NCBI GenBank assembly: GCA_012520375.1
Contig: JAAYOH010000015.1
Span: forward strand, 31,239 to 95,238
DNA: 64,000 nucleotides
Reading direction: 5' to 3'
Source: Clostridiales bacterium
GTDB taxonomy: Bacteria > Bacillota > Clostridia > Christensenellales > Aristaeellaceae
Below the pieces are notes generated by a model. The model was given only the letters and a program-made list of their open reading frames with translations. It was not told the DNA's origin and did no database searches. The position numbers were made by a program, and so were the translations under genes. Positions 1 through 64,000 of the stretch are shown piece by piece. Every line of letters starts with the position of its first letter. Position 1 is the first letter of the stretch.

Positions 1-143
1 ACCCCGCTCTCGATCAGATGCGCGATGCGGTAGGTGAGTACGCGGGTCTTCCCTGACCCCGCCCCCGCCAACACCAGCAGAGGCCCCTGGGTCTGCAATA
101 CGGCCTCCCGTTGGGGCGGGTTCAGGTTATTCAGGTCGATCAT
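1..143 (-). CDS. pcrA: PcrA/UvrD-type DNA helicase, N-terminal fragment
   Basis: Only the first 47 residues lie in the window; the gene runs off the left edge. The product would be a superfamily 1A 3'-5' helicase used in repair and in clearing replication and transcription conflicts. The fragment has the family's Q-motif (LNPPQREAV) and a Walker A loop, AGAGSGKT, at residues 26-33, followed by TYRIAHLI. The ATG lies inside the 3' end of the upstream YerC-like gene (17 bp overlap), so translation is probably coupled. A YerC-PcrA neighbourhood is also known in Bacillus. UvrD, Rep and PcrA cannot be told apart from this piece; PcrA is inferred from lineage. Confidence 0.9.
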
Positions 144-429
144 CCTCGCAGCCCAGCCTTTCAAATACCATTTCATAGCCGCCCTCGCCGTAGTTCAGGG
201 AGCGGTTTACCCGGCTGATGGTGGCGGTGGATACGCCGGTGCGCTGGGCTATCTCGTTGTAGGTCACTTTTTGCCAAAGCAGTTTGGCCACCTCCAACCG
301 CTGGGCCAGATCCTGTATTTCCCGGATCGTCATCAGATCCTCCAGCAGCTGATAACACTCTTCCTCATCCCGCATGCACAAAAAGGCCCTGACCAATAGA
401 TCTGTTTGCGTGGTACGGGTAATGTTCAT
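127..429 (-). CDS. YerC/YecD-type TrpR-like DNA-binding protein
   Basis: A 100-residue, all-helical protein of the TrpR/YerC/YecD superfamily. The helix-turn-helix is at about residues 57-80 ([20 protein letters not shown]). Its Bacillus relative YerC is a chromosomal DNA-binding protein of poorly defined role encoded near pcrA. I chose the ATG at 429 over a GTG at 435 because AAGGGG lies 8 nt before the ATG but only about 2 nt before the GTG. The 3' end overlaps the pcrA start. Binding of tryptophan is not implied: only the fold is shared with TrpR. Confidence 0.9.
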
Positions 430-516
430 GGACACAGCCCCTTTACTCCCTTTGCCTATCTTTTTCCTTTTGTTAGAATCTATGTATTCTTCCGATTGTT
501 CCTTGGCTCACCCCTT

Positions 517-566
517 ATGTTATCATATCAGGCGCAGTTGCGCAAGCACGCAAAATATGATAAACT
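517..566. promoter_or_regulatory. Overlapping divergent promoters sharing a TTGCGCAA palindrome
   Basis: On the plus strand TTGCGC (538-543) is 17 nt before TAACT-like TAAACT (561-566). On the minus strand TTGCGC (545-540) is 17 nt before TAACAT (522-517). The two -35 boxes overlap in one palindrome, TTGCGCAA. They would drive the XpaC-like gene (+) and the yerC-pcrA genes (-). All boxes are only partial matches to the consensus. Confidence 0.45.
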
Positions 567-607
567 ACGTTTGTTCATTCACTTCATTTGCGATGGGAGT
601 GTTTTGT

Positions 608-1633
608 TTGGCGAAGAAAAAGGAAGGCGGCTTCGACCCGCCGTGGCTTTTGGTAGCAGCTGCTTTTGCATTGCCCCTCCCCATCATCGGCTTTTGGCTC
701 CTGTGGCTGAAGGCCAGGCATCCAAACCGGAACAGCGACAAGGACCAAAAAAAGAGCAGCCCCAGGAAAATGAACACCGGCGCTTTTACCATGATCGGCT
801 TCGGCTTGTTTATCGCCCTGGTCATGAGCGAGGGCAACATCTATGAATTCTCTTCCTTCGGCTGGTCCCTGGCCCTGGGCGGCGTCTGCATGGCCATCTA
901 CAACGTGTTGACCATGCGCCGTAAAAAGCGCCTGGAGCGTCTGGCTGCCATCATCGGCTCCCGACCCTGCATGCCGATCCAGGATATCGCCGACGCCGCC
1001 GGCATCCCCTACAAATCCGTCGTCCGCGACCTCCAGGACATGCTGGATGCAGACGAACTGGTCCCCAATACCGCTTACCTGGACTTGGGCCAGGGCCTGT
1101 ATGTCCGTTCCAGCTCCGACGCACCCCCAAGGCCTGCGCCTGCGCCTACCCCCAAACCCCGCGAAGAACCCTCGCCTGCCGAGGCCTCCTCCGAAGAGTC
1201 GGAGTACCAGGACATCATCCGCCGCATCCGCAGTCTCAACGCATCCATCAAAAACCACCAGGTAGCAAGTCACGTTGCCCAGATCCAGCAAACCGCCTCC
1301 AACATCTTCCATATCATCTCCCGGTACCCCGAAAAAAAGGCCAGCGTACACACCTTCATGAATTACTATCTCCCTACCACCCTGAAGCTCCTGGACACCT
1401 ATTCCACCATGGAAAAGCAGGGCTTCGCGGGCCCCAATATCGAAAGCTCCAAGAAGAACATCGAGCAACTGCTGGGGCAACTGGTCTGGGCCTTTCAAAG
1501 CCAAAACGACCGCCTGTTCCAGGACGATGCCCTGGATATCTCCTCGGACATCAAAGTGATGGAAGCCATGTTGGCGCGGGACGGCCTGGCGAAGAGCGCT
1601 TCCGGGAGTCCTTTCCGACAAACAGAAACATAA
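608..1633 (+). CDS. XpaC-like membrane protein with winged-helix-like middle
   Basis: Predicted 341 residues. The N-terminus has a lysine-rich start and three hydrophobic segments within about the first 100 residues. A winged-helix-like stretch follows near residue 122 (MPIQDIADAAGIPYKSVVRD), then a proline-rich linker at about 175-200 and a C-terminal helical domain (SRYPEKKA, YYLPTTLKLLDTYS). That C-terminal domain resembles the XpaC / 5-bromo-4-chloroindolyl phosphate hydrolysis family, often encoded beside TelA-like proteins in Bacillota; its biochemical role is unclear. I prefer the TTG at 608 (GGGAG 8 nt upstream, giving MAKKK); ATGs at 593 and 557 lack a good ribosome site. Confidence 0.7.
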   Translation: MAKKKEGGFDPPWLLVAAAFALPLPIIGFWLLWLKARHPNRNSDKDQKKSSPRKMNTGAFTMIGFGLFIALVMSEGNIYEFSSFGWSLALGGVCMAIYNVLTMRRKKRLERLAAIIGSRPCMPIQDIADAAGIPYKSVVRDLQDMLDADELVPNTAYLDLGQGLYVRSSSDAPPRPAPAPTPKPREEPSPAEASSEESEYQDIIRRIRSLNASIKNHQVASHVAQIQQTASNIFHIISRYPEKKASVHTFMNYYLPTTLKLLDTYSTMEKQGFAGPNIESSKKNIEQLLGQLVWAFQSQNDRLFQDDALDISSDIKVMEAMLARDGLAKSASGSPFRQTET

Positions 1634-1673
1634 GCGAAGTACCCACGCATATAGCAAATGCGCGTTAATCTGC

Positions 1674-1706
1674 AAGACCGCCTGGGGAAAGTACCTGGGC
1701 GGTCTT
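1674..1706. terminator. Inverted repeat between convergent genes
   Basis: AAGACCGCC (1674-1682) pairs perfectly with GGCGGTCTT (1698-1706), between the convergent XpaC-like and deaminase genes. Neither side has a strong T-tract, so it may act as a weak bidirectional terminator. Confidence 0.5.
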
Positions 1707-1729
1707 AGATTGAATTCGTTTCGTTATAC

Positions 1730-2989
1730 TCAGATCACGCCCAGTTCCCGGGCGGCCTCCAGCGCCTTTCCCTTGACCTCCTCCGGATCCAGTGTCAAGA
1801 ACTGTCCGTCTCTATACAGCACCTTTCCCTGCACCATGCTCATGGTCACGTTCAGCCCCTGGGCTGCGTACACGATTGCCGCGGGGATGTCCGGCATGGG
1901 GATCAGGTTTTCAGCGCTTCCGTCCAGCAGGATCATGTCCGCCTGCCTGCCCTCTTCGATGAGCCCGGCATCCCAGCCAAGGGCTTCGGCTCCGCTGCGG
2001 GTGGCCATGGAGATGGAATCAGCCGCGTTCAAAGCCGTTGGGTCCCCTGTCAAGCCCTTTTGCAGGATGCTTGCAAGTCGCATATCCCCCATCATGTCCA
2101 GGGTGTTATTGCTGGAGGCGCCGTCGGTGCCCAGGGCTACCTTCACCCCGGCCTTTCGCATGCGTTCCACGGGGGCGAAACCGCTGGCAAGTTTCAGGTT
2201 GCTGGCGGGGTTGTGGACCATATACGCTCCGCTGTCCGCCATCAGCCGGATGTCTTCGTCGTTCATATGGACGCAATGGGCGCACAGGGTGCGGCTCGCG
2301 AGCATTCCCATGTCGTAGAAATAACGAGTTGGGGTGACGCCCCGGCGTTCCAGACAGCCATCCGTCTCAAAGCGGGTCTCGGACATGTGCACATGGAAGC
2401 CGGCGCCCAATTCATTCCCCACTTCCACCGCATGGCGCACCATCTCAGAGGTAGAAGTATACTCCCCGTGCACGCCCATGCTCACCCGGATTTTCCCCTC
2501 GCCTTTCTCGTGCCAGTTTCGATACAAAGTCCGGACACTGTCCACCTCTTTGATGTTCATGCAGCCCCGGGACAGGTTGACCCGTATGCCGCTGTCCAGG
2601 GCGGCCCGGCCCACCTCTTCCTCAAAGAAATACATGTCTGCATAGCCCAGGCATCCCCGCATCAACATTTCCATGTTTGCGTGCATGGTTCCCCAGTACA
2701 CGATCTCCGGGGTCAGGTTCGCCTCGATGGGCCAGATCATATGCAGCCAGTCATGAAGGTTCAGGTCGCTGCCCACGCCTCGTTCCAGGGTCATGGCTGC
2801 GTGGCAATGCCCGTTATAGAAACCGGGCATCAGGATCCCGCCCCCTCCGTGGATATGTTGCGCCCCATCCGCCGGGGGACAGGCAGCACGGTCTCCGGCG
2901 TACAGGATCCGGTCGCCTTCCACCAGCACGGCGCCATCCTGAAAACTCTCCTTCCCCGTGTACAGCGCCACGTGGTCGATCCGGATCAT
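1730..2989 (-). CDS. mtaD: S-adenosylhomocysteine/methylthioadenosine deaminase-type amidohydrolase
   Basis: A 419-residue cytoplasmic metal-dependent hydrolase of the ATZ/TRZ-MtaD branch. Metal ligands are visible: HCH in PGFYNGHCHAAM, HVHMSETR in the middle, and the late aspartate in LGTDGASSNN. Family members deaminate SAH, MTA or 5'-deoxyadenosine. The gene starts one nucleotide after the ahcY stop (TGATATG), so the two are almost certainly co-translated. This suggests SAH is the relevant substrate, giving S-inosylhomocysteine, but that is inference from context. It is the last gene of the minus-strand SAM cluster. Confidence 0.85.
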   Translation of the reverse strand: MIRIDHVALYTGKESFQDGAVLVEGDRILYAGDRAACPPADGAQHIHGGGGILMPGFYNGHCHAAMTLERGVGSDLNLHDWLHMIWPIEANLTPEIVYWGTMHANMEMLMRGCLGYADMYFFEEEVGRAALDSGIRVNLSRGCMNIKEVDSVRTLYRNWHEKGEGKIRVSMGVHGEYTSTSEMVRHAVEVGNELGAGFHVHMSETRFETDGCLERRGVTPTRYFYDMGMLASRTLCAHCVHMNDEDIRLMADSGAYMVHNPASNLKLASGFAPVERMRKAGVKVALGTDGASSNNTLDMMGDMRLASILQKGLTGDPTALNAADSISMATRSGAEALGWDAGLIEEGRQADMILLDGSAENLIPMPDIPAAIVYAAQGLNVTMSMVQGKVLYRDGQFLTLDPEEVKGKALEAARELGVI

Positions 2990-2990
2990 A

Positions 2991-4232
2991 TCAGTTGCCC
3001 TCTCCGATATAGGCCTGTTGCTCGGGGGTCAGCGTGTCGATGTGTATCCCCAGGGTTTTGAGCTTCATGGTGGCCACCAACCGGTCGATCTCTTCGGGGA
3101 CCGGGATGGCGCCCTTCAGGTCTTTGTAGTGTTGGGACATATACCGGGCACACAACACCTGCAGAGCAAAACTCGTATCCATGATTTCGGCAGGATGTCC
3201 GTCCCCGGCAGCTAAGTTCACCAGTCTGCCTTGGGCCAGAAGGTATATCTTTTGGCCGCCGGGCAGCTCATACCCTTCGATGTTGTTGCGGGCGGTCCAG
3301 GTTTTTACCGCCATCTCCCGCAACCCCTTCACATCCACTTCCACGTCAAAGTGGCCCGCATTGCACAGCACGGCCCCATCCTTCATGGTGGCCATGTGCT
3401 CCCTGGTGATGACATCTTTGCAGCCCGTCACCGTGAGGAACAGATCCCCCACTTTGGCGGCCTCTGCCATGGGCATCACATCGAAGCCGTCCATGACAGC
3501 CTCCACTGCCTTGAAGGGGTCGGTCTCGCAAACGATGATCCGGGCACCCATGCCCTTCAGCCGCATGGCAGCGCCCTTTCCGCACCAACCGTAGCCTGCC
3601 ACAACTGCCTTCTTTCCGGCGACCACCAGGTTGGTGGTGGTGTTGATGCCGTCCATCACCGACTGGCCGGTGCCGTAGCGGTTGTCAAAAAGATACTTCA
3701 TCTGGGCGTCGTTCACGCAGATCATGGGGAAGGTCAATTCCCCTTTGGCTGCACGCTGCTTCAACCGCATGACGCCGGTTGTCGTCTCTTCCCCGCCGCC
3801 CATCAGGTTTTCTGCCAGATCGGGGCGCTCGTCCAGCAAGATCTGGGTCAGGTCGCCTCCATCGTCTACGATCAGGTGGGGCTTGCAGGACAATGTGCGG
3901 ATCAGATGCTCGTGGTACTCCTCTTCCGTGGCATCATACCAGGCATTCACGGCGACACCTTCCAGCGCCAGGGCCGCAGCCACGTCGTCTTGGGTGGACA
4001 AGGGATTGCAGCCCGTGGCAAATACCTTTGCCCCTCCTGCCTTGAACAGGAGAGCCGTGCGGGCCGTCTTGGCTTCCATATGAATGGACATGGCGATGGT
4101 CAATCCCTTGAAAGGCTGTTCCTTGATGAATTGCTCTTCCAGTACCGCCAGGATGGGCATGTTGGAGCGCACCCAGGCAATCTTTTTTGCGCCCTGAGGG
4201 GCAAGATCGTAGTTTCGAACCATGGATTCCAT
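2991..4232 (-). CDS. ahcY: Adenosylhomocysteinase-family hydrolase (short form)
   Basis: A 413-residue NAD-dependent hydrolase of the S-adenosylhomocysteine hydrolase family, which releases homocysteine from the SAM by-product. Recognisable family signatures are KTARTALLFKAGGA, RYGTGQSVMDGINTTTNL with the following Rossmann loop VAGYGWCGKG, and NAGHFDVEVD. It is the short archaeal/thermophile-like type. It ends AYIGEGN and lacks the lysine/tyrosine-rich NAD-contacting tail of long eukaryotic and proteobacterial enzymes. Tight coupling to a downstream SAH-type deaminase raises the possibility that the true substrate is S-inosylhomocysteine, as described for the Methanocaldococcus homologue. 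It starts 4 nt after ispDF. Confidence 0.93.
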   Translation of the reverse strand: MESMVRNYDLAPQGAKKIAWVRSNMPILAVLEEQFIKEQPFKGLTIAMSIHMEAKTARTALLFKAGGAKVFATGCNPLSTQDDVAAALALEGVAVNAWYDATEEEYHEHLIRTLSCKPHLIVDDGGDLTQILLDERPDLAENLMGGGEETTTGVMRLKQRAAKGELTFPMICVNDAQMKYLFDNRYGTGQSVMDGINTTTNLVVAGKKAVVAGYGWCGKGAAMRLKGMGARIIVCETDPFKAVEAVMDGFDVMPMAEAAKVGDLFLTVTGCKDVITREHMATMKDGAVLCNAGHFDVEVDVKGLREMAVKTWTARNNIEGYELPGGQKIYLLAQGRLVNLAAGDGHPAEIMDTSFALQVLCARYMSQHYKDLKGAIPVPEEIDRLVATMKLKTLGIHIDTLTPEQQAYIGEGN

Positions 4233-4236
4233 ATGT

Positions 4237-5397
4237 TTATCCTCCTATCATTGCGACGGCGTATGCCGATATTCCCTCACCACGGCCAACATAGCCCATG
4301 TGTTCCGTGGTGGTCGCCTTTATATTGACCCGGCTCGTGTCCAAGTGCAGCAGGCCCGCGATGGCGTCGCGCATCCCGTCCATGTGAGGGGACAGTTTGG
4401 GAGCCTGGGCCACCAGGGTAAGGTCGACGTTTACGGTGTGCATCCCCGCCTCATACAGGCGCTCCCGTACCTGTTCCAGGAGCAAGGTAGAACGGATCCC
4501 CAAGGTGTCGGGATCATCATCGGGGAATATCCGTCCGATATCTCCCAAGCCGGCTGCCCCAAGGAGCGCATCCATCAGGGCATGCAATGCCACATCCCCG
4601 TCGGAATGTCCCAGCAGCCCCTTGTTGTGGGGGATCAAAATCCCTCCGAGGTACAGCCCCCGCTCCGGCACCAGCCGGTGTGCATCAAAGCCATGGCCGA
4701 TTCGAAGGCTCCCCGCCAGCTGCTTTTCCATCGCTTGAAAGTCCTCCAGGGTCGTGAGCTTCTTGTTGGCCATCCCTTCCCTCGTCACCGAGAGGTGTAC
4801 GGGTTCGCCATAGTGTTCCAATAGTGCAGCATCGTCCGTGGCAGAAAACCCGTCAAGAACAGCCTGCCGATGGGCATTCAGGATGGAGGAAAATCGGAAC
4901 ACCTGAGGGGTCTGCACTGCTCGCATTTGGGCTCGCCTTGGGGTGGACAGCGCCCTATTCTCTTCATCCACGAACTTTACGGTGTCCACCAACCAGGTGG
5001 ACGCTACGCCGCTGCCAAACCGCTCCGCATCAGCCACCGCTTTTTGAATGACTTCAAGGGGAACGAAAGCCCGTGCCGCATCGTGTATGGCCACCAGATC
5101 AATCCCCTCGGGCAGCGCCAGGAGGCCATTCAGCACGGACTGCTGGCGGGTCTCCCCCCCGAACGCCAGTTTGGCCACCAAGGGCAAGGGCCCCGTCCTC
5201 CTGATGAGCCGGGCGTATTCCGCTTCGTCCTCCCGGGAGATTACCAGCGTGATCCCTTCAAAGCAGCCGCTTTGCCAAAGCCGCTGAACGCTTCGCTCCA
5301 GGGCTGACCTTCCGTTGATGGGGTAAAAAACTTTGTTGATGGGCAAATTCGCCCGCTCGCCCCGCCCCGCGGCCACCAGGATCGCCCAGCACCTCAT
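4237..5397 (-). CDS. ispDF: Bifunctional IspD-IspF isoprenoid enzyme
   Basis: A 386-residue fusion catalysing two steps of the MEP pathway. IspD (about 1-225) makes CDP-methylerythritol and IspF (about 232-386) cyclises the phosphorylated product. IspD shows LVAAGRGER, K22, FGGETRQQSV and the HDAAR motif at 105-109. IspF shows IGHGFDAHR with metal ligands D238 and H240, LLGHSDGDVALHALMDALLG with H272, and KATTTEHMGYVGRGEGI. Its start overlaps the rqcP stop (ATGA). No intervening IspE is present. Fused IspDF is best known in Alphaproteobacteria but also occurs in some Clostridia. Confidence 0.95.
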   Translation of the reverse strand: MRCWAILVAAGRGERANLPINKVFYPINGRSALERSVQRLWQSGCFEGITLVISREDEAEYARLIRRTGPLPLVAKLAFGGETRQQSVLNGLLALPEGIDLVAIHDAARAFVPLEVIQKAVADAERFGSGVASTWLVDTVKFVDEENRALSTPRRAQMRAVQTPQVFRFSSILNAHRQAVLDGFSATDDAALLEHYGEPVHLSVTREGMANKKLTTLEDFQAMEKQLAGSLRIGHGFDAHRLVPERGLYLGGILIPHNKGLLGHSDGDVALHALMDALLGAAGLGDIGRIFPDDDPDTLGIRSTLLLEQVRERLYEAGMHTVNVDLTLVAQAPKLSPHMDGMRDAIAGLLHLDTSRVNIKATTTEHMGYVGRGEGISAYAVAMIGG

Positions 5398-5696
5398 CCG
5401 GTGATCACCCGATACATCCCGGCGGCGTCGGACTTGAGTACGTGCTCGGAAAGGGTGACCACTTCATACTGATTCAACCGCTCCCCGAAACGCACTGACA
5501 CAATGTCCCCCACGCGAACCTCGGCGCCTGCCTTGGCTACCTTGCCGTTGAGCATGACATGCCCGGTAGCACAGGCTTCATTTGCCATCGATCTGCGCTT
5601 GATGATGCGGGAAACCTTCAGATATTTGTCCAGCCGCATGGACTTGGTCATTGCGGGACCTGGTTTCGCCTGCTGGCGCTTGTCCTGCCTTCCCAT
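5394..5696 (-). CDS. rqcP: RqcP/YabO S4-domain RNA-binding protein
   Basis: A 100-residue S4-domain protein of the RqcP (YabO, Hsp15-like) family. In Bacillota RqcP stabilises the P-site tRNA on the 50S subunit during RqcH-driven alanine tailing in ribosome quality control. The S4 core is RLDKYLKVSRIIKRR with HVMLNGKVAKAGAEVRVGD. The start has GGAGGT six nt upstream. The order mazG-hup-rqcP is the standard clostridial neighbourhood. A basic N-terminal extension (GRQDKRQQAK) precedes the S4 core. Confidence 0.9.
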   Translation of the reverse strand: MGRQDKRQQAKPGPAMTKSMRLDKYLKVSRIIKRRSMANEACATGHVMLNGKVAKAGAEVRVGDIVSVRFGERLNQYEVVTLSEHVLKSDAAGMYRVITG

Positions 5697-5726
5697 GCTT
5701 GCACCTCCGGATACTTTAAATCAATA

Positions 5727-5753
5727 GACGGAGCACGACTCAGGTGCTCCGTC
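5727..5753 (-). terminator. Intra-operon hairpin between hup and rqcP
   Basis: A perfect 10-bp stem, GACGGAGCAC/GTGCTCCGTC, with a 7-nt loop. On the minus strand it is followed by the modest T-rich stretch CTATTGATTT. It could partially terminate after the abundant hup message or protect its 3' end. Confidence 0.45.
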
Positions 5754-5785
5754 CGCTCCACTGGTCGATTCCCGGTCGTTCGTCC

Positions 5786-6055
5786 TTACAGGGCGGCTTT
5801 CAGGGTCTTGCCTGCCCTGAAGACGGGCGCCTTGCTCTCCGCAACTTCCACGGGTTCTCCGGTCTGGGGATTGCGGCCGGTATAGGCGGGACGTACGCGG
5901 ACTTCAAAGGTGCCAAAACCGGTAAACTGGACCTTACCGCCGTTTTGCAGTTCCTCGGTGATGGTGCCCAGAACGGCATCCATGGCGGCGGATGCCTGGG
6001 CAGTGGTCAAACCGGCTTTCTTCGCGACGATCCCGATGAATTCTGACTTTTTCAT
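5786..6055 (-). CDS. hup: HU-family nucleoid protein
   Basis: An 89-residue histone-like DNA-bending protein of the HU/IHF family. It begins MKKSEFIGIVAKKAGL and carries the signature GFGTFEVRVRPAYTGRNPQT, whose proline-tipped arm inserts into the minor groove, and ends RAGKTLKAAL. The start at 6055 is preceded by GGGAGGAGAACAACC; the longer upstream reading is not supported. There are 90 nt between mazG and hup, so hup may also have its own promoter. Confidence 0.97.
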   Translation of the reverse strand: MKKSEFIGIVAKKAGLTTAQASAAMDAVLGTITEELQNGGKVQFTGFGTFEVRVRPAYTGRNPQTGEPVEVAESKAPVFRAGKTLKAAL

Positions 6056-6145
6056 GGTTGTTCTCCTCCCAAATTCGTGCTTCCTTACGCATAAGCCTTT
6101 ATCATTTCTCTGCGGGCAAGCCATATTCCTGCCATATAAAAAATT

Positions 6146-7357
6146 TTACACAAGTTCCTCCAGAACTTTCTTCAGGGCGTGTTCTCCGTCAATCCCCTTC
6201 AAGGAGGCTTCCCGGCACAGTTCCAACAGTTTCTCGCCAAGGACCCGTTCCTCCTCTGGGGATGGCGAAACTCCTCCCCGATATACGCCCAATTTCTTGA
6301 ACATTTTCTGAGCCCGCATCAGGGCGGGAAGGCCCGAAGCGATAGCCCTGACGGCCTCCGCGCCATCTTTTTGCCCCTTCTCCCTGCGCTTTTGTTCCTC
6401 CCAGATCTCCTCTGGCGCCCTTCCCTTCTGCCCGCCAAAAACGTGGGGATGACGGCGCAGCATCTTTCGGCAGATACCCGTGGTGATGTCGTCCAGATCG
6501 AATTCCCCGTACTGTTCCGCCACATTTGCATGGATGAACACCTGCCACAGAAGATCTCCAAGTTCTTCACAAAGGGCATCCGGGTCTGCCTTTTCAATGG
6601 CGTCCGATACCTCCCATGCCTCCTCCACCACATAGGGCCGCAGTCCCTCATGGGTTTGCTCCCGGTCCCAAGGGCAGCCATCGGGGCCCCGCAGGATCGC
6701 GGCAATGCGTTTCAACTCGTGCATGCCCAGGCGATCCAACCCCTTCAGGTCCGGGCAGGGAGGGGCATAGGCGCAACTGGTGTGGTTGTAGGTCTCTTGC
6801 CGATCCAGATCTTCCAAGGAGATGGGCAGGATAACGCTATCCTGCATCAGCATCACCTCTGTCTCCGGGGGATAACGCCGCATCAGCGCCAACTTTACCT
6901 CCGAAGCCAGGGGAGCGGATGTGATCTCCCGCACCAGGGCACCTTCCCCCGCCTCCACGATGGCATCATCCAGGTCACAGGCGGCAAACAGGCGGGTGGG
7001 CCCCAGGGTCCTGGCAAAAAGGCTTCCCTCCAGGGGCACTCCTGGGATCATCCGGGCATCCGGATGAAGGGCCAACAGCCCGGCGACGCTCTCGTCACGA
7101 ATATCCAGTACGCCATATACCACATTGCCCTTCAGCCCCGCTACGTAGCGGATAATGGCCTCGTTCAGCTGGTCGAAGTCCTCCGCTCCTTGGTACAGGG
7201 CGTCCAGGGTCTCAAAGGGGATGCCCTTTTTCCTCAGGTACTCCGTGGCGCCGCACTGCCCGGTACGAAGGACGATGCGGGCGTCCTCAGAAAGGGCTTC
7301 CATAGCCTCCAAGGTCAAATGCTCCTTTTGGAGGCCCAGTCCCAGGATCGTCAGCAT
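6146..7357 (-). CDS. mazG: MazG-family NTP pyrophosphohydrolase with N-terminal methylase-like domain
   Basis: A 403-residue YabN-type fusion. Residues 1 to about 180 resemble the tetrapyrrole methylase fold ([15 protein letters not shown]), and about 205-400 form the MazG domain that hydrolyses non-canonical or excess NTPs. MazG metal residues are visible as [13 protein letters not shown] and [20 protein letters not shown], preceded by [15 protein letters not shown]. Its first codons overlap the 3' end of metK by 7 nt. The role of the methylase-like half in this family is not settled. Confidence 0.92.
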
Positions 7358-8550
7358 CGTATCTGTCCTTTCCGTTCCAACTCTTTCAGATTTTCCTGCA
7401 GGATCTTCACATGATCCGCCTTTTCCCAGGGCAAATCCAGATCAAGCCGGCCAAAGTGCCCGTAGCTGGCGGTTTGGGCGTAAATGGGCCGCCGCAGGTC
7501 CATACGGTCTATGATGGCCGCCGGACGGAAATCAAAGGACATCTTCACCAGACGCGCCATCTCGTCATTGGGGAGGACGCCGGTTCCGAAGGTGTCCACG
7601 GTAACGGACACGGGTTTCGCCACGCCAATGGCGTAGGCCAGGCCGATCTCGCAGCATCGGGCCAAGCCGGCTGCCACCAGATTCAGGGCAGCATGGCGGG
7701 CCGCATAGGAAGCGGAACGATCGACCTTGGTGGGATCCTTCCCGGAGAAGGCGCCGCCCCCGTGGCGGCCATAGCCGCCGTAGGTGTCAACGATGATCTT
7801 CCGGCCCGTCAATCCCGAATCTCCCTGAGGCCCGCCGATGACAAAGCGGCCCGTGGGGTTGATGAGATAGCGGGTCTCATCATCCAGCCACTTTGCCGGG
7901 ATGGCGCGACGGATCACCTTTTCCAGCACGTCTTCCGTGATTTGCGATAAGGTAACGTCCGGCGCGTGTTGGGTAGAGACCACAACGGTGTGGACCCGCA
8001 GCGGTATGCCATCCCGGTACTCCACCGTCACCTGGGCTTTGCCGTCGGGCCGTAGGTAGGGGATTTCCCCGTCCTTCCGCGCCTGGGCCAATTGTCTTGT
8101 GAGTCGATGGGCCAGGGCGATGGCAAGGGGCATATATTCCGGGGTCTCATCCGAGGCGTAGCCGAACATCATGCCTTGGTCCCCGGCGCCGATGTCAAAT
8201 ACATGCTCCGCCCTGCCCTCCAGGGCATTGTCTACCCCCATGGCGATGTCCGATGACTGTTCGTCCACGGAGACCAGCACTGCACAGGAATTGCCATCAA
8301 AACCATACTTGGCCCGGTCATAGCCGATCTCCAGCACCTTTTGTCGGGCGATCTTGTCGATGGACACATAACTTTTCGTGGTAATCTCCCCCATGACCAG
8401 GATCATGCCCGTGGTGGTGGCGCATTCGCAGGCTACCCGGGCCATGGGGTCCACTTTCAAAATTGCATCCAGGACCGCATCGGAGATCTGGTCGCAGATC
8501 TTGTCGGGATGCCCTTCGGTCACCGATTCCGAAGTAAACAGAGTACGCAT
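7351..8550 (-). CDS. metK: S-adenosylmethionine synthetase
   Basis: A 399-residue enzyme making SAM from methionine and ATP. Signatures: [13 protein letters not shown] at the N-terminus, [28 protein letters not shown] and the catalytic lysines within them. AAGGAGG lies 7 nt before the ATG. It is the first gene behind a SAM-I riboswitch with an intrinsic terminator, so high SAM should stop transcription before this gene. Downstream genes follow with short gaps or overlaps. Confidence 0.98.
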
Positions 8551-8567
8551 ACAATAACCTCCTTGTC

Positions 8568-8594
8568 AAAAGAAAAACGGGCTCGATGAGCCCG
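8568..8594 (-). terminator. Expression-platform terminator of the SAM riboswitch
   Basis: On the minus strand CGGGCTCATCGAGCCCG forms a compact GC-rich hairpin followed by TTTTTCTTTT, ending about 17 nt before the metK start codon. It is placed as the OFF-state terminator of the upstream SAM-I aptamer. Confidence 0.9.
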
Positions 8595-8610
8595 GGTGTC
8601 AACGCCGCGC

Positions 8611-8711
8611 CTCATCTTTCAGCCATAAATCAGGCTGCGGGAATTGGCACCGGTCACGCTGCGCCGGTTGCCGGGTTTCATCGGGCCCGTCCCTCGACCA
8701 CTCTGGATAAG
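8611..8711 (-). promoter_or_regulatory. SAM-I (S-box) riboswitch aptamer
   Basis: Read on the minus strand it starts CTTATCCAGAG (8711-8701) and continues GTGGTCGAGGGA, GGCCCGATGAAACCCGGCAA, and closes with AAAGATGAG. These are the hallmark S-box segments. The P1 helix pairs CTTATC (8711-8706) with GATGAG (8616-8611). High SAM should stabilise the aptamer and allow the following terminator to form. Confidence 0.95.
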
Positions 8712-8756
8712 GCATTATCCATTTTTCTATGAAACTATAGGCTAAAGCCCATTTGT

Positions 8757-8765
8757 ATTATACCA
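8757..8765 (-). promoter_or_regulatory. Extended -10 promoter of the metK leader
   Basis: TGGTATAAT on the minus strand is a TGN extended -10, about 40 nt before the riboswitch P1. No good -35 is seen 16-18 nt upstream, which fits the extended -10 class. Confidence 0.6.
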
Positions 8766-8788
8766 CCTTATGCCCTTTTTCACACGCT

Positions 8789-9334
8789 TTATTTGACATT
8801 TAACATATTTTTGAAAATTTCTTGGGATAGCTCTGCCTGCCTTGTGTTTTTGAGGAGCATTTGGGCAATGCGGATAGGTGCTTCTTCCCGGTTTCCCGGC
8901 ACAAGTTCCAGTATCTGCACGTCCCGCCTGTCCAGCACTTCTTCCATCCACAACCGGCCCCTTCGCCCAAGTACCGCCAACAGAGGCTTAGGCCCTTCCA
9001 GGCAGTTGAGCAATTCCTTTCGATAACCTTGGCAATGCTCTTCGAGAAAACCGATTTCGTCCACCACGATGATCTCACCCCGGCGTCTTGCCTTCCGGAG
9101 CAAGCCAGCCCCCATCACATCAAATCCATAGCGGAGATCCTCCCCCGTGCCCTCCGGCATTCGGGCCAGAAAAAAGCCTGGGGCCTTGCTGCCATAGGCC
9201 CTGATGTGAAGATCCCGCGTCCCTTCCCGGAAATACGTCTCTACCCCAAAAGCCTCAAGGCCCACCATCTCCAGGGCTCGTTGTAAAGCGGTGGATTTGC
9301 CGACCCGGCTCTCCCCCGTTAAAAACAACTTCAT
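8789..9334 (-). CDS. THEP1-family nucleoside triphosphatase
   Basis: A 181-residue P-loop NTPase of the THEP1/NTPase_1 family, small RecA-like ATPases or GTPases of unclear cellular role. Walker A is LTGESRVGKSTALQRAL at the N-terminus. Walker B is EIIVVDEIGFLEEHC, with the family's conserved glutamates. The start at 9334 has GGAGAGGAG seven nt upstream. A 42-residue ORF ends 24 nt upstream on the same strand. The family lacks a firm pathway assignment, and the context adds none. Confidence 0.85.
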   Translation of the reverse strand: MKLFLTGESRVGKSTALQRALEMVGLEAFGVETYFREGTRDLHIRAYGSKAPGFFLARMPEGTGEDLRYGFDVMGAGLLRKARRRGEIIVVDEIGFLEEHCQGYRKELLNCLEGPKPLLAVLGRRGRLWMEEVLDRRDVQILELVPGNREEAPIRIAQMLLKNTRQAELSQEIFKNMLNVK

Positions 9335-9358
9335 GCTCGGGCTCCTCTCCTGCAAGTA

Positions 9359-9487
9359 TCAAGTCATATATGTCGTGGCAACTGTCTCATAGGCTGATTT
9401 CAAACGCATTGCGGCCGAATAGATCATGCTGTCGGCAAAGCGGTCAACAGCCATTCCCTGTTGATTAGAAATGTCCATCTGCTTCAT
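9359..9487 (-). CDS. Predicted 42-residue small protein upstream of the THEP1 NTPase
   Basis: A short reading frame, MKQMDISNQQGMAV..., ending TVATTYMT. It has a clear ribosome site (CGGAGAAAACC before the ATG) and stops 24 nt before the THEP1-family start, as expected in a bicistronic message. It is predicted helical, with no membrane segment and no cysteines. I do not recognise a family. The composition (methionine-, alanine- and serine-rich amphipathic helix) looks protein-like rather than random. Confidence 0.5.
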   Translation of the reverse strand: MKQMDISNQQGMAVDRFADSMIYSAAMRLKSAYETVATTYMT

Positions 9488-9697
9488 GGTTTTCTCCGAT
9501 CAATACCCATTGCATATCATCAAGGCTTCTTGCGCACCATGGATCCTGGATCTGGCAAAATCCTTTTCCTCCTGCGCAAAGTATAAGCCCTTGCATCCGG
9601 AAAATCAAGCGCTGCTTGCCGGCAAGGCCAGCAATCTCAACAGCATTTCTTTTCATGGTTTGTTTTCGGATTCATCCTATATTTTAAGAAAAATATG

Positions 9698-9726
9698 TTG
9701 CGCCTATAGAAAACAGGGTATATGAT
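9698..9726 (+). promoter_or_regulatory. Promoter of the flavodiiron gene
   Basis: TTGCGC (9698-9703), a 17-nt spacer, then TATGAT (9721-9726), about 70 nt before the gene. The rest of the roughly 310-nt stretch 9488-9797 shows no convincing gene. No Crp/Fnr-like palindrome like those near trxA is seen here. Confidence 0.65.
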
Positions 9727-9797
9727 AATAACAGGACGCGCTGCAGGGCATTTTCGCGCAGGCTCTGCTGCAGATTTGGAAAGTGGGGAGTAACAGC

Positions 9798-11588
9798 ATG
9801 AAGATCACCAACGACATCAGATACATCGGTGTAAACGACCATCGGATCGACCTGTTTGAAGGTCAGTATATCGTACCCAACGGCATGGCTTATAATTCCT
9901 ACGCCATCCTTGACGAGAAGACCGCTATCGTAGACACCGTGGATAAAAAGTTTACCCACGAGTGGCTGGACAACATCGAAAAAACCCTGGGCACACGAAA
10001 GCCCGATTATCTGATCGTGCAGCATATGGAGCCTGACCATGCCGCCAACATCGCTAGGTTCCTGGAAGTCTATCCGGAAGCCACCGTTGTTTCCTCCAAC
10101 AAGGCATTTGCCATGATGAAGAACTTCTTTGGCGAGGACTACGCCCATCGCCGTATCGTCGTGGGGGAGTCGGACACACTTTCTCTGGGCAACCATACCC
10201 TTACCTTCTTCACCGCGCCCATGGTACACTGGCCGGAAGTCATGGTCACCTATGATCCCTTCGATAAGGCGCTCTTCTCCGCCGATGCCTTCGGCAAGTT
10301 CGGCGCTTTGGATGTGGAAGAAGACTGGGCATGTGAGGCGCGCCGCTATTACTTCGGCATCGTCGGCAAGTACGGCCAGCAGGTGCAAGCGCTTTTGAAG
10401 AAGGCCGCCGATCTTGATATCCAGACGATCTGCCCCGCTCACGGCCCTGTGTTGAGCGAAAACCTGGGTTATTACATCAATCTCTACGATATTTGGTCCT
10501 CTTACCGCGTGGAATCAGAAGGCATCATGGTCGCTTATACCTCCGTATATGGTCATACCAAGACCGCCGTGGAACTTCTGACACAGAAGCTGAAAGAAAA
10601 GGGCTGCCCCAAAGTCGTGGTCCAGGACCTTGCCCGCTGTGACATGGCAGAAGCCGTTGAAGACGCCTTCCGCTATGGAAAGCTGGTACTGGCAACCACC
10701 ACCTACAACGCCGATGTCTTCCCCTTCATGAGGGAGTTCATCACCCACCTGACCGAGCGCAATTTCCGCAACCGCACCATCGGGTTGATGGAAAACGGTT
10801 CCTGGGCTCCCCTTGCCGCCAAAGTCATGCGCGGCATGCTGGCTGAAAGCAAAAACCTGACCTTCACAGAAACCACCGTTCGCATTTTGTCCGCCTTGAA
10901 CGACGACAGCCGCGCCCAGATCGAAAATATGGCCAACGAGCTCTGCCGGGATTATCTGGCCCAGCAGGACGCCACCGCCAACAAAAATGACATGAAAGCC
11001 CTGTTCAATATCGGCTACGGCCTGTACGTAGTCACCTCCAACGACGGCAAGAAGGACAACGGCCTGATTGTCAACGCTGTAACCCAATTGACAGACGCGC
11101 CCAACCGCGTGGCCGTGACCATCAACAAACAGAACTATTCCCATCACGTGATCAAGCAGACCGGCATCATGAACGTGAACTGCCTGGATACCACGGCTCC
11201 CTTCTCCCTTTTCCAAACCTATGGTTTCCAGAGCGGCCGCTCCGTAGACAAGTTTGCGGGCGCCGAGGTGCTCAGAAGCGACAACGGCCTGGTGTTCCTG
11301 CCCCGCCACATCAACTCCTTCTTGTCCCTGAAGGTGGAAGAGTATATAGATCTGGACACCCACGGCATATTCATCTGCACCGTGACCGAGTCCCGGGTAA
11401 TCTCCGGAAACGAGACCATGACGTACACCTACTATCAACACAATGTGAAGCCCAAGCCCAAGACCGAAGGCAAGAAGGGCTACGTATGCCGGGTGTGCGG
11501 TTGGATCTATGAGGGTGAACCCCTGCCGGACGACATCATCTGTCCCCTGTGCAAGCACGGCGCGGCAGATTTTGAGCCCATCCAATAG
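9798..11588 (+). CDS. fprA: Flavodiiron protein fused to flavin reductase-like and rubredoxin domains
   Basis: A 596-residue cytoplasmic oxygen (or NO) reductase. The beta-lactamase-like diiron domain (1 to about 245) has ligands H76, E78, D80, H144, D163 and H215. A flavodoxin domain follows (VAYTSVYGHTKTA near 246-257), then a flavin reductase-like split-barrel (about 398-545), then a C-terminal rubredoxin with C564, C567, C582 and C585. The order suggests a self-contained chain from NAD(P)H or a reductase through flavin and rubredoxin iron to the diiron site. Plain FprA has only the first two domains. GGGGAG lies 7 nt before the ATG. The gene is monocistronic, between its own promoter and a strong terminator. 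Confidence 0.95.
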   Translation: MKITNDIRYIGVNDHRIDLFEGQYIVPNGMAYNSYAILDEKTAIVDTVDKKFTHEWLDNIEKTLGTRKPDYLIVQHMEPDHAANIARFLEVYPEATVVSSNKAFAMMKNFFGEDYAHRRIVVGESDTLSLGNHTLTFFTAPMVHWPEVMVTYDPFDKALFSADAFGKFGALDVEEDWACEARRYYFGIVGKYGQQVQALLKKAADLDIQTICPAHGPVLSENLGYYINLYDIWSSYRVESEGIMVAYTSVYGHTKTAVELLTQKLKEKGCPKVVVQDLARCDMAEAVEDAFRYGKLVLATTTYNADVFPFMREFITHLTERNFRNRTIGLMENGSWAPLAAKVMRGMLAESKNLTFTETTVRILSALNDDSRAQIENMANELCRDYLAQQDATANKNDMKALFNIGYGLYVVTSNDGKKDNGLIVNAVTQLTDAPNRVAVTINKQNYSHHVIKQTGIMNVNCLDTTAPFSLFQTYGFQSGRSVDKFAGAEVLRSDNGLVFLPRHINSFLSLKVEEYIDLDTHGIFICTVTESRVISGNETMTYTYYQHNVKPKPKTEGKKGYVCRVCGWIYEGEPLPDDIICPLCKHGAADFEPIQ

Positions 11589-11618
11589 TTTCGGCAGAAA
11601 ACTTGCACGATGTAAGCA

Positions 11619-11652
11619 TCAAGGCGCGGTGAAGATTGCGCCTTGATTTTTT
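11619..11652 (+). terminator. Intrinsic terminator after the flavodiiron gene
   Basis: TCAAGGCGC (11619-11627) pairs with GCGCCTTGA (11638-11646), followed by TTTTTT. It lies 30 nt after the stop codon. Confidence 0.92.
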
Positions 11653-11829
11653 ATTCCTTACCTGCCCTATTGTGCCCAGAAATCTGATCATGGTGTGCTG
11701 CAGCGGCAAATCCACGGGGATTCTGGCAGCAGGACCTTTCGGTTCCTGGTTGCACGAGTCTTGCGGAAATGGCAATGTCAATCACTGGATGGGTCAAATA
11801 ATATCCGGCAACAAAAAGACGCAGCTTAG

Positions 11830-11870
11830 GTGATGTCATCACAGAAGGGCAGTTGGTATTCAGGTATAAT
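11830..11870 (+). promoter_or_regulatory. trxA promoter with class-II-type Crp/Fnr palindrome
   Basis: A perfect 13-bp palindrome, GTGATGTCATCAC (11830-11842), is followed by exactly 22 nt and then TATAAT (11865-11870). No recognisable -35 exists, because the palindrome occupies that place, centred near -41. This is the geometry of activation by Crp/Fnr proteins. The same arrangement with the same 22-nt spacing occurs before the double-rubredoxin gene, and a Crp/Fnr gene lies between them. Confidence 0.7.
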
Positions 11871-11901
11871 GAGGCCATAAAAACATGAGGAGGATGTAAA
11901 A

Positions 11902-12207
11902 ATGTCTGCCATCAATATCGATAAAAACAATTTCCAGAATGAAGTTATGAATTCCGACAAGCCCGTCCTTCTGGACTTCTGGGCGCCTTGGTGCGGTCCT
12001 TGCCGTATGGTGATCCCCATCATAGAAGAAATCGCCAGGGAGCGTTCGGATATCAAGGTTGGCAAAGTCAATGTAGATGAACAGCCCGAGCTGGCAAGCC
12101 AGTTTGGCGTCATGAGCATCCCTACCCTGGTTGTCATGAAAGACGGCAAGATCACCAATCAGTCCATGGGCGCCAAACCCAAGAATGCGATCCTTGCAAT
12201 GCTGTAA
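11902..12207 (+). CDS. trxA: Thioredoxin
   Basis: A 101-residue thioredoxin, a general dithiol-disulfide carrier. It has the active site WAPWCGPCRM with C31 and C34, and the cis-proline loop MSIPTLVVMKDG. The C-terminal segment is slightly short but complete. AGGAGG lies before the ATG. It stands alone between a putative Crp/Fnr-activated promoter and a terminator shared with the convergent regulator gene, which places it in the oxygen-response island. Confidence 0.96.
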   Translation: MSAINIDKNNFQNEVMNSDKPVLLDFWAPWCGPCRMVIPIIEEIARERSDIKVGKVNVDEQPELASQFGVMSIPTLVVMKDGKITNQSMGAKPKNAILAML

Positions 12208-12216
12208 AACGTAATA

Positions 12217-12261
12217 AAAGAAGCCCACCTCGTACGAGAGGATGAGGCGGGCTTCTTCTTT
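12217..12261. terminator. Bidirectional terminator between trxA and the Crp/Fnr gene
   Basis: AAGAAGCCC and GGGCTTCTT flank a CCTC/GAGG-containing inner stem, with T-rich tails on both strands (TTCTTT on plus, TTTTATT on minus). Confidence 0.85.
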
Positions 12262-12372
12262 AACATTGTCCAATGAAACAAGAGGGCTCCGGATAAAAAG
12301 GCGGAAATCAGCAAAGCGGAAACATCCAATTTGGGCAAAACGCACGGATCGGTCAAGAAGCATGGTATGGCC

Positions 12373-13047
12373 TCATCCATCCCCAAGCGCCTCCAGTTTC
12401 TCTGCATCAAGGATTGTTACCATGCCGCGAGAAAGCTTTACCATGCCTTCGTTCTGGAAGTAGCGAAGCATCCGGGTTATGACCTCCCGGTGAGTACCCA
12501 GATGATTGGCGATGATCTCATGGGTGATCTTGATTTCATTTGTTCCTTCAATGGACGCCTCTTCCAACAGGAAAGCAGCGACGCGCTTGTCAAGGCTCTT
12601 CCACATGATCTGCTCCACCAGCCACATGACATCGGAAAAGCGGGTAGCCATCAATTCATTGGTGTAATTAGCCACCGGCGCGGACTCTTCCATGATGCTC
12701 TTATACGTTTCCGCAGGAATAACCCAAAGCTCCGTATCCTTTTCCGCCTCGATCGTCACGTCGAACTGTATGGAACGAATCATACAGGATGCGGTCATCA
12801 GACACATGTCCACATCAAACAGCCTGTAAATGGTGATCTCGCGCCCCTCTTCGGAAAGAATATAAGCCCGAAGCTGACCGGTTTTAACCAGGACCAGACC
12901 GATGCAGTCCATGCTGCCGCTGTGAATGACCGATCCTTTCTCAATCGTTCGGGTGAGCAGTGAAGCAAGAATACGGTCTTTCTGCCCGTCAGTCAATTTG
13001 CTCCAAACAGGAAAATAGCTTACAAAATCCATGTTTGCGCCTCTCAT
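12373..13047 (-). CDS. Crp/Fnr-family transcription regulator
   Basis: A 224-residue regulator with an N-terminal cyclic-nucleotide-binding-like beta-roll (IEKGSVIHSGSMDCIGLVLVKTGQLRAY) and a C-terminal winged HTH. The recognition region is NHLGTHREVITRMLRYFQ, where HREVxTR matches the E-R arrangement that reads GTGA-type half sites. Cysteines in MDCIGL and CLMTASCM could be redox sensors, but there is no Fnr-type four-cysteine cluster motif. I chose the ATG at 13047 (GGGGGAG 7-8 nt upstream). It diverges from the rubrerythrin operon and converges on trxA, whose promoters both carry candidate operators. Confidence 0.92.
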   Translation of the reverse strand: MRGANMDFVSYFPVWSKLTDGQKDRILASLLTRTIEKGSVIHSGSMDCIGLVLVKTGQLRAYILSEEGREITIYRLFDVDMCLMTASCMIRSIQFDVTIEAEKDTELWVIPAETYKSIMEESAPVANYTNELMATRFSDVMWLVEQIMWKSLDKRVAAFLLEEASIEGTNEIKITHEIIANHLGTHREVITRMLRYFQNEGMVKLSRGMVTILDAEKLEALGDG

Positions 13048-13072
13048 TTTGCTACTCCCCCCTTTGAATGCA

Positions 13073-13101
13073 ATTGTAGCTTTGTTCAGGACATCTGTCA
13101 A
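13073..13101 (-). promoter_or_regulatory. Promoter of the Crp/Fnr gene
   Basis: TTGACA, a 17-nt spacer and TACAAT on the minus strand. Its -35 box is back to back with that of the divergent rubrerythrin promoter, 9 nt apart. Confidence 0.85.
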
Positions 13102-13110
13102 CAATTTTCA

Positions 13111-13139
13111 TTGACTTACGGCACGAAGCGGTTTATAAT
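13111..13139 (+). promoter_or_regulatory. Upstream (P1) promoter of the rubrerythrin operon
   Basis: TTGACT (13111-13116), a 17-nt spacer and TATAAT (13134-13139). It is close to consensus, so it should give basal expression. The Crp/Fnr-like palindrome lies about 35 nt downstream of its start site. Confidence 0.85.
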
Positions 13140-13179
13140 GAACAAAGGTAGCATCATTGTAGCGGTCGTTTCCGACTGG

Positions 13180-13220
13180 GTGATGATATCACGGAAGGCT
13201 GATCTATGCTGTGATATCAT
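13180..13220 (+). promoter_or_regulatory. Crp/Fnr-like operator with a second (P2) promoter
   Basis: GTGATGATATCAC (13180-13192) is followed by exactly 22 nt and TATCAT (13215-13220), a 5/6 match to a -10 box. This duplicates the trxA arrangement. The P2 -10 overlaps another palindromic stretch, GTGATATCAT (13211-13220), which could be a second half-conserved site. Activation of P2, or blocking of P1 transcription, are both possible. Confidence 0.6.
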
Positions 13221-13244
13221 AAAGAAAAGGAGGCGAGAAATCCA

Positions 13245-13910
13245 ATGAAACAAATGGTATGCTCCATATGTTCCTATGTCTATGACGAAGCAAAGGGCAT
13301 CCCGGAAGCTGGTATCGCTCCCGGTACCCGGTGGGAGGAACTTCCGGCGGATTGGATCTGCCCGTTGTGCGGTGCAGGCAAGGATGCTTTCCATGAAAAG
13401 CAGGCAGCGCCTTCAGCAGCTGAGAAACAGCTGCCGGAAAAGCCCCATGTAGATATGGAATTGTCCGCCATGGAAATGAGCATCATCTGTTCCAATCTGG
13501 CCCGCGGATGTGAAAAGCAGTATTTGCCCCAGCAGGAAAAAGCTTTCCGTCAGCTTGCGGATTTCTTCCGCTCAAAAGCGGAGCCGGTAGAGGAGCCCAG
13601 CGGTCAAAAACTGCTCGAGTTGGTAGAAAAGGATCTGACCCTTGGGTATCCATACGCCAATGCCATCGCTTCCCGGAAGCCGGATCGCGGTGCATTGCGC
13701 AGCCTGGTTTGGAGCGAGCGGGCAACCCGGATGCTCCAGTCGCTTTTGACCCGATACAAAGCAGAGGGCGAAAAGATGCTAGAAAACACCGGCGTTTATC
13801 TTTGCACCATCTGCGGCTTTCTTTATTTGGGAGATGCCGCGCCCGAAATCTGTCCTGTGTGCAAGGTCCCCAGCTGGAAATTTGAAAGAGTAGAAGGGAG
13901 GGTGTCGTGA
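13245..13910 (+). CDS. Double-rubredoxin protein with helical middle domain
   Basis: A 221-residue protein. A rubredoxin domain (about 1-50; C6, C9, C39, C42; [13 protein letters not shown]) is followed by about 120 helical residues of unrecognised type (70-185). It ends in a second, shortened rubredoxin-like knuckle (C187, C190, C203, C206; [20 protein letters not shown]), the style seen at the C-terminus of rubrerythrins. It lacks the diiron four-helix motifs, so it is probably an electron carrier or adaptor. It is the first gene of the operon and overlaps the rubrerythrin fusion by 4 nt (GTGA), so a functional partnership is likely. The middle domain remains unidentified. Confidence 0.85.
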
Positions 13911-15064
13911 TCATGGCGGATCGATATGCAGTCAGAAATCTACGCCTGTGCACCAAAGATTGCTTGTGTCTGTATGTGTGTCCAACCGGGGCCACAGACA
14001 CAGAGAACAGCATCATTGACGAAAGCAAGTGTATCGGATGCGGCGTATGTGCCGATTCCTGTCCTTCCGGCGCCATCTCCATGATGCCGAAGAAGCTTCC
14101 CCCCCAGCAACCAAAAGATGAGGCCGCTGTGGAAGCTCTGCGTGGGCTCATCCAAAGCAAAGCTGCTGCGGAATCCGTTGCGGCTCAGATGCCGGGCATC
14201 CTGAATGTGGCAGCAGAAAAATCTTCCCGGCTGATGGCGGAAGATCTGTGCCGCGAAGCCGGCTTCATGCTTCCCCAAAGCGGCAACACCAGAGCCTTTC
14301 TTGAAAAGATCAAGTCCTATCCCGGCATCCCGGTGGATGTCGTTGAAACCCTGCTCGCTACCATACAATTCAACGAGGAAACGGAGGAAATGATGATGGA
14401 AAAGTGGAAGTGTACGGTTTGCGGTTATGTTCATGAAGGCCCCATGACCCCTGATTTCAAGTGTCCCATTTGCAAGCAGGGCCCTGACAAGTTCGTGAAG
14501 ATCGAGGAGGCTGCAGCAACGCCTGTGAAGAATCCTTTTGCAGGCACCAAGACCGAGAAGAACCTGTGGGAAGCCTTCGCCGGTGAATCCCAGGCCCGCA
14601 ACAAGTACGCCTATTTCGCTTCCGTCGCCAAGGAGGCAGGCTTTGAGCAGATCGCCGCATTGTTCCTGCAGACTGCCGCCAATGAAATGGAGCACGCCAA
14701 GCTTTGGTTCAAGGCGTTGGGCGAACTGGGCGACACCGCTGAAAACCTGCTGAGCGCCGCCGAAGGCGAAAACTACGAGTGGACCGAAATGTATGCCACC
14801 TTCGCCAAAGAAGCCGACGAAGAAGGTTTCCATGAGCTGGCAGAACAGTTCCGCGGCGTTGCCGCCGTCGAAAAGGCCCATGAGGAGCGTTACCGCAAGC
14901 TGCTCCACAATGTGGAGACAAAGCAGGTCTTCGAAAAGAGCGGCGTAACCCTATGGGAGTGTCGGAATTGTGGCCATTTGGCAATGGGCGTCAAGGCTCC
15001 CGAAGTGTGCCCCGTCTGCTTCTATCCCCAAGCCCATTTTGAAGTTCGTGCTGAAAATTATTAA
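13907..15064 (+). CDS. Ferredoxin-rubredoxin-rubrerythrin-rubredoxin fusion
   Basis: A 385-residue peroxide reductase with unusual wiring. Residues 1-60 hold two 4Fe-4S motifs (C15, C19, C21, C25, an altered spacing; C42, C45, C48, C52, canonical). A helical linker (about 70-165) is followed by a rubredoxin (C169, C172, C186, C189). The rubrerythrin diiron bundle has E227 in [11 protein letters not shown]260/H263 in [10 protein letters not shown]302/E305 in KEADEEGFH and E322/H325 in [10 protein letters not shown]-terminal rubredoxin follows (C352, C355, C368, C371). Ordinary rubrerythrin has one rubredoxin and no ferredoxin. The chain could pass electrons from ferredoxin straight to peroxide. 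The start is the overlapping GTG at 13907 or an ATG at 13913; GGGAGG favours the former. Confidence 0.9.
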
Positions 15065-15078
15065 GGAGGATGATACAC

Positions 15079-15456
15079 ATGAAATCCAAGTTCTACATCT
15101 GCCGTATATGCGGCAACCTGATCGGCATGGTCCATGACACCGGGGTCCCTGTTGTCTGCTGTGGCAAAAAAATGGAAGCCCTCGTTCCCAACACCGTGGA
15201 AGCCAGCGGCGAGAAGCATCTGCCTGTGGTCACCGTGGAAGACGGCGCGATCGCTGTTAAAGTGGGCAGCGAAAACCATCCCATGGTCCCGGAGCACTTC
15301 ATCGAGTGGGTCTATCTTGAGACTGAAAACGGCGGCCAGCGCAAGGCGCTCAAGCCCGGTGACGAGCCTGCTGTCTCCTTCTGCCTGGGCGATGACAAGG
15401 CTGTTGCCGTGTACGCATACTGCAACCTCCACGGTTTGTGGATGACAAAGATCTGA
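15079..15456 (+). CDS. dfx: Desulfoferrodoxin-type superoxide reductase
   Basis: A 125-residue two-iron superoxide reductase, which converts superoxide to peroxide without releasing oxygen. The N-terminal desulforedoxin centre has C8, C11, C27 and C28. The catalytic centre has H47 (GEKHLPVV, with E45 and K46), H67, H73, C115 and H118 (YCNLHGLW). I chose the ATG at 15079 because AAGGAGG abuts the earlier in-frame ATG at 15070. It follows the rubrerythrin fusion by 14 nt, so peroxide made here can be removed by its operon partner. Confidence 0.97.
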   Translation: MKSKFYICRICGNLIGMVHDTGVPVVCCGKKMEALVPNTVEASGEKHLPVVTVEDGAIAVKVGSENHPMVPEHFIEWVYLETENGGQRKALKPGDEPAVSFCLGDDKAVAVYAYCNLHGLWMTKI

Positions 15457-15471
15457 TCCTATGGTTTGTGT

Positions 15472-15536
15472 CGCCTGCCGGTTCATTCCGGCAGGCGTTA
15501 CCCTATGAAAAAGCCTTCCGACGGGGAGGTTTTTTT
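15472..15536 (+). terminator. Tandem hairpins ending the rubrerythrin-SOR operon
   Basis: A perfect 10-bp stem (CGCCTGCCGG 15472-15481 with CCGGCAGGCG 15488-15497) is followed by a second hairpin (CCTTCC 15514-15519 with GGGAGG 15524-15529) and TTTTTTT. The second is a conventional intrinsic terminator. Confidence 0.85.
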
Positions 15537-15547
15537 GATGAGAAGGA

Positions 15548-15718
15548 ATGATATATAACAAAATAACGTCAGGTGATGAGGATACAGACGAAGGGACAAG
15601 AACGGCGTCAAGCAAGAGAAATGCTGTGCACGGATATGCCGATACCCAGGGATCATTTGCTCCGGAGATCGAAGCAGCGGTAGATTTCAACCAAAAAGAA
15701 CCCGCTCACCATCACTGA
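15548..15718 (+). CDS. Doubtful 56-residue ORF between the SOR gene and the groEL terminator
   Basis: MIYNKITSGDEDTDEGT..., ending KEPAHHH. It is open for 56 codons in a stretch that is otherwise empty (15540-15690), acidic at the start and with histidines at the end. AAGGA sits directly against the ATG, which is too close for a good ribosome site, and the stop lies inside the groEL terminator hairpin. I recognise no family. It may be chance or a gene remnant. Confidence 0.2.
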   Translation: MIYNKITSGDEDTDEGTRTASSKRNAVHGYADTQGSFAPEIEAAVDFNQKEPAHHH

Positions 15719-15733
15719 GTTTGCGGGTTCTTT
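15695..15733 (-). terminator. Terminator of groESL
   Basis: On the minus strand AAAGAACCCGC pairs with GCGGGTTCTTT and is followed by TTGG, with the T-run formed by the stem end. It lies 57 nt after the groEL stop. Confidence 0.85.
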
Positions 15734-15789
15734 GACGGTACGAGCCGCCGCAGCCTGATGGCCGCGGCAGCTTTGTTCATGTTTTCGGA

Positions 15790-17439
<1,650 letters not shown>

Positions 17440-17724
17440 TTATTCGACAACGGCCAGGATGTCGTTCTGCCGCACGATGATGTACTCCTCACCGTCTAAC
17501 TTGACCTCGGTGCCGGCGTACTTGGAATAGATGACCTTCTGGCCAACTTCCACCTGCATGGTGATCTCTTTTCCATCCACATTACCGCCGGGGCCCACGG
17601 CCAGAACTTCGGCCATCTGGGGTTTTTCCTTGGCGGAAGTGGTGAGGATGAGCCCACTCTTGGTGGTCTCTTCTGCTTCCAGGTTTTTGATGACGACGCG
17701 ATCGCCCAATGGATTGATCTTCAT
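17440..17724 (-). CDS. groS: Co-chaperonin GroES
   Basis: A 94-residue Hsp10 lid for GroEL. It has KINPLGDRVVIKNLEAEE, the mobile-loop region ETTKSGLILTTSAKEKPQ, and EYIIVRQNDILAVVE at the end. It is first in the groESL operon, directly behind a CIRCE element, so heat regulation by HrcA is expected. Confidence 0.99.
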   Translation of the reverse strand: MKINPLGDRVVIKNLEAEETTKSGLILTTSAKEKPQMAEVLAVGPGGNVDGKEITMQVEVGQKVIYSKYAGTEVKLDGEEYIIVRQNDILAVVE

Positions 17725-17749
17725 GTATGTGCCTCCCTCGTTGATTTTG

Positions 17750-17776
17750 TTAGCACTCGACCTTGATGAGTGCTAA
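17750..17776. promoter_or_regulatory. CIRCE operator (HrcA binding site)
   Basis: The inverted repeat TTAGCACTC-N9-GAGTGCTAA is a perfect match to the canonical CIRCE sequence. It lies between the groES promoter and start codon. Confidence 0.98.
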
Positions 17777-17787
17777 CTACTAAGTAT

Positions 17788-17816
17788 AGTGTAACCAAAA
17801 TACTCCCGAAGTACAA
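17788..17816 (-). promoter_or_regulatory. groESL promoter
   Basis: TTGTAC, a 17-nt spacer and TACACT on the minus strand, immediately upstream of CIRCE. A second possible -10 (TATACT) lies 5 nt further on. Confidence 0.6.
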
Positions 17817-17849
17817 CGAATGAATTGGCAATTTATTGTTAATCTTTAG

Positions 17850-18545
17850 TTAATGCGTCTGGGCAATGCCCAGGATGATGGGAAGTTCCCGGACACTGCG
17901 GACTTCGTAGCGGATGGGCAGGTCTTGGGGCCTGGCGAGGCCCGTTGGGTTCACCCAGCAGGCATCTGCCCCGGCGTTCCGGGCACAGGCGATGTCGCTT
18001 GTAAGGCTGTCCCCCACCAAAAGCGCCCGGTCCGGGGCAATGCCTCCCAGTTGCTTCAGGGCCTCGTGAACGATCCCGGGATCAGGCTTTGCCACCCCCA
18101 GCTCCTCCGAGATGACAAGGGCCGAGAGGAAGGGAGCGATGGGGGAACCATCGATGCGGCCGTGCTGGATGAAGGCGATGCCGTTGGTCACCGCAGCGAC
18201 GGGAGCGCGGGGCGCCAGGATTTTAAGCGTCTCCAAAGCCCCGGGCAAAAGGATGCTCTCCCGGGACAGGGCGTTCATATAATAGTCCCCCACTGTCACC
18301 GGATCCAAAGGGCTGTCCATGGCCCGGAGGAAGTCCCTGAAGCGCCGGTAGCGCAGTTCCTCCTGGCCCATCTCCCCCCGCTCCAGCGCCCGCCAGCAGG
18401 CGTCGTTGCAAGCCCGGTAACAAGCTGCGGCGCCGGGCAAGTCCAGCCCGAACGCCGGAAGCATGCGGGAGAGGGCCCGTTCCTCGGCAGCGGCAAAGTC
18501 CAGCAGGGTATCGTCGACGTCAAAGAGCAGCGCCTCATACCTCAT
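17850..18545 (-). CDS. HAD-superfamily phosphatase (YjjG-like)
   Basis: A 231-residue haloacid dehalogenase-type hydrolase with a helical cap. Motif I is FDVDDTLLDF, motif II is AVTNGIA, motif III is the lysine in LGVAKPDPGIV, and motif IV is LVGDSLTSDIACARNAGA. It most resembles the YjjG nucleotidase/house-cleaning phosphatase group, but the substrate cannot be read from sequence. Its ATG overlaps the murJ stop (ATGA), so it is co-translated with murJ. Confidence 0.88.
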   Translation of the reverse strand: MRYEALLFDVDDTLLDFAAAEERALSRMLPAFGLDLPGAAACYRACNDACWRALERGEMGQEELRYRRFRDFLRAMDSPLDPVTVGDYYMNALSRESILLPGALETLKILAPRAPVAAVTNGIAFIQHGRIDGSPIAPFLSALVISEELGVAKPDPGIVHEALKQLGGIAPDRALLVGDSLTSDIACARNAGADACWVNPTGLARPQDLPIRYEVRSVRELPIILGIAQTH

Positions 18546-20107
18546 GCCCGCCTCCCCCGAAACCTTTCCACCAGCATATCCTTCAGGGGCGCCAGTTGTT
18601 TCACCCGCTGGGCGGCGAGGGCGGCGAAGTAGATCGCAAGGCTTACGCCCGTGATGAGCGCCAGCCGCAGGAAGGTCTGCACCTTGTCCGTAGCCCCGGG
18701 CACGATGCGGTTCAGGATGAGGGCCGCCCCAAGGCACAGCGCCCCCGCTGCCAGCACCTTGGCAAGCTCCCTCCACAGCTCCCCGCCTGTGAAAGCGCCG
18801 AGACGAAGTCGCAGCAGGGCGGCCAGCACCACGGCGCCCAGGCCGCAGCTGATGGTGGTGGCCAGGGCCAGGCCGTTGACCCCCATGACCCGGGAGAGGA
18901 TCAGGTTCAGGACGATGTTCAGAACCACCGTGAGAAAGGCCACCCGCATGGGAGTTTTGGTGTCCTGTCTGGCGTGGAACGCCCTGTTGAAGACGTCCCG
19001 CAGGCCAAAGCCCAGGATGCCCGCCAGGTAATAGGCGAAGGCGCCGCTGGTGACCACAAGGGAATGCTGATCGAAGCTGCCATGCATATAGGCCAGCCGG
19101 ATGACGTCTACGGACAGCACGCAGCCCACCAAGGTCACGGGCAGCAGGATCATGGACAGCACCTGGGAGGCCTGGTGCAGGACCCGGACGATGCCCTCAT
19201 GGTTTTGTCCCGCCGCTTGTCTTGAAATCTTGGAGAACATAACGGTGGTGAGGGGGAGCGCCAGCACGCCGGTGGCAAAGGTGATCAGGCGGTAGGCATA
19301 GTCCATGGCCGCAGGATCCCCGGGTTCCAGGTACGAACAGATGGATTTGTCGATGACGTGGTTGAGTTCGTTCACCGCCATGCTGAGCAGGGCGGGAAGG
19401 GCCAGCAGCAGCAGTTGCCGCAGCCGCTCGTCCTTGAAGTTGAGGCGAAAATTGCAAAGGATGCCCTTGCCGAGCAAAGGCAGCAGGATGAGCATCTGGA
19501 TGATGCCTGCGGCAAAAACGCCCCAAGCCACCGCCCGGATCCCGTAGCGCCGGGCAAAGAGTACCGTAGCACAGATGACGCACAGCGTCAGGGGAAAACC
19601 GAACAACTGCCCCGCCTTGTATCGCTCATTTGCGTTCAGCACCGAGGAGAAGAGGATGGACAGGATTACGAAGGGCAGGGAGGGCAACATGATCCGGGTG
19701 AGCTGGGCGGTGAGGCGCTGCTTCTCCGGATCAAAGCCCCCGACCACCAGCTTCACCAGGGGTTCCGCCAGCAGCAGCATGATCAAGGCCAAAACCAGGG
19801 AAGCCAAGGCGAAGAACGCGGCGCAGTTGGCGGCAAAACGGTCCGCCGCGAGCCGGCTCTCCCGGTCCCTTGCGGATACGTACAGGGGAACCACGGTGGA
19901 GGTTATGCAGGAGGACAGGAGCAGAACGGGCACATAAAACAGGGTGTAGGCCGACGCATAGGCGTCCCGTTCCATGCCGGTGCCGAAATACCCGGCGCTG
20001 ATGATATCCCGGGCGAATCCGCACAGCTTGCTGAACAGGATGATCAAGGTGACGCCCAGGGTGGTGCGCACCGTCTTTTTCTCGCTTTCAAAAGCTTTCT
20101 TTGGCAT
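18542..20107 (-). CDS. murJ: Lipid II flippase MurJ
   Basis: A 521-residue polytopic membrane protein of the MVF/MurJ family, which moves lipid-linked peptidoglycan precursors across the membrane. It shows the N-terminal LFSKLCGFARDIISAGYFG motif, a set of about 14 hydrophobic segments, and the typical YYLAGILGFGLRDVFNRAFHA region. I set the start at 20107 (MPKKAFESEK) because GGGAGG is 7 nt upstream, whereas the earlier ATG touches it. A HAD phosphatase follows with a 4-nt overlap. Confidence 0.93.
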   Translation of the reverse strand: MPKKAFESEKKTVRTTLGVTLIILFSKLCGFARDIISAGYFGTGMERDAYASAYTLFYVPVLLLSSCITSTVVPLYVSARDRESRLAADRFAANCAAFFALASLVLALIMLLLAEPLVKLVVGGFDPEKQRLTAQLTRIMLPSLPFVILSILFSSVLNANERYKAGQLFGFPLTLCVICATVLFARRYGIRAVAWGVFAAGIIQMLILLPLLGKGILCNFRLNFKDERLRQLLLLALPALLSMAVNELNHVIDKSICSYLEPGDPAAMDYAYRLITFATGVLALPLTTVMFSKISRQAAGQNHEGIVRVLHQASQVLSMILLPVTLVGCVLSVDVIRLAYMHGSFDQHSLVVTSGAFAYYLAGILGFGLRDVFNRAFHARQDTKTPMRVAFLTVVLNIVLNLILSRVMGVNGLALATTISCGLGAVVLAALLRLRLGAFTGGELWRELAKVLAAGALCLGAALILNRIVPGATDKVQTFLRLALITGVSLAIYFAALAAQRVKQLAPLKDMLVERFRGRRA

Positions 20108-20279
20108 TCCCATTCCTCCCTTTTCCGCGGCCATTTAGTATACCATATTTTGTCAGCCGTAGCAAATGAAACTCGCTCATGATTCTTTTCTCCCTTTGTT
20201 TGGCTGACTTCGCCGTGCCGCTTTCACATTGATTTAGCCTCTGTTTCCAAACCTTAGCAGTACATTCCTGGATGTTTCG

Positions 20280-20288
20280 TGCTATAAT
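20280..20288 (+). promoter_or_regulatory. Extended -10 promoter upstream of ktrB
   Basis: TGCTATAAT is a perfect -10 with TG extension, but no clear -35. About 115 nt of leader separate it from ktrB. I looked there for a c-di-AMP (ydaO-type) riboswitch, common upstream of Ktr genes, and did not recognise one. Confidence 0.6.
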
Positions 20289-20404
20289 ACGCGGGCAGTG
20301 GATAGGAGGGTGCTGCTTTCATTGCCGCGTCGGGCCCCTGTCCGAAGCGTTGGGAGAAAGCCGTTGATCTATTGGAAAACATCGGAAAGAAAAGGTTATG
20401 GGAA

Positions 20405-21727
20405 ATGATGAAGGTTCGTCGATTCACGCTGACGCCCTTGCAGATCCTGTCTATTGGATTTGCATTGGTTATTCTTATTGGCGGGATTCTGCTGACGCTG
20501 CCGGTGTGCAGCCGCGATGGAAACGGGCTGCCGTTTGTAGACGCCCTGTTCACCTCCACCTCGGCCACCTGCGTCACGGGGCTGGTCCTGTGCGACACCT
20601 ACACCCAGTTCAGCGGAGTAGGCCAGGCGGCGATCCTGTGCCTGATCCAGGTGGGCGGCTTGGGATTCGTGACCGTGGGGATCTTGCTGCCCATGGCGTT
20701 GGGGAAGCGCATTGGCCTGCGGGAGCGCTCTTTGATGAAGGAGTCCATCGGAGCGCTGAAAATCGGCGGCATCGTACGGTTGGTGCGCAAAGCGGTATTC
20801 GGTACGCTGCTGCTGGAACTCATCGGCGCAGTGGTGCTTTGGATCCGGTTTGCCCGGGACATGGGACCGGTCTCCGCGCTGTGGGCCGGCGTATTCCATT
20901 CGGTATCCGCGTTCTGCAACGCAGGGTTTGATATCCTGGGACGCAACGTTCCCTTCGGCTCGCTGACAAACTATGTGGGCGACGTCACGGTGAATGTGAC
21001 CATCATGGCCTTGATCGTGGTGGGCGGCTTGGGGTTTATCGTGTGGGACGATGTGCTGATCCACCGCCACCACGTGCGCCGCTACGCGCTGCACACCAAG
21101 ATCGTGCTGTCGGTCACGGCGGCGCTGATTGCGCTGGGCGCTTTGCTGTTCTACTTCATGGAGGCAGATGCCGCGTTTGCGGGACTATCCGCTGAGGATC
21201 GGGTGCTCGCCGCGCTGTTTCAATCCGTGTCGCCCAGGACCGCCGGCTTCAATACCGTGGATTTGGGGAAACTCAGCGAAAGCGGCTCCATCCTGACCAT
21301 GTTTCTGATGATGGTGGGCGCGTCCCCCGGCTCCACCGGCGGCGGCTTGAAGACCACGGTATTCTTTGTGATGGTGTGTTCGATGCTGGCATACCTGCGC
21401 AGCCGGGATTCCATCAACGTATTCAACCGCAAGATCGAGCCGCAGGCAGTGCAGCGCGCGTTCAACAGCGCCATGCTGTACCTCCTGTTGGCGGTATCCG
21501 GCGCCCTGGTGATTGCCCTGCAGGGCGTCCCCGCCTCGGATGCGATGTTCGAAGCGCTGTCTGCCATTGGCACCGTAGGCCTGAGCAAGGGCGTTACGCC
21601 GGGGCTGACCCTGCTGTCGAAGGTTGTCGTGATTCTCTTGATGTATTCCGGACGCGTGGGCAGCATATCCGTATTGATGGCGGTGACGGACCGCCGCATC
21701 AAGACCCAGATCAACCATGTCGAATAA
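20405..21727 (+). CDS. ktrB: KtrB/TrkH-type potassium channel subunit
   Basis: A 440-residue membrane subunit with four pseudo-repeats, each with a pore loop: TSTSATCVTGL, SVSAFCNAGFD, SVSPRTAGFN and ALSAIGTVGLS. The glycine in each forms the K+ selectivity filter. The loop MMVGASPGSTGGGLKT is the intramembrane gate region. I placed the start at 20405 (AAAAGG about 9 nt upstream; 20408 is equally possible) rather than a TTG at 20372. The RCK subunit ktrA follows 39 nt downstream. Confidence 0.93.
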   Translation: MMKVRRFTLTPLQILSIGFALVILIGGILLTLPVCSRDGNGLPFVDALFTSTSATCVTGLVLCDTYTQFSGVGQAAILCLIQVGGLGFVTVGILLPMALGKRIGLRERSLMKESIGALKIGGIVRLVRKAVFGTLLLELIGAVVLWIRFARDMGPVSALWAGVFHSVSAFCNAGFDILGRNVPFGSLTNYVGDVTVNVTIMALIVVGGLGFIVWDDVLIHRHHVRRYALHTKIVLSVTAALIALGALLFYFMEADAAFAGLSAEDRVLAALFQSVSPRTAGFNTVDLGKLSESGSILTMFLMMVGASPGSTGGGLKTTVFFVMVCSMLAYLRSRDSINVFNRKIEPQAVQRAFNSAMLYLLLAVSGALVIALQGVPASDAMFEALSAIGTVGLSKGVTPGLTLLSKVVVILLMYSGRVGSISVLMAVTDRRIKTQINHVE

Positions 21728-21766
21728 AAGATCATCGTCTGATTCGTGATAGGAGGGAACATTGGT

Positions 21767-22420
21767 ATGAAATCCATGCTGGTGATAGGCGTCGGCCGGT
21801 TTGGCAGGCATTTGAGCATTCGCCTGGCGGAGCTGGGGAACGAAGTGATGGTGGTGGACAAGGACGAGGACAAGGTCGCGCACATCGCGCCCTTCGTGAC
21901 CACTGCGGAGGTAGCCGATTGCCAGGACGAAGAGGTGCTGAAGGCGCTGGGCGTGACCAACTTCGACGTGTGCTTCGTGTGCGTGAGCGCTGATTTCCAG
22001 TCGTCCCTGGAGATCACGATGATGCTGAAGGAACTGGGGGCAAAGTACATTGTCGCCAAAACCGACCGCGAAAAGCAGGGCAAGTTTTTGGAGAAAATCG
22101 GCGCGGACGAGGTGGTCCACGCAGAAAAACAGATTGCCCAGCGGCTCGCGATGCGGTACAGCGTGAAGAACCTGTTCGACTACATCGAGTTGTCACAGGA
22201 CTACGCGATCCTGGAGATCAAGGTCCCCAGGGACTGGGTGGGGCACTCGATCCGCGATCTGGAAGTGCGCACGCGGTTTCACGTGAACGTTTTGGGGTAT
22301 AAAAATGAGGACAAGCGGTTGATCCCGGTGCTCAAGGCGGATCACGTGTTTCAAGCCGACGAGCATCTTTTGATCGCCGGCCTCACCAGCGACATGGCGC
22401 GCCTCACAGCACGCGGGTAG
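21767..22420 (+). CDS. ktrA: KtrA/TrkA-type RCK regulatory subunit
   Basis: A 217-residue cytoplasmic ring subunit gating KtrB. The RCK_N Rossmann domain has VIGVGRFGRHLSIRL with the acidic VVDKDEDKV for nucleotide ribose binding. RCK_C covers about residues 135-217 (EIKVPRDWVGHSIRDLEVR...). ATP/ADP binding at RCK_N and possibly c-di-AMP at RCK_C control the channel in this family. AGGAGGG precedes the ATG at 21767. Confidence 0.95.
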   Translation: MKSMLVIGVGRFGRHLSIRLAELGNEVMVVDKDEDKVAHIAPFVTTAEVADCQDEEVLKALGVTNFDVCFVCVSADFQSSLEITMMLKELGAKYIVAKTDREKQGKFLEKIGADEVVHAEKQIAQRLAMRYSVKNLFDYIELSQDYAILEIKVPRDWVGHSIRDLEVRTRFHVNVLGYKNEDKRLIPVLKADHVFQADEHLLIAGLTSDMARLTARG

Positions 22421-22508
22421 CGGGGCAAAGCAAATCTGCGGATCTCAGAGCCGATGGAAGGCCTCTTTCCGCACAGGTTGCTCGTTCCGTTTCTTTCATC
22501 AGTTCATT

Positions 22509-22545
22509 GGGCTGCCCCGGCCGTCAGGCTGGGACAGCCCGCCTT
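22509..22545 (+). terminator. Probable terminator after ktrA
   Basis: GGGCTGCCCC and GGGACAGCCC form a 10-bp stem with one mismatch, followed by GCCTTTTCC. The T-tract is short. The rest of 22421-22667 has no recognisable gene. Confidence 0.5.
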
Positions 22546-22667
22546 TTCCCCGGCCGGGAAAGCGCCCCCAAGGAAAATCATCTCGCCGCACTTCGGGGCC
22601 CCAGAAACATTTCCCCGCCTCCCGTTGCCTCTTCCTGCGCCGTCCGGACAGGGGGACAAGTCCTCCC

Positions 22668-22697
22668 TTGCAAAACCGCCCTTTTTAATGGTACAAT
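22668..22697 (+). promoter_or_regulatory. Promoter upstream of the ECF sigma gene
   Basis: TTGCAA (22668-22673), an 18-nt spacer and TACAAT (22692-22697). It looks like a housekeeping promoter. I see no obvious AAC/CGT-type ECF autoregulated promoter. Confidence 0.65.
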
Positions 22698-22807
22698 AGA
22701 AGCCGGAAAAAGATGCAACCAAGCGGCTCCGGCCGCGTCTAACTACACGAGCCTGGATCGACCCCTCTTTCGGGGATCGACCCGGTCCCATTTGCGAGGT
22801 GAAAGCA

Positions 22808-23389
22808 TTGCAGGCCACCAACGAGCAGACCCTGATCCAGCAGGCCACCCGCGGAGACCATGCCGCTTTCGAGTCCCTGATGCGTCAACATGAAAGCCGC
22901 ATGTATGCCGTGGCCCTCCGCATGTGCGCCAATCGGGAGGATGCCCAGGACTGCCTCCAGGAAGCCATGCTCCGGGTATATCGGGCCATCGGGGGCTTCA
23001 AAGGACAGTCATCCTTCGGAACCTGGGTGTATCGGGTCACCATGAACACCTGCCTGGACGAACTGCGGCGGCGCAAGGTGCGGGCCGCCTCCTCCCTGGA
23101 CCAGCTGGTGGACAGCGGATGGATGCCCGCAGACGAAGGACAAACCCCGGAACAGTACTCCATCGCATCGGAGCAGCGTCGCTTCCTGGAGAAAGCCATC
23201 GCTTCCCTGCCCGAGGACATGCGGGCGGCCATCGTGCTGCGGGACGTGCAGGGTTTCAGCTACGAGGAGATCGCCCGGATCCTGGAAGCCAATGTGGGGA
23301 CCATCAAATCCCGGATCAGCAGGGGCAGGGGAAAACTCCGGGAAATCCTGTACAAACATCCGGAACTTTTCGGTAGGTACCCAGTCTAA
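22808..23389 (+). CDS. ECF-type RNA polymerase sigma factor
   Basis: A 193-residue sigma factor with region 2 (LMRQHESRMYAVALRM, DAQDCLQEAMLRVYRAI, FGTWVYRVTMNTCLDELRRR) and region 4 (LPEDMRAAIVLRDVQGFSYE, IAxxLExNVGTIKSRISRGR). The TTG at 22808 sits 6 nt after GAGGTG and is preferred to the GTG at 22799. The next gene encodes a membrane-anchored zinc-finger protein that fits as its anti-sigma factor. The target regulon is unknown. Confidence 0.92.
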   Translation: MQATNEQTLIQQATRGDHAAFESLMRQHESRMYAVALRMCANREDAQDCLQEAMLRVYRAIGGFKGQSSFGTWVYRVTMNTCLDELRRRKVRAASSLDQLVDSGWMPADEGQTPEQYSIASEQRRFLEKAIASLPEDMRAAIVLRDVQGFSYEEIARILEANVGTIKSRISRGRGKLREILYKHPELFGRYPV

Positions 23390-23412
23390 TGGAGGAGGAA
23401 GGAGGGGAGCGT

Positions 23413-24567
23413 ATGGAGAAGCCCATCACTTGCAAGTATTTCGGAAACCATCTCGATGCTTATCTGGACAGCGAGCTGGACCGGGCAACCCGGCTCAAGA
23501 TGGAGCTGCATGCCGACCGGTGCCCGGAATGCGGTGAAAAGCTGGAATACATGACGCGCCTCTTGATCATGTGTGCCGAGATGGACGAGGGCTTGTCCGT
23601 CCCCCTGGAAGCCCAGGCGGCCTGGCGTGCCGCCATACGGGAGAGTAAACCCACAGCGCCCCGAAAATACCCCGTTGCCCGCTGGGTCGGGGGGATCGCT
23701 GCGGCCCTGGTTTTGCTGATCGGCGGCACCTTCACCTACCGCATGGGCGGACAATCCCCGGCGGATTTCATCGCCCCCAATGCCCCGGTGATGAAGGCGG
23801 CGCCCGCCTACTACGCCCTGGTCCAGGAGAACGAAGCGACCCTGCGCCTGGCGTCAGACGGCGAGGCAGAAGAAGTCCGAACCGTCATCCACGAGGATAT
23901 TGCCCGGCCGGTGATGCTGCGCAGCGCAGAGCGCAGATTGGAAACAGAGGATCTGGAAGCCGGGCTGCAGGGCATTGCCGACCTGGTGGACGAATATGAA
24001 GGCTATTTTGAGCAATCCACCGTGGACGAAGACAGCGCCCAACTGACGGTCCGGGTTCCCACCCAGGATCTGGATGCCTTCCTCAGCGCCTTGGATGCAG
24101 TGGGTACCGTCACCTTCAAGAACGACGGCATCGAAGACATCTCCGACCGCTTCTACGACGCCCGGGCCCGTCTGGACAGCTACCGGGTCCAGCTGAAACG
24201 GCTGGATCAGCTCATGGGCAGCGCGGGCAGCCTCGAAGATATGGCATTTCTGGAAGACAAGCGCACCGAAGTGCTGCAGGTCATCGACTCCCTGGAAGGG
24301 CAATTGGCGGGCTGGGAGGGCCGGGTAGAACAGTCTACCGTGTACGTCACCCTCGCGAAGTCCGGCGCCGCCTCCCCGGGGGATCTCGGGCAGCGGGTCA
24401 AGGCAGCCTTCGCGGATGCCCTGGAATGGTTCAAGGCCTTCTGCCAGGACGCCCTCGTGGTGCTGGTCCGGGCATCCCCCGCACTGGTGCTGCTGGTTCC
24501 CCTGGTCATCCTGATCTGCCTCATCGTATGGGCCGTCAACAAGAGAAAACGCCAGAAGAAACAGTGA
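23413..24567 (+). CDS. Membrane anti-sigma factor with ZAS zinc finger and DUF4349
   Basis: A 384-residue protein. The N-terminal cytoplasmic ZAS zinc finger has H33, C37 and C40 (ELHADRCPEC). A membrane helix lies at about 91-108, then a large extracytoplasmic DUF4349 domain with a coiled-coil centre, then a second membrane helix near 350-375 and a basic tail (KRKRQKK). ZAS domains hold ECF sigma factors inactive, so this is probably the cognate anti-sigma with an envelope-sensing outer domain. GGAGGGG precedes the ATG at 23413; another ATG at 23389 overlaps the sigma stop. Confidence 0.85.
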   Translation: MEKPITCKYFGNHLDAYLDSELDRATRLKMELHADRCPECGEKLEYMTRLLIMCAEMDEGLSVPLEAQAAWRAAIRESKPTAPRKYPVARWVGGIAAALVLLIGGTFTYRMGGQSPADFIAPNAPVMKAAPAYYALVQENEATLRLASDGEAEEVRTVIHEDIARPVMLRSAERRLETEDLEAGLQGIADLVDEYEGYFEQSTVDEDSAQLTVRVPTQDLDAFLSALDAVGTVTFKNDGIEDISDRFYDARARLDSYRVQLKRLDQLMGSAGSLEDMAFLEDKRTEVLQVIDSLEGQLAGWEGRVEQSTVYVTLAKSGAASPGDLGQRVKAAFADALEWFKAFCQDALVVLVRASPALVLLVPLVILICLIVWAVNKRKRQKKQ

Positions 24568-24580
24568 CCCGATCACAAGG

Positions 24581-24614
24581 AAAAAAGGGGCTGTTTGGCA
24601 TCAGTCCCTTTTTT
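24581..24614 (+). terminator. Terminator after the anti-sigma gene
   Basis: AAAAAAGGGGCTG pairs with CAGTCCCTTTTTT, giving an A/T-flanked intrinsic terminator. The next gene starts 33 nt later, so some read-through is likely. Confidence 0.75.
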
Positions 24615-24646
24615 ATACAAACGTAAGATAACGGAGGTGATCTACC

Positions 24647-25327
24647 ATGAAAAAATGCATGACCCTGGTCCTGATCCTTTGCCTCACCCTCTTCAGCGTC
24701 GCCCTGGCCGGAACGTCCGTCACCGGCGTCGGAAGCGGCGAAGTAAGACTGAATCCCGACATGGCCGTCCTGAACCTGGGCGTTTCCGCCACGGAAAAGG
24801 AAATGGCCGACGCCCTGGCCAAAGTGAACAGCAGCCTGGCCAGTCTCCGGGAAGCGCTGAACAGCAAGGGCATCGGGGAAGGAGATATCGCGGTGAGCGA
24901 CATCTATATGTATCCCCAGTACGACTACGATTACTCCTCCGAAGGCCGCATCATAGGCTACAACGTTTCCCACCAGATCAGCGTCACGGTTCGGGACGTC
25001 TCTGCCCTGGGCGCCCTGATCGACTGCTCGGTTTCGTCCGGCGCCACCCAGTTGAACGGGGTGAGCTTCAATTCCTCCCAATATCAGGAGGCCTACCTGA
25101 AGGCCCTGGCCCTGGCGGTACAGGATGCCAGGGAGCGGGCAGAGGTCATGGCCGAGGCCGCCGGGCTCGCCATCACGGGCCTTACAGCCCTCACCGAGGG
25201 CGGATCGTCATCCTACTACGACCGGCAAGTTGTGTACGCGGAAAAAGGCGCTGGTGATGAAACCCAGGTGGACGTCGGCGCCATGAGCATCCAGGCCAGC
25301 GTGACCGCCGTGTTTGATGCGGAATAG
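24647..25327 (+). CDS. Secreted SIMPL-domain (DUF541) protein
   Basis: A 226-residue protein with a signal peptide (MKKCMTLVLILCLTLFSVALA, cleavage after ALA) and a SIMPL/DUF541 domain filling the mature part. Typical features are SVTGVGSGEVRLNPDMAVL at the start and RERAEVMAEAAGL before the end. The family includes BP26/OMP28 and YggE, oligomeric envelope proteins linked loosely to oxidative or membrane stress. It follows the ECF sigma/anti-sigma pair, so membership in that stress response is plausible but unproven. Confidence 0.88.
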   Translation: MKKCMTLVLILCLTLFSVALAGTSVTGVGSGEVRLNPDMAVLNLGVSATEKEMADALAKVNSSLASLREALNSKGIGEGDIAVSDIYMYPQYDYDYSSEGRIIGYNVSHQISVTVRDVSALGALIDCSVSSGATQLNGVSFNSSQYQEAYLKALALAVQDARERAEVMAEAAGLAITGLTALTEGGSSSYYDRQVVYAEKGAGDETQVDVGAMSIQASVTAVFDAE

Positions 25328-25407
25328 AGCGCGGGACTTTTGACGGGATGATCGCAGAGTGTCAACTTTGTCCTGCCTTGTAAGGGAATCCGCGTGGGAG
25401 GCCATGG

Positions 25408-25836
25408 ATGCGCTTGTTTGACCGGAGTTTTTGGTGGTTCATGCTGATCGGCACGGGCAACACCCTGCTCTCCTTTTTCATCATGCAGGGGATGTACGCC
25501 CTCGGCTGGGGGGGATACTGGCAGTCCAGCGCCTTCGCCTTTGCCCTGACCAGCGCACTCAGTTTTTTCCTGAACAAGCGTTTCGCCTTCCAAAACCATG
25601 ATGGCCTGCTGGGAACCGGACTGCGCTTTGCCCTGGTCATCGCCCTGTGTTACCTGTTCGCCTATTCCGTGGCGCGCCCCCTCACCGCCCGGCTGTTGAG
25701 GGGGTTGCTGCCCGGCCCGGTGGATCAGGCAGCCATGCTGGTGGGGCAGATCCTCTTCACAGGGGCCAATTACCTGGGCCAGCGCTTCTTTGTCTTCGCC
25801 AAGAGAGCCAAGAAACCAACCGACAAAAAGGGGTGA
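25408..25836 (+). CDS. GtrA-family membrane protein
   Basis: A 142-residue protein with four predicted membrane helices and the GtrA signature GTGNTLLSFFIMQGMY and SFFLNKRFAFQN. GtrA-like proteins are thought to help flip or present polyprenyl-linked sugars for cell-surface glycosylation. A matching DPM/GtrB-type glycosyltransferase is encoded far away at 53953-54933, not beside it. GGGAGG precedes the ATG. It lies 6 nt upstream of the peptidoglycan-binding protein. Confidence 0.88.
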   Translation: MRLFDRSFWWFMLIGTGNTLLSFFIMQGMYALGWGGYWQSSAFAFALTSALSFFLNKRFAFQNHDGLLGTGLRFALVIALCYLFAYSVARPLTARLLRGLLPGPVDQAAMLVGQILFTGANYLGQRFFVFAKRAKKPTDKKG

Positions 25837-25842
25837 ATAACC

Positions 25843-27831
25843 ATGAACGGAATAAAACGTTTTGCAGCAGCCATCCTGTGCCTTCTGCTGTGCGCGCCGG
25901 CATTTGGCGCGCTTGCCGAGGGGCTGACGGCCGGGCCCGTGCCCGTCTATCTGGATCAGGACGGCGCCATTCTTGATAGAGAGGGCAGCCCGGTGAGCCG
26001 GGAACCAGCGGACAAAATCATCTACCACGACGAAACGCTCCTGGTCTTCCTGCTGGACAACCGGATGCTGGCCAAAACCTCCGACGATATGCTGAAACAC
26101 TTTGGCGTCCAGGTGTGCGACCCGGTCTGGGCCGGCCAGGACGGCTGCATCTACTATGTGCGGGAGAACGCGCCCACGACCCTGATGTGCATGAAGCCCG
26201 AGGCCGCCACCGGCTCCACCGCCTGTACCACCGAAAAACCCATTCAGGCCCTACGGTGCAGTGTGAACGGGGTCCTGGTCCAGGTGGATGGCATGGAGTA
26301 CCTGTACGTCCCCGCGCTCCGGCGCTTGATCAAACAGGACATCCCGGCGAACACCCGGTTGATCCCAGGCGAAAAGTTCGAGGCCCGGCTGAGCGATGCG
26401 GGCGCCCTGAGCGTCGTGTCCCGGGGCGAGGCCGAGGCAAAGCCGCTGGCGCAAAACGTGCTGGCCGCCGCAGTATACGGGGATTCCGTGTATTACCTGC
26501 AAGCCCTGGACGCTGCCACCCGGCTGATGGCTTACCGGACCACCGCCGACGCGGTGATCCGCATGTATCGGTTCCAGGAGCCCCTGCTGGAGAGCATCAC
26601 CGCCCACGAAAGCGGCGTTTGCGTCATGGGCAAAAACGGAGCTCTGTACTTCTTCCCCTTCGGGCAGTACGCCCCCCAGTTGTTGTGCTCCTGGCAGGAT
26701 GAGCGCGGCTTTGTGCCCAGGCTGGAAGCCCAGGGGGATCTGGTGGTCCTTTACGACGTCTCCTTCGGGCAGACCCTCCCCTACTTTGTCATCGACCTGT
26801 CTGAAGGCCCCAGTCCCACACCTGTCCCCGCGCCCGATCCCACGCCTGCGCCCACACCCGTTTTGAGCACCCTGTCCCGGGGTTCCACCGGGGAAGCGGT
26901 GCGGCTCTTCCAGGAGCGGCTCAAGGCTTTGGGCTATCCCGTGGGTTCGGCGGACGGCATTTTCGGCGCTGCCACCGAGCGGGCCGTCCGGTTTGTGCAG
27001 TCCGACCTGGGCCGCAGCCAAACCGGCGTAGCCGATGCCGCCCTGCAGCGCCAGGTCCAGGCCTCCGACGCCCCCGTCTATGCAGAATACGTCACCCTGC
27101 GCAAAGGGGATTCCGGCATCCGGGTGGAAGCTGCCCAGCAGCGGCTTCGGGAACTGTACTACACCAAAGAGGATGTGGACGGCTACTACGGCAGCGCTAC
27201 TTCCCAGGCGGTAGAGCGCTTCCAGGCCCAGATGAAGTATACCAAGAAGGGGGACGTTTTCAAAGCCAGCCAAATCAAAGCCCTCTTCAAGAAAAGCGCG
27301 CCGGACTGCACCCGGTATTTCACCCTGCGCCAGGACGACAAGGCCCCGGTGGTGAAGCGGCTGAATGCCAGGCTGAAAAAGCTGGGCTACCTGAAGAAGT
27401 CCCCGGGCGAGGCCTACTCCAAAAAGACCGTGGCCGCTGTCAAGGCCTTCCAGGCCATGGCCGCCCTTCCTGAAACCGGCATCGCGGATGCAGACACCCA
27501 GCGCGAGCTCTTCAAGAAGGCGGCGCCCACCCCCACCCCCACCCCCGACCCCACCCCCATGCCCCCCGACGTGCAGGCGGTGAGCAACGCGGTGGTAAAG
27601 ACCATGCGGGTCTGGATGACCAACAACCTGGGCGGTGCCTTCGACAAAGTGAGCGCTGTGCAGGAATTGCAGAACCGCCTGTGCAACCTGAACTACATGG
27701 AAATCGCGGACATCAACGGCGTGTACAACGAGATCACCCTGAACGCCGTGAAAGCCTTTCAGCTGGACGAGGGCCTGAAGGTGAACGGAGAGGCCAACAA
27801 GAAAACCCTGAGGAAACTGTACGGCATGTAG
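25843..27831 (+). CDS. Secreted protein with four peptidoglycan-binding repeats
   Basis: 662 residues. A signal peptide (hydrophobic core AAAILCLLLCAPAFGALA) is followed by an N-terminal region of about 300 residues with beta-propeller-like repeats and no catalytic motif I can name. After a Pro/Thr-rich linker (near 323-343) come three PG_binding_1-like units (about 345-400, 420-480 and 495-550). A second PTPTPTPDPTP linker (near 560-577) and a fourth unit follow. Each has the RLxxLGY...DGxxGxxTxxAVxxFQ pattern. It should be anchored to the wall as a structural or sensory protein. Confidence 0.85.
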   Translation: MNGIKRFAAAILCLLLCAPAFGALAEGLTAGPVPVYLDQDGAILDREGSPVSREPADKIIYHDETLLVFLLDNRMLAKTSDDMLKHFGVQVCDPVWAGQDGCIYYVRENAPTTLMCMKPEAATGSTACTTEKPIQALRCSVNGVLVQVDGMEYLYVPALRRLIKQDIPANTRLIPGEKFEARLSDAGALSVVSRGEAEAKPLAQNVLAAAVYGDSVYYLQALDAATRLMAYRTTADAVIRMYRFQEPLLESITAHESGVCVMGKNGALYFFPFGQYAPQLLCSWQDERGFVPRLEAQGDLVVLYDVSFGQTLPYFVIDLSEGPSPTPVPAPDPTPAPTPVLSTLSRGSTGEAVRLFQERLKALGYPVGSADGIFGAATERAVRFVQSDLGRSQTGVADAALQRQVQASDAPVYAEYVTLRKGDSGIRVEAAQQRLRELYYTKEDVDGYYGSATSQAVERFQAQMKYTKKGDVFKASQIKALFKKSAPDCTRYFTLRQDDKAPVVKRLNARLKKLGYLKKSPGEAYSKKTVAAVKAFQAMAALPETGIADADTQRELFKKAAPTPTPTPDPTPMPPDVQAVSNAVVKTMRVWMTNNLGGAFDKVSAVQELQNRLCNLNYMEIADINGVYNEITLNAVKAFQLDEGLKVNGEANKKTLRKLYGM

Positions 27832-27909
27832 CGTATTCGTTCCTGGCGGGCAGGAATCGCGGAAGGGTCGTTCCTGAAGCTTTTGGGGGGATTGAAAGGA
27901 GCAAGAGAC

Positions 27910-28104
27910 ATGACCGATCGGGAAATCCGGAAGCGGCTGCACGAATACAACGACCGGATCTCGTCTTGCTGCGGAAAAGAGGATGCCCTTGCCCTCAGAG
28001 CGGAACTCCACAAGTTTTATGAAGAAAACCATGTAACAAAGGAGCAGAGGGAGATTATCGTATTCGGCTTTGGTGAGCGACTTTCGATGCTCTGTTCCAT
28101 GTGA
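27910..28104 (+). CDS. Small hypothetical protein (64 aa)
   Basis: MTDREIRKRLHEYNDRISSC..., ending LSMLCSM. It is charged, helical and soluble, with cysteine pairs CC and C near the ends. AAGGAG lies 8 nt before the ATG and a strong terminator follows the stop, so it is very likely a real gene. I recognise no family. It is the last gene of the plus-strand envelope group. Confidence 0.7.
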   Translation: MTDREIRKRLHEYNDRISSCCGKEDALALRAELHKFYEENHVTKEQREIIVFGFGERLSMLCSM

Positions 28105-28121
28105 TCCCACGGCAAAGGTTT

Positions 28122-28159
28122 GGGTGCTGCTGCACAAGATCGCAGCAGCACCCATTTTT
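28122..28159 (+). terminator. Strong intrinsic terminator
   Basis: GGGTGCTGCTGC (28122-28133) and GCAGCAGCACCC (28142-28153) form a perfect 12-bp stem followed by ATTTTT. It separates the plus-strand group from the convergent minus-strand run. Confidence 0.93.
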
Positions 28160-28175
28160 GTCTCTTATACCCGAT

Positions 28176-29462
28176 TCAGGGTTTCAGCTTTTTGCCGATC
28201 TCGGCGAAGGCCAGGATGCGCTCCCCCAGGTCGGGATACGCCTTCACAGCCGCCTCCGCGAAGAAGCCCTTCTCGGGATGCCCGATGGACAGGTTCTCGT
28301 GGGCGATCAGGGCAAAGGTGGAATCGTACAGGTTGCGGAACTCGGGATCCCGCTGGGCCATGCATACAAAGGGCTGCCGGGGCTGGTTGATGTCCTCCCC
28401 GGAGATCTGGAACATCTCGTAACGGTCGCACAGGGCCCGCAGCCGCTTGAGCTGGGCGGGGGTGTTCCGGGAGGGCATGTAACTCACGGCCCGGAATCCG
28501 ATCTTGCGCAGGTAGGGGAAGAGGTCGTCCAGGAACTCGTCCTCCAGCTTCTGCGCCCGCTTGTCCCCGGTGATGGAATCTCCGATGTCCCCCAGGTAGG
28601 GATAGGCGATGATGGCACCCATTTCCTCGGCCAGGTCGATCATTTCCTGCAGGCCCCACAGTTCCTCATCCGCATCCACATAGAAGCGGCTGATCAATTC
28701 GGCCTTGATCCACCCCACCAGGTCGTACATGCTGTGGGGGTTGTTTTCGTCCAGCAGGTAGCCCTCGATGCGGGCCGCGATGGGCAGCCGCATCTCCTTT
28801 TTGATAAAGTCCACCAGGCCCTGCCCCGAGCCGAACTTGTCGAGCATCCGGTTGGCCAGGGCACAGGACAAATGCCGCTCGGTGATGGTGCCCCCTATTT
28901 CATAGTTGGAGATGGGTACCACGTCCCGGTCAAAATCCAGGTGGATGCCGTACCCATCCATGAAGGAGTTGATGCCGTCCACCATCTTGCGGTTGCGCAC
29001 GTTGCGCAGCGCCCGATGGGGGGCAAAGCGCTCGTTCAATTCGTGGGTTTTGTCATGGGGCACCCCGTGGATGGTCAGGTAGGTCATGCCCCCCTGGTCC
29101 GGATTGTTGAACTTTTTGTCGGCAAAAGGGGTGTCTTTCATGGTCACCCGGCACTCGATGCCCACGGTGCCCGGGATGCCCACGATGTGGCAGGCCTCCA
29201 AAAACTCGTCGGCGCCGCCGATGGAATCGTGGTCGATGAGGCCGCAGGTGCACAGGCCCGCCTGCCAGGAAAACCATACCGCCGCGGTGGGGGAGTACGG
29301 AGAGAAGGAATAGGTGGTGTGGATGTGGTTGTTCACATCCTCATTGGTTTTCGGCATGGGCAGCCTGCCCGCCCGGGCATCCTCTACCAGTTTTTTGAGA
29401 TTCTCCAGCCGGTCCGGTGCGTTCAGCAGCTTCAGGGCCTCTTCGCGGGTGATGTTTTCCAT
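28176..29462 (-). CDS. PHP-domain metallohydrolase
   Basis: A 428-residue protein with PHP motifs: NHIHTTYSFSPYSPT for the first metal ligands, CGLIDHDSIGGADEF, the glutamate in GTVGIECRVT, and late histidines (FALIAHENLSIGHP). PHP proteins are phosphoesterases such as histidinol phosphatase or nucleases. This long form is frequent in Clostridia but its substrate is unknown to me. It is last in a minus-strand run. GGAGG precedes the ATG. Confidence 0.82.
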   Translation of the reverse strand: MENITREEALKLLNAPDRLENLKKLVEDARAGRLPMPKTNEDVNNHIHTTYSFSPYSPTAAVWFSWQAGLCTCGLIDHDSIGGADEFLEACHIVGIPGTVGIECRVTMKDTPFADKKFNNPDQGGMTYLTIHGVPHDKTHELNERFAPHRALRNVRNRKMVDGINSFMDGYGIHLDFDRDVVPISNYEIGGTITERHLSCALANRMLDKFGSGQGLVDFIKKEMRLPIAARIEGYLLDENNPHSMYDLVGWIKAELISRFYVDADEELWGLQEMIDLAEEMGAIIAYPYLGDIGDSITGDKRAQKLEDEFLDDLFPYLRKIGFRAVSYMPSRNTPAQLKRLRALCDRYEMFQISGEDINQPRQPFVCMAQRDPEFRNLYDSTFALIAHENLSIGHPEKGFFAEAAVKAYPDLGERILAFAEIGKKLKP

Positions 29463-29492
29463 GACGCATGCCTCCGTATTTGTGATATGGCC

Positions 29493-30401
29493 TTATTGTA
29501 GCACGGTTTGAATGAACTTGTCGAGGGCTTTTGTACACTTTTCCCGGTCCACCAGAAAGCTCAAACCATGGCCTGCCCCCGCCACAGTGACCAGTTTTGC
29601 CCGGGGCGAAGCCGTAGCCAACCGGCGCCCCATTTCCCAGGGCACGACCTCGTCCCCCTCCCCGTGGAGGAGCAGCACGGGCATCTGAGCTTTGGCGATC
29701 CCCCGCAATGCGTCCGCCTCCGCCAGGCTGTGGCCGGTAGCCAGGCGGAACAATAGCTTCAGGCACGGGACCACCAGGCCTCCCGGCACGCCATAGCGGC
29801 TTTTTGCCGCATGGGACAGGATCTCCCCTGCCGTGGTATAGCCGCTGTCCGCGATCACGCCCCGGACGCAGGGGGGAAGCCGGTGTGCCAGGGCCATGAG
29901 CACGGTGGCGGCCCCCATGCTCATGCCGTCCAGGAGGAGGACTTGGGGGTGATGGGCCTCCTCCAGCCACAAGGCCCAGTCCACCACGTCCAATTGCTCC
30001 AGAACGCCGAAGGTCAGATACTTCCCCTCGCTGCCGTGCTGGGCCCGCTGGTCGATCAACAGCAGGTTCATGCCCATCTGCTCATGGTACAGGCGCAGGG
30101 CGCAGCAGAAGTCGTTTTCCGGGCTCACGGATCGGTGCCCGTGGACCAGCAGGATGGTCTTGTCCGAGCCCGGGCAGGGCAGATAGCGGCCCTTCAGCCT
30201 CAGTCCCTCCCGGCTCCTGATGGAGACCTCCTGCACCGGCTGGGCGCGGTACCAGGCCAGGCCCGCCCGGATCTCCTCGTCAAAGGGGGTCGGCTGCCTC
30301 TCCTTCGGCCTCCGGTCGGCGCAGAAAGCGATGCGGAAACCGTACAGAGAGAGCCCCCCGTACACGAGGATCAGGGCAGCGCAAATCCAAAGAATGATCA
30401 T
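29493..30401 (-). CDS. Membrane-anchored alpha/beta hydrolase
   Basis: 302 residues. An N-terminal membrane helix (IILWICAALILVYGGLSLYG) anchors an alpha/beta-hydrolase domain. The nucleophile elbow is LDGMSMGAAT, the acid is probably the aspartate in LLHGEGDEVVPW, and the histidine is in VAGAGHGLSF. The oxyanion region is LLVHGHRSVS. It resembles YqkD/BEM46-type hydrolases (peptidase S9-like fold), with unknown substrate. The gene lies 18 nt after tatD. Confidence 0.85.
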   Translation of the reverse strand: MIILWICAALILVYGGLSLYGFRIAFCADRRPKERQPTPFDEEIRAGLAWYRAQPVQEVSIRSREGLRLKGRYLPCPGSDKTILLVHGHRSVSPENDFCCALRLYHEQMGMNLLLIDQRAQHGSEGKYLTFGVLEQLDVVDWALWLEEAHHPQVLLLDGMSMGAATVLMALAHRLPPCVRGVIADSGYTTAGEILSHAAKSRYGVPGGLVVPCLKLLFRLATGHSLAEADALRGIAKAQMPVLLLHGEGDEVVPWEMGRRLATASPRAKLVTVAGAGHGLSFLVDREKCTKALDKFIQTVLQ

Positions 30402-30419
30402 GTCCCCTCCCCCTCCGGT

Positions 30420-31196
30420 TCACCGAATCCCAAAAAAGCGTTTGCCGTTCTCCAGCGTGATCTCCGCCAGCTCCTCCGGGTCCATATCCCGGAGCCCGGC
30501 GATGTGGCGCAGGGTGTGCGCCACGTAGGCGGGCTCGTTTCGCCTGCCCCGCATGGGGACCGGGGCCATGTAGGGGCAATCGGTTTCCACCATCATCCGT
30601 TCCACCGGCATGTTCCGGGCTACCTCCGCCAGTTTCCGCCCGTTCTTGAAGGTGACCGAGCCCGCGAAGGACAGGTACATCCCCATGTCCAGGTACACCT
30701 TGGCGCTCTCCCAGCTCCCGGAATAGCAGTGCATCACGCAGGGGGGCAGTTCCCCCGCCCTGTCCCGGGCCCGAAGGATCTCGGTGGCCTCCCCGTGGGC
30801 TTCCCGGATGTGAAGCACCGCGGGCTTGCCCAGACGGCGCGCCAGCTCCAGCTGGGCCTCAAAGGCCGTGCGCTGGATGGGCCGGGGGGACAGGTCGTAG
30901 TGGTAGTCCAGCCCGATCTCCCCTAGGGCCATCATTTCCGGCTCCTGCATCCAGGCCTCCAGCAGGGCAGCCCGCTCCCCGTTCCAGCAGGAAGCATCGT
31001 GGGGATGCACCCCCACCGCGGCATACAAAAAGGGGTATGTGTGGCAAAGGGCCAGGACATCCCCCGGATCCCGGCTTCCGTCCGCTATCACCAGGGACAA
31101 CTCTATCCCCGCCTGTTCCATGTTGCGGATGACCTGGGGCAGGTCCTCCCGGAACCGATCGTCCGTCAAATGGCTGTGGGTATCAAAGAGGCGCAT
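30420..31196 (-). CDS. tatD: TatD-family deoxyribonuclease
   Basis: A 258-residue metal-dependent DNase. Signatures: RLFDTHSHLTD with H7 and H9, GVHPHDAS, ALGEIGLDYHYD, VLHIREAHGEA, MHCYSGSWE and VETDCPYMAP. It acts in DNA repair and 3'-5' exonucleolytic clean-up in other bacteria. It sits 71 nt after metG, the common metG-tatD pairing of Bacillota. GGGAGGG precedes the ATG. Confidence 0.94.
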   Translation of the reverse strand: MRLFDTHSHLTDDRFREDLPQVIRNMEQAGIELSLVIADGSRDPGDVLALCHTYPFLYAAVGVHPHDASCWNGERAALLEAWMQEPEMMALGEIGLDYHYDLSPRPIQRTAFEAQLELARRLGKPAVLHIREAHGEATEILRARDRAGELPPCVMHCYSGSWESAKVYLDMGMYLSFAGSVTFKNGRKLAEVARNMPVERMMVETDCPYMAPVPMRGRRNEPAYVAHTLRHIAGLRDMDPEELAEITLENGKRFFGIR

Positions 31197-31220
31197 GACG
31201 TTTCCCTCCCATATGGTGAC

Positions 31221-31245
31221 GGGAGACCCCGCGCAAGGGTCTCCC
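31221..31245 (-). terminator. Hairpin between metG and tatD
   Basis: GGGAGACCC and GGGTCTCCC form a perfect 9-bp stem with a 7-nt loop and no T-tract. It may be an RNA-stabilising hairpin rather than a true terminator. Confidence 0.4.
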
Positions 31246-31267
31246 GATGATCCTTCCCGCCCGGGCT

Positions 31268-33256
31268 TTAGCTGATGGGCCAGCCGCCCTCCGCGCAGTC
31301 CTCCACGGTGACCAGCTTGAGGGTCCCGTCCTCCCCTTCGGCGCACAGCAGCATGCCCTCGGACAGGATGCCCCGCATTTTCCGGGGCGCCAGGTTGGCC
31401 ACAAGCACCACGGTCTTGCCCACCATTTCTTCCGGGGTATAGTAGGCGGCGATGCCGGACACCACGGTACGGCGTTCCCCGTTTTTCAGCTCTAGGGTTT
31501 CCTTCAGCAGCTTGTCCGACTTCTCCACCTTTTCGCAGGCCACCACCTTGGCGGTCACCAGCTGCACTTTGGCGAAGTCGTCGAAGGCGATGCAGCCCTC
31601 GGGAACCCCATCCTTCGGGGCTTTCTCCTTTTTTTCTTGTTTTTCCGGCTTTTCTTGTTTTTCCGGCCCGGCAGTCTTCCCGGGTTCCTCCTCCCCCGCC
31701 AGGGCAGCCAGTTCCTTTGCCACGTCCAGCCGGGGGAACAGGGCCGCGCCCTTCTTCACTCGGGTGCCGGGCACCAGCCCCCCGAACTTTTGGATGGAAG
31801 CCCAGGTCATGAGGTTTTTGTCGGTCAGGCCCAGCTGGGCATAGATGCGGCCGGGCGTGCCCGGCATGGTGGGCTCCACCAGCACCGCGATGGCGCGCAC
31901 GCACTCCGCCAGGTGGTACAGCACGGTACCCAGCTTGCTCCTGTCCTCTTCGCTGCGCCCCAGGATCCAGGGCTGGGTGAGGTCGATGTAGCGGTTGGCA
32001 TCCCCCACCAGTTTCCAGATCTCCGCCAGGGCCACGGAGAACTGCAGTTCGTTCATGCTCTTCTCCACCAACCCGGGCAAGGCCTCAAAGCGCTGTACCA
32101 GGGCCTCTTCAAAGCCGGTGGGCTCCCCGGGGCCGGGCAGGGCGCCGCCGCAGTACTTTTCGATCATGGCCACGGTACGGCTCACCAGGTTGCCCAGGTC
32201 GTTGGCCAGGTCCGCGTTGATGCGGAGGAGCAGCGCCTCGTTGGTGTAGTTGCCGTCGGCGCCGAAGGGCATCTCCCGCATCAGGTAGTAGCGCAGGGCG
32301 TCGCAGCCATATCGCTCCACGATGGGGCCGGGGTACACCACATTGCCCTTGGATTTGCTCATCTTGTCGTTGCCGAACAACAGCCAGCCGTGGCCGAACA
32401 CTTGTTTGGGCAGGGGCAGCCCCAGGGCGTGGAGCATGATGGGCCAGTAAATGGTGTGGAAGCGCACGATCTCCTTGCCCACCAGCTGGACGTCCGCAGG
32501 CCAGTATTTCCGGAAAAGGCCGTCCTCATCGGTGGTATAGCCCAGGGCGGTGATGTAGTTGGACAGGGCGTCCACCCACACGTACACCACGTGCTTGTCG
32601 TCAAAGTCCACGGGCACCCCCCATTTGAAGGAGGTGCGGCTGACGCACAGGTCCTGCAGGCCGGGCCGCAGGAAGTTGTTCAGCATCTCGTTGGCGCGGG
32701 AAGGGGGCTGGATGAAGTCGGGATGTCTCTCGATGTAGTCGATGAGCCAGTCCTGGTACTTGCTCATGCGGAAGAAGTAGCTCTCCTCCTTGGCCATTTC
32801 CGTGGGCCTGCCGCAGTCGGGACAACAGCCGTCCTTCAGCTGGGTCGGGGTCCAGAAGGATTCGCACTCGGCGCAGTACTGCCCCTCGTAGGCGCTCTTG
32901 TAGATGTCCCCCTGATCGTACAGCTTGCGGAAGATCTTCTGTACGGCCCGCACGTGGCGATCCTCGGTGGTGCGGATGAAATCGTCGTATCGGATGTTCA
33001 TCAGCGCCCACAATTCCTTGGTGGCCGACACGATCTCGTCCACGAAGGCCTTGGTCTCCATCCCTTTTTCCTGTGCCTTGCGCTCGATCTTCTGGCCGTG
33101 TTCGTCGGTCCCCGTGAGGAAATAGGCGTCATAGCCCGTCATCCGCTTGAAGCGGGCCATGGTGTCCGCCGCCACCGTGGTATAGGTGTGGCCGATATGC
33201 ATGTTGCCGCTGGGATAGTAAATGGGCGTTGTGATGTAGAAAGTAGGCTTGTCCAT
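31268..33256 (-). CDS. metG: Methionyl-tRNA synthetase
   Basis: A 662-residue class I synthetase charging tRNA-Met. It has the HIGH-like NMHIGHTYT, a zinc knuckle CAECESF...CCPDCGRP, and DKMSKSKGNVV. The C-terminal domain (about 560-662, VQLVTAKVVACEKVEKSDKL) is the EMAPII/Trbp111-like tRNA-binding module. It is joined by a lysine/glutamate-rich linker with repeated PEKQEK units, probably flexible. The start at 33256 has AGGGGG 8 nt upstream; longer readings are not supported. Confidence 0.97.
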   Translation of the reverse strand: MDKPTFYITTPIYYPSGNMHIGHTYTTVAADTMARFKRMTGYDAYFLTGTDEHGQKIERKAQEKGMETKAFVDEIVSATKELWALMNIRYDDFIRTTEDRHVRAVQKIFRKLYDQGDIYKSAYEGQYCAECESFWTPTQLKDGCCPDCGRPTEMAKEESYFFRMSKYQDWLIDYIERHPDFIQPPSRANEMLNNFLRPGLQDLCVSRTSFKWGVPVDFDDKHVVYVWVDALSNYITALGYTTDEDGLFRKYWPADVQLVGKEIVRFHTIYWPIMLHALGLPLPKQVFGHGWLLFGNDKMSKSKGNVVYPGPIVERYGCDALRYYLMREMPFGADGNYTNEALLLRINADLANDLGNLVSRTVAMIEKYCGGALPGPGEPTGFEEALVQRFEALPGLVEKSMNELQFSVALAEIWKLVGDANRYIDLTQPWILGRSEEDRSKLGTVLYHLAECVRAIAVLVEPTMPGTPGRIYAQLGLTDKNLMTWASIQKFGGLVPGTRVKKGAALFPRLDVAKELAALAGEEEPGKTAGPEKQEKPEKQEKKEKAPKDGVPEGCIAFDDFAKVQLVTAKVVACEKVEKSDKLLKETLELKNGERRTVVSGIAAYYTPEEMVGKTVVLVANLAPRKMRGILSEGMLLCAEGEDGTLKLVTVEDCAEGGWPIS

Positions 33257-33278
33257 GATGCTGTCCCCCTTGATAAAG

Positions 33279-33307
33279 CACCCCCCGCCCTGCCGGCGAG
33301 GGGTGCC
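33279..33307 (-). terminator. Hairpin upstream of metG
   Basis: On the minus strand GCACCCC pairs with GGGGTGC and is followed by TTTATC, between the Xre-family gene and metG. It could partly end the trpB-xre transcript. Confidence 0.45.
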
Positions 33308-33355
33308 TCGCGTTGTCCCTATTATATGCCCTCGGCTCTCTGCTGTCAAGTTACA

Positions 33356-34054
33356 TTACAGGGAACGCAGCAGCCGCACGCAGCGGCCCAGGATCAGCAC
33401 GTCCCTGCGCTCTACCCGTTCCGCCACAAACTCCCGGTCGTAGGATTGGAGCAGCAGCCTGTTGCCTTCCTGCTTGGTCACCTTCCGGGCGATGCGCCTG
33501 TCCCGGTACTGCAGCACCATGATTGCCTCGTCCTGGATGTCCGTCGCAGGCACCGTCAGCAGCAGGTCCCCGGCGTGGATGCGGTACCCCCGCAGGGCGT
33601 CGTCCGGACAGCGATGATAGAACACCTTGTCCGGCGCGCCTCCTTCGATCTTGCCCGCCACGATGGGGGTGAGCACGTGGTCGATGACCAGTCCGTCTTC
33701 CCCGCTCACAGGCACCCGTTTCACCACGCCCCCCAGGGCATCCCGCCAGGCATCGTTGGCCAGGGCAGCCTCTTCCTCCCGGTCCCGGGTCTCCTCCCTG
33801 GGCTTCAGCACATAGGGCCGGGGCCGAATCGGCGCCTCGGGCTCTGCCGCCGGCTCCAGCTCCGTGGAGAGCTGGTGTTCGGCCCCCAATTTCTTCAGGA
33901 TCTGCCTTGCCTGCTCGTCGGAAGCGATGCGCCGCCCGGCCTCGATGTCCCGGATGACGTTCTCCGCCAGGCCGCATTTCTTGCCCAGCTGCTTCTCGCT
34001 GACGCCGGCGGCAAGGCGCGCATGCTTGATGATGTTCCCCAGTCGGCTGCCCAT
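33356..34054 (-). CDS. Xre-family regulator with LexA/S24-like C-terminal domain
   Basis: 232 residues. An N-terminal HTH_3 domain (IIKHARLAAGVSEKQLGKKC, ENVIRDIEAGRR) is followed by an acidic linker and a C-terminal domain shaped like LexA/S24 peptidases (YRIHAGDLLLTV, ARKVTKQEGNRLLLQSYD). The position of the catalytic GDSM serine reads PDDALRG, so self-cleavage looks lost. It starts 16 nt after trpB, in the T-box-controlled run. The target genes are unknown. Confidence 0.82.
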   Translation of the reverse strand: MGSRLGNIIKHARLAAGVSEKQLGKKCGLAENVIRDIEAGRRIASDEQARQILKKLGAEHQLSTELEPAAEPEAPIRPRPYVLKPREETRDREEEAALANDAWRDALGGVVKRVPVSGEDGLVIDHVLTPIVAGKIEGGAPDKVFYHRCPDDALRGYRIHAGDLLLTVPATDIQDEAIMVLQYRDRRIARKVTKQEGNRLLLQSYDREFVAERVERRDVLILGRCVRLLRSL

Positions 34055-34070
34055 ATGTCCTCTCCCGTCC

Positions 34071-35309
34071 CTACACTAGTTTCGCGTCCTTCCCCGGGAT
34101 GCCGTAGTGCTCCAGCACGTAGTCCATGTCCTTGTCCCCGCGGCCGGACAGGTTGATCAGAATGGAGCCCATCTTCCTCTGCTTGGCCAGGCGGATGGCG
34201 TAGGCTACCGCATGGCTGCTTTCAATGGCAGGGATAATGCCCTCGTAACGGGACAGGGCAAAGAAGGCGCGGACGGTCTCCTCGTCGTCCGCCGTCTCAT
34301 AGCGCACCCGGCCCATGTCCCGGAGGAAGGCGTGCTCGGGGCCCGAAGAAGGGTAGTCCAGGCCGCTGGCGATGGAGTACACCGGGGCGGGCGCTCCCGC
34401 CTCGTCCTTCAGCATGATGCTGTTGAAGCCGTGCATGACGCCCTCGGTGCCGTACGTAAGACTTGCGGCATGGTCCCCCAGCTTGGGACCGCGGCCCAGG
34501 GGTTCGACGCCGACGATGTCCACCGGGTCGTTCAGGAAGCCGGAGAAGAAACCCGCGGAATTGCTGCCCCCGCCCACGCAGGCGGTGATCACGTCCGGCA
34601 GCTCCCCGGTCATTTCCACGAACTGTTGCCTGGCCTCCACACCCACGATGTGCTGGAAATCCCGCACCATCATGGGGAAGGGATGGGGGCCTACCACCGA
34701 GCCGATGCAGTAGATGCAGTCCTTGTATTCCCGGCTGTAGGCTTCGAAGGCCGCGTCCACCGCTTCCTTCAGGGTGCCCAGGCCCTCTTTCACTTCCACC
34801 ACGTTGGTGCCCAGGATCTTCATCCGGGCCACGTTGGGGGCCTGCTTGCGGATGTCCACCGTGCCCATGTACACGTCGCACTCCAGGCCGAAGTAGGCGG
34901 CGGCGGTGGCCAGGGCCACCCCGTGCTGCCCCGCCCCGGTCTCCGCGATCACCTTTTTCTTGCCCATGAATTTGGCCAACAGCACCTCCCCCATGCAGTG
35001 GTTCAGCTTGTGGGCGCCGGTGTGGTTCAAATCCTCCCGCTTGACGTACAGCTGCACGTTGCCGATGGCCCCGGACAGCCGTTCCAGGTGGCTGATGGGG
35101 GTGGGTCGGCCCTGGAATTCCTTGCGGATGCGGCGCAATTCATTGATGAACTTGCGGCTCTTGCAGATGGTGAAGTAAGCCTCGGTGATCTCGTCCATGG
35201 CAGCCTGCAGTTCCACGGGGATATAGGAGCCGCCATACCTGCCGAAATAGCCTTTCTCGTCGGGGTACTGCTTGAAATAGGTGGTGAAATCGATGCCGTT
35301 ACGGGTCAT
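34071..35309 (-). CDS. trpB: Tryptophan synthase beta chain, without adjacent alpha chain
   Basis: A 412-residue PLP enzyme making tryptophan from indole and serine. It has the type-1 TrpB signature [14 protein letters not shown] (PLP lysine in HKLN), [23 protein letters not shown] for PLP phosphate, and [11 protein letters not shown] at the end. No trpA or other trp gene is nearby, so it may salvage indole. GAGGAGG precedes the ATG at 35309. A tryptophan T-box leader and a consensus promoter lie directly upstream. Confidence 0.96.
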
Positions 35310-35344
35310 GGGGATACCTCCTCGTCTTTTTATTGATGCGTAAA

Positions 35345-35600
35345 GACAAAGAAACTCCTGTCCCTCTTGCTGGGACAGGAGCATGACTTCCTGCAATGCC
35401 ACCCGGCTGCACTTTACGCATACAAACATATGCTGACATTTGGTCACGGAGTGCCGCTCCGTCTCACATACTCCGGGATCGCTCCCATTTCTGATCGCCC
35501 TCGGAAGTCCATTCAGCCCGGTCCATACGCCGCGATCCCACCCTCCGCGGCTCTCTGGGGTATGGAGGAACGGTGCCTACTCACTCTTCCTCAACGGTTT
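35345..35600 (-). promoter_or_regulatory. Tryptophan-specific T-box leader with terminator
   Basis: On the minus strand the leader contains GAGTGAGTAGGCACC and AGAGAGCCGCGG (stem I landmarks), then a probable UGG specifier in GCTGAATGGACTTCC. The T-box bulge sequence GGGTGGCA follows (about 35397-35404), whose UGGC pairs with the GCCA 3' end of tRNA-Trp. The terminator is CTCCTGTCCC...GGGACAGGAG followed by TTTCTTTGTCTTT (35381-35345). Uncharged tRNA-Trp should allow read-through into trpB. Confidence 0.88.
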
Positions 35601-35605
35601 AGGTG

Positions 35606-35634
35606 ATTATAGCACCCGTTTTCCGCTTTGTCAA
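35606..35634 (-). promoter_or_regulatory. Promoter of the trpB T-box transcript
   Basis: TTGACA, a 17-nt spacer and TATAAT on the minus strand, a perfect consensus promoter. Confidence 0.93.
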
Positions 35635-35658
35635 TAACCCGGAATGTTAAATAATGCT

Positions 35659-36639
35659 TCAGCGTTCTTCCCGGAAGTAGGCGATGCCCAGGCTCTCCGG
35701 GGGCTGGTCCTCCCGCTTTTTGCGCAGGCTAGTGAAGATCAGCACGACCAGGGTGACCACATAGGGCAGGATCTTGTAGATCTCGCTGGGGATGGGCAAC
35801 TGCACCCGCAGATACAGGATCATCAGGGCGCCAAAGAGCACGGAACCCCAGATGGCGTTGACCGGCCGCCACAGGCAGAAGATGACCAGCGCCACAGCCA
35901 GCCAGCCCACCCCGGCCAGCCCCTCGTGGTTCCACACGCAGCCCGCGATGGTCATGATGTACACCATGCCCCCGATGCCGGAGATGCCCCCGCCCATGAC
36001 GGTGGCCAGGTACTTGTAGCGGGCGATGTTGATGCCCGCCGCGTCCGCCGTAGCGGGGGATTCCCCCACGGAGCGCAGGTTCAAGCCCCAGCGGGTCCTG
36101 CTGATAAAAAAACCCATGGCGAGGGCCAGCAGTACCCCAAGGTACACAAAGATGTTGTGGCCGAAGAGGAGCTTGCCCACGACGGGGATATTTTGCAGGG
36201 TTTGGGGAAAGGGGGCGTTCTGGAAAAAGTTTTTCAATTCGTTGCTGACGGCGATGTAGCCGCCCTCCATGGTGCGCATGTATTCCCCCACGAACTGCCC
36301 CACCCCGGTGCCGAAGATGGCCAGGGCCAGGCCGGTGACGTTCTGGTTGGCCCGCAGGGAGATGGTGATCACGCTGAAGATCAGGGAGCCCAGGGCCCCG
36401 GCCAGGAAGGCGCAGGCGATGGCGATGACCATGGCCAAGAGGCCGTTCACCCCGGCCCCGGCAGCCTTTTCGTAGTAGAAGGCGCCGGCCAGGCCCAGGG
36501 CGCCGCCCATGTACATCAGGCCCTCCACGCCCAGGTTCAGGTTGCCGGACTTCTCGGTGAGGATCTCCCCCATGGTGCCGTACATCAGGGGGGTCCCGTT
36601 GAGGATCGCGTTGAAGATCAGGGCAATGACCGCGTTCAT
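35659..36639 (-). CDS. nupQ: Nucleoside ABC transporter permease (NupQ-like)
   Basis: A 326-residue polytopic permease of the branched-chain/ribose-type BPD_transp_2 family, with the segment GEILTEKSGNLNLGVEGLMYMGG and about eight to ten membrane helices. Its ATG overlaps the stop of the other permease gene (ATGA). With the BMP-type lipoprotein and a double ABC ATPase it forms a Nup/Bmp-type nucleoside importer. Substrate assignment to purine nucleosides is inferred from that family, PurBox-like sites and the nearby guanine-type deaminase. Confidence 0.88.
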   Translation of the reverse strand: MNAVIALIFNAILNGTPLMYGTMGEILTEKSGNLNLGVEGLMYMGGALGLAGAFYYEKAAGAGVNGLLAMVIAIACAFLAGALGSLIFSVITISLRANQNVTGLALAIFGTGVGQFVGEYMRTMEGGYIAVSNELKNFFQNAPFPQTLQNIPVVGKLLFGHNIFVYLGVLLALAMGFFISRTRWGLNLRSVGESPATADAAGINIARYKYLATVMGGGISGIGGMVYIMTIAGCVWNHEGLAGVGWLAVALVIFCLWRPVNAIWGSVLFGALMILYLRVQLPIPSEIYKILPYVVTLVVLIFTSLRKKREDQPPESLGIAYFREER

Positions 36640-37727
36640 CCTTCTTTGGCCTCCTTTTTGCGACCGCCGCTGAAGAGTATGCGGTAGTTGATGAAGAACT
36701 CACAGGCCAGCATGCAGAACAGGAAGATGCCCGTGATGATGTCGGAGATGGAGGTGGGCACCTGCATGGCGGTTTGCAGGGTGCCGGCGCCCTTGTCCAG
36801 TATCGCCAGCAGCAGGGAGATGGCGATCATGGCAAAGGGATTCAGCTGGGACAGCCAGGCCACGGTGATGGCGGTGAAACCCACCCCGTCCGCCACGTTG
36901 TGGTACAGGGTCATGTTGGCGCCGGAGGCCACCATGTAGCCCACCAGGCCGCACATGCCTCCGGACAGCATCATGGTGCGCCTGGTCACCCGCCCCACGT
37001 CCATGCCCGCGTACCGGGCGGTCTTGGGGCTCTCCCCGATGACGGAAATCTCGTAGCCGTGCTTGGAGTAGTTCATGTAGATGAAGATGAACAGGGTCAG
37101 GATCAGCACCATGATCCAGCCGCAGTGCACCCCCAGCACCTTGGGCAGCACCGCCGCATTGTTGAAGTTGGGGATGATCTGGCTGCCCGGCTTGCCCTCC
37201 CAGGGCCCGCCCTGCAGGTACTTCACCATCCCGATGACGATGTAGTTCATCATCAGGGTGAACAGGGTCTCGTTGGTGCCCCAGCGGGCTTTGAAGATGG
37301 CGGGGATCAGGGCCCACAGGGCGCCGCACAGCACGCCGGACAGCCCCATTATGGTCAGCAGCAGGGGGGAAGGCAGGCGGTTGGCATAATTCAGGGCGAA
37401 GAAGGTAGCGCCGATGGCCCCCGCGGTGATCTGCCCCTCCGCGCCGATGTTCCAGAAGCGCATTTTGAAGCAGGGGGCGATGGCCAGGGCGGTGCCCAGC
37501 AGGGGGACCGCGATCTTGATGGTCTGCCTGAGGGCGGTCTTCCTGCCCAGGGAACCGGTGATGATCTCCCCGTAAGCCCGGAAGGGGTTGTGCCCCAGGA
37601 AGAGGAAGATCAAGCCTCCGATGAAGATGGCCAGCACAAAGGAGGCCAGGCGGATCGCCCAGGCCCGGCGTCCGGACACGTCCCCCTGCTTGGCCAGGTG
37701 AAACAGGGGTTCCCTGTGACTACGCAT
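36636..37727 (-). CDS. nupP: Nucleoside ABC transporter permease (NupP-like)
   Basis: A 363-residue permease and the heterodimer partner of the next gene product. It has a basic N-terminus, about nine membrane helices and the conserved FWNIGAEGQITAGAIGA and YGYEISVIGESPKTARYAG-like coupling regions (here HGYEISVIGESPKTARYAG). It overlaps the ATPase gene by 8 nt upstream and the second permease by 4 nt downstream, so the three are translated together. Confidence 0.9.
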   Translation of the reverse strand: MRSHREPLFHLAKQGDVSGRRAWAIRLASFVLAIFIGGLIFLFLGHNPFRAYGEIITGSLGRKTALRQTIKIAVPLLGTALAIAPCFKMRFWNIGAEGQITAGAIGATFFALNYANRLPSPLLLTIMGLSGVLCGALWALIPAIFKARWGTNETLFTLMMNYIVIGMVKYLQGGPWEGKPGSQIIPNFNNAAVLPKVLGVHCGWIMVLILTLFIFIYMNYSKHGYEISVIGESPKTARYAGMDVGRVTRRTMMLSGGMCGLVGYMVASGANMTLYHNVADGVGFTAITVAWLSQLNPFAMIAISLLLAILDKGAGTLQTAMQVPTSISDIITGIFLFCMLACEFFINYRILFSGGRKKEAKEG

Positions 37728-39258
37728 CGGTCTCTCCCTCCTCCTGCAGCCTGGTCATCATCAGGCCCAGTTGATCCTTGGTGGCGGTGCGGGCTTCCAC
37801 GATGCCCGACACCTTTCCGTCGTAGAGCACCAGGATGCGGTCGCACAGCTCCAGGAGCACGTCCAGATCCTCTCCCACAAAGATCACCGCCACGCCCTTT
37901 TGCTTCTGCTGGTTCAGCAGGTGGTAGATGGTGTAGGAGGTGTTGATGTCCAGACCCCGCACCGCGTAGGCGGTCATGAGCACCGAGGGCGCCGAAGCGA
38001 TCTCCCGGCCCACCAGCACCTTTTGCACGTTGCCGCCGGACAGGCGGCGCACCGGGTAATCGATGTCCGGGGTAACCACCTCCAGGTCCTCCTTTACCTG
38101 GGTGGCCAGGGCCCCCGGCTCCCGGCGATGCACGAAGGCGCCCTTTCCCTGGCGCCAGGAGCGGAGCATCATATTCCCGGTCATGCCCATCCCCCCCACC
38201 AGGCCCATGCCCAGCCGGTCCTCGGGGACGAAGGCCATGGCCACCCCGGCCGCCTTGATCTGCATGGGGTGCTTGCCCGCCAGCTCCATGGGAGGCTGCC
38301 CCTTTGGGGTGTAGAGGATCGAACCGCCGGCCGCGGGCTGCAGCCCGGCAATGGTTTCCAGCAGTTCTTTCTGCCCCGATCCCGCGATCCCCGCGATGCC
38401 CAGGATCTCTCCCCCCATGGCGGTGAAGTTCACCCGGTCCAGCTTGGTGATGCCCTCGGCGTTGACCACGGTGAGATCTCGCACCCTCAGCCGGGGTTCC
38501 GGTTCCACGGGCTCGGGGCGGTCGATGTTCAGGGTCACTTGGCGCCCCACCATCATGTCGGTCATGATCTGGGGGGTCACCTCGGACACCTGCCTTTCCC
38601 CCACGAAACAACCCTTGCGCAGCACGCACACCCGGTCCGCCAGCTCCATCACCTCGTGGAGCTTGTGGGTGATGATGACGATGGCCTTGCCGTTTTCCTT
38701 CATGGACCGCAGGATCTCAAAGAGGCGCTGGGTCTCCTGGGGGGTGAGCACGGCGGTGGGCTCGTCCAGGATCAGGATATCGGCGCCCCGGTACAGCACC
38801 TTGATGATCTCCAGGGTCTGCTTTTCGGAGACCGACATGTCGTACACCTTTTTTGCCGGGTCCATCGCAAAATTGTAACGCCGGGCGATTTCGCTCATCC
38901 GGGCGGACACGGCTTTCAAATCCAACAGCGCAGGGCCTTCCAGCCCCAGCACCACGTTCTCCGCAGCGCTGAGCACATCGATCAGCTTGAAGTGCTGGTG
39001 GATCATCCCGATCCCGTATTCGAAGGCATCCCGGGGCGACGTGATGGTGACCTGCTGCCCGTTCACCAGGATCTCCCCGGAATCCGGGTAATAGATGCCG
39101 GAAAGCATATTCATAAGGGTCGTCTTGCCCGAACCGTTCTCCCCCAGCAGGGACAGGATCTCCCCTTTGTAGATCTTCAGATCGATGTTGTCATTGGCCA
39201 CCACATTGCCGAAGGCCTTGCTGACCTTTCTCAGCTCGACTGCACAATTGTCTGCCAA
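37720..39258 (-). CDS. nupO: Nucleoside ABC transporter ATPase (NupO-like, two ABC domains)
   Basis: A 512-residue protein with two ABC domains in tandem. Domain 1 has Walker A GENGSGKTTLMN, the signature VSEKQTLEIIKVL and Walker B LILDEPTAVL. Domain 2 has a degenerate Walker A, GIAGSGQKELLE, but an intact LSGGNVQKVLVG. This asymmetry is normal for sugar and nucleoside importers of the RbsA type. Translation starts at TTG (39258), with AGGAAGG 6 nt upstream. Confidence 0.94.
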   Translation of the reverse strand: MADNCAVELRKVSKAFGNVVANDNIDLKIYKGEILSLLGENGSGKTTLMNMLSGIYYPDSGEILVNGQQVTITSPRDAFEYGIGMIHQHFKLIDVLSAAENVVLGLEGPALLDLKAVSARMSEIARRYNFAMDPAKKVYDMSVSEKQTLEIIKVLYRGADILILDEPTAVLTPQETQRLFEILRSMKENGKAIVIITHKLHEVMELADRVCVLRKGCFVGERQVSEVTPQIMTDMMVGRQVTLNIDRPEPVEPEPRLRVRDLTVVNAEGITKLDRVNFTAMGGEILGIAGIAGSGQKELLETIAGLQPAAGGSILYTPKGQPPMELAGKHPMQIKAAGVAMAFVPEDRLGMGLVGGMGMTGNMMLRSWRQGKGAFVHRREPGALATQVKEDLEVVTPDIDYPVRRLSGGNVQKVLVGREIASAPSVLMTAYAVRGLDINTSYTIYHLLNQQKQKGVAVIFVGEDLDVLLELCDRILVLYDGKVSGIVEARTATKDQLGLMMTRLQEEGETDA

Positions 39259-39302
39259 GGGACACCTTCCTCCTTATGCCCTGTCCCGGGGACGGGGCTC
39301 AA

Positions 39303-39340
39303 ATGAAAAGACCAGGGGCCACCCTTTCGGACGACCCCTG
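39303..39340 (-). terminator. Hairpin after the BMP gene
   Basis: CAGGGG and CCCCTG flank a GC-rich inner stem, followed by GTCTTTTC on the minus strand. It lies between the binding-protein gene and the ATPase gene. Partial termination here would give more binding protein than ATPase. Confidence 0.6.
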
Positions 39341-39356
39341 AAGGATAGGGTACTGC

Positions 39357-40568
39357 TTAGTAGGCCTCGTTCAGCCGGGTGATACCGTCGATGGGCATGT
39401 TGAAGTAGGGAGCGGACATCAGTTCGGGGCATTGGGACTCGTGGAAGGCGCCGTCCCAGATGGCCTCGCCCTCGTCGGGCACGAAGTCGCCGGTCATGTC
39501 GATGGCCAGGAAGGATTCCACGACCTCGCCGTTCACGGTGAAGGTAGAGGTGTCGAAGACTTCCAATTCGCCCTTGATGATGGCGTCTATGACCTCGTCC
39601 ATCTTCTCTCTCGTGCCTTCGGCGCAGATCTCCTCGTTCAGGGTGGTCAGCGCGATGTCGCCCTCTGCAAGGCCCTTGCTGTAGTCGGCGTCGAAGGTCT
39701 CGCCGTTGGCCACGGACTCAATGGCGTACACGAAGTAATTGGTCCAGTCGATGCGGGTGGAGATCAGGGACGCCTTGGGCGCAGCGGGCATCATGTCCGC
39801 GTTGTAGCCGGTGTGGAACACGCCGTTCTTCTCCGCGGTGGTGGCGGGGGTGGTGTTGTCGGAATGCTGGGAAATCAGGACGCAGTCCTGGTCGATCAGG
39901 GCCTGGGCGGCATTGGCTTCCAGGGTGGCGTCGGACCAGGAACCCACGAACTGCACCTTCATGGTGACGGAGGGGCAGACGGAGCGCGCGCCCAGGAAGT
40001 AGGCGCTGTAGCCGGAAACCACTTCTGCAAAGGAGTACGCGCCCACGTAGCCAATGATGGCCTGTTCGGGGGCGATCTCGCCCTTGTCGATCATCTCCTG
40101 GAGCTTCATGCCCGCCACGACGCCGGCGATATAGCGGCCCTCGTGGATGCGGGCGAAGGCGTTGTGGGTGTTGTCCAGGTCGTCCTTCCAGCTGCCCTCG
40201 TTGGTCATGGCAACGAACTGCACCTCGGGATACTCGGCGGCGATGGTCAGCATGGCGGGCTCCTGGCCGTAGGAGTTATTAAAGATGATGGCGCAGCCGT
40301 CTTCCACCAGCTCTTCGTTGGCAACGGCCACGGGGTCGCCCTCGATCAGGTTGAACTTGATCTGCCATTCCACGTCGATGCCCTTCCCGGCCAGGACTTC
40401 TGTGGCCGTTTCGGTGCCCCGGATGAAGTTGTAGGTGTAGCCCTGGTCGTTCTCGTCGCCGATGCACACCAGGCCCACCTTGATGGACTTGTTCTCTGCC
40501 TGGCAGACGCAGGCAAACAGGGTGGTAAACAGGACGACAGCGAGCAGCAATGCGGTGAGTTTCTTCAT
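39357..40568 (-). CDS. BMP/PnrA-type nucleoside-binding lipoprotein
   Basis: 403 residues. A lipoprotein signal (LLLAVVLFTTLFAC, lipobox LFAC) leads into a Bmp/PnrA domain: VGLVCIGDENDQGYTYNFIRG, IIFNNSYGQEPAMLTIAAEYP, VGAYSFAEVVSGYSAYFLGA. This family binds purine nucleosides for the adjacent ABC importer. It has its own promoter carrying PurBox-like repeats, and an attenuating hairpin follows. GAGGAGGGG precedes the ATG. Confidence 0.92.
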   Translation of the reverse strand: MKKLTALLLAVVLFTTLFACVCQAENKSIKVGLVCIGDENDQGYTYNFIRGTETATEVLAGKGIDVEWQIKFNLIEGDPVAVANEELVEDGCAIIFNNSYGQEPAMLTIAAEYPEVQFVAMTNEGSWKDDLDNTHNAFARIHEGRYIAGVVAGMKLQEMIDKGEIAPEQAIIGYVGAYSFAEVVSGYSAYFLGARSVCPSVTMKVQFVGSWSDATLEANAAQALIDQDCVLISQHSDNTTPATTAEKNGVFHTGYNADMMPAAPKASLISTRIDWTNYFVYAIESVANGETFDADYSKGLAEGDIALTTLNEEICAEGTREKMDEVIDAIIKGELEVFDTSTFTVNGEVVESFLAIDMTGDFVPDEGEAIWDGAFHESQCPELMSAPYFNMPIDGITRLNEAY

Positions 40569-40600
40569 GATGTCCCCTCCTCGTGTAGTATATGTTTGTG

Positions 40601-40661
40601 TTTCCGAACGTTCCGTTTCGATTCTACCCGAACGATGGCTTTTTTGTCATCCGTTCGAGAT
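40601..40661 (-). promoter_or_regulatory. BMP operon promoter overlaid by PurBox-like repeats
   Basis: The minus-strand promoter is ATGACA (40650-40645), an 18-nt spacer and TAGAAT (40626-40621). On the plus strand TTTCCGAACGTT (40601-40612) and TACCCGAACGAT (40625-40636) are direct repeats, and ATCCGTTCGAGA (40650-40661) is the inverted form. They resemble the PurR PurBox (CCGAAC core). One covers the -10 region and one abuts the -35, which suits repression. Confidence 0.5.
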
Positions 40662-40699
40662 TATCTTTTTGCTAATGTTCTGATACCCCACGTACCGGC

Positions 40700-41623
40700 T
40701 CAGCCCGGGGCCCGTTCATCCCCGAAAAAGAAGACGGCTACGGTGCCCGGCCCGCAGTGGGAAGCGATGATGGTGCCGATGTCGTTCACCCAAACATCTC
40801 CCTGGATATTGGGAAAATGCTTCTCGAGCGCATCCTTCAGCAGGGCGGCGGTCTCCGGGCAATCGGAGTGGCACACCCAACACTTGCCCGCGTAATCGGC
40901 GCCCCCCACGGCGTGGGCCTCCATGGTGCGGACGGTGGTGCGCAGGGCGGCGTTTTTGCCCCGTACCTTGTCGTAGGCAATGATGCGGCCCTCGTCGTTC
41001 AGGCGCATGATGGGGCATATGCCCAGGATGGCGCCCACGGTGGCGGTGGCCCCGGAGACGCGCCCGCTGCGCTTGAAGTACTTCAGGTCGGTGCAGTAAA
41101 ACTGGTGATGCACATTTTTGCGGTTTGCCTCCACCCAGGCGGCGATCTCTTCCAGGCTGCCGCCTCTGTCCCGCAGGTCCGCAGCCCCATCCACCAGCAG
41201 GCCGTAGCCCGAGGAGGAACACAGGGAATCCAACACCAGGAGTTTGCGCTCCGGGTAACGCTCCCTTAGTTCCTGGGCCGCCTCGCAGGCGTTTTCGTAG
41301 GACTTGGTCATCCCGGTACCCAGGCAGATGTGCAGCAGGTCATGCCCCTCGCTCAGCATGGGTTCGAAGTATTCCACATACTGGATGGTGTTGAGCTGGG
41401 AGGTGGAAGGCAGGCTGCCCGCCGCCAGCTTCCGGTAGAAGCCCGGCAGGGCCTCGGGGTCCCGCCCCATATCGTCGATGTATTCCTGTCCGTCTATAAA
41501 GTAGGAGTAGAAAATCACGGGGATGTCCCGGGAGGCGCAGTACCCATACGGCACGTCCACCGTGGACTCGCAGGACAAGATGAAAGCGCTGCTTGTTTCT
41601 GGTTCTTCAAAACCGGCTGTCAT
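40700..41623 (-). CDS. DegV-family fatty-acid-binding protein
   Basis: A 307-residue EDD-fold protein. DegV proteins (FakB-like) bind a fatty acid and present it to a FakA kinase. Features are ILSCESTVDVP, FYSYFIDGQEYIDDM, STSQLNTIQY, DSLCSSSGYGLLVDGAADL and the C-terminal GTIIASHCGPGTVAVFF with the ligand-binding H. No FakA gene is seen nearby. It has its own promoter divergent from the deaminase gene. Confidence 0.88.
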   Translation of the reverse strand: MTAGFEEPETSSAFILSCESTVDVPYGYCASRDIPVIFYSYFIDGQEYIDDMGRDPEALPGFYRKLAAGSLPSTSQLNTIQYVEYFEPMLSEGHDLLHICLGTGMTKSYENACEAAQELRERYPERKLLVLDSLCSSSGYGLLVDGAADLRDRGGSLEEIAAWVEANRKNVHHQFYCTDLKYFKRSGRVSGATATVGAILGICPIMRLNDEGRIIAYDKVRGKNAALRTTVRTMEAHAVGGADYAGKCWVCHSDCPETAALLKDALEKHFPNIQGDVWVNDIGTIIASHCGPGTVAVFFFGDERAPG

Positions 41624-41684
41624 GGTGATCCCCCTTCCTTTTCGCGGGTCCGATACGGGATCCGTTCCTTCCCAAACCAACGTC

Positions 41685-41782
41685 ATTGTACCACAGGATC
41701 GGTTTGATTGCAAGCAGGATTTTAACCCTGTCGTCACAAATCGGTCGAAATGATTGACGAAGAAGGGGATTGGGGCTATAAT
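41685..41782. promoter_or_regulatory. Two divergent promoters for DegV and the deaminase
   Basis: Minus strand: TTGCAA (41713-41708), 17 nt, TACAAT (41690-41685), driving the DegV gene. Plus strand: TTGACG (41754-41759), 17 nt, TATAAT (41777-41782), driving the amidohydrolase. Both are near consensus. Confidence 0.85.
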
Positions 41783-41818
41783 AAAGTCATGAACAGACCC
41801 TGAAAAGGAGGCTTTCCC

Positions 41819-43174
41819 ATGCTGACCCTGCTGAAAAACGTGGACACCATCGTGAGCTGCGACGAGGCAGACCGGATCTATAGCGCCACGGACCTGTGGC
41901 TCATGGATGACAGGATCGCCCGCATCGGTCCCTGGGACGCGGTGCCGGACCGGGTAGTAGACGCCTCCGACTGTCTGTTGTACCCCGGCCTGATCAACAC
42001 CCACCATCACCTGTACCAGTACTTCACCCGCAGCCTGTCCTTTGTCCAGGGGCTGGAACTCTTCGACTGGCTGAAAGCCCTGTACGAGATCTGGAAAAAC
42101 CTGAACGGGGATACGGTATACCTCTCCTCCTGCGCCGGCATGGCGGAACTGCTGCGCCACGGCTGCACCACGGTGTTCGACCACCATTACGTCTTCCCCG
42201 AAGGGGCGGGAGACCTGATCGGCCGGCAGATGGAGGCCGCGCAAACCCTGGGCATCCGCTTTTTCGCCTCCCGGGGCAGCATGGACCTGTCGGTGAAGGA
42301 CGGGGGCCTGCCCCCGGACAGCGTAGTGCAGGGCATCGACGACATCCTGAAGGATTCCCGGCGCCTGCTGGAAGCCTATCACCTGGATACTGCCGGCGGC
42401 ATGCGGGACCTGGCCCTGGCGCCCTGTTCCCCCTTCTCCGTGTCCGGGGACCTGATGCGGGAGAGCGCCGCCCTAGCCCGCAGCTATGACGCCCGGCTCC
42501 ACACCCACGTGGGGGAAACCCTGGACGAGGAGGCCTACACCCTGGAGCACTTCGGGCTGCGCCCCGTCCCCTACATGGAGCGCCTGGGCTGGCTGGGCGG
42601 CGACGTGTGGTATGCCCACGGCATCCACCTGAGCGACGGGGACCTCGATCTCCTCCAAGAGACCGGGACGGGCATCGCCCATTGCCCGGCTTCCAACATG
42701 AAGCTGCACAGCGGGGTTTGCCGGGTCCCGGACATCTTGGAAAGGGACATCCCCATAGGCCTGGCGGTGGACGGCTCCGCCAGCAACGACGGCAGCAACA
42801 TGATGGAAGAGATCCGTAGCGCCTATCTGCTGCACCGGCTGCACTGGGGAGAGCGGGCGCCCAGCGCCTATCAATTGCTGAAAATGGCCACGGCGGGCAG
42901 CGCCTCCCTGCTGGGACGGAGCGGCGACCTGGGCGGGATCGCCGAGGGATACCGGGCTGACTGCCTGCTGATCAAAAAATCGAGGCCGGAGCTTTTGTGC
43001 GCCGGCCTGGCTCCCGAGTCGATTTTCGGGGCGGTGGGATACCACCTGCCCTGCGACTACGTATTTGTCAACGGGGTCCTCCGGGTGTCCGACGGGCAGG
43101 TGTTGGGCCTGGACGGGGAGGAACTGTACCGCCGGGGCGTCCGGGAGATCCGGCGTCTGATCGCCGGCGTCTAA
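41819..43174 (+). CDS. Probable 8-oxoguanine deaminase (ATZ/TRZ amidohydrolase)
   Basis: A 451-residue zinc amidohydrolase. Metal and catalytic motifs are NTHHHLYQYFTRS, DHHYVFPEGAGDL, HTHVGETLDEE, WYAHGIHLSD, HCPASNMKL and LAVDGSASNDGSNM. The DHHYVFP motif and the overall pattern are those of bacterial 8-oxoguanine deaminases, which yield urate from the oxidised base; isoguanine or related purines are alternatives. Aggressive oxygen-defence genes and a purine transporter in the same window fit a purine-damage salvage role, but this is inference. AAAGGAGG precedes the ATG. Confidence 0.82.
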   Translation: MLTLLKNVDTIVSCDEADRIYSATDLWLMDDRIARIGPWDAVPDRVVDASDCLLYPGLINTHHHLYQYFTRSLSFVQGLELFDWLKALYEIWKNLNGDTVYLSSCAGMAELLRHGCTTVFDHHYVFPEGAGDLIGRQMEAAQTLGIRFFASRGSMDLSVKDGGLPPDSVVQGIDDILKDSRRLLEAYHLDTAGGMRDLALAPCSPFSVSGDLMRESAALARSYDARLHTHVGETLDEEAYTLEHFGLRPVPYMERLGWLGGDVWYAHGIHLSDGDLDLLQETGTGIAHCPASNMKLHSGVCRVPDILERDIPIGLAVDGSASNDGSNMMEEIRSAYLLHRLHWGERAPSAYQLLKMATAGSASLLGRSGDLGGIAEGYRADCLLIKKSRPELLCAGLAPESIFGAVGYHLPCDYVFVNGVLRVSDGQVLGLDGEELYRRGVREIRRLIAGV

Positions 43175-43177
43175 GCC

Positions 43178-44014
43178 CTATGCCCTGCCCGCGCTGCCGA
43201 ACAGCGTAAGCTTGGCCCGGACGGCGTCCTGCATGGCCTCCTCGGCGCGGCGGCACATGTCGATGTAGCTCAAGTCTTTGCTTTCCAAGAGGGCCGCCCG
43301 GGCGGCCAGGATGACGTCCGTGAATACGTTGATCTTGGAGATGCCCCCGGCGATGGTCTTTTTGAAGTCCTCCTCCGACAGGCCGGAACCCCCGTGGAGC
43401 ACCAGGGGCACGTCCACGGCCTCCCGGATCTTCTCCAGCAGCCCGATATCCAGCCGGGGCTCGGACTTGTACACCCCGTGCACCGTTCCGATGGACACGG
43501 CCAGGAAATCCGCGCCGGTGGCCTCGATGAAGTCCCGGGCTTCCAGGGGATCGGTGTACACCATGCTGTCCTCCCGGCCCGTCTCGTCGGAGAGGCCGCC
43601 CACCCGGCCCAGCTCGCATTCCACCCCCACGCCCATGGGCTTGGCTACCCGGACGATCTCCCCCGAAACCCGGACGTTGTCCCGGTGGTCCGAGCGGCTT
43701 CCGTCGTACATCACCGAGCCGAAACCCGCCCGCAGCGCCCGCAGGATGGTCTCCACCTGATAGCTGTGGTCCAGGTGTACCGCCACCGGGACCCGGGCAT
43801 TCCGGGCCTGCTCCAGCATGAGGGGGGCGACCCAGTCGAAATCCGCGTACTCCAGCAGGGCCTCCGCCGTGCCGATGATGATGGGGGAATTTGCCTCCTC
43901 CGCGGCGCGGATGCAGGCGCGCACCATCTCCAGGTTGACCGTGTTGAAAAAACCAATGCCGTAGCCCTTTTTCCGGGCATCCGCGAGCAATTCCTTCATG
44001 GTATATAGAGCCAT
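43178..44014 (-). CDS. Class II ketose-bisphosphate aldolase
   Basis: A 278-residue zinc aldolase of the fructose/tagatose-bisphosphate family. Zinc ligands are in VHLDHSYQ (the HLDH histidine), AVSIGTVHGVY and LVLHGGSGL, and the phosphate site is GGSGL with NVFTD. It cleaves a ketose 1,6-bisphosphate (or 1-phosphate) into dihydroxyacetone phosphate and an aldehyde. The exact sugar is not readable, and no kinase or PTS gene is adjacent. It is convergent with the deaminase, with 3 nt between the genes. Confidence 0.9.
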   Translation of the reverse strand: MALYTMKELLADARKKGYGIGFFNTVNLEMVRACIRAAEEANSPIIIGTAEALLEYADFDWVAPLMLEQARNARVPVAVHLDHSYQVETILRALRAGFGSVMYDGSRSDHRDNVRVSGEIVRVAKPMGVGVECELGRVGGLSDETGREDSMVYTDPLEARDFIEATGADFLAVSIGTVHGVYKSEPRLDIGLLEKIREAVDVPLVLHGGSGLSEEDFKKTIAGGISKINVFTDVILAARAALLESKDLSYIDMCRRAEEAMQDAVRAKLTLFGSAGRA

Positions 44015-44050
44015 TGGGTGTACCGTCCTTTCTATTCGTTCCCGCCTATC

Positions 44051-44078
44051 ATTATAGCCCCGAAACCCGGCTTGTCAA
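44051..44078 (-). promoter_or_regulatory. Promoter of the aldolase gene
   Basis: TTGACA, a 16-nt spacer and TATAAT on the minus strand. Confidence 0.85.
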
Positions 44079-44145
44079 CCGGTGATCGTTTGTAAGGAAA
44101 GGGGATTTGTTTGTAACGCAAATCGGATTCCCGGTCGGTATCTTT

Positions 44146-44775
44146 TTATGGTTTCGGTCGCTTGATCGGCTCAAAGACGGCGAACGGAAGCCTTTCGCGG
44201 ATAAAATCCTTTATGCTCTCTATGGTTTCACCGTCGTCGAGGAACATCGGCGCTGCGGTAGCGGTGATGATGCCCTCTCCTGTTTCCAGGAACGTAACGC
44301 AATATACCGCTCCGCCGCAGTCCATGATCCACGTGGAATCCTGGAAGTCAACCGGGGCGGCGTATGAGCGCGACCAGCTGAGGAATGTGCTTTGGGATAT
44401 GGCTGCCGGGCTTTTGAAACCATTCCATACGCTGTCAACGTGATAGACAGACAGCTTGCATTTCGTTTTACCGGGCTTACTCATGTTCGCGCCCGCAATC
44501 AACATCATCAGATCAACTGCCGGGAACTTTACGGAATAGGCTTGGCGAAGATCCGAACAGTCCGTTTCTGCAAGCGGAGCGATAGAATTCATCCCATCAT
44601 TATGCTCCATGAACCCCGTGAATTGAAAATACTGCTAATCGTTTGCGAGTTCATGGACGCCGTTGATCATTTCCATTGAAAGCGCCAACAGAGGATCCTC
44701 TTCCGCCAGCGCAAAGGAGCTGCTGAGGATGCAGAGCACCAGAATGCCAATGAGTACAGTAGTGGACTTTTTCAT
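44146..44775 (-). pseudogene. Secreted protein gene interrupted by an in-frame TAG
   Basis: A good ribosome site (AGGAGG, 6 nt) starts MKKSTTVLIGILVLCILSSS, a signal peptide, and the frame continues to HELAND before TAG at 44637-44635. The same frame then stays open for 162 codons (QYFQFTGFMEHNDG... to FEPIKRPKP). The undisturbed product would be about 209 residues with an exported domain of unknown type. A single CAG-to-TAG change explains the break. Amber suppression is not supported: I saw no other TAG-interrupted gene here. The domain family is unknown to me. Confidence 0.7.
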
Positions 44776-44879
44776 GCCGAACCTCCTGATGACTGCTTGT
44801 CTGTATAAAACGGGAGGATATACCCGAAGCGCCATCCATGACCGCACACCCTCCTGCTGATCCTGATCCGTTGATTTGA

Positions 44880-45280
44880 TTATTCCATATGCCGAATCGG
44901 CGCATCGACAGCCGCGCCGGTTCGGCAAACGAACGGCCCGCAGCGATCGGGAAACCCTTCGATCACAAGGCCTCCGTCCTTTACCGTAACGGCATGGTAT
45001 CCTTCCCGTATCACTTTATCCGTTCCCGGTCCATACACGCTTATGAACAGCTGAAGCGATCCGTCTGCGATACGGAATTCCTTGTCGGCATATCCTCCGT
45101 TCGCAGGAAGGAGGAGGGAAGAATATTCCGCTCCTGTCTTTTTTGATACGGTGATTGCAACAGAAAAGACCCCGGTCGGTCCGGGAAGGATTACACATAA
45201 GCACATCCAAATGGGAGCCCGATCCCCAATACAGGAATCAAAAGAATGAAGCATATTGCCTTTACGATGGTTGTTTTCAT
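44880..45280 (-). pseudogene. Frameshifted exported protein gene
   Basis: An AAGGA-preceded ATG at 45280 opens MKTTIVKAICFILLIPVLGI..., a lipoprotein-like signal ending LPFGCAYV, and then stops at 45191. A different frame, overlapping from about 45200 to 44880, carries a plausible beta-rich domain (GVFSVAITVSKKTGAEYSSL, LQLFISVYGPGTDKV). A one-base change near 45195 would join the two into about 133 residues. An assembly error is possible. I recognise no family. Confidence 0.6.
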
Positions 45281-45327
45281 GATTTTTCCTTCATAAATCC
45301 GATGGTGCGATCGACTTCCGGCGGACA

Positions 45328-45987
45328 TCACGTCACCAGCCACCTTTGCCCATCCGGCATCTCCATCAAACTCCCCTCATAGCGCTCAAGCACTTCCCCG
45401 GTGGGGTACTTTCTGAGCACGACTTCTTCGCGGTACCTGTAATCTTCTCCGTCGTCTTCCTCAAACCACTGGGAGAACGCCATCTGGCCGTCAATGATTC
45501 CGATAAAGCCTTCTCGTTCGCCAATCTCAAAGTCCGACGGATCGGGCCATATCATCTGAAATCGGTTGTCAGCTCCCCGTCGGCAGATGACGAGCGGATC
45601 CGCCTCGATCCATAAATTGTAATAATCCGCAAATGAATCTCTGTCCAGTTCAAGAAAAACTTCTGCCGCCTTCATTTCAGGCAGCCAGCGAAAAACAAAC
45701 AATTTGCGGCGGGCAAAGTCCGCCATCATAAAGAATACTGCGTCTTTCCATATCAAACTATCCGAGAAATATTGATTTGATGCGGCTTGTATCGGTTCAT
45801 AGACGGTTCCGTCAGGATACGAGACAAGTATCAGCCTGTTGGCTTTTACTTTGTCCCCATCAATATATGCTTCTTCCGCTTCACATAAATCGCCGAGAGC
45901 ATCTTCTATTGCGTAATACCAGTGATGACACCCCTTGACCGGTTGAAGCATCTGCATGCCATCCGTCTTTATCTCTTTGAAATCCAT
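45328..45987 (-). CDS. Hypothetical protein (219 aa)
   Basis: A soluble, acidic, aromatic-rich protein (MDFKEIKTDGMQMLQPVKGC...) with tryptophans scattered through (HHWYYAIEDALGD, LWIEADPLVICRR, FSQWFEEDDGEDYRYREEVV). There is no signal peptide and no catalytic motif I can name. GGAGG 8 nt before the ATG at 45987 sets the start. A repeat with a TATAAT box lies about 70 nt upstream. It resembles the small scattered enterobacterial-type hypothetical genes of accessory regions. Confidence 0.6.
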   Translation of the reverse strand: MDFKEIKTDGMQMLQPVKGCHHWYYAIEDALGDLCEAEEAYIDGDKVKANRLILVSYPDGTVYEPIQAASNQYFSDSLIWKDAVFFMMADFARRKLFVFRWLPEMKAAEVFLELDRDSFADYYNLWIEADPLVICRRGADNRFQMIWPDPSDFEIGEREGFIGIIDGQMAFSQWFEEDDGEDYRYREEVVLRKYPTGEVLERYEGSLMEMPDGQRWLVT

Positions 45988-46057
45988 TTGGTCTTCCTCC
46001 ATTCGTGCAATAAAATGAGGGACAACCGGGTTCGGCAAACGTCGATTCCCCGAACAA

Positions 46058-46158
46058 ATTATACCACAAAATGGGTACCGGCAAAAGCGCGTCCGCATGA
46101 AAGTTTCCACAGGTTTATTCCGCCCATTGCCGGGCGTACGATCGCTTGACAAACCGGG
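46058..46158. repeat. Intergenic repeat copy A (promoter-bearing)
   Basis: About 100 bp, homologous to copies at 49895-49992, 51256-51351 (partial) and 49043-49082 (3' part only). Conserved blocks on the plus strand are ATTATA, GGGTACCGGCAAAAG, CGCCCATTGCCGG and TTGACAAACCGG. Read on the minus strand it ends in TATAAT (46063-46058), so it probably supplies the promoter for the gene at 45987. Confidence 0.7.
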
Positions 46159-46193
46159 TGAAGTCTGAACCGTACTCCAGAAGCCGAGCGATT

Positions 46194-46703
46194 TTATGCT
46201 TTCTTCCGCATCAGGAGCATTCCAACGATCGCCCCGATCAGAACAATCGGCGCCAACCTGACAAAGAACCATTCAAATGCATGAAAAATCACTCCGACAA
46301 CGGCGGTTTCAGGATCGCCATAATCCCAGCTTAAGTAGGGACTGCCCAAGGCTGCCAATGCCACAAAAATAATGATGAGGACCGCACACAACAGGATTAG
46401 CAGCCAATGCATGGTTTTCCTCCTGGCAGCCCTCCTTTTTGCGAGCTGTAAGTTTATACTCTCCAGTTTTTCAGAAATCGCTTGTAACTCGTCGGCTTTT
46501 GATTCCATAACAGTTTCTCCCAGCAGGGTGTTTACGGGGGTTTCAAGTACCTCTGAAATGGAAATCAACATACAAGAATCAGGGACAGACAATCCCTGTT
46601 CCCATTTGGAGATTGTTTGCCGCACCACATTCAGCTTGACGGCGAGCTCTTCCTGCGTAAGTCCTTTGGACTTTCTGATCGCTTTGATGTTTTCTCTCAG
46701 CAT
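46194..46703 (-). CDS. Xre-family regulator with two membrane helices
   Basis: 169 residues. The N-terminal HTH_3 domain (IRKSKGLTQEELAVKLNVVR, QTISKWEQGLSVPD) is typical of cytosolic repressors. A helical linker follows, then two hydrophobic segments (LLILLCAVLIIIFVALAALG and FVRLAPIVLIGAIVGMLL), so the DNA-binding part is tethered to the membrane. Such proteins are common regulators in Bacillota accessory regions. It has its own promoter. Confidence 0.85.
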   Translation of the reverse strand: MLRENIKAIRKSKGLTQEELAVKLNVVRQTISKWEQGLSVPDSCMLISISEVLETPVNTLLGETVMESKADELQAISEKLESINLQLAKRRAARRKTMHWLLILLCAVLIIIFVALAALGSPYLSWDYGDPETAVVGVIFHAFEWFFVRLAPIVLIGAIVGMLLMRKKA

Positions 46704-46738
46704 CAGGGATGACCTCTTTTCTTTAAGTCGTTGACAAG

Positions 46739-46767
46739 ATTATAGAGGGAACTGCCCGTTGCTTCAA
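46739..46767 (-). promoter_or_regulatory. Promoter of the membrane-tethered Xre gene
   Basis: TTGAAG, a 17-nt spacer and TATAAT on the minus strand. The rest of 46768-47009 holds only a 9-bp GC hairpin (TTGCGCCGG 46932-46940 with CCGGCGCAA 46955-46963) that may end the upstream gene. Confidence 0.7.
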
Positions 46768-47009
46768 GCAATGGGTATTAACATTCAAGGTTTATCGCCG
46801 GGGTATGCTGTCGGTGACATTCGTTCAAAAAACAAATTCCGGCAGACAGTTCTCATGATCATCTGTTTATCCGATAAAAAAGGCAATCCAGATTTGTTGA
46901 TCAGACTATACCATTTCTGCTTCCTGCCCATTTGCGCCGGCTGCAAGCAGCACACCGGCGCAATACTGCGATACTTTCTGCTCTTGATGCATTTTCACGT
47001 CTCCCATAT

Positions 47010-48959
47010 CTATGTTTTTGTGGCGTCATCAAACACCGCGTCTTGATCGTTTCCCCTGCGCCGCAGTGTATATTGTAATTCGAACACATCCAGGACTGGA
47101 GACAACTCCCATTCATGCGCCCTGGCCCACTGATATGCTTTTTCAAATTCTGCATGGGAGGCATCCTTGTCGTTGATTTCCATCACGAGCGCATCGGCAA
47201 GCAGCTTGCAATATTCTGCGTGCAGCGTAAGATACTTCCACGACAGCCGGGCCGCCGCAGGCTGCTTGCTGTCTTCAAGATGCCGTTGGATCGTGGGCAT
47301 AAAGTCGCAAATGACTCCATGGACACCTGTCAGCCGCTGAAGGTCGCGGTCCGTCGCCGGCCCTGTCTCCCGCCTGAGGTAACGCGGCTCAAAAGCGGCA
47401 GACAGCCGGCATAGATACTCCTTGGCCAGCAATCCATCCTCTCCGAAAGCCTGCAGAAAATAGTCCGAGGCTGACTGTTCAAAGTCGATATCCCGGTTCC
47501 AAAGGCCGGCAGCCATCAAATGCATGCCAAGGCCTGTGGGAAACCACGTCCTCTGTGCCTGGCACGAGACGAGGCCGTTCATGCCGATTTTCCGAAGGCT
47601 TTTGATATCCTTCAGGAGGACTTCCGGCACCTGCCAATAACCGGGGTCGAAGAAGTGATCCCACATGTAGTGGTAATCGAAAGCAAAGTTGTCGCAAGAA
47701 AATTTCTGCTGCCATTTTCGCAGCCACGCAAGGTTTTCGCCGACTGATTTCGGGAACGATAAATGGTTTCGGGCGTAATCCGGCAGATCCGCCTCCTGAA
47801 ACCATGGGGCATCTGCATAAGATTCCGAGTAGGAACGGGTGATCGGCGCAAACATCATGATGAAGCGTTCCGGGTTTTGCAAGGTTTCCGTCACGGGGGG
47901 CCAGAGCAGATCGACGTACAGCAGGAAGACCACCTTCTGGGACAACCCGTTCTCACCCATCAGGCGGTCAACTTCATTGAGCAGGATCAGATACCAATCG
48001 GCAGGCCTTTTTCCCCGGCATGCCGCACATTCGCATTGGTTGTTGCTGTCATCTGCAAGCCACAGGTGTAGGACATCCGCCTGTGGATTCTTTTGGATAT
48101 AATCGACAACGGCCTGCGCGATCCGGCTGCGCACAGCGCCCTTCGAATAGCAGAGGTTTGTGTTGAGTGCTATGCCCTTCCATAATCTTCTCCTGCCCTT
48201 GACTTCAGCCAGGCTGCTGCGCTGTTCGTCTGTCAGCGTATGATCTGTTTCATCCCACGTGTTGCCGGGGATGCCAAAGGGTTCGCAGGTCCAGCCGTGC
48301 CCGGCAGCATGATACAGGAGCCCGCGCTTCTTGATTTGGTCGACGGTCCTGAATTTGATCGCGCGGACCTCTTCAACCTGCAGAGGCGTCGGCTGCAAGG
48401 TCTCGTTGCCCAGGTGCGCATACCATCGGTCGTAAAACACGAAGGGCACATCCAAAAACTGGATAAAATATGCGTTCATGCCTGCCTTTGGAAGCCAGTC
48501 GATCATGTCGAGCACATGGTCTGCACTGACCGCACCTTCGATGGCCATGCCGCGATGGCGATAGGACGGCTTCTCCGTCAGGGATACCGATACGGTATCC
48601 AGGGATTTGCGGGGGATGATCTCCCCCTCTTTGCCTGGGCGGATCCATGCACAGCCAATTTCCGCAAGGAATCTGTAAACGCCGATGAGCACGCTTCTGG
48701 GATTGGAGCCGCTGATATGGCCGCAGCCTTTTTGGACATCGATCCAGATGGCGTCGTCAAAGGTTTTGTCTTCTCCGTCCGACAAGAGGCGCCCGGAGAC
48801 GGCCAGATACAAGGCGTCCGCATACACATGGGTAAGATCGGCGGATCTGAGGAGCACGATCTCCTGGTTGCTGTCGATCTTGCCCAGATAATGCTTCAGC
48901 TCCTCCGCGGCAAAGGATATGGTCGGGTCTGAATCGTCAAAAACTATTTTCCACAGCAC
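47010..48959 (-). CDS. DUF4838-type glycoside hydrolase-like protein
   Basis: 649 residues. The N-terminal part (about 1-120) resembles the alpha-glucuronidase/hexosaminidase N-domain (FAAEELKHYLGKI), followed by a TIM-barrel-like region (EKPSYRHRGMAIEGAVSADH, LWLADDSNNQCECAACRGK). The CxCxxC element and DUF4838-like pattern fit a family of probable glycan-active enzymes with no established substrate. There is no signal peptide, so it would act inside the cell. A repeat fragment lies 80-125 nt upstream. Confidence 0.72.
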   Translation of the reverse strand: MLWKIVFDDSDPTISFAAEELKHYLGKIDSNQEIVLLRSADLTHVYADALYLAVSGRLLSDGEDKTFDDAIWIDVQKGCGHISGSNPRSVLIGVYRFLAEIGCAWIRPGKEGEIIPRKSLDTVSVSLTEKPSYRHRGMAIEGAVSADHVLDMIDWLPKAGMNAYFIQFLDVPFVFYDRWYAHLGNETLQPTPLQVEEVRAIKFRTVDQIKKRGLLYHAAGHGWTCEPFGIPGNTWDETDHTLTDEQRSSLAEVKGRRRLWKGIALNTNLCYSKGAVRSRIAQAVVDYIQKNPQADVLHLWLADDSNNQCECAACRGKRPADWYLILLNEVDRLMGENGLSQKVVFLLYVDLLWPPVTETLQNPERFIMMFAPITRSYSESYADAPWFQEADLPDYARNHLSFPKSVGENLAWLRKWQQKFSCDNFAFDYHYMWDHFFDPGYWQVPEVLLKDIKSLRKIGMNGLVSCQAQRTWFPTGLGMHLMAAGLWNRDIDFEQSASDYFLQAFGEDGLLAKEYLCRLSAAFEPRYLRRETGPATDRDLQRLTGVHGVICDFMPTIQRHLEDSKQPAAARLSWKYLTLHAEYCKLLADALVMEINDKDASHAEFEKAYQWARAHEWELSPVLDVFELQYTLRRRGNDQDAVFDDATKT

Positions 48960-49042
48960 GGGGATTTACGCTCCTTGTATTGTTGTTGCCTCTATATGGA
49001 GAATCGATCGGGTAGCATTTCGATTTCCCGCTCAGCAATGTC

Positions 49043-49082
49043 GAATAACCCATTGCCGGAAACATCTTATTTGAAAAACGGG
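49043..49082. repeat. Intergenic repeat copy D (3' part)
   Basis: ATAACCCATTGCCGGAAACA followed by TTGAAAAACGGG matches the end segment of the other copies. The promoter-side half is degraded. Confidence 0.5.
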
Positions 49083-49089
49083 ATCCGCG

Positions 49090-49854
49090 TCATTGCAGGC
49101 CGAGGACGAAGATGATCAGGGCCGCAATCGGCAACACGGTCCAACCGATGTGCCGCCATGCAATTTCCCAGTCCGATGGCTGTGCACGGTCTGCGTTGCG
49201 GATCTGGAAGGCCAGATTCCAGCGGAAAATTTCATCTGCAAAAAAAATATAAATCGCCGTGACAATACAGAGAAACACACCGATGAACCACGCAGACCAA
49301 TCGCCCTTGTGGGTCAGTTCAGGGCCGGCCATCACGTCCAGTATGGCGTAAGCGGAAGGCTCCATGGTGTCGATCGCGTTCCCGTTTCCGTCCGTTACAA
49401 TATTATCACCGGTTGTATCCGAAATGCGGACCTCTTCGACATTTCCATCCTCGTTGTATAGCCAACGGACGTCGCCATCATGTTCCATACCCCCGCGAAA
49501 GATGATTTTGTCTCCCTGGCGAAGCTCTATGCCGGTCATCGGTCCTTCCCTGTCAATATCCTCAGGAACAGCGCTGGGATCCTCCTTAGCAGTGTAGGGG
49601 CCGTAGGTCTTGTCGCCATACCGGAACTCCACCGTCCTGTCTGCGCGCACGGTAAAGCGCGCCTCCTCCCCCAGGATTTTGCCGGCATAGATGGTATCGC
49701 TGTTTTGCTGGTCCGGGGTCAGGATGGCGTCCTTGTATGCAAAGCCCTTTTGGGCAGTCATCATGGGATAGATCACTGTGAACACCAGAATCATGGCCAT
49801 CATGAAGAGCAAGACTGCCTTTTGGTACCAACCCAATCTTTTGATCCTTTCCAA
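49090..49854 (-). CDS. Hypothetical membrane protein (254 aa)
   Basis: The start is a TTG at 49854 with GGAGG 7 nt upstream (MERIKRLGWYQKAV...). One membrane helix lies near the N-terminus (AVLLFMMAMILVFTVIYPMM), then about 140 residues outside that look beta-rich (GEEARFTVRADRTVEFRYGD), and two C-terminal helices follow (WSAWFIGVFLCIVTAIYIFF, WTVLPIAALIIFVLGLQ). I do not recognise the family. It sits alone in the repeat-flanked block, behind repeat copy B. Confidence 0.68.
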   Translation of the reverse strand: MERIKRLGWYQKAVLLFMMAMILVFTVIYPMMTAQKGFAYKDAILTPDQQNSDTIYAGKILGEEARFTVRADRTVEFRYGDKTYGPYTAKEDPSAVPEDIDREGPMTGIELRQGDKIIFRGGMEHDGDVRWLYNEDGNVEEVRISDTTGDNIVTDGNGNAIDTMEPSAYAILDVMAGPELTHKGDWSAWFIGVFLCIVTAIYIFFADEIFRWNLAFQIRNADRAQPSDWEIAWRHIGWTVLPIAALIIFVLGLQ

Positions 49855-49894
49855 AACTACACCTCCGCTCCGTCCATTCCGTTTTGCCGGGCAG

Positions 49895-49992
49895 ATTATA
49901 TCGCAAAACGGGTACCGGCAAAAGTGCGACCGCATTAAGCTTTCGGGTATTCATACCGCCCATTTCCGGAGGCATTCGCCTTGATAAACTGG
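49895..49992. repeat. Intergenic repeat copy B (promoter-bearing)
   Basis: The best match to copy A: ATTATATCGCAAAACGGG, TACCGGCAAAAGTGCG, ATACCGCCCATTTCCGGAGG and CCTTGATAAACTGG. The minus strand ends in TATAAT (49900-49895), in the same relation to the next gene as in copy A. Confidence 0.72.
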
Positions 49993-50005
49993 AATTTGGC
50001 GATGT

Positions 50006-50457
50006 TCATGATTCTTTCCAAAGGATTTTTCTTGTTTCGATAAAAGGCGGATTGTTATTGAAAACACAATTCACCTGTTCCAAGCCGCTGCCGTCTTCCG
50101 ACAATCGCAAAACGATGGAAGTTCTCCACCAGTAATTGGCGTTCTCCAACCCGAATTCTGCCGTCTTTTCATTGTATTGCAGGGCAAAAAAATACAATCC
50201 ATATTCTCCACCGTTTACCGAAAAGCCATCCGAAGTACGGCTGACAACTTCTTCACCGCATGGCGGATATACCTTCAGATCGTATTTTGTGTTTTGTACT
50301 ACCGCGTCTCCGTCGTACAAGAATACCGTGATTTTGTCGGAGAATCCGTCAAATGCATAGTGCCTCGCATAATAGCGCTCTTGTAAACAACTGCAGCTGC
50401 TATAAGAATTGCTGCGAGAATTGCAGAAACGCCAATGATCTTCTTCATATTCTTCAT
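50006..50457 (-). pseudogene. Frameshifted membrane-anchored protein gene
   Basis: A GGAGGG-led ATG at 50457 opens MKNMKKIIGVSAILAAILIA, a membrane anchor, but this frame stops at 50299. A second frame carries the likely remainder, from about HYAFDGFSDKITVFLYDGDA to ETRKILWKES at 50006, including a coherent beta-rich domain. A one-base indel near 50370 would join them (about 150 residues). The family is unknown. Confidence 0.6.
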
Positions 50458-50550
50458 CCGCTTCCCTCCAAAATCCACTTTGCCAGGCTGATGATACCCC
50501 ATGACTGGCGCCAACCAAACATGCCCAGCTGATCCAAATCAGCTCCTGTG

Positions 50551-51222
50551 TCACCAAATGAACGGGATCACTTTGTACTTTACTTTGTTCCTGTATTTCT
50601 CATATCCCGGAAGCTCTCGCGTCAGAACATCTTCTTCGTTTCTGATCCGTTTACCGATGATCGGAATATAAAGCAGCAAGATTGCAAAGGAAACAGGCGA
50701 ACCCAGCACAAAGCCCATGGAGAGAAACAATACCAGTGTCGCGGCGTACATCGGATGACGGACGATTCCATATAGGCCGGTATCGACGACCATTTGGTTT
50801 TCCTGTACTTCGACCGTTCTGGACAAATAGGCATTTTCACGCAAAACTTCGGCGTACATCGCATATGCCGCCAAAAAAATACCCGTCGCTGTATATACCG
50901 CCCACTTTGGCAGAACGATCCAGCCAAATCGGAAATTGAATCCGGCAACGACGAAAGCGGCTATAAGCATTATCCGGCTGAGCGCCACAACAGCTCTTTG
51001 CTCTTTTTCCTTTTCCCTGGCATGCAGCCGTTTTTGAAGCAGTTCCGGGTTTCGTATCATTATCACGATTCCGGCCGCAAGCATCGGCGCGAACAACGCG
51101 ACGATAAAAAGCCATCCGTTGGGGTATCGTAAAGTTCCGGCAGGAAGGAACAAAAGAACCGCGATCGTTATCAAGCCCAAGAAATACCTGCCGGTTGCCT
51201 GAAAGAACAGTTTTTTCACCAT
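50551..51222 (-). CDS. Isoprenylcysteine methyltransferase-like membrane protein
   Basis: 223 residues with five or six membrane helices and the ICMT/PEMT C-terminal signature GLYGIVRHPMYAATLVLF followed by RIRNEEDVLTRELPGYEKYR. These form a SAM-dependent methyltransferase site at the membrane face. Bacterial relatives methylate unknown lipids or small molecules. The ribosome site is weak (AGG, 7 nt), and repeat copy C lies upstream. Confidence 0.82.
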   Translation of the reverse strand: MVKKLFFQATGRYFLGLITIAVLLFLPAGTLRYPNGWLFIVALFAPMLAAGIVIMIRNPELLQKRLHAREKEKEQRAVVALSRIMLIAAFVVAGFNFRFGWIVLPKWAVYTATGIFLAAYAMYAEVLRENAYLSRTVEVQENQMVVDTGLYGIVRHPMYAATLVLFLSMGFVLGSPVSFAILLLYIPIIGKRIRNEEDVLTRELPGYEKYRNKVKYKVIPFIW

Positions 51223-51255
51223 AGATTTGCCTGCTCAAATTTCGGTTCATCGGGC

Positions 51256-51351
51256 TAATCAGCCACATGGTACAGAAAAAACTCGCTCGCCTTATAGCTT
51301 TCGTGGGTTTATACCATCCATTGCCAGACGCATCAGAGTTTGACATACTGG
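51256..51351. repeat. Intergenic repeat copy C (diverged)
   Basis: The 3' two-thirds clearly match copy B (AGCTTTCGTGGGTTTATACC, CATTGCCAGACGCATC, TTTGACATACTGG). The promoter-side third has diverged and shows no TATAAT. Confidence 0.6.
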
Positions 51352-51408
51352 TATTGGTAGATATAGGTATTCAAACTTCGTGGCACTAGAAAAATGTCTG
51401 TAAAGGTA

Positions 51409-52473
51409 TCAATATACATCGAAAATTGGAGGAAGTACTTCTTCGTAGTGAAGCATTATAATGTCATCCTTATCGCGAAAACGATGCCAATCTCTTTTTG
51501 TAGTTAAATAAATATATATCATCAGCCCGTACGAAACATGATTGTTTTTTAATTTGAAACAAATAACATTTCCAGCACCCTTTTCAATCATTTCATAATC
51601 GTCTTTCATTAATTTCCAATTAATTTCATAGAATTCGTTAGGAAAACTGCTGTCAACTTCAACCCATAGTTTGTAAGCGTCACCAGATCTTAGTTGTATT
51701 TTTGGCGCTACTTTACCATTAAAACTAATTTCCCACAATTCTCTGGTGTTTTCGCGAATTAAATCATTACCCAAGCTATCTTTAATTCGCAAAAATACAG
51801 GTACATTATAGTCTCTTTCTTTTCCCATTTCTGTATAGTACTTTTTATACGCATCAATAAAATCACCAGAATAGCAAATGCACTGTTCTGCTTCACGAAT
51901 AGATATAGTATTTCCATGTGAGAGTTTGTTTCGTATTGAAATCAAACTCTTCAATACGTTTCTGACCTCATCAATACCAGAAAAAAACGGCTCAAAAACG
52001 TTCTTAAAATGTTTGTTATATAAATCATCATTGCAAAGAAAATGCTCAACATCCCCTAATAGGATGGCATCAATCTTCCTAGGAAATCTGCAAGGATTCT
52101 CACTAACTCTCTGCTCAATTCGCTTTCTTATTCGATTATTGATAAGTGGCTGATCGTCTGAAGTCTCGAAGGAGAAATAATCACTTCCATAACTATTCTT
52201 AAAAGTCTCATCGATAATTCGTCTCGACCAATTTTCATATGTGTCAATATGGTGTCTGCACAAATCTCGAAGTTCAATTTCTTCAAGACTTAGCAAGGGA
52301 CTACTTATGTTTAATCCTCTTTCAGGTTTTTTCGATATGTTTGAATCACTACTCTCATCCTTTCCTTCAAGACTAACCAAAGGATTGCTTTTGTCTGATT
52401 CTCTTTCAGGTTTTCTCCGTGTGATTAAATCATTACTCTCTACGCTTTTCTTTCGCAAGTTGAACAGGTTCAT
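51409..52473 (-). CDS. HEPN-domain protein, AT-rich
   Basis: 354 residues. A charged N-terminal region (1 to about 65) contains two imperfect 28-residue repeats (KPERESDKSNPLVSLEG and KPERGLNISSPLLSLEE). The middle has a HEPN motif, ISIRNKLSHGNT, with R181 and H186 in the R-x4-H arrangement of HEPN ribonucleases. The C-terminal 140 residues are beta-rich and unrecognised. Base composition is clearly AT-rich compared with both neighbours, which suggests recent acquisition. HEPN proteins often act in defence or toxin-antitoxin systems, but no partner antitoxin gene is adjacent. AAGGAGG sets the start. Confidence 0.75.
   Translation of the reverse strand: MNLFNLRKKSVESNDLITRRKPERESDKSNPLVSLEGKDESSDSNISKKPERGLNISSPLLSLEEIELRDLCRHHIDTYENWSRRIIDETFKNSYGSDYFSFETSDDQPLINNRIRKRIEQRVSENPCRFPRKIDAILLGDVEHFLCNDDLYNKHFKNVFEPFFSGIDEVRNVLKSLISIRNKLSHGNTISIREAEQCICYSGDFIDAYKKYYTEMGKERDYNVPVFLRIKDSLGNDLIRENTRELWEISFNGKVAPKIQLRSGDAYKLWVEVDSSFPNEFYEINWKLMKDDYEMIEKGAGNVICFKLKNNHVSYGLMIYIYLTTKRDWHRFRDKDDIIMLHYEEVLPPIFDVY
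52281..52448. repeat. 84-bp tandem duplication inside the HEPN gene
   Basis: Two adjacent 84-bp units begin CTTCAAGACT at 52281 and 52365 and share CTCTTTCAGGTTTT. They encode the two 28-residue N-terminal repeats and have diverged since duplication. Confidence 0.8.
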
Positions 52474-52568
52474 GTCAATCCTCCTTCTTTATCAAGTAAT
52501 AAACCTCGCTTTAACTTTTGAAATGGCTTGTCCCGATCCTGCGGGCGAATATCCTCCTAACCGGGCCT

Positions 52569-53969
52569 TCACGCATTCCCCTCTTGGGCTTTTCGCTTGC
52601 CCTCTTCCCCTTCCTCCGGGGGGTGCCGCAGCCGCCTCCACATGGTCAGCATGAAGGTGATGAAACAGGCGCTGCTGCCCACAAAATCGCTGATGGGCTC
52701 TGCGGCAAATACCCCCATCACCCCAAGGTTGGTGACCCGCGGCAGCAGCATGGCCACGGGGGCCACGATGAAGGCCTTGCGCAGCAGGGAGAAAAAGATG
52801 GCCTGGCGGCTCTGTCCCAAAGCCACGAAGGCGTACTGTCCCGCGATCTGCAGGGTCAACATATAGAACATGGAAAAGTAGAGGCGCAGGGCAGGGGCTC
52901 CCGCAGTGAGCAAAGTTTCATCGGCCTTGAACAGGCGGAAGAAAAGCTCCGGGAAAAACTGGGTGCACAGGGTAATGACCAGGGTGTAGGCGGCACTCGC
53001 CTTCAGGGTAAAGAGGAAGCACTCCCGCACCCGGTCGTAGCGCCCCGCGCCGTAGTTGTAGCCCATCACGGGCTGCATGCCCTGGCCGAAGCCCGTGACG
53101 GGCATCATCAGCACCTGCCGCACCGAGCCGATCACCGTCATGACCCCCAGGTAGGTGACCCCGCCGAATTCGGCCAGGGTCCGGTTGAAGGCGAAGGACA
53201 CGATGGCGTCCGTGATGTTCATCACGCAGGTGGATGCCCCCAGGGCCGCGATCTTCTTCACCCGGGGGAGGCTCAGCCGGATATTCTCCCGTTTCAAGCG
53301 CAGGATGCAGCGCTTCCCCGTGAGGAAGGCCAACACCCAGCCGGCAGAAACAGCCTGGGCGATGATGGTAGCCAGGGCTGCGCCCCGCACCCCCAGCCCC
53401 AGCACGAACATGAACAGGGGGTCCAAGGCGATGTTCAGCGCCGCGCCGATCACCACGGTCAGCATGCCGGTGCGGGAAAAACCCTGGGAGTTGATGAAGG
53501 GGTTCATGCCCAGGGTCACCATGACGAACACGCTGCCCAGCAGGTAGGTGCTGATGTATTCGTCCGCAAAGGGCAGCACCTCTTCGGTAGCGCCGAACCA
53601 GGCCAGCAGCGGTATCCTGAAAGGCAACACCAGGCAGGTCAATCCCAGGCCCAGCACCAGGAGCATGGCGAAGGAGGTGCCCATGATGCGTTCCGCCTCC
53701 TCGTCCTTCTCCGCGCCCCGGGCGATGGAGCACAGGGGCGCGCCCCCCATCCCCGCCAGCATGGCGAAGGCGGACACCAGCAGGATGAGGGGCAAGGTGA
53801 GCCCCACGCCGGACATGGCCAGGGTACCCACTTCGGGCAGCCTGGCGATGAACATCTTGTCCACCATGGAATACAGCGCGTTGACGATCTGTGCGCCGAT
53901 CATGGGCATGGCCAGGCGCATGATGGCGCCGGGTATGCTGCCCTTGGTAAAGTCATTCCTGCGTTCCAT
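52569..53969 (-). CDS. MATE-family efflux transporter
   Basis: A 466-residue transporter with about 12 membrane helices in two halves. It is a cation/H+- or Na+-driven drug exporter with MATE-typical ERRNDFTKGSIPGAIMRLAM, DKMFIARLPEVGTLAMSGVG and NPFINSQGFSRTGMLTVVIG. Its start (53969) overlaps the upstream glycosyltransferase gene by 17 nt, and the ribosome site (GCAGG) is weak, so coupling is likely. The substrate is unknown. It ends in an acidic/basic tail. Confidence 0.92.
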   Translation of the reverse strand: MERRNDFTKGSIPGAIMRLAMPMIGAQIVNALYSMVDKMFIARLPEVGTLAMSGVGLTLPLILLVSAFAMLAGMGGAPLCSIARGAEKDEEAERIMGTSFAMLLVLGLGLTCLVLPFRIPLLAWFGATEEVLPFADEYISTYLLGSVFVMVTLGMNPFINSQGFSRTGMLTVVIGAALNIALDPLFMFVLGLGVRGAALATIIAQAVSAGWVLAFLTGKRCILRLKRENIRLSLPRVKKIAALGASTCVMNITDAIVSFAFNRTLAEFGGVTYLGVMTVIGSVRQVLMMPVTGFGQGMQPVMGYNYGAGRYDRVRECFLFTLKASAAYTLVITLCTQFFPELFFRLFKADETLLTAGAPALRLYFSMFYMLTLQIAGQYAFVALGQSRQAIFFSLLRKAFIVAPVAMLLPRVTNLGVMGVFAAEPISDFVGSSACFITFMLTMWRRLRHPPEEGEEGKRKAQEGNA

Positions 53970-54933
53970 CTGCCTGCTCTTCGTCCTTTGCCGTATACTC
54001 CTCGATGATGTACCGGGGCCGTCGCTTGACCTCGGTATACACCTTGCCCACATATTCCCCGATCAGGCCCAGGGCCATCAGCTGGGCGCCCCCGATCACC
54101 CACAGGGACACCATGATGCTGGCCCAGCCCGCCACCGTCCTGCCCAGGTATCGGCTGATGACCGCCCACACCGCCATGGCCAGCCCCAGCACCAGGAACA
54201 GCGCCCCCAGCGCCAGAATGCAGCGGATGGGCTTGACGCTGAAGGAGGTGATCCCCTCCATGGCGAACATCAACATTTTTTTCAGGGGATACTTGCTCTC
54301 CCCGGCGAAGCGCTCCCCCCGCTCGTAGTACACCCTGCCCTGTTTGAACCCCAGCAGGGGCACCATGCCCCGCAGAAAGAGGTTGCGCTCCGGGAAGGCA
54401 GCCAGGGCGTCCAGGGCCTCCCGCCCCAGCAGCCGGTAATCCGCGTGGTCGAATTCCAGCTCCACCCCCAGCCGCTTCATCAGGCCGTAGTACAAATGGG
54501 CGCTCCTGCGCTTGAAGGAGGTGTCGGTCTTTCGGCTGGAGCGCACCCCGTACACCACCTGGCAGCCCTCGTTGTATCGCTCCACGAAGCGGCCGATGGC
54601 CTCCACGTCGTCCTGCAGGTCCGCATCGATGGTGATGAGACAGTCGCAGCGCTCCCGCACCCGGTTCATCCCCGCCCACAATGCCCGCTGGTGCCCCACG
54701 TTGTGGGCCAATTTGATGCCCTCTATGGAAGGGTTCCCTTTGGTCAATGCCAGGATAGCCGGCCAGGTGCCGTCTTTGCTCCCGTCGTCCACGAAGGTGA
54801 TGCGGCTGCGCGGGGATACCCGGCCCTGTTCTGTCAGCCCCTTCAATGCAGCGTGAAGGCGCCTCCCGGTCTCGGGCAGCACCGCCTCCTCGTTGTAACA
54901 GGGCACCACGATGTACAAAACAGGCGCTTGCAT
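53953..54933 (-). CDS. Polyprenyl-phosphate glycosyltransferase (GtrB/DPM-like)
   Basis: 326 residues. The GT2 catalytic domain (IVVPCYNEEAVLPETG, VDDGSKDGT, TIDADLQDDVEA) transfers a sugar from a nucleotide donor to a polyprenyl phosphate. Two C-terminal membrane helices (LGALFLVLGLAMAVWAVI and SLWVIGGAQLMALGLIGEYV) anchor it, giving the GtrB/DPM layout. The matching GtrA-type flippase is encoded at 25408-25836. The start at 54933 (GGAGGGGGG upstream) is chosen over long upstream readings. Confidence 0.92.
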   Translation of the reverse strand: MQAPVLYIVVPCYNEEAVLPETGRRLHAALKGLTEQGRVSPRSRITFVDDGSKDGTWPAILALTKGNPSIEGIKLAHNVGHQRALWAGMNRVRERCDCLITIDADLQDDVEAIGRFVERYNEGCQVVYGVRSSRKTDTSFKRRSAHLYYGLMKRLGVELEFDHADYRLLGREALDALAAFPERNLFLRGMVPLLGFKQGRVYYERGERFAGESKYPLKKMLMFAMEGITSFSVKPIRCILALGALFLVLGLAMAVWAVISRYLGRTVAGWASIMVSLWVIGGAQLMALGLIGEYVGKVYTEVKRRPRYIIEEYTAKDEEQADGTQE

Positions 54934-55057
54934 GGCGCTGGGCCCCCCTCCTGCCTTGTCGATTTTACCTGGGTCAGGTACAATGCCATTGTATGCCCCG
55001 AACGCCCCGCTGTCAAGTGGGTCGGGGCAAGTCGGCATGGGAAAGGGTGAATGCGTG

Positions 55058-57385
55058 ATGTTGGAGTGCCGGGTGAGCGTGCGGGCCCTGGCGGAGTTTG
55101 GCTGCATGGCGGGAGACCTGTGCCCGGCACAACAGCTGGCCCAGCGCATGCAGGAAGGGGCCGCGGTGCACCGCCTGCGGCAGGAGGCCTATCCCCCGGC
55201 CTATGAGAGGGAAGCCCCCTTGTCCCTCACCCGGGAGCTGGAGGGGGTACGCCTCACCCTCCACGGCCGGGCGGACGGCCTGTGCCGGGGGGATGCGCCC
55301 CTGGTGGAGGAAATCAAGTCCACCCGTCTGGACCTGCGGACGCTGCATCGGGACAGCATCCCCGCCCACTGGGCCCAGGCCCTGCTGTACGCCCGGATGC
55401 TGCAGGAGGCGGAGGGCTCTGGGAATGTCCTGGTACGGCTGGTGTACGTCCACATCAGCGGCGCGGAACGCGTCTTTCAGGAACGCCTGGACGGGGAAGC
55501 CCTGGAACAGGCGTACCTGTCCTATGCCCTGCCTTATGTCCGCTGGCAGCTGCGGCTGGAGGCGGCCCGGGGAAAAATGCTGCCCACCCTCTCTGCCCTG
55601 TCCTTCCCCTTCGACAGCTACCGGGACGGGCAATACGAACTGGCGGGACAGAGCTACCTGGCCCTGCGCCACCACACCCTTTTGCTGGCCCAGGCCCCCA
55701 CCGGCATCGGGAAGACCGCCGCGGTGCTCTTCGCCGCCCTCAAAGCCCTGGGAGAAGGCCACGTGCGGCGGATCTTCTACCTGACCGCCCGGGGCACCGC
55801 CCGCACGGCGGCAGCCCAGGCCCTGGAAAAAATGCGGGACCGGGGGCTGTGGCTGCGCTCCATCGCGATCACCGCCAAGGAAAAGCTATGCAGCGGCCTG
55901 GTGGAGGGGCGCTGCGACCCCACGGTCTGCCCTCTGGCCATCGGGTACTACGACCGGCAGAAAGAGGCCTTGAAAGAAGCCCTCGATATCGAGGATTTGC
56001 ACCCCGAAGCCCTGATGCAGCTGGCAGGGCGCCACGAACTGTGCCCCTTCGAATTGCAGCTTGACATTTCGGAACACTGCGACGTAGTGGTTTGCGACTA
56101 CAACTATGCCTTCGACCCCAGGGTGCGATTGAAGCGCTTTTTCCAGGATCGTTTCGACGGGGCGCTGCTCATCGACGAGGCCCACAATCTGGTGAGCCGG
56201 GCCCGGGATATGCTGTCCGCCTCCCTGTCCATGAGGGACTATGCCCGCCTGTACAATCTGCTGAAAAAAAGCGCCGGGCCCGGACATCCCCTGGCCCAGG
56301 CGGCCAAAGGGGTGTGGCGCTGCCTCAAGGGGCTGAAGGGGGAACACGAGCGGCCGGGCTGGGAACATGATCCGCCGGAAAACCTTTGCGAGGCCCTGGA
56401 GATATACCTGGAGGCCGCCCGCCCCTATCTGGGGGAAGGGGGCGAACTGGGGCGGCGCCTGGGGGACCGCTATTTCGAGTCGCTCCACTTCACCCGCATC
56501 GCCCAGGACGCAAAAGAGGGGTACCGCACCCTGTATGAGCCGGGAGAAAAAGAACTCAGGGTAACCCTTCGCTGCTGCAACCCCGCACCCTACCTGTCCC
56601 CCAGGCTGCACAAAACCAAGGGCGCCGTGCTCTTCTCCGCCACCCTCTCCCCCATGTGGCACTACGGGGAGATGCTGGGCCTGGACCAGGACAAGGGAGA
56701 CAGCCTGCTGGATCTCCCCTCCCCCTTTCCCATGGAAAATCTGTGCGTCCTGCGCCACCCCCTGGTCACCACCTACGCCCGGCGGGAGGAGAGCGCCGCC
56801 CAGGTGGCCCGGGCCATCCTCGCCATGTGCAAGGCACGTCCCGGGAATTACCTGGCCTTTTTCCCGTCCTACGCGTATCTGAAACTGGTCGGCGCACACG
56901 TCAGCCAGGCGGGGAGCGGCATCACCCTGAAGGCCCAGCTGCCCGGCATGGGGGAAGCCGAGCGGAACGCCTTCCTGGACGCCTTCCGGCGCCGCCGCCC
57001 GGGCACCCTGTTGGGGCTGGTGGTGATGGGGGGCGTGTTCGCCGAGGGCATCGACCTGCCCGGCAACATGCTCAGCGGCGCCGCCATCGTCGGGGTGGGT
57101 TTTCCCCAGCTCTCCCTGGAGCGGGCCGCCCTGTCCGCCGCCCTGGAAGAAGAGGGAGAACCGGGGGACGGCATGATGGGCGCCTACCTGTATCCCGGCA
57201 TGGAACGGGTGCTGCAGGCCGCGGGCCGGGTCATCCGCACCGAAACAGACAGGGGCGTGGTGCTGCTCATCGACGAGCGCTATCGCCAGCCCGTATACGA
57301 AGAACTGCTGCCCCCGCACTGGCGGGTGCAGGACGCAGGGGATCTCGGGCAACTGGGGAACAAATTGGAACAGTTCTGGGGATGA
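55058..57385 (+). CDS. XPD/DinG-like helicase with N-terminal RecB-type nuclease motif
   Basis: 775 residues. The N-terminal 150 residues carry a PD-(D/E)XK pattern (LHGRADGLCRGDAPLVEEIKST, the D and the E-x-K). The helicase has Walker A APTGIGKTAAVLFAALKAL, an LLIDEAHNLV box, and a cysteine set (C292-like KEKLCSGLVEGRCDPTVCP and ELCPFEL) typical of the 4Fe-4S domain of XPD/DinG. Motif VI is LQAAGRVIRTETDRG. It should unwind DNA and may cut it. The start is the ATG at 55058; a GTG at 55055 is equally possible. Confidence 0.9.
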   Translation: MLECRVSVRALAEFGCMAGDLCPAQQLAQRMQEGAAVHRLRQEAYPPAYEREAPLSLTRELEGVRLTLHGRADGLCRGDAPLVEEIKSTRLDLRTLHRDSIPAHWAQALLYARMLQEAEGSGNVLVRLVYVHISGAERVFQERLDGEALEQAYLSYALPYVRWQLRLEAARGKMLPTLSALSFPFDSYRDGQYELAGQSYLALRHHTLLLAQAPTGIGKTAAVLFAALKALGEGHVRRIFYLTARGTARTAAAQALEKMRDRGLWLRSIAITAKEKLCSGLVEGRCDPTVCPLAIGYYDRQKEALKEALDIEDLHPEALMQLAGRHELCPFELQLDISEHCDVVVCDYNYAFDPRVRLKRFFQDRFDGALLIDEAHNLVSRARDMLSASLSMRDYARLYNLLKKSAGPGHPLAQAAKGVWRCLKGLKGEHERPGWEHDPPENLCEALEIYLEAARPYLGEGGELGRRLGDRYFESLHFTRIAQDAKEGYRTLYEPGEKELRVTLRCCNPAPYLSPRLHKTKGAVLFSATLSPMWHYGEMLGLDQDKGDSLLDLPSPFPMENLCVLRHPLVTTYARREESAAQVARAILAMCKARPGNYLAFFPSYAYLKLVGAHVSQAGSGITLKAQLPGMGEAERNAFLDAFRRRRPGTLLGLVVMGGVFAEGIDLPGNMLSGAAIVGVGFPQLSLERAALSAALEEEGEPGDGMMGAYLYPGMERVLQAAGRVIRTETDRGVVLLIDERYRQPVYEELLPPHWRVQDAGDLGQLGNKLEQFWG

Positions 57386-57390
57386 GCCCC

Positions 57391-57864
57391 TTACCGCCAC
57401 TCCTTGCACACCTTGCCCGTCAGGTGCTCCACGGTCATCTCCAGGATGTTCAGGTTCCCGGACAGGGGCGTGGTCATGCAGGCGGGTTCTGCCAGCCCTT
57501 CGCAGTATTTTTGGTTCAGCAGGCGGATGCCCTTCAACTTCTCCACTTCGTCCCGCAACTCCCTCACCTGTCCGAAAGCGATGACGCTCTCGAAAAAGGC
57601 AGTGAATCGTTCCCGAGCGACCTGGTGCCGCCCCACCACGCAAAAGCTGGCCCGCGCGTTCCGGCGAAGCGCCTCCAGCTTGGCCCCTTCCCGGGCGCAG
57701 TGGAAGTAGATCTTGTTTCCCTCCGCCGCATAGTTCAGGGGCACGGCGTAGGGATATTCTCCTTCCACCGCCAGCACCCCGTACTCCCCCGCCATGAGGA
57801 TCGCCCGGGCCCCTTCCTCCGTCATTTCATGGCCGCTGCGCCGCATCACGGGAAAGCCCGTCAT
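57391..57864 (-). CDS. Pyridoxamine 5'-phosphate oxidase-like flavoprotein
   Basis: 157 residues with a split-barrel FMN-binding fold of the NimA/PPOX group: MRRSGHEMTEEGARAILMAG, GVLAVEGEYPYAVPLNYA, KIYFHCAREGAK and FFESVIAFG. Members reduce nitroimidazoles or bind FMN for unknown redox work. GGGAGG precedes the ATG. It is convergent with the helicase gene, with 5 nt between them. Confidence 0.88.
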   Translation of the reverse strand: MTGFPVMRRSGHEMTEEGARAILMAGEYGVLAVEGEYPYAVPLNYAAEGNKIYFHCAREGAKLEALRRNARASFCVVGRHQVARERFTAFFESVIAFGQVRELRDEVEKLKGIRLLNQKYCEGLAEPACMTTPLSGNLNILEMTVEHLTGKVCKEWR

Positions 57865-57932
57865 GTGAACGCCTCCCTTCCATGGGCAATGCGCCGGAGA
57901 AATGTCCGGCGCATGGGTCTTCTATATATCCT

Positions 57933-58853
57933 TTATCCCCTCAGGAATCCCTCGATGATGCACTGCTCGGCTTCCTCTTCGCTGAGGCCCAGGGTGCGCA
58001 GTTTCAGGATCTGCTCCCCGGCGATCTTGCCGATGGCCGCCTCGTGGATGAGGGCGGCGTCCATGTGGCCGGCGTAGAGCTCGGGGGCGGCGTTGACCCG
58101 CCCGTTTTCCGCCAGGATGGCGTCGCACTCCGAATGCCCGGTGCAGGGACAGTTGCCGGCGATGCGGGAGTGGTATTCCTGCACCGAATCCCCCCGGGCT
58201 ACGCTGCGGGAGATCAGGTCCACTTTGGAATCGTCCCCGTTCATGTTCACGGCGAAATCCGTGGCGGCCCACTCGTTGCCGTCGGTGAGGATGCGCTCCT
58301 TGATGATCAGCTTGGACCGGGCCCCAAGCTCCGCCCGGGTCTTCCTGTCGCTGTGGGTGACGCCCCCCAGCTGCAGGGTGTCGATCTCCAGCACCGCATC
58401 CTCCTCCAGGAAGATGTCCGTGACGGGATCGATGCGCTTGTCGCCGCTCCCCGTGCCCCGGGCCACGTGCTTTTCCTCGTATCGCACGTTGGCGCCCTTG
58501 CCCAGGAAGAATCGGTGAATTCCGTTGTGGCGGGCCTGTTCCTCCCCGTCGGAGTGGACGCCGCAGCCCGCGATGATGGTCACCTTCGCGCCCTCGCCGA
58601 TGATGAAATCGTTGTATACCAGGTCGTCTACCCCGGCCCGGGTCACGCAGGCGGGGATGTACACATTCTCCCCCGGCGTGCCGGGCTTTACCCGGATCAC
58701 CAGGCCCGGGGCGCCCTTTTTGCCCTCGATCTGTACGTTTTCGGTGGATTTTCGCCCGGCGCAGCCCCCGTCCTCCCGGATGCTGTAGGCGCCGTCGAAT
58801 ACGCCCTCGAAGCCCGCCACCGTTTTCAACAATTCCCGCGTGATGTCGTTCAT
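57933..58853 (-). CDS. smsB: SmsB scaffold of a minimal SUF-type Fe-S assembly system
   Basis: 306 residues of the SufB/SufD family. The beta-helix core shows repetitive LEIDTLQLGG, RSKLIIKERILTDGNEWAAT and GHSECDAILAENGRVNAAPE, then HEAAIGKIAGEQI near the end. Its ATG overlaps the smsC stop (ATGA). No sufS, sufU, sufD or sufB paralogue is present here. A two-gene B/C pair is the minimal SMS system described in anaerobes, and the oxygen-sensitive Fe-S enzymes of this organism need such a system. Confidence 0.88.
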   Translation of the reverse strand: MNDITRELLKTVAGFEGVFDGAYSIREDGGCAGRKSTENVQIEGKKGAPGLVIRVKPGTPGENVYIPACVTRAGVDDLVYNDFIIGEGAKVTIIAGCGVHSDGEEQARHNGIHRFFLGKGANVRYEEKHVARGTGSGDKRIDPVTDIFLEEDAVLEIDTLQLGGVTHSDRKTRAELGARSKLIIKERILTDGNEWAATDFAVNMNGDDSKVDLISRSVARGDSVQEYHSRIAGNCPCTGHSECDAILAENGRVNAAPELYAGHMDAALIHEAAIGKIAGEQILKLRTLGLSEEEAEQCIIEGFLRG

Positions 58854-59578
58854 ATGGTCCCTTCCTTCCCCCTGGGGCATATGGCCAGTTTTTCGCCGAT
58901 GAGGAGTTTGGGCAACATGAAGGCTGCGGGGCCGCTCTCCCGCACCACCCCCTGGGCCACCACCACGATCCGGTCCGCGATCTCCAGGATGCGTTCCTGG
59001 TGGGAGATGACCAGAAGCCCCCCCTTCTTTGTCCGCTTCAATTCCCCGAAGGCTTCTATGAGGCTGTTGAAGCTCCACAGGTCGATGCCCGCCTCGGGCT
59101 CGTCGAATACCGATATCTTGGCATCCTTTCGGGCCAGCACCGTGGCCAGCTCGATGCGCTTGCTCTCGCCCCCGGACAGCCGGGCGTCCACGGAGCGGTC
59201 CTCGTATTCCCGGGCGCACAAACCCACCGTGGCCAGGATGTCGCAGATGACTCCCTTGTTCAAGGTCTCCCCCGCCGCCAGGTTCAGCAGGTCCCGCACC
59301 GTCAGCCCTTTGAAGCGAACGGGGTGCTGGAAGGCGTAGGCGATGCCCGCGCGGGCGCGCCGGGTCACGTCCCAGTCCGTTATATCCTCGCCGTTCAGCA
59401 GGATCCTGCCGCCCGTAGGCATGTGCACCCCGGCGATCAGCTTGGCGAGGGAGGTCTTGCCGCCTCCGTTGGGGCCCGTCACCACGGTGAGTTTCCCGCT
59501 CTGGATCTCAAGGTCAATATGTTTCAGGATCTGCGCGCCGTCCTCCGGCGACCAGCTGATCCCCTCAAGTTTCAGCAT
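58850..59578 (-). CDS. smsC: SmsC ATPase of the minimal SUF-type system
   Basis: A 242-residue SufC-like ABC ATPase. It has Walker A VVTGPNGGGKTSLAKL, a Q-loop in FQHPVRFKGLTVR, the signature ARLSGGESKRIELA, Walker B KISVFDEPEAGIDLW and the switch histidine in VISHQERIL. The E-G-G-x-K type ABC signature and the A-G-I-D-L context match SufC. It is translationally coupled to smsB. The start at 59578 has GGGGGG 8 nt upstream. Confidence 0.93.
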   Translation of the reverse strand: MLKLEGISWSPEDGAQILKHIDLEIQSGKLTVVTGPNGGGKTSLAKLIAGVHMPTGGRILLNGEDITDWDVTRRARAGIAYAFQHPVRFKGLTVRDLLNLAAGETLNKGVICDILATVGLCAREYEDRSVDARLSGGESKRIELATVLARKDAKISVFDEPEAGIDLWSFNSLIEAFGELKRTKKGGLLVISHQERILEIADRIVVVAQGVVRESGPAAFMLPKLLIGEKLAICPRGKEGTI

Positions 59579-59600
59579 CTCGTCATCCCCCCTTACTGTA

Positions 59601-59609
59601 ATTATACCA
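59601..59609 (-). promoter_or_regulatory. Extended -10 promoter of smsCB
   Basis: TGGTATAAT on the minus strand, 22-30 nt before the gene, with no clear -35. The rest of 59610-59793 shows no gene. Confidence 0.6.
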
Positions 59610-59793
59610 GTTATGGGATGCCCTGACGCGGTATCCCGTGTAAATTCTCCGGTTCCCGCCGTACCTGCCGCCAACCGCGGGAAGGGCGGCCGAGCAAAAG
59701 GCCGCCTCCGTATCCGGAAACGGTCTTTTGACAGCCCCTTTGGGAAATTTAAACAAACCATCAATCGGTCGCTACCTCGGGCGATCTCCATGC

Positions 59794-59835
59794 AAAAAGA
59801 GCCGCTGCAGTTCTCATGCTTCTGCAGCGACCCCT
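59794..59835 (-). terminator. Terminator of the mgl transporter operon
   Basis: On the minus strand CGCTGCAG pairs with CTGCAGCG, followed by GCTCTTTTTGCA, just after the small membrane protein gene. Confidence 0.85.
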
Positions 59836-59841
59836 TTTCTT

Positions 59842-60054
59842 CTAATTGCCCAAGGCGATCCCGATGAGGATACACAAGAGGATCAGCGCCATGATGCCGA
59901 AGATGATCCAGTTCATGGCGGACACGCTCACGTGTTCCCCGATCCTGTCGTACAAGCCCTCCTTGGCCTGGTTCAAGGTCCTGGGCCCTCTCTCCGCCCG
60001 CTGGTTGTCCTCTGCTTCCTGCTGCAGCCGCCGGGCGGGTTCCAGTTCTTTCAT
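59842..60054 (-). CDS. Small single-span membrane protein after mglC
   Basis: 70 residues. A charged helical N-terminal half (LEPARRLQQEAEDNQRAERG) is followed by one membrane helix near the C-terminus (WIIFGIMALILLCILIGIAL). It overlaps the permease stop by 1 nt (TAATG). Small proteins like this follow sugar ABC permease genes in several Clostridia and may assist the complex, though no function is established. Confidence 0.75.
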   Translation of the reverse strand: MKELEPARRLQQEAEDNQRAERGPRTLNQAKEGLYDRIGEHVSVSAMNWIIFGIMALILLCILIGIALGN

Positions 60055-62006
60055 TACTTCTTCACCAGGTACTTGCGCACGTCGATGGCCACGGCCAACA
60101 CGATGATCAGGCCGCGAACGATGTACTGCAGGTAGGGGTTCACGCCCAGGAAGTTCAGGGAGAAGTTGATGGCCTGCAGGATGATGGCGCCGATGACCAC
60201 GCCCTGGATGGTCCCCACGCCGCCGGAGAAGGATACGCCGCCGATGACGCAGGCGGAGATGGCGTCGGTTTCATATGTCAGGCCGGTGTTGGTGCCCACG
60301 GACTGCAGGCGGGAGGCCTCCAGGAAGCTGGCCAGGCCGTACAGTATGCCGGCTACCAGGTAGACCAGCATGATGGTGCGGGCCACGTTGACGCCGGACA
60401 CCGCCGCCGCCTCCGGGTTGCCGCCCACGGCGAACATGTTCTTGCCCAGGCGGGTCTTGTTCCAGACCACCCACATAACGACGGCCACGCCCAGGAAGAG
60501 GAGCACCAGATAGGGGATCTTCCAGGTGCCCAGGACCAGATTGCCGCCGGCGATGTTGATAAAATTCCTGTCAAAGGTGGCCAGCGCCTGGGCAGAGCCG
60601 GCGGACTGGGCCTCCACGTACAGGCAGTTTGCGCCGTAAGCGATCAATTGGGTGCCCAGGGTGATGATGAAGGCGTGCATCTTGAGATGGGCCACGCCAA
60701 AACCGTTGATCATGCAGAACAGCACGGCGACCGCGATGGTGGCCAACAGGGGGATGAACATGGGAAGTTGGCTGGTCATCTGGGGATAGTAGCGGGAAGC
60801 GTAGTCCACCCGCTGCACCAGGGAGGCGCACACCGCGGCGGACAGTCCCAGCAGACGGCCTATGCTCAGGTCGGTGCCCGCCAGTACGATCAGGCCCGCG
60901 CAGCCCAGGGCCAAAATACCCTTGGTAGAGGCCTGCTTCATGATCTGCATGATGTTGTTCACCTTGATGAAGTCGGGCCTGGCAAAGGACACTGCGATGA
61001 GGATGGCGCCCAGAATGATGTACAGGGCGTAATTCAGCAGGAACTCCGTGATCCTCTGGGCGCCCTTGCCCATGGGCTTGCTCCTGGCCATGCGGCTGGA
61101 GGGGATATACCTCAGGAGGATGAACAGCCACGCCGCGCCGAATACGATGAACACGATGGCGAGGGATCGCCACATGACCGCCGTGTTGAACAGGTTGAAC
61201 GGGCTGCCGGAGCGAAGTACCCCCAGCGCCGATCTCAGGGTTTTTACGCCTTCGTGGTCCGCTTCCAGGGCCTTGTCCGCCTTGTCGGCGCTGTAGCCCA
61301 GGTGCTTTGTTAGCAGATCTTTCAGGACTGCCTGGTCCGCCAGGGAGGCGGGCAGCTCTTTCAGGGCGCTGGGATTCGATGCATAGTGCTGCAGTTCGGG
61401 GGTCGTCCAGCCGATGGCATCCCGCACTGCGTAGAAGCGGGCCTTGTCGTCCACCATCAGGAAGGGCAGCCCCTCCTGGAAGAGGGCTACGATGTCGCCG
61501 TCTTCCACCAGGGCGGCATAACCGTCCTCGTCCAGCCCCAGTTCCTCCATGACAGCGGTTTTGCACATCTCTTCCCGCAGGGGACCCGACTTTTCTTGGT
61601 TCCTGATGACAGCCTTGAGGCCTTCATCCCCCAGCTCCGGGTGTACCCCCTTCAGGAACTGGGTAAAGGCGGCGTTGTCTTTGGACAGGGCCAGCTTTTC
61701 GGCGTACACTGCGCGGCCCTTGACGATGGCGCGGACCTGGTCGTCGCTTTTGCCGGTCTGGCTCTGTTCAAGGCCCAGGGCCTTCAACAGGTACGCCTCC
61801 AGTTCGGCGGGATCCTGTCCGTATCCCACGCTTTTCAACAGCGTGGGGTCTTTGATGTAGTTGATGGCTTCTGCGGTTGTGGTGCCCAGCAGCCGCGCCG
61901 CATCGTTGTATAGCGCCTCACCCTTGATGCTCAGCATGCCGGCAACAATGCCCAGCACAACGATCAGGGCGGCGAGCAGTACGCATATTTTCTTGTTCTT
62001 GTTCAT
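60054..62006 (-). CDS. mglC: MglC-like sugar ABC permease with large extracytoplasmic insert
   Basis: 650 residues, about twice the usual 336. After an N-terminal membrane helix (ICVLLAALIVVLGIVAGMLS) come about 260 soluble helical residues (DPAELEAYLLKALGLEQSQT, DEDGYAALVEDGDIVALFQE). A second helix (AIVFIVFGAAWLFILLRYIP) then enters the normal MglC permease core: ALGCAGLIVLAGTDLSIGRL, SGVNVARTIMLVY, GGVSFSGGVGTIQGVV. The insert probably lies outside and could dock the binding protein. It is last but one in mglB-mglA-mglC order. Confidence 0.9.
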   Translation of the reverse strand: MNKNKKICVLLAALIVVLGIVAGMLSIKGEALYNDAARLLGTTTAEAINYIKDPTLLKSVGYGQDPAELEAYLLKALGLEQSQTGKSDDQVRAIVKGRAVYAEKLALSKDNAAFTQFLKGVHPELGDEGLKAVIRNQEKSGPLREEMCKTAVMEELGLDEDGYAALVEDGDIVALFQEGLPFLMVDDKARFYAVRDAIGWTTPELQHYASNPSALKELPASLADQAVLKDLLTKHLGYSADKADKALEADHEGVKTLRSALGVLRSGSPFNLFNTAVMWRSLAIVFIVFGAAWLFILLRYIPSSRMARSKPMGKGAQRITEFLLNYALYIILGAILIAVSFARPDFIKVNNIMQIMKQASTKGILALGCAGLIVLAGTDLSIGRLLGLSAAVCASLVQRVDYASRYYPQMTSQLPMFIPLLATIAVAVLFCMINGFGVAHLKMHAFIITLGTQLIAYGANCLYVEAQSAGSAQALATFDRNFINIAGGNLVLGTWKIPYLVLLFLGVAVVMWVVWNKTRLGKNMFAVGGNPEAAAVSGVNVARTIMLVYLVAGILYGLASFLEASRLQSVGTNTGLTYETDAISACVIGGVSFSGGVGTIQGVVIGAIILQAINFSLNFLGVNPYLQYIVRGLIIVLAVAIDVRKYLVKK

Positions 62007-62030
62007 TGTCCCTCTTCCTCCCCGTGATGG

Positions 62031-63551
62031 CTACACATATTTTGCCGCGAGCGTCAGGATGGTCTCCTGCTCACCCGGTATGCCTGCAAAGTCCTTGCCC
62101 CGCTCCACGATGCCCGCCATCCTTCCGTTGGACATGACCAGGATGCGGTCGCAGATGCCGATGAGTTCCGGCATTTCGCTGGAGACCATGATGATGCCCT
62201 TGCCCTGTTCTGCCAGCTGCAGGATCAATTGGTAGATCTCGAATTTGGCGCCCACGTCGATGCCCCGGGTGGGCTCGTCCAGCAGCAGGATCTCGGGATC
62301 GGTAAGCAGCCAGCGCCCGATGATGACCTTTTGCTGGTTCCCCCCCGACAACGAGCGGATGGCCGTGGACTGGCTCGGGGTCTTGACGCTGATGGTGTCG
62401 ATGACCCACTTGGTGTCCTTGCGCATCGCCGCACCGCTCAGCAGCATCTTGCCGTACCTGCGCACGTTGGCGATGGTGGAGTTGAACAGGATGCTTGACA
62501 TGGGGAAGATGCCCGTAGCCCTGCGCTCCTCTGTGAGCAGGGCAAAACCGTTGGCGGTGGCCTCTTCCGGGCTGGCGTTCAGGATGGGTGTGCCTTCCAC
62601 CAGCACCTCGCCCTCGCCCCGGGTAAAATGCCCGAAGATGGTGTTCAAGAGCTCGGTACGCCGGGAACCAACCAGGCCGGCCACCCCCAGCACCTCGCCC
62701 CGATGCAGATTGAAAGAAACGTCGCGGCAGGTAGGCTCGTAGCGGCCCGTGAGGTTTTTCACTTCCATGAGCACCTCGCCGGGCTGGTTTTTCTTCTCGG
62801 GGAAACGCTGGGACATTTCCCGGTTGACCATCAGGCGGATGATCTCCTCGGTGGTCAATGCGCTTGCGTCCCGTGTGGCAACCCACTGGCCGTCCCGCAT
62901 GATGGTGACCTCGTCGGAGATGCGCAGGATCTCGTCCATCTTGTGAGAGATGTAGATGATGCCCACGCCCTGGGCAGTCAGTTTCTTGATGATACGGAAG
63001 AGGTGCTCCACCTCGTTCTCCGTCAGGGAGGAGGTGGGCTCGTCCAGCACCACGATCTTTGCGTTATAGGAAACGGCCTTGGCGATCTCCACCATCTGGC
63101 GCTGGGAGACCGATAGCTTGCCGATGATGGTCCTGGGGTCCACGTCGATGGCAAGCTCTTTAAAGACCCTTTTGGTTTCGTTGTACATTTTGGAGCCGTT
63201 GACGAAGAGCCCGGCCCGCATGGGAAAGCGGCCCAGCCACACGTTCTCCATGACGTTGCGCCGCAGCACCTGGTTGAGCTCCTGGTGCACCATGGCCACG
63301 CCATTGTCCAGCGCGTTGCGGGGGTCGGCGAAGTTGACCTCCTGTCCCTCCATTTTGATGGTGCCCGAATCTTTTTTGTAGAGGCCGAACAGGCACTTCA
63401 TCAGGGTGGACTTACCGGCGCCGTTCTCCCCCATCAGGGCGTGGACCGTGCCGGCACGCAGACGCAGCTGAGCGTTGTCCAGGGCCTTGACCCCGGGGAA
63501 GGACTTGCAGACGCCTTCCATTTCCAGCAAATAGCCTTGCGTTTGTTCCAT
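62031..63551 (-). CDS. mglA: MglA-type sugar ABC transporter ATPase (two ABC domains)
   Basis: 506 residues with tandem ABC domains. Domain 1 has Walker [13 protein letters not shown], the signature [13 protein letters not shown] and Walker [11 protein letters not shown]. Domain 2 has a degenerate Walker [15 protein letters not shown], with [15 protein letters not shown] intact. It energises import of galactose/methyl-galactoside-type sugars in the family. The gene sits between mglB, with a hairpin in the gap, and mglC, 24 nt downstream. Confidence 0.95.
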
Positions 63552-63620
63552 AGCAGAATCACCGCTCTTTTCCTGAGAGTGTGCCGCCGCAGCCCGGCGG
63601 CCGGGGTTGGTACGATTGAA

Positions 63621-63651
63621 GCGGCGGGAGACGCTGGGCGCCTCCCGCCGC
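63621..63651 (-). terminator. Hairpin between mglB and mglA
   Basis: GCGGCGGGAG and CTCCCGCCGC form a perfect 10-bp stem, followed by TTCAATC on the minus strand. It may protect or attenuate so that binding protein is made in excess, as in other sugar ABC operons. Confidence 0.65.
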
Positions 63652-63675
63652 GTTTGGACCCGTTAAACCAGGATA

Positions 63676-64000
63676 TCAGTAGATCTTGGCGTAGGGGATA
63701 CGGATGCACTTGAAGGCATCTTCGGTGGTGTACTCGTAGTCGGTGCCGTCCAGCCACTCTTTGCCGGTGGCGCCGTTGAAGGCGATGCGGATGTTGGCGC
63801 TTGCCATGGCGTCGCCGTCCTGCTGCACGGTGGCGGTCATGCCGCCCTCTTCGATGGAAACCATGGCGGAGTCGATGGCGTCAACGCCGATGACGACGAC
63901 GGAGGGATCCCCCTCATTGCCGGTGTTGTAGCCGTAGCCGTTCAGGGCGGCCACAGCGCCCAGCGCCATCATGTCGTTGTTGGCGAAGATGACTTCGATG
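63676..64000 (-). CDS. mglB: MglB-type sugar-binding protein, C-terminal fragment
   Basis: The last 107 residues or so of a periplasmic-binding-type lipoprotein; the start lies beyond the right edge. The visible IEVIFANNDMMALGAVAALN and VVVIGVDAIDSAM motifs are characteristic of galactose/ribose-binding proteins, where the Asn-Asp pair contacts sugar. It ends at AKIY. Together with mglA and mglC it makes a complete importer. Confidence 0.92.
   Translation of the reverse strand, partial: IEVIFANNDMMALGAVAALNGYGYNTGNEGDPSVVVIGVDAIDSAMVSIEEGGMTATVQQDGDAMASANIRIAFNGATGKEWLDGTDYEYTTEDAFKCIRIPYAKIY

Follow-up and report, generated by a model that had tools for sequence, protein, structure and literature searches.

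Our analysis indicates that a Crp/Fnr-family protein of this Clostridiales bacterium is probably a class II activator of the thioredoxin gene trxA and of a rubrerythrin operon, acting through 13-bp palindromic sites and likely triggered by thiol oxidation. The evidence comes from a 64-kb stretch of DNA, referred to as the window, from the genome to which it belongs and from related genomes with or without the regulator.

Two palindromes in the same phase to their -10 boxes

The trxA gene of the window (11902..12207, + strand; thioredoxin of 101 amino acids, TIGR01068 above cut-off) is preceded by the 13-bp palindrome GTGATGTCATCAC (11830..11842, + strand), a predicted activator site, and by the -10 box TATAAT (11865..11870, + strand). 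The palindrome is centred on position 11836, which corresponds to about -41 if the transcript is assumed to start 7 nt past the -10 box. A second palindrome, GTGATGATATCAC (13180..13192, + strand), is the predicted activator site of a rubredoxin-rubrerythrin-desulfoferrodoxin operon, whose -10 box TATCAT (13215..13220, + strand) is extended, with TGA before it. Both palindromes have the form GTGA-N5-TCAC and both are separated from the -10 box by 22 nt. A -35 box is missing from both promoters, since no TTGACA match better than 2/6 was found at spacings of 15-19 before either -10 box. The coordinates agree with the first-pass annotation, which had described palindromes 22 nt ahead of TATAAT at trxA and of TATCAT at the rubrerythrin operon, and its statement that the -35 boxes are missing was borne out. 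Class II activators of the Crp/Fnr family sit near -41, where they replace the -35 box, and we take 22 nt from the promoter-side half-site to the -10 box to be the usual class II distance. The two sites have this layout (position near -41, fixed phase to the -10 box, missing -35 box), and the class II position proposed earlier is supported by the fixed 22-nt phase and the absent -35 boxes.

The first gene of the operon (13245..13910, + strand) encodes a protein that begins with a rubredoxin domain and ends with a rubredoxin domain of the rubrerythrin type. It is followed on the same strand by genes for a ferredoxin - rubredoxin-like - rubrerythrin fusion of 385 amino acids (13907..15064) and for a desulfoferrodoxin of the superoxide reductase type (15070..15456). 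All three were assigned by domain matches, the desulfoferrodoxin scoring 119.6 bits, below the TIGR00320 cut-off of 146.9 (NCBIfam). Between the palindromes lies the Crp/Fnr gene that had been annotated there, on the - strand (12373..13032). It encodes 219 amino acids matching PF13545 and PF00027, and its ATG start codon, at 13032, was picked by homologue alignment. The promoter of its own ascribed to this gene is present as a promoter-like site TTGACA-17-TACAAT (13073..13101, - strand). Another strong promoter-like site, TTGACT-17-TATAAT, occupies 13111..13139 on the + strand, and because GTGATGATATCAC lies downstream of it, this second palindrome could act otherwise.

The assembly (2.29 Mb, 106 contigs, 95% complete) was searched for the perfect pattern GTGATNNNATCAC, which occurs in two places only, namely the two promoters of the window; the backward control gave no match in the assembly. 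With up to one mismatch, six matches were found in the window, a number not attained in any of 100 shuffles (mean 1.61, SD 1.25). About two perfect matches are expected in 2.29 Mb by arithmetic, so the count in itself is not special; what matters is where the two perfect palindromes lie and how they are phased, as they are 1.35 kb apart, flank the regulator gene and stand at the same distance from a -10 box. The looser pattern GTGANNNNNTCACN{21,23}TANNNT added two redox-gene promoters in the genome. One site, on contig C58 and with its inner pair broken, is ahead of a DUF6132 gene and a flavoprotein that we read from its sequence as CoA-disulfide-reductase-like, and the other, on contig C98, is ahead of a redoxin that reads as TlpA-like. 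The small dedicated regulon suggested by the first-pass annotation fits this distribution, given the perfect pattern at two promoters and the looser phased pattern at two more.

The regulator and its closest known counterparts

The regulator has the features of the Crp/Fnr superfamily, with the beta-roll (PF00027) and helix-turn-helix (PF13545) domains above their cut-offs and Crp/Fnr structures filling the fold search. It is the only one of five PF13545 matches in the genome (E <= 0.01) to exceed the cut-off. Its R-E-x3-R motif is encoded on the - strand by codons 12487-12489, 12484-12486 and 12472-12474. In alignment numbering these residues are R185, E186 and R190, and they are present in 80/80 close homologues and in 15/15 diverse sequences, the window protein included. 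Excerpts of PMC1274295 connect CRP residues 180 and 181, which match the Arg-Glu pair, with the half-site's G and A, and the predicted Arg-Glu-x3-Arg of the regulator fits GTGA half-sites. The only cysteines of the protein are Cys43, Cys77 and Cys83 (codons 12904-12906, 12802-12804 and 12784-12786, - strand), which are C46, C80 and C86 in alignment numbering. C46 and C86 are conserved in 95/95 sequences and C80 in 94/95, and all three are found in 80/80 close homologues. In the eight closest sequences, the residue two positions ahead of C80 is always Asp. The last 136 residues contain no cysteine, and the N-terminal cysteine cluster of the FNR type is likewise absent. In the AlphaFold model (mean pLDDT 87.2), C80 is part of a strand that leads into a short helix containing C86, a region in which we take CRP to have its cyclic-nucleotide pocket.

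The closest structure is PDB 3DV8 (EUBREC_1222 of Eubacterium rectale), which is 74% identical to the regulator over the match and superimposes on the AlphaFold model with an rmsd of 1.3 A; a sequence alignment of the two covers 216 residues, the three cysteines included. In the open-licence literature, where a single paper mentions 3DV8, as a modelling template, and none mentions EUBREC_1222, no operator, target, signal or function was found for it. The heme protein CooA was the best match after 3DV8. CooA binds heme through Cys75 and His77, and it was discarded as a counterpart because Leu and Thr stand at the aligned positions. Homologues of the regulator form at least 7999 protein clusters at E <= 1e-20, with members in Blautia, Anaerobutyricum and Oscillibacter among others; a scan of viral contigs revealed no relative.

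The regulator resembles E. coli CRP and FNR in its fold and in the class II site near -41, and CRP also in the R-E-x3-R helix and the GTGA half-sites. It differs from them in that their core is 14 bp long and the one found here 13 bp, and in lacking the cysteine cluster of FNR. Neither assignment could be kept: the score was 34.5 bits for CRP (NCBIfam cut-off 266), with an N5 and not an N6 spacer, and 33.7 bits for FNR (cut-off 228), with cysteines at 43, 77 and 83 only. To our knowledge, the sites of other Crp/Fnr proteins have 14-bp cores. Such cores are found in the family sites given in parts of PMC1274295 and PMC2610375. HcpR and HcpR2 of anaerobes, C. difficile included, are likewise Crp/Fnr regulators of redox genes. 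Their sites wTGTGAnnnnnnTCACAw, wyTTGACnnnnGTCAArw and GTAACnnnnGTTAC, located before hcp and frdX, have 14-bp cores according to excerpts of PMC1274295 and PMC12915319, and the published cores (PMC1274295) set them apart from the N5 sites described here. PgRsp of Porphyromonas gingivalis, also of the Crp/Fnr family and modelled on 3DV8, has been linked to oxidative stress. It binds heme, and gel shifts were obtained with hmu, bcp and the promoter of its own gene (PMC6955866, in part); neither palindrom- nor consensus appears in the available text of that paper.

Redox-active cysteines have been described in other Crp/Fnr proteins, such as Cys11-Cys200 of CprK (parts of PMC2610375), Cys183 of FixK2 and those of PrfA (parts of PMC12937710). 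In the same excerpts they are located elsewhere than in the regulator, at the N-terminus and in the DNA-binding domain of CprK and in the DNA-binding domain of FixK2, and oxidation hinders DNA binding by CprK, FixK2 and PrfA. CprK, whose site is TTAAT-N4-ATTAA (PMC2610375, excerpts), is distinguished by this published description, as the regulator has no cysteine before position 43 or after 83 and its motif is another one. Control of oxygen and peroxide defence in an anaerobe is also exerted by the Spx-like OseR and by PerR of Clostridioides difficile, which according to parts of PMC11481553 are repressors and belong to protein families other than Crp/Fnr.

Operator length and phase in relatives

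Homologues of the regulator were found in 20 of 60 relatives (E <= 0.001) and in 63 of 291 class members (E <= 1e-30), the own genome being included in both counts. At least 560 relatives were confirmed in a contig scan, and 80 of these loci (607 kb), around close homologues, were analysed. GTGA-N5-TCAC occurred 92 times, in 63 of the 80 loci, and the other spacers far less often (N2, 2; N3, 7; N4, 1; N6, 6; N7, 2; N8, 6; N9, 19; N10, 2). In a second set of 44 loci, 24 N5 sites were found in 20 loci, against one N6 site and 0-4 sites for every other spacer. The two sets are not fully independent, at least two loci being shared (L106/L270 and L226/L248 carry the same sites). A Crp-type 14-bp site, GTGA-N6-TCAC, was thus rejected (92 N5 against 6 N6 sites in the 80 loci, 24 against 1 in the 44), and the odd 13-bp length pointed out earlier holds across the relatives' loci, where the N5 spacer is specific. 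The 19 matches with an N9 spacer came from 19 loci; their strings differ, with two forms alike.

Downstream of GTGA-N5-TCAC in the 80 loci, 74 cases of TATNNT were located at exactly 22 nt, five at 21 nt and none at 23 nt, with at most seven at any other distance; 65 sites remained at 22 nt when identical stretches were counted once. Nineteen of the 80 loci, several of them short, lacked a phased site. The consensus with flanks, derived from 87 strict sites, is TnTGTGAY-NNN-RTCAC-(A/G)GAA. Only 1 of the 74 promoters at exactly 22 nt has at least 4/6 matches to TTGACA, compared with 11.5% of control positions, a depletion partly due to the conserved flank itself. Among phased sites with one mismatch, counted only when flanked by (A/G)G(A/T), the change affected the third base of the far half-site in 8/8 distinct cases; with the -10 box moved by 10, no such site was found.

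Phase was also compared at the genome level between 75 regulator-positive genomes (the 63 class members and 12 from the set of 60 relatives) and 75 genomes without a homologue at E <= 1e-30. The pattern GTGAYNNNRTCACN{7,37}TATNNT gave 129 + 140 matches in the positive set, against 35 + 32 for the backward control, and 78 + 82 against 38 + 21 in the negative set. Among the matches listed (150 per set), spacings of 21, 22 and 23 nt accounted for 14, 34 and 10 in regulator-positive genomes, with 1-7 at each other spacing, whereas the histogram of regulator-negative genomes was flat (0-9 per spacing); 58/150 of these listed matches were at 21-23 nt with the regulator and 15/150 without it (Fisher 7e-9). 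Some regulator-negative matches, in G127 and G154, resemble true sites, perhaps owing to weaker homologues left in the negative set.

Association of the site with the regulator

The trxA gene was searched in 40 of the 63 regulator-positive genomes of the class sample and in 40 of the 75 regulator-negative ones, with a match in 37 and 36, respectively. Thirty loci per set were compared over 330 nt upstream, except for one regulator-positive locus with only 71 nt. The palindrome was present upstream of trxA in 20/30 loci with the regulator and 0/30 without it (p = 1.4e-8), and the phased palindrome in 19/30 and 0/30; the exact site was absent at 10/30 trxA loci of regulator-positive genomes. In 17 of the 30 loci from the latter genomes the regulator gene is within 1.5 kb of trxA. 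On the whole, the trxA relatives of regulator-negative genomes are less similar to the query, so that some of them may be paralogues.

At the order level, the strict phased site followed by (A/G)G, a condition defined after sites had been seen, was found in 9/14 genomes that have a homologue and in 3/46 that lack a close one (p = 2.2e-5), the latter set including six genomes with weak homologues. Without the (A/G)G condition the association was weaker (10/14 against 12/46, p = 0.004). Four good sites were found in G001, a genome of the same genus that is 89% complete, and one in G018; the regulator was not found in either, a profile search included, with no positive control among these two genomes.

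Genes downstream of phased sites

The 80 close-homologue loci contained 94 phased sites, in 61 loci, and downstream frames were chosen by a script from start codon, likeness to a ribosome-binding site and length, so that individual choices may be wrong. Thioredoxin-type WCxxC proteins follow 48 of the 94 sites, in 44 loci, one of them being fused to a reductase, and thioredoxin reductase-like proteins follow three. Eleven sites precede membrane proteins, which we read as NapH-like, the representative having no Pfam match. The remainder comprised nine short-chain dehydrogenases, seven rhodaneses, five ferredoxins, five copies of the regulator, two rubredoxin proteins, two doubtful frames and two singles. 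In a second set of 71 sites, five of them from G001 and G018, 60 gave a frame, 20 of which had the thioredoxin motif. Pfam matches of representatives from both sets included peroxiredoxin (AhpC-TSA), thioredoxin reductase-like, DsbD_TM (CcdA-like), OsmC, Sulf_transp, glutaredoxin, flavodoxin, DUF1858, DUF4332 and the 6-pyruvoyl-tetrahydropterin synthase family; rubrerythrin can also be read among the putative downstream frames of relatives. Some of these genes (short-chain dehydrogenase, 6-pyruvoyl-tetrahydropterin synthase family, DUF4332) have no clear redox role.

Mechanism and alternative explanations

We propose that the regulator, with its three conserved cysteines, binds 13-bp GTGAY-N3-RTCAC palindromes and acts as a class II activator where these lie 22 nt upstream of -10 boxes that have no -35 box. 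Its targets would be the thioredoxin gene and the rubrerythrin operon on each side of its own gene. The promoter-side subunit, on its half-site, would keep the usual class II contact with RNA polymerase, as suggested by the 8/8 one-mismatch changes in the far half-site, which would itself be drawn in by one base pair. Binding and activation by the protein of the window are thus predicted from its sequence and that of its sites. The trigger would probably be oxidation of cell thiols, which we put first among signals because the cysteines are conserved and the targets are centred on thioredoxin. That Cys43, Cys77 and Cys83 act as the sensor, and that oxidation rather than reduction switches the protein on, is the least certain part of the proposal.

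The same regulator, operator and regulon might serve another signal. An iron-sulfur cluster held by the three cysteines, or a heme held by the pocket, would make the signal oxygen or nitric oxide, and we regard this as possible, if rather unlikely. The number of conserved cysteines is exactly three, B. subtilis Fnr is reported to carry a [4Fe-4S] cluster on three cysteines (as cited in excerpts of PMC12937710), and the invariant Asp before C80 is a candidate ligand; on the heme side, there are the rank of CooA after 3DV8 and heme binding by PgRsp, itself modelled on 3DV8 (PMC6955866, in part). Against a heme speak the Leu and Thr at the CooA ligand positions, and against a cluster the lack of FNR-type N-terminal cysteines and of any cysteine in the last 136 residues. 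The conserved cysteines could also be attacked by reactive sulfur (persulfides, polysulfides), as might be thought from the rhodanese, Sulf_transp (YeeE/YedE type), CoA-disulfide-reductase-like, OsmC and CcdA-like genes behind phased sites. Thioredoxin nevertheless dominates the targets, the window's own site precedes a rubrerythrin-desulfoferrodoxin operon and oxidant stress fits at least equally, and we hold this signal to be improbable.

It is still less probable that the palindromes are real operators at which the regulator represses, or which another DNA-binding protein uses. A protein bound to the second palindrome, downstream of TTGACT-17-TATAAT (13111-13139), could block RNA polymerase, but a constant gap of 22 nt before -10 boxes that have no -35 box is an activator layout, and in 4/5 of the relatives' rubredoxin/rubrerythrin promoters no upstream promoter-like site of that strength is close by. 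Another binder would account for the sites of G001 and G018, where no regulator was detected; it is at odds with the association of trxA sites with the regulator, the sole PF13545 protein above cut-off in the genome. As for two chance palindromes near a regulator gene, the number found equals the two or so expected by arithmetic, yet the spacer counts disagree with this explanation, and the phase histograms and the trxA test (20/30 against 0/30) rule it out, leaving it a negligible probability.

Novelty and implications

The superfamily fold, the class II layout and redox-active cysteines in Crp/Fnr proteins were already known. An operator with a 5-bp spacer, the thioredoxin regulon described here and the three-cysteine subfamily were not found in open-licence papers, although some of the queries would miss the spelling Crp/Fnr; the text of PMC8457756 contains neither Crp, FNR nor motif words. 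Beyond the activator of this genome, the chances seem to us about even that a widespread Crp/Fnr subfamily of anaerobic, largely gut-dwelling Clostridia is a dedicated activator of the thioredoxin system, with a 13-bp operator that departs from the 14-bp register of the superfamily but whose promoter-side half-site is in the class II place and with a three-cysteine redox pocket in place of the cyclic-nucleotide pocket. With the operator shorter by one base pair, it can be tested cleanly in what way the spacing of a Crp-type dimer on DNA is altered while its contact with RNA polymerase stays. If the proposal is true, a very large orphan family of regulators would gain a function and an operator to go with a crystal structure that is already available, and it would become apparent in what way many anaerobes link thioredoxin and peroxide defence to a single activator.

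Promoter-like sites and products of the rubredoxin operon

The first gene of the rubredoxin operon (window 13245-13910, +) encodes a protein with a rubredoxin-type domain at each end and a middle part to which no domain is assigned; proteins similar to it are also preceded by palindromes in three loci from relatives' genomes (L240, L111 and L045). The product of the following gene (13907-15064, +) is a fusion protein that combines rubrerythrin with a 4Fe-4S ferredoxin domain at the N-terminus and one further rubredoxin-like domain. In the sequence 5' of the operon's palindrome lies a strong promoter-like site (TTGACT-17-TATAAT, 11/12; 13111-13139, +), which is oriented toward the operon and stands back to back with the regulator gene's own promoter. 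This site may provide the rubredoxin operon with a second, regulator-independent promoter.

Just upstream of trxA, a 601-aa flavodiiron protein - flavin reductase - rubredoxin fusion is encoded (9783-11588, +), and a terminator-like stem (11618-11647) comes after its gene. In G002, a relative's genome, a gene that we read from its frame as flavodiiron-like carries its own phased palindrome (L042).

Sites in other genomes and at the regulator gene

Good phased sites occur in G001, of the same genus as the window genome (L075, L099, L219-L222), and in G018 (L076); the regulator was not found in either assembly, that of G001 being 89% complete. Among the regulator-free genomes, G081 and G115 contain near-identical copies of a string, GTGATAATGTCACCTTGTTAATTATC(T/C)T, at several positions, which looks like a repeated element rather than part of the thioredoxin/palindrome regulon.

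The window's regulator gene has no phased palindrome before it. Such a palindrome does precede the regulator gene in Blautia-type relatives (L253, L254, L267 and L288, at 3869, +) and in L255 (at 3783, +), and this arrangement suggests that the regulator gene is autoregulated in those relatives and in L255.
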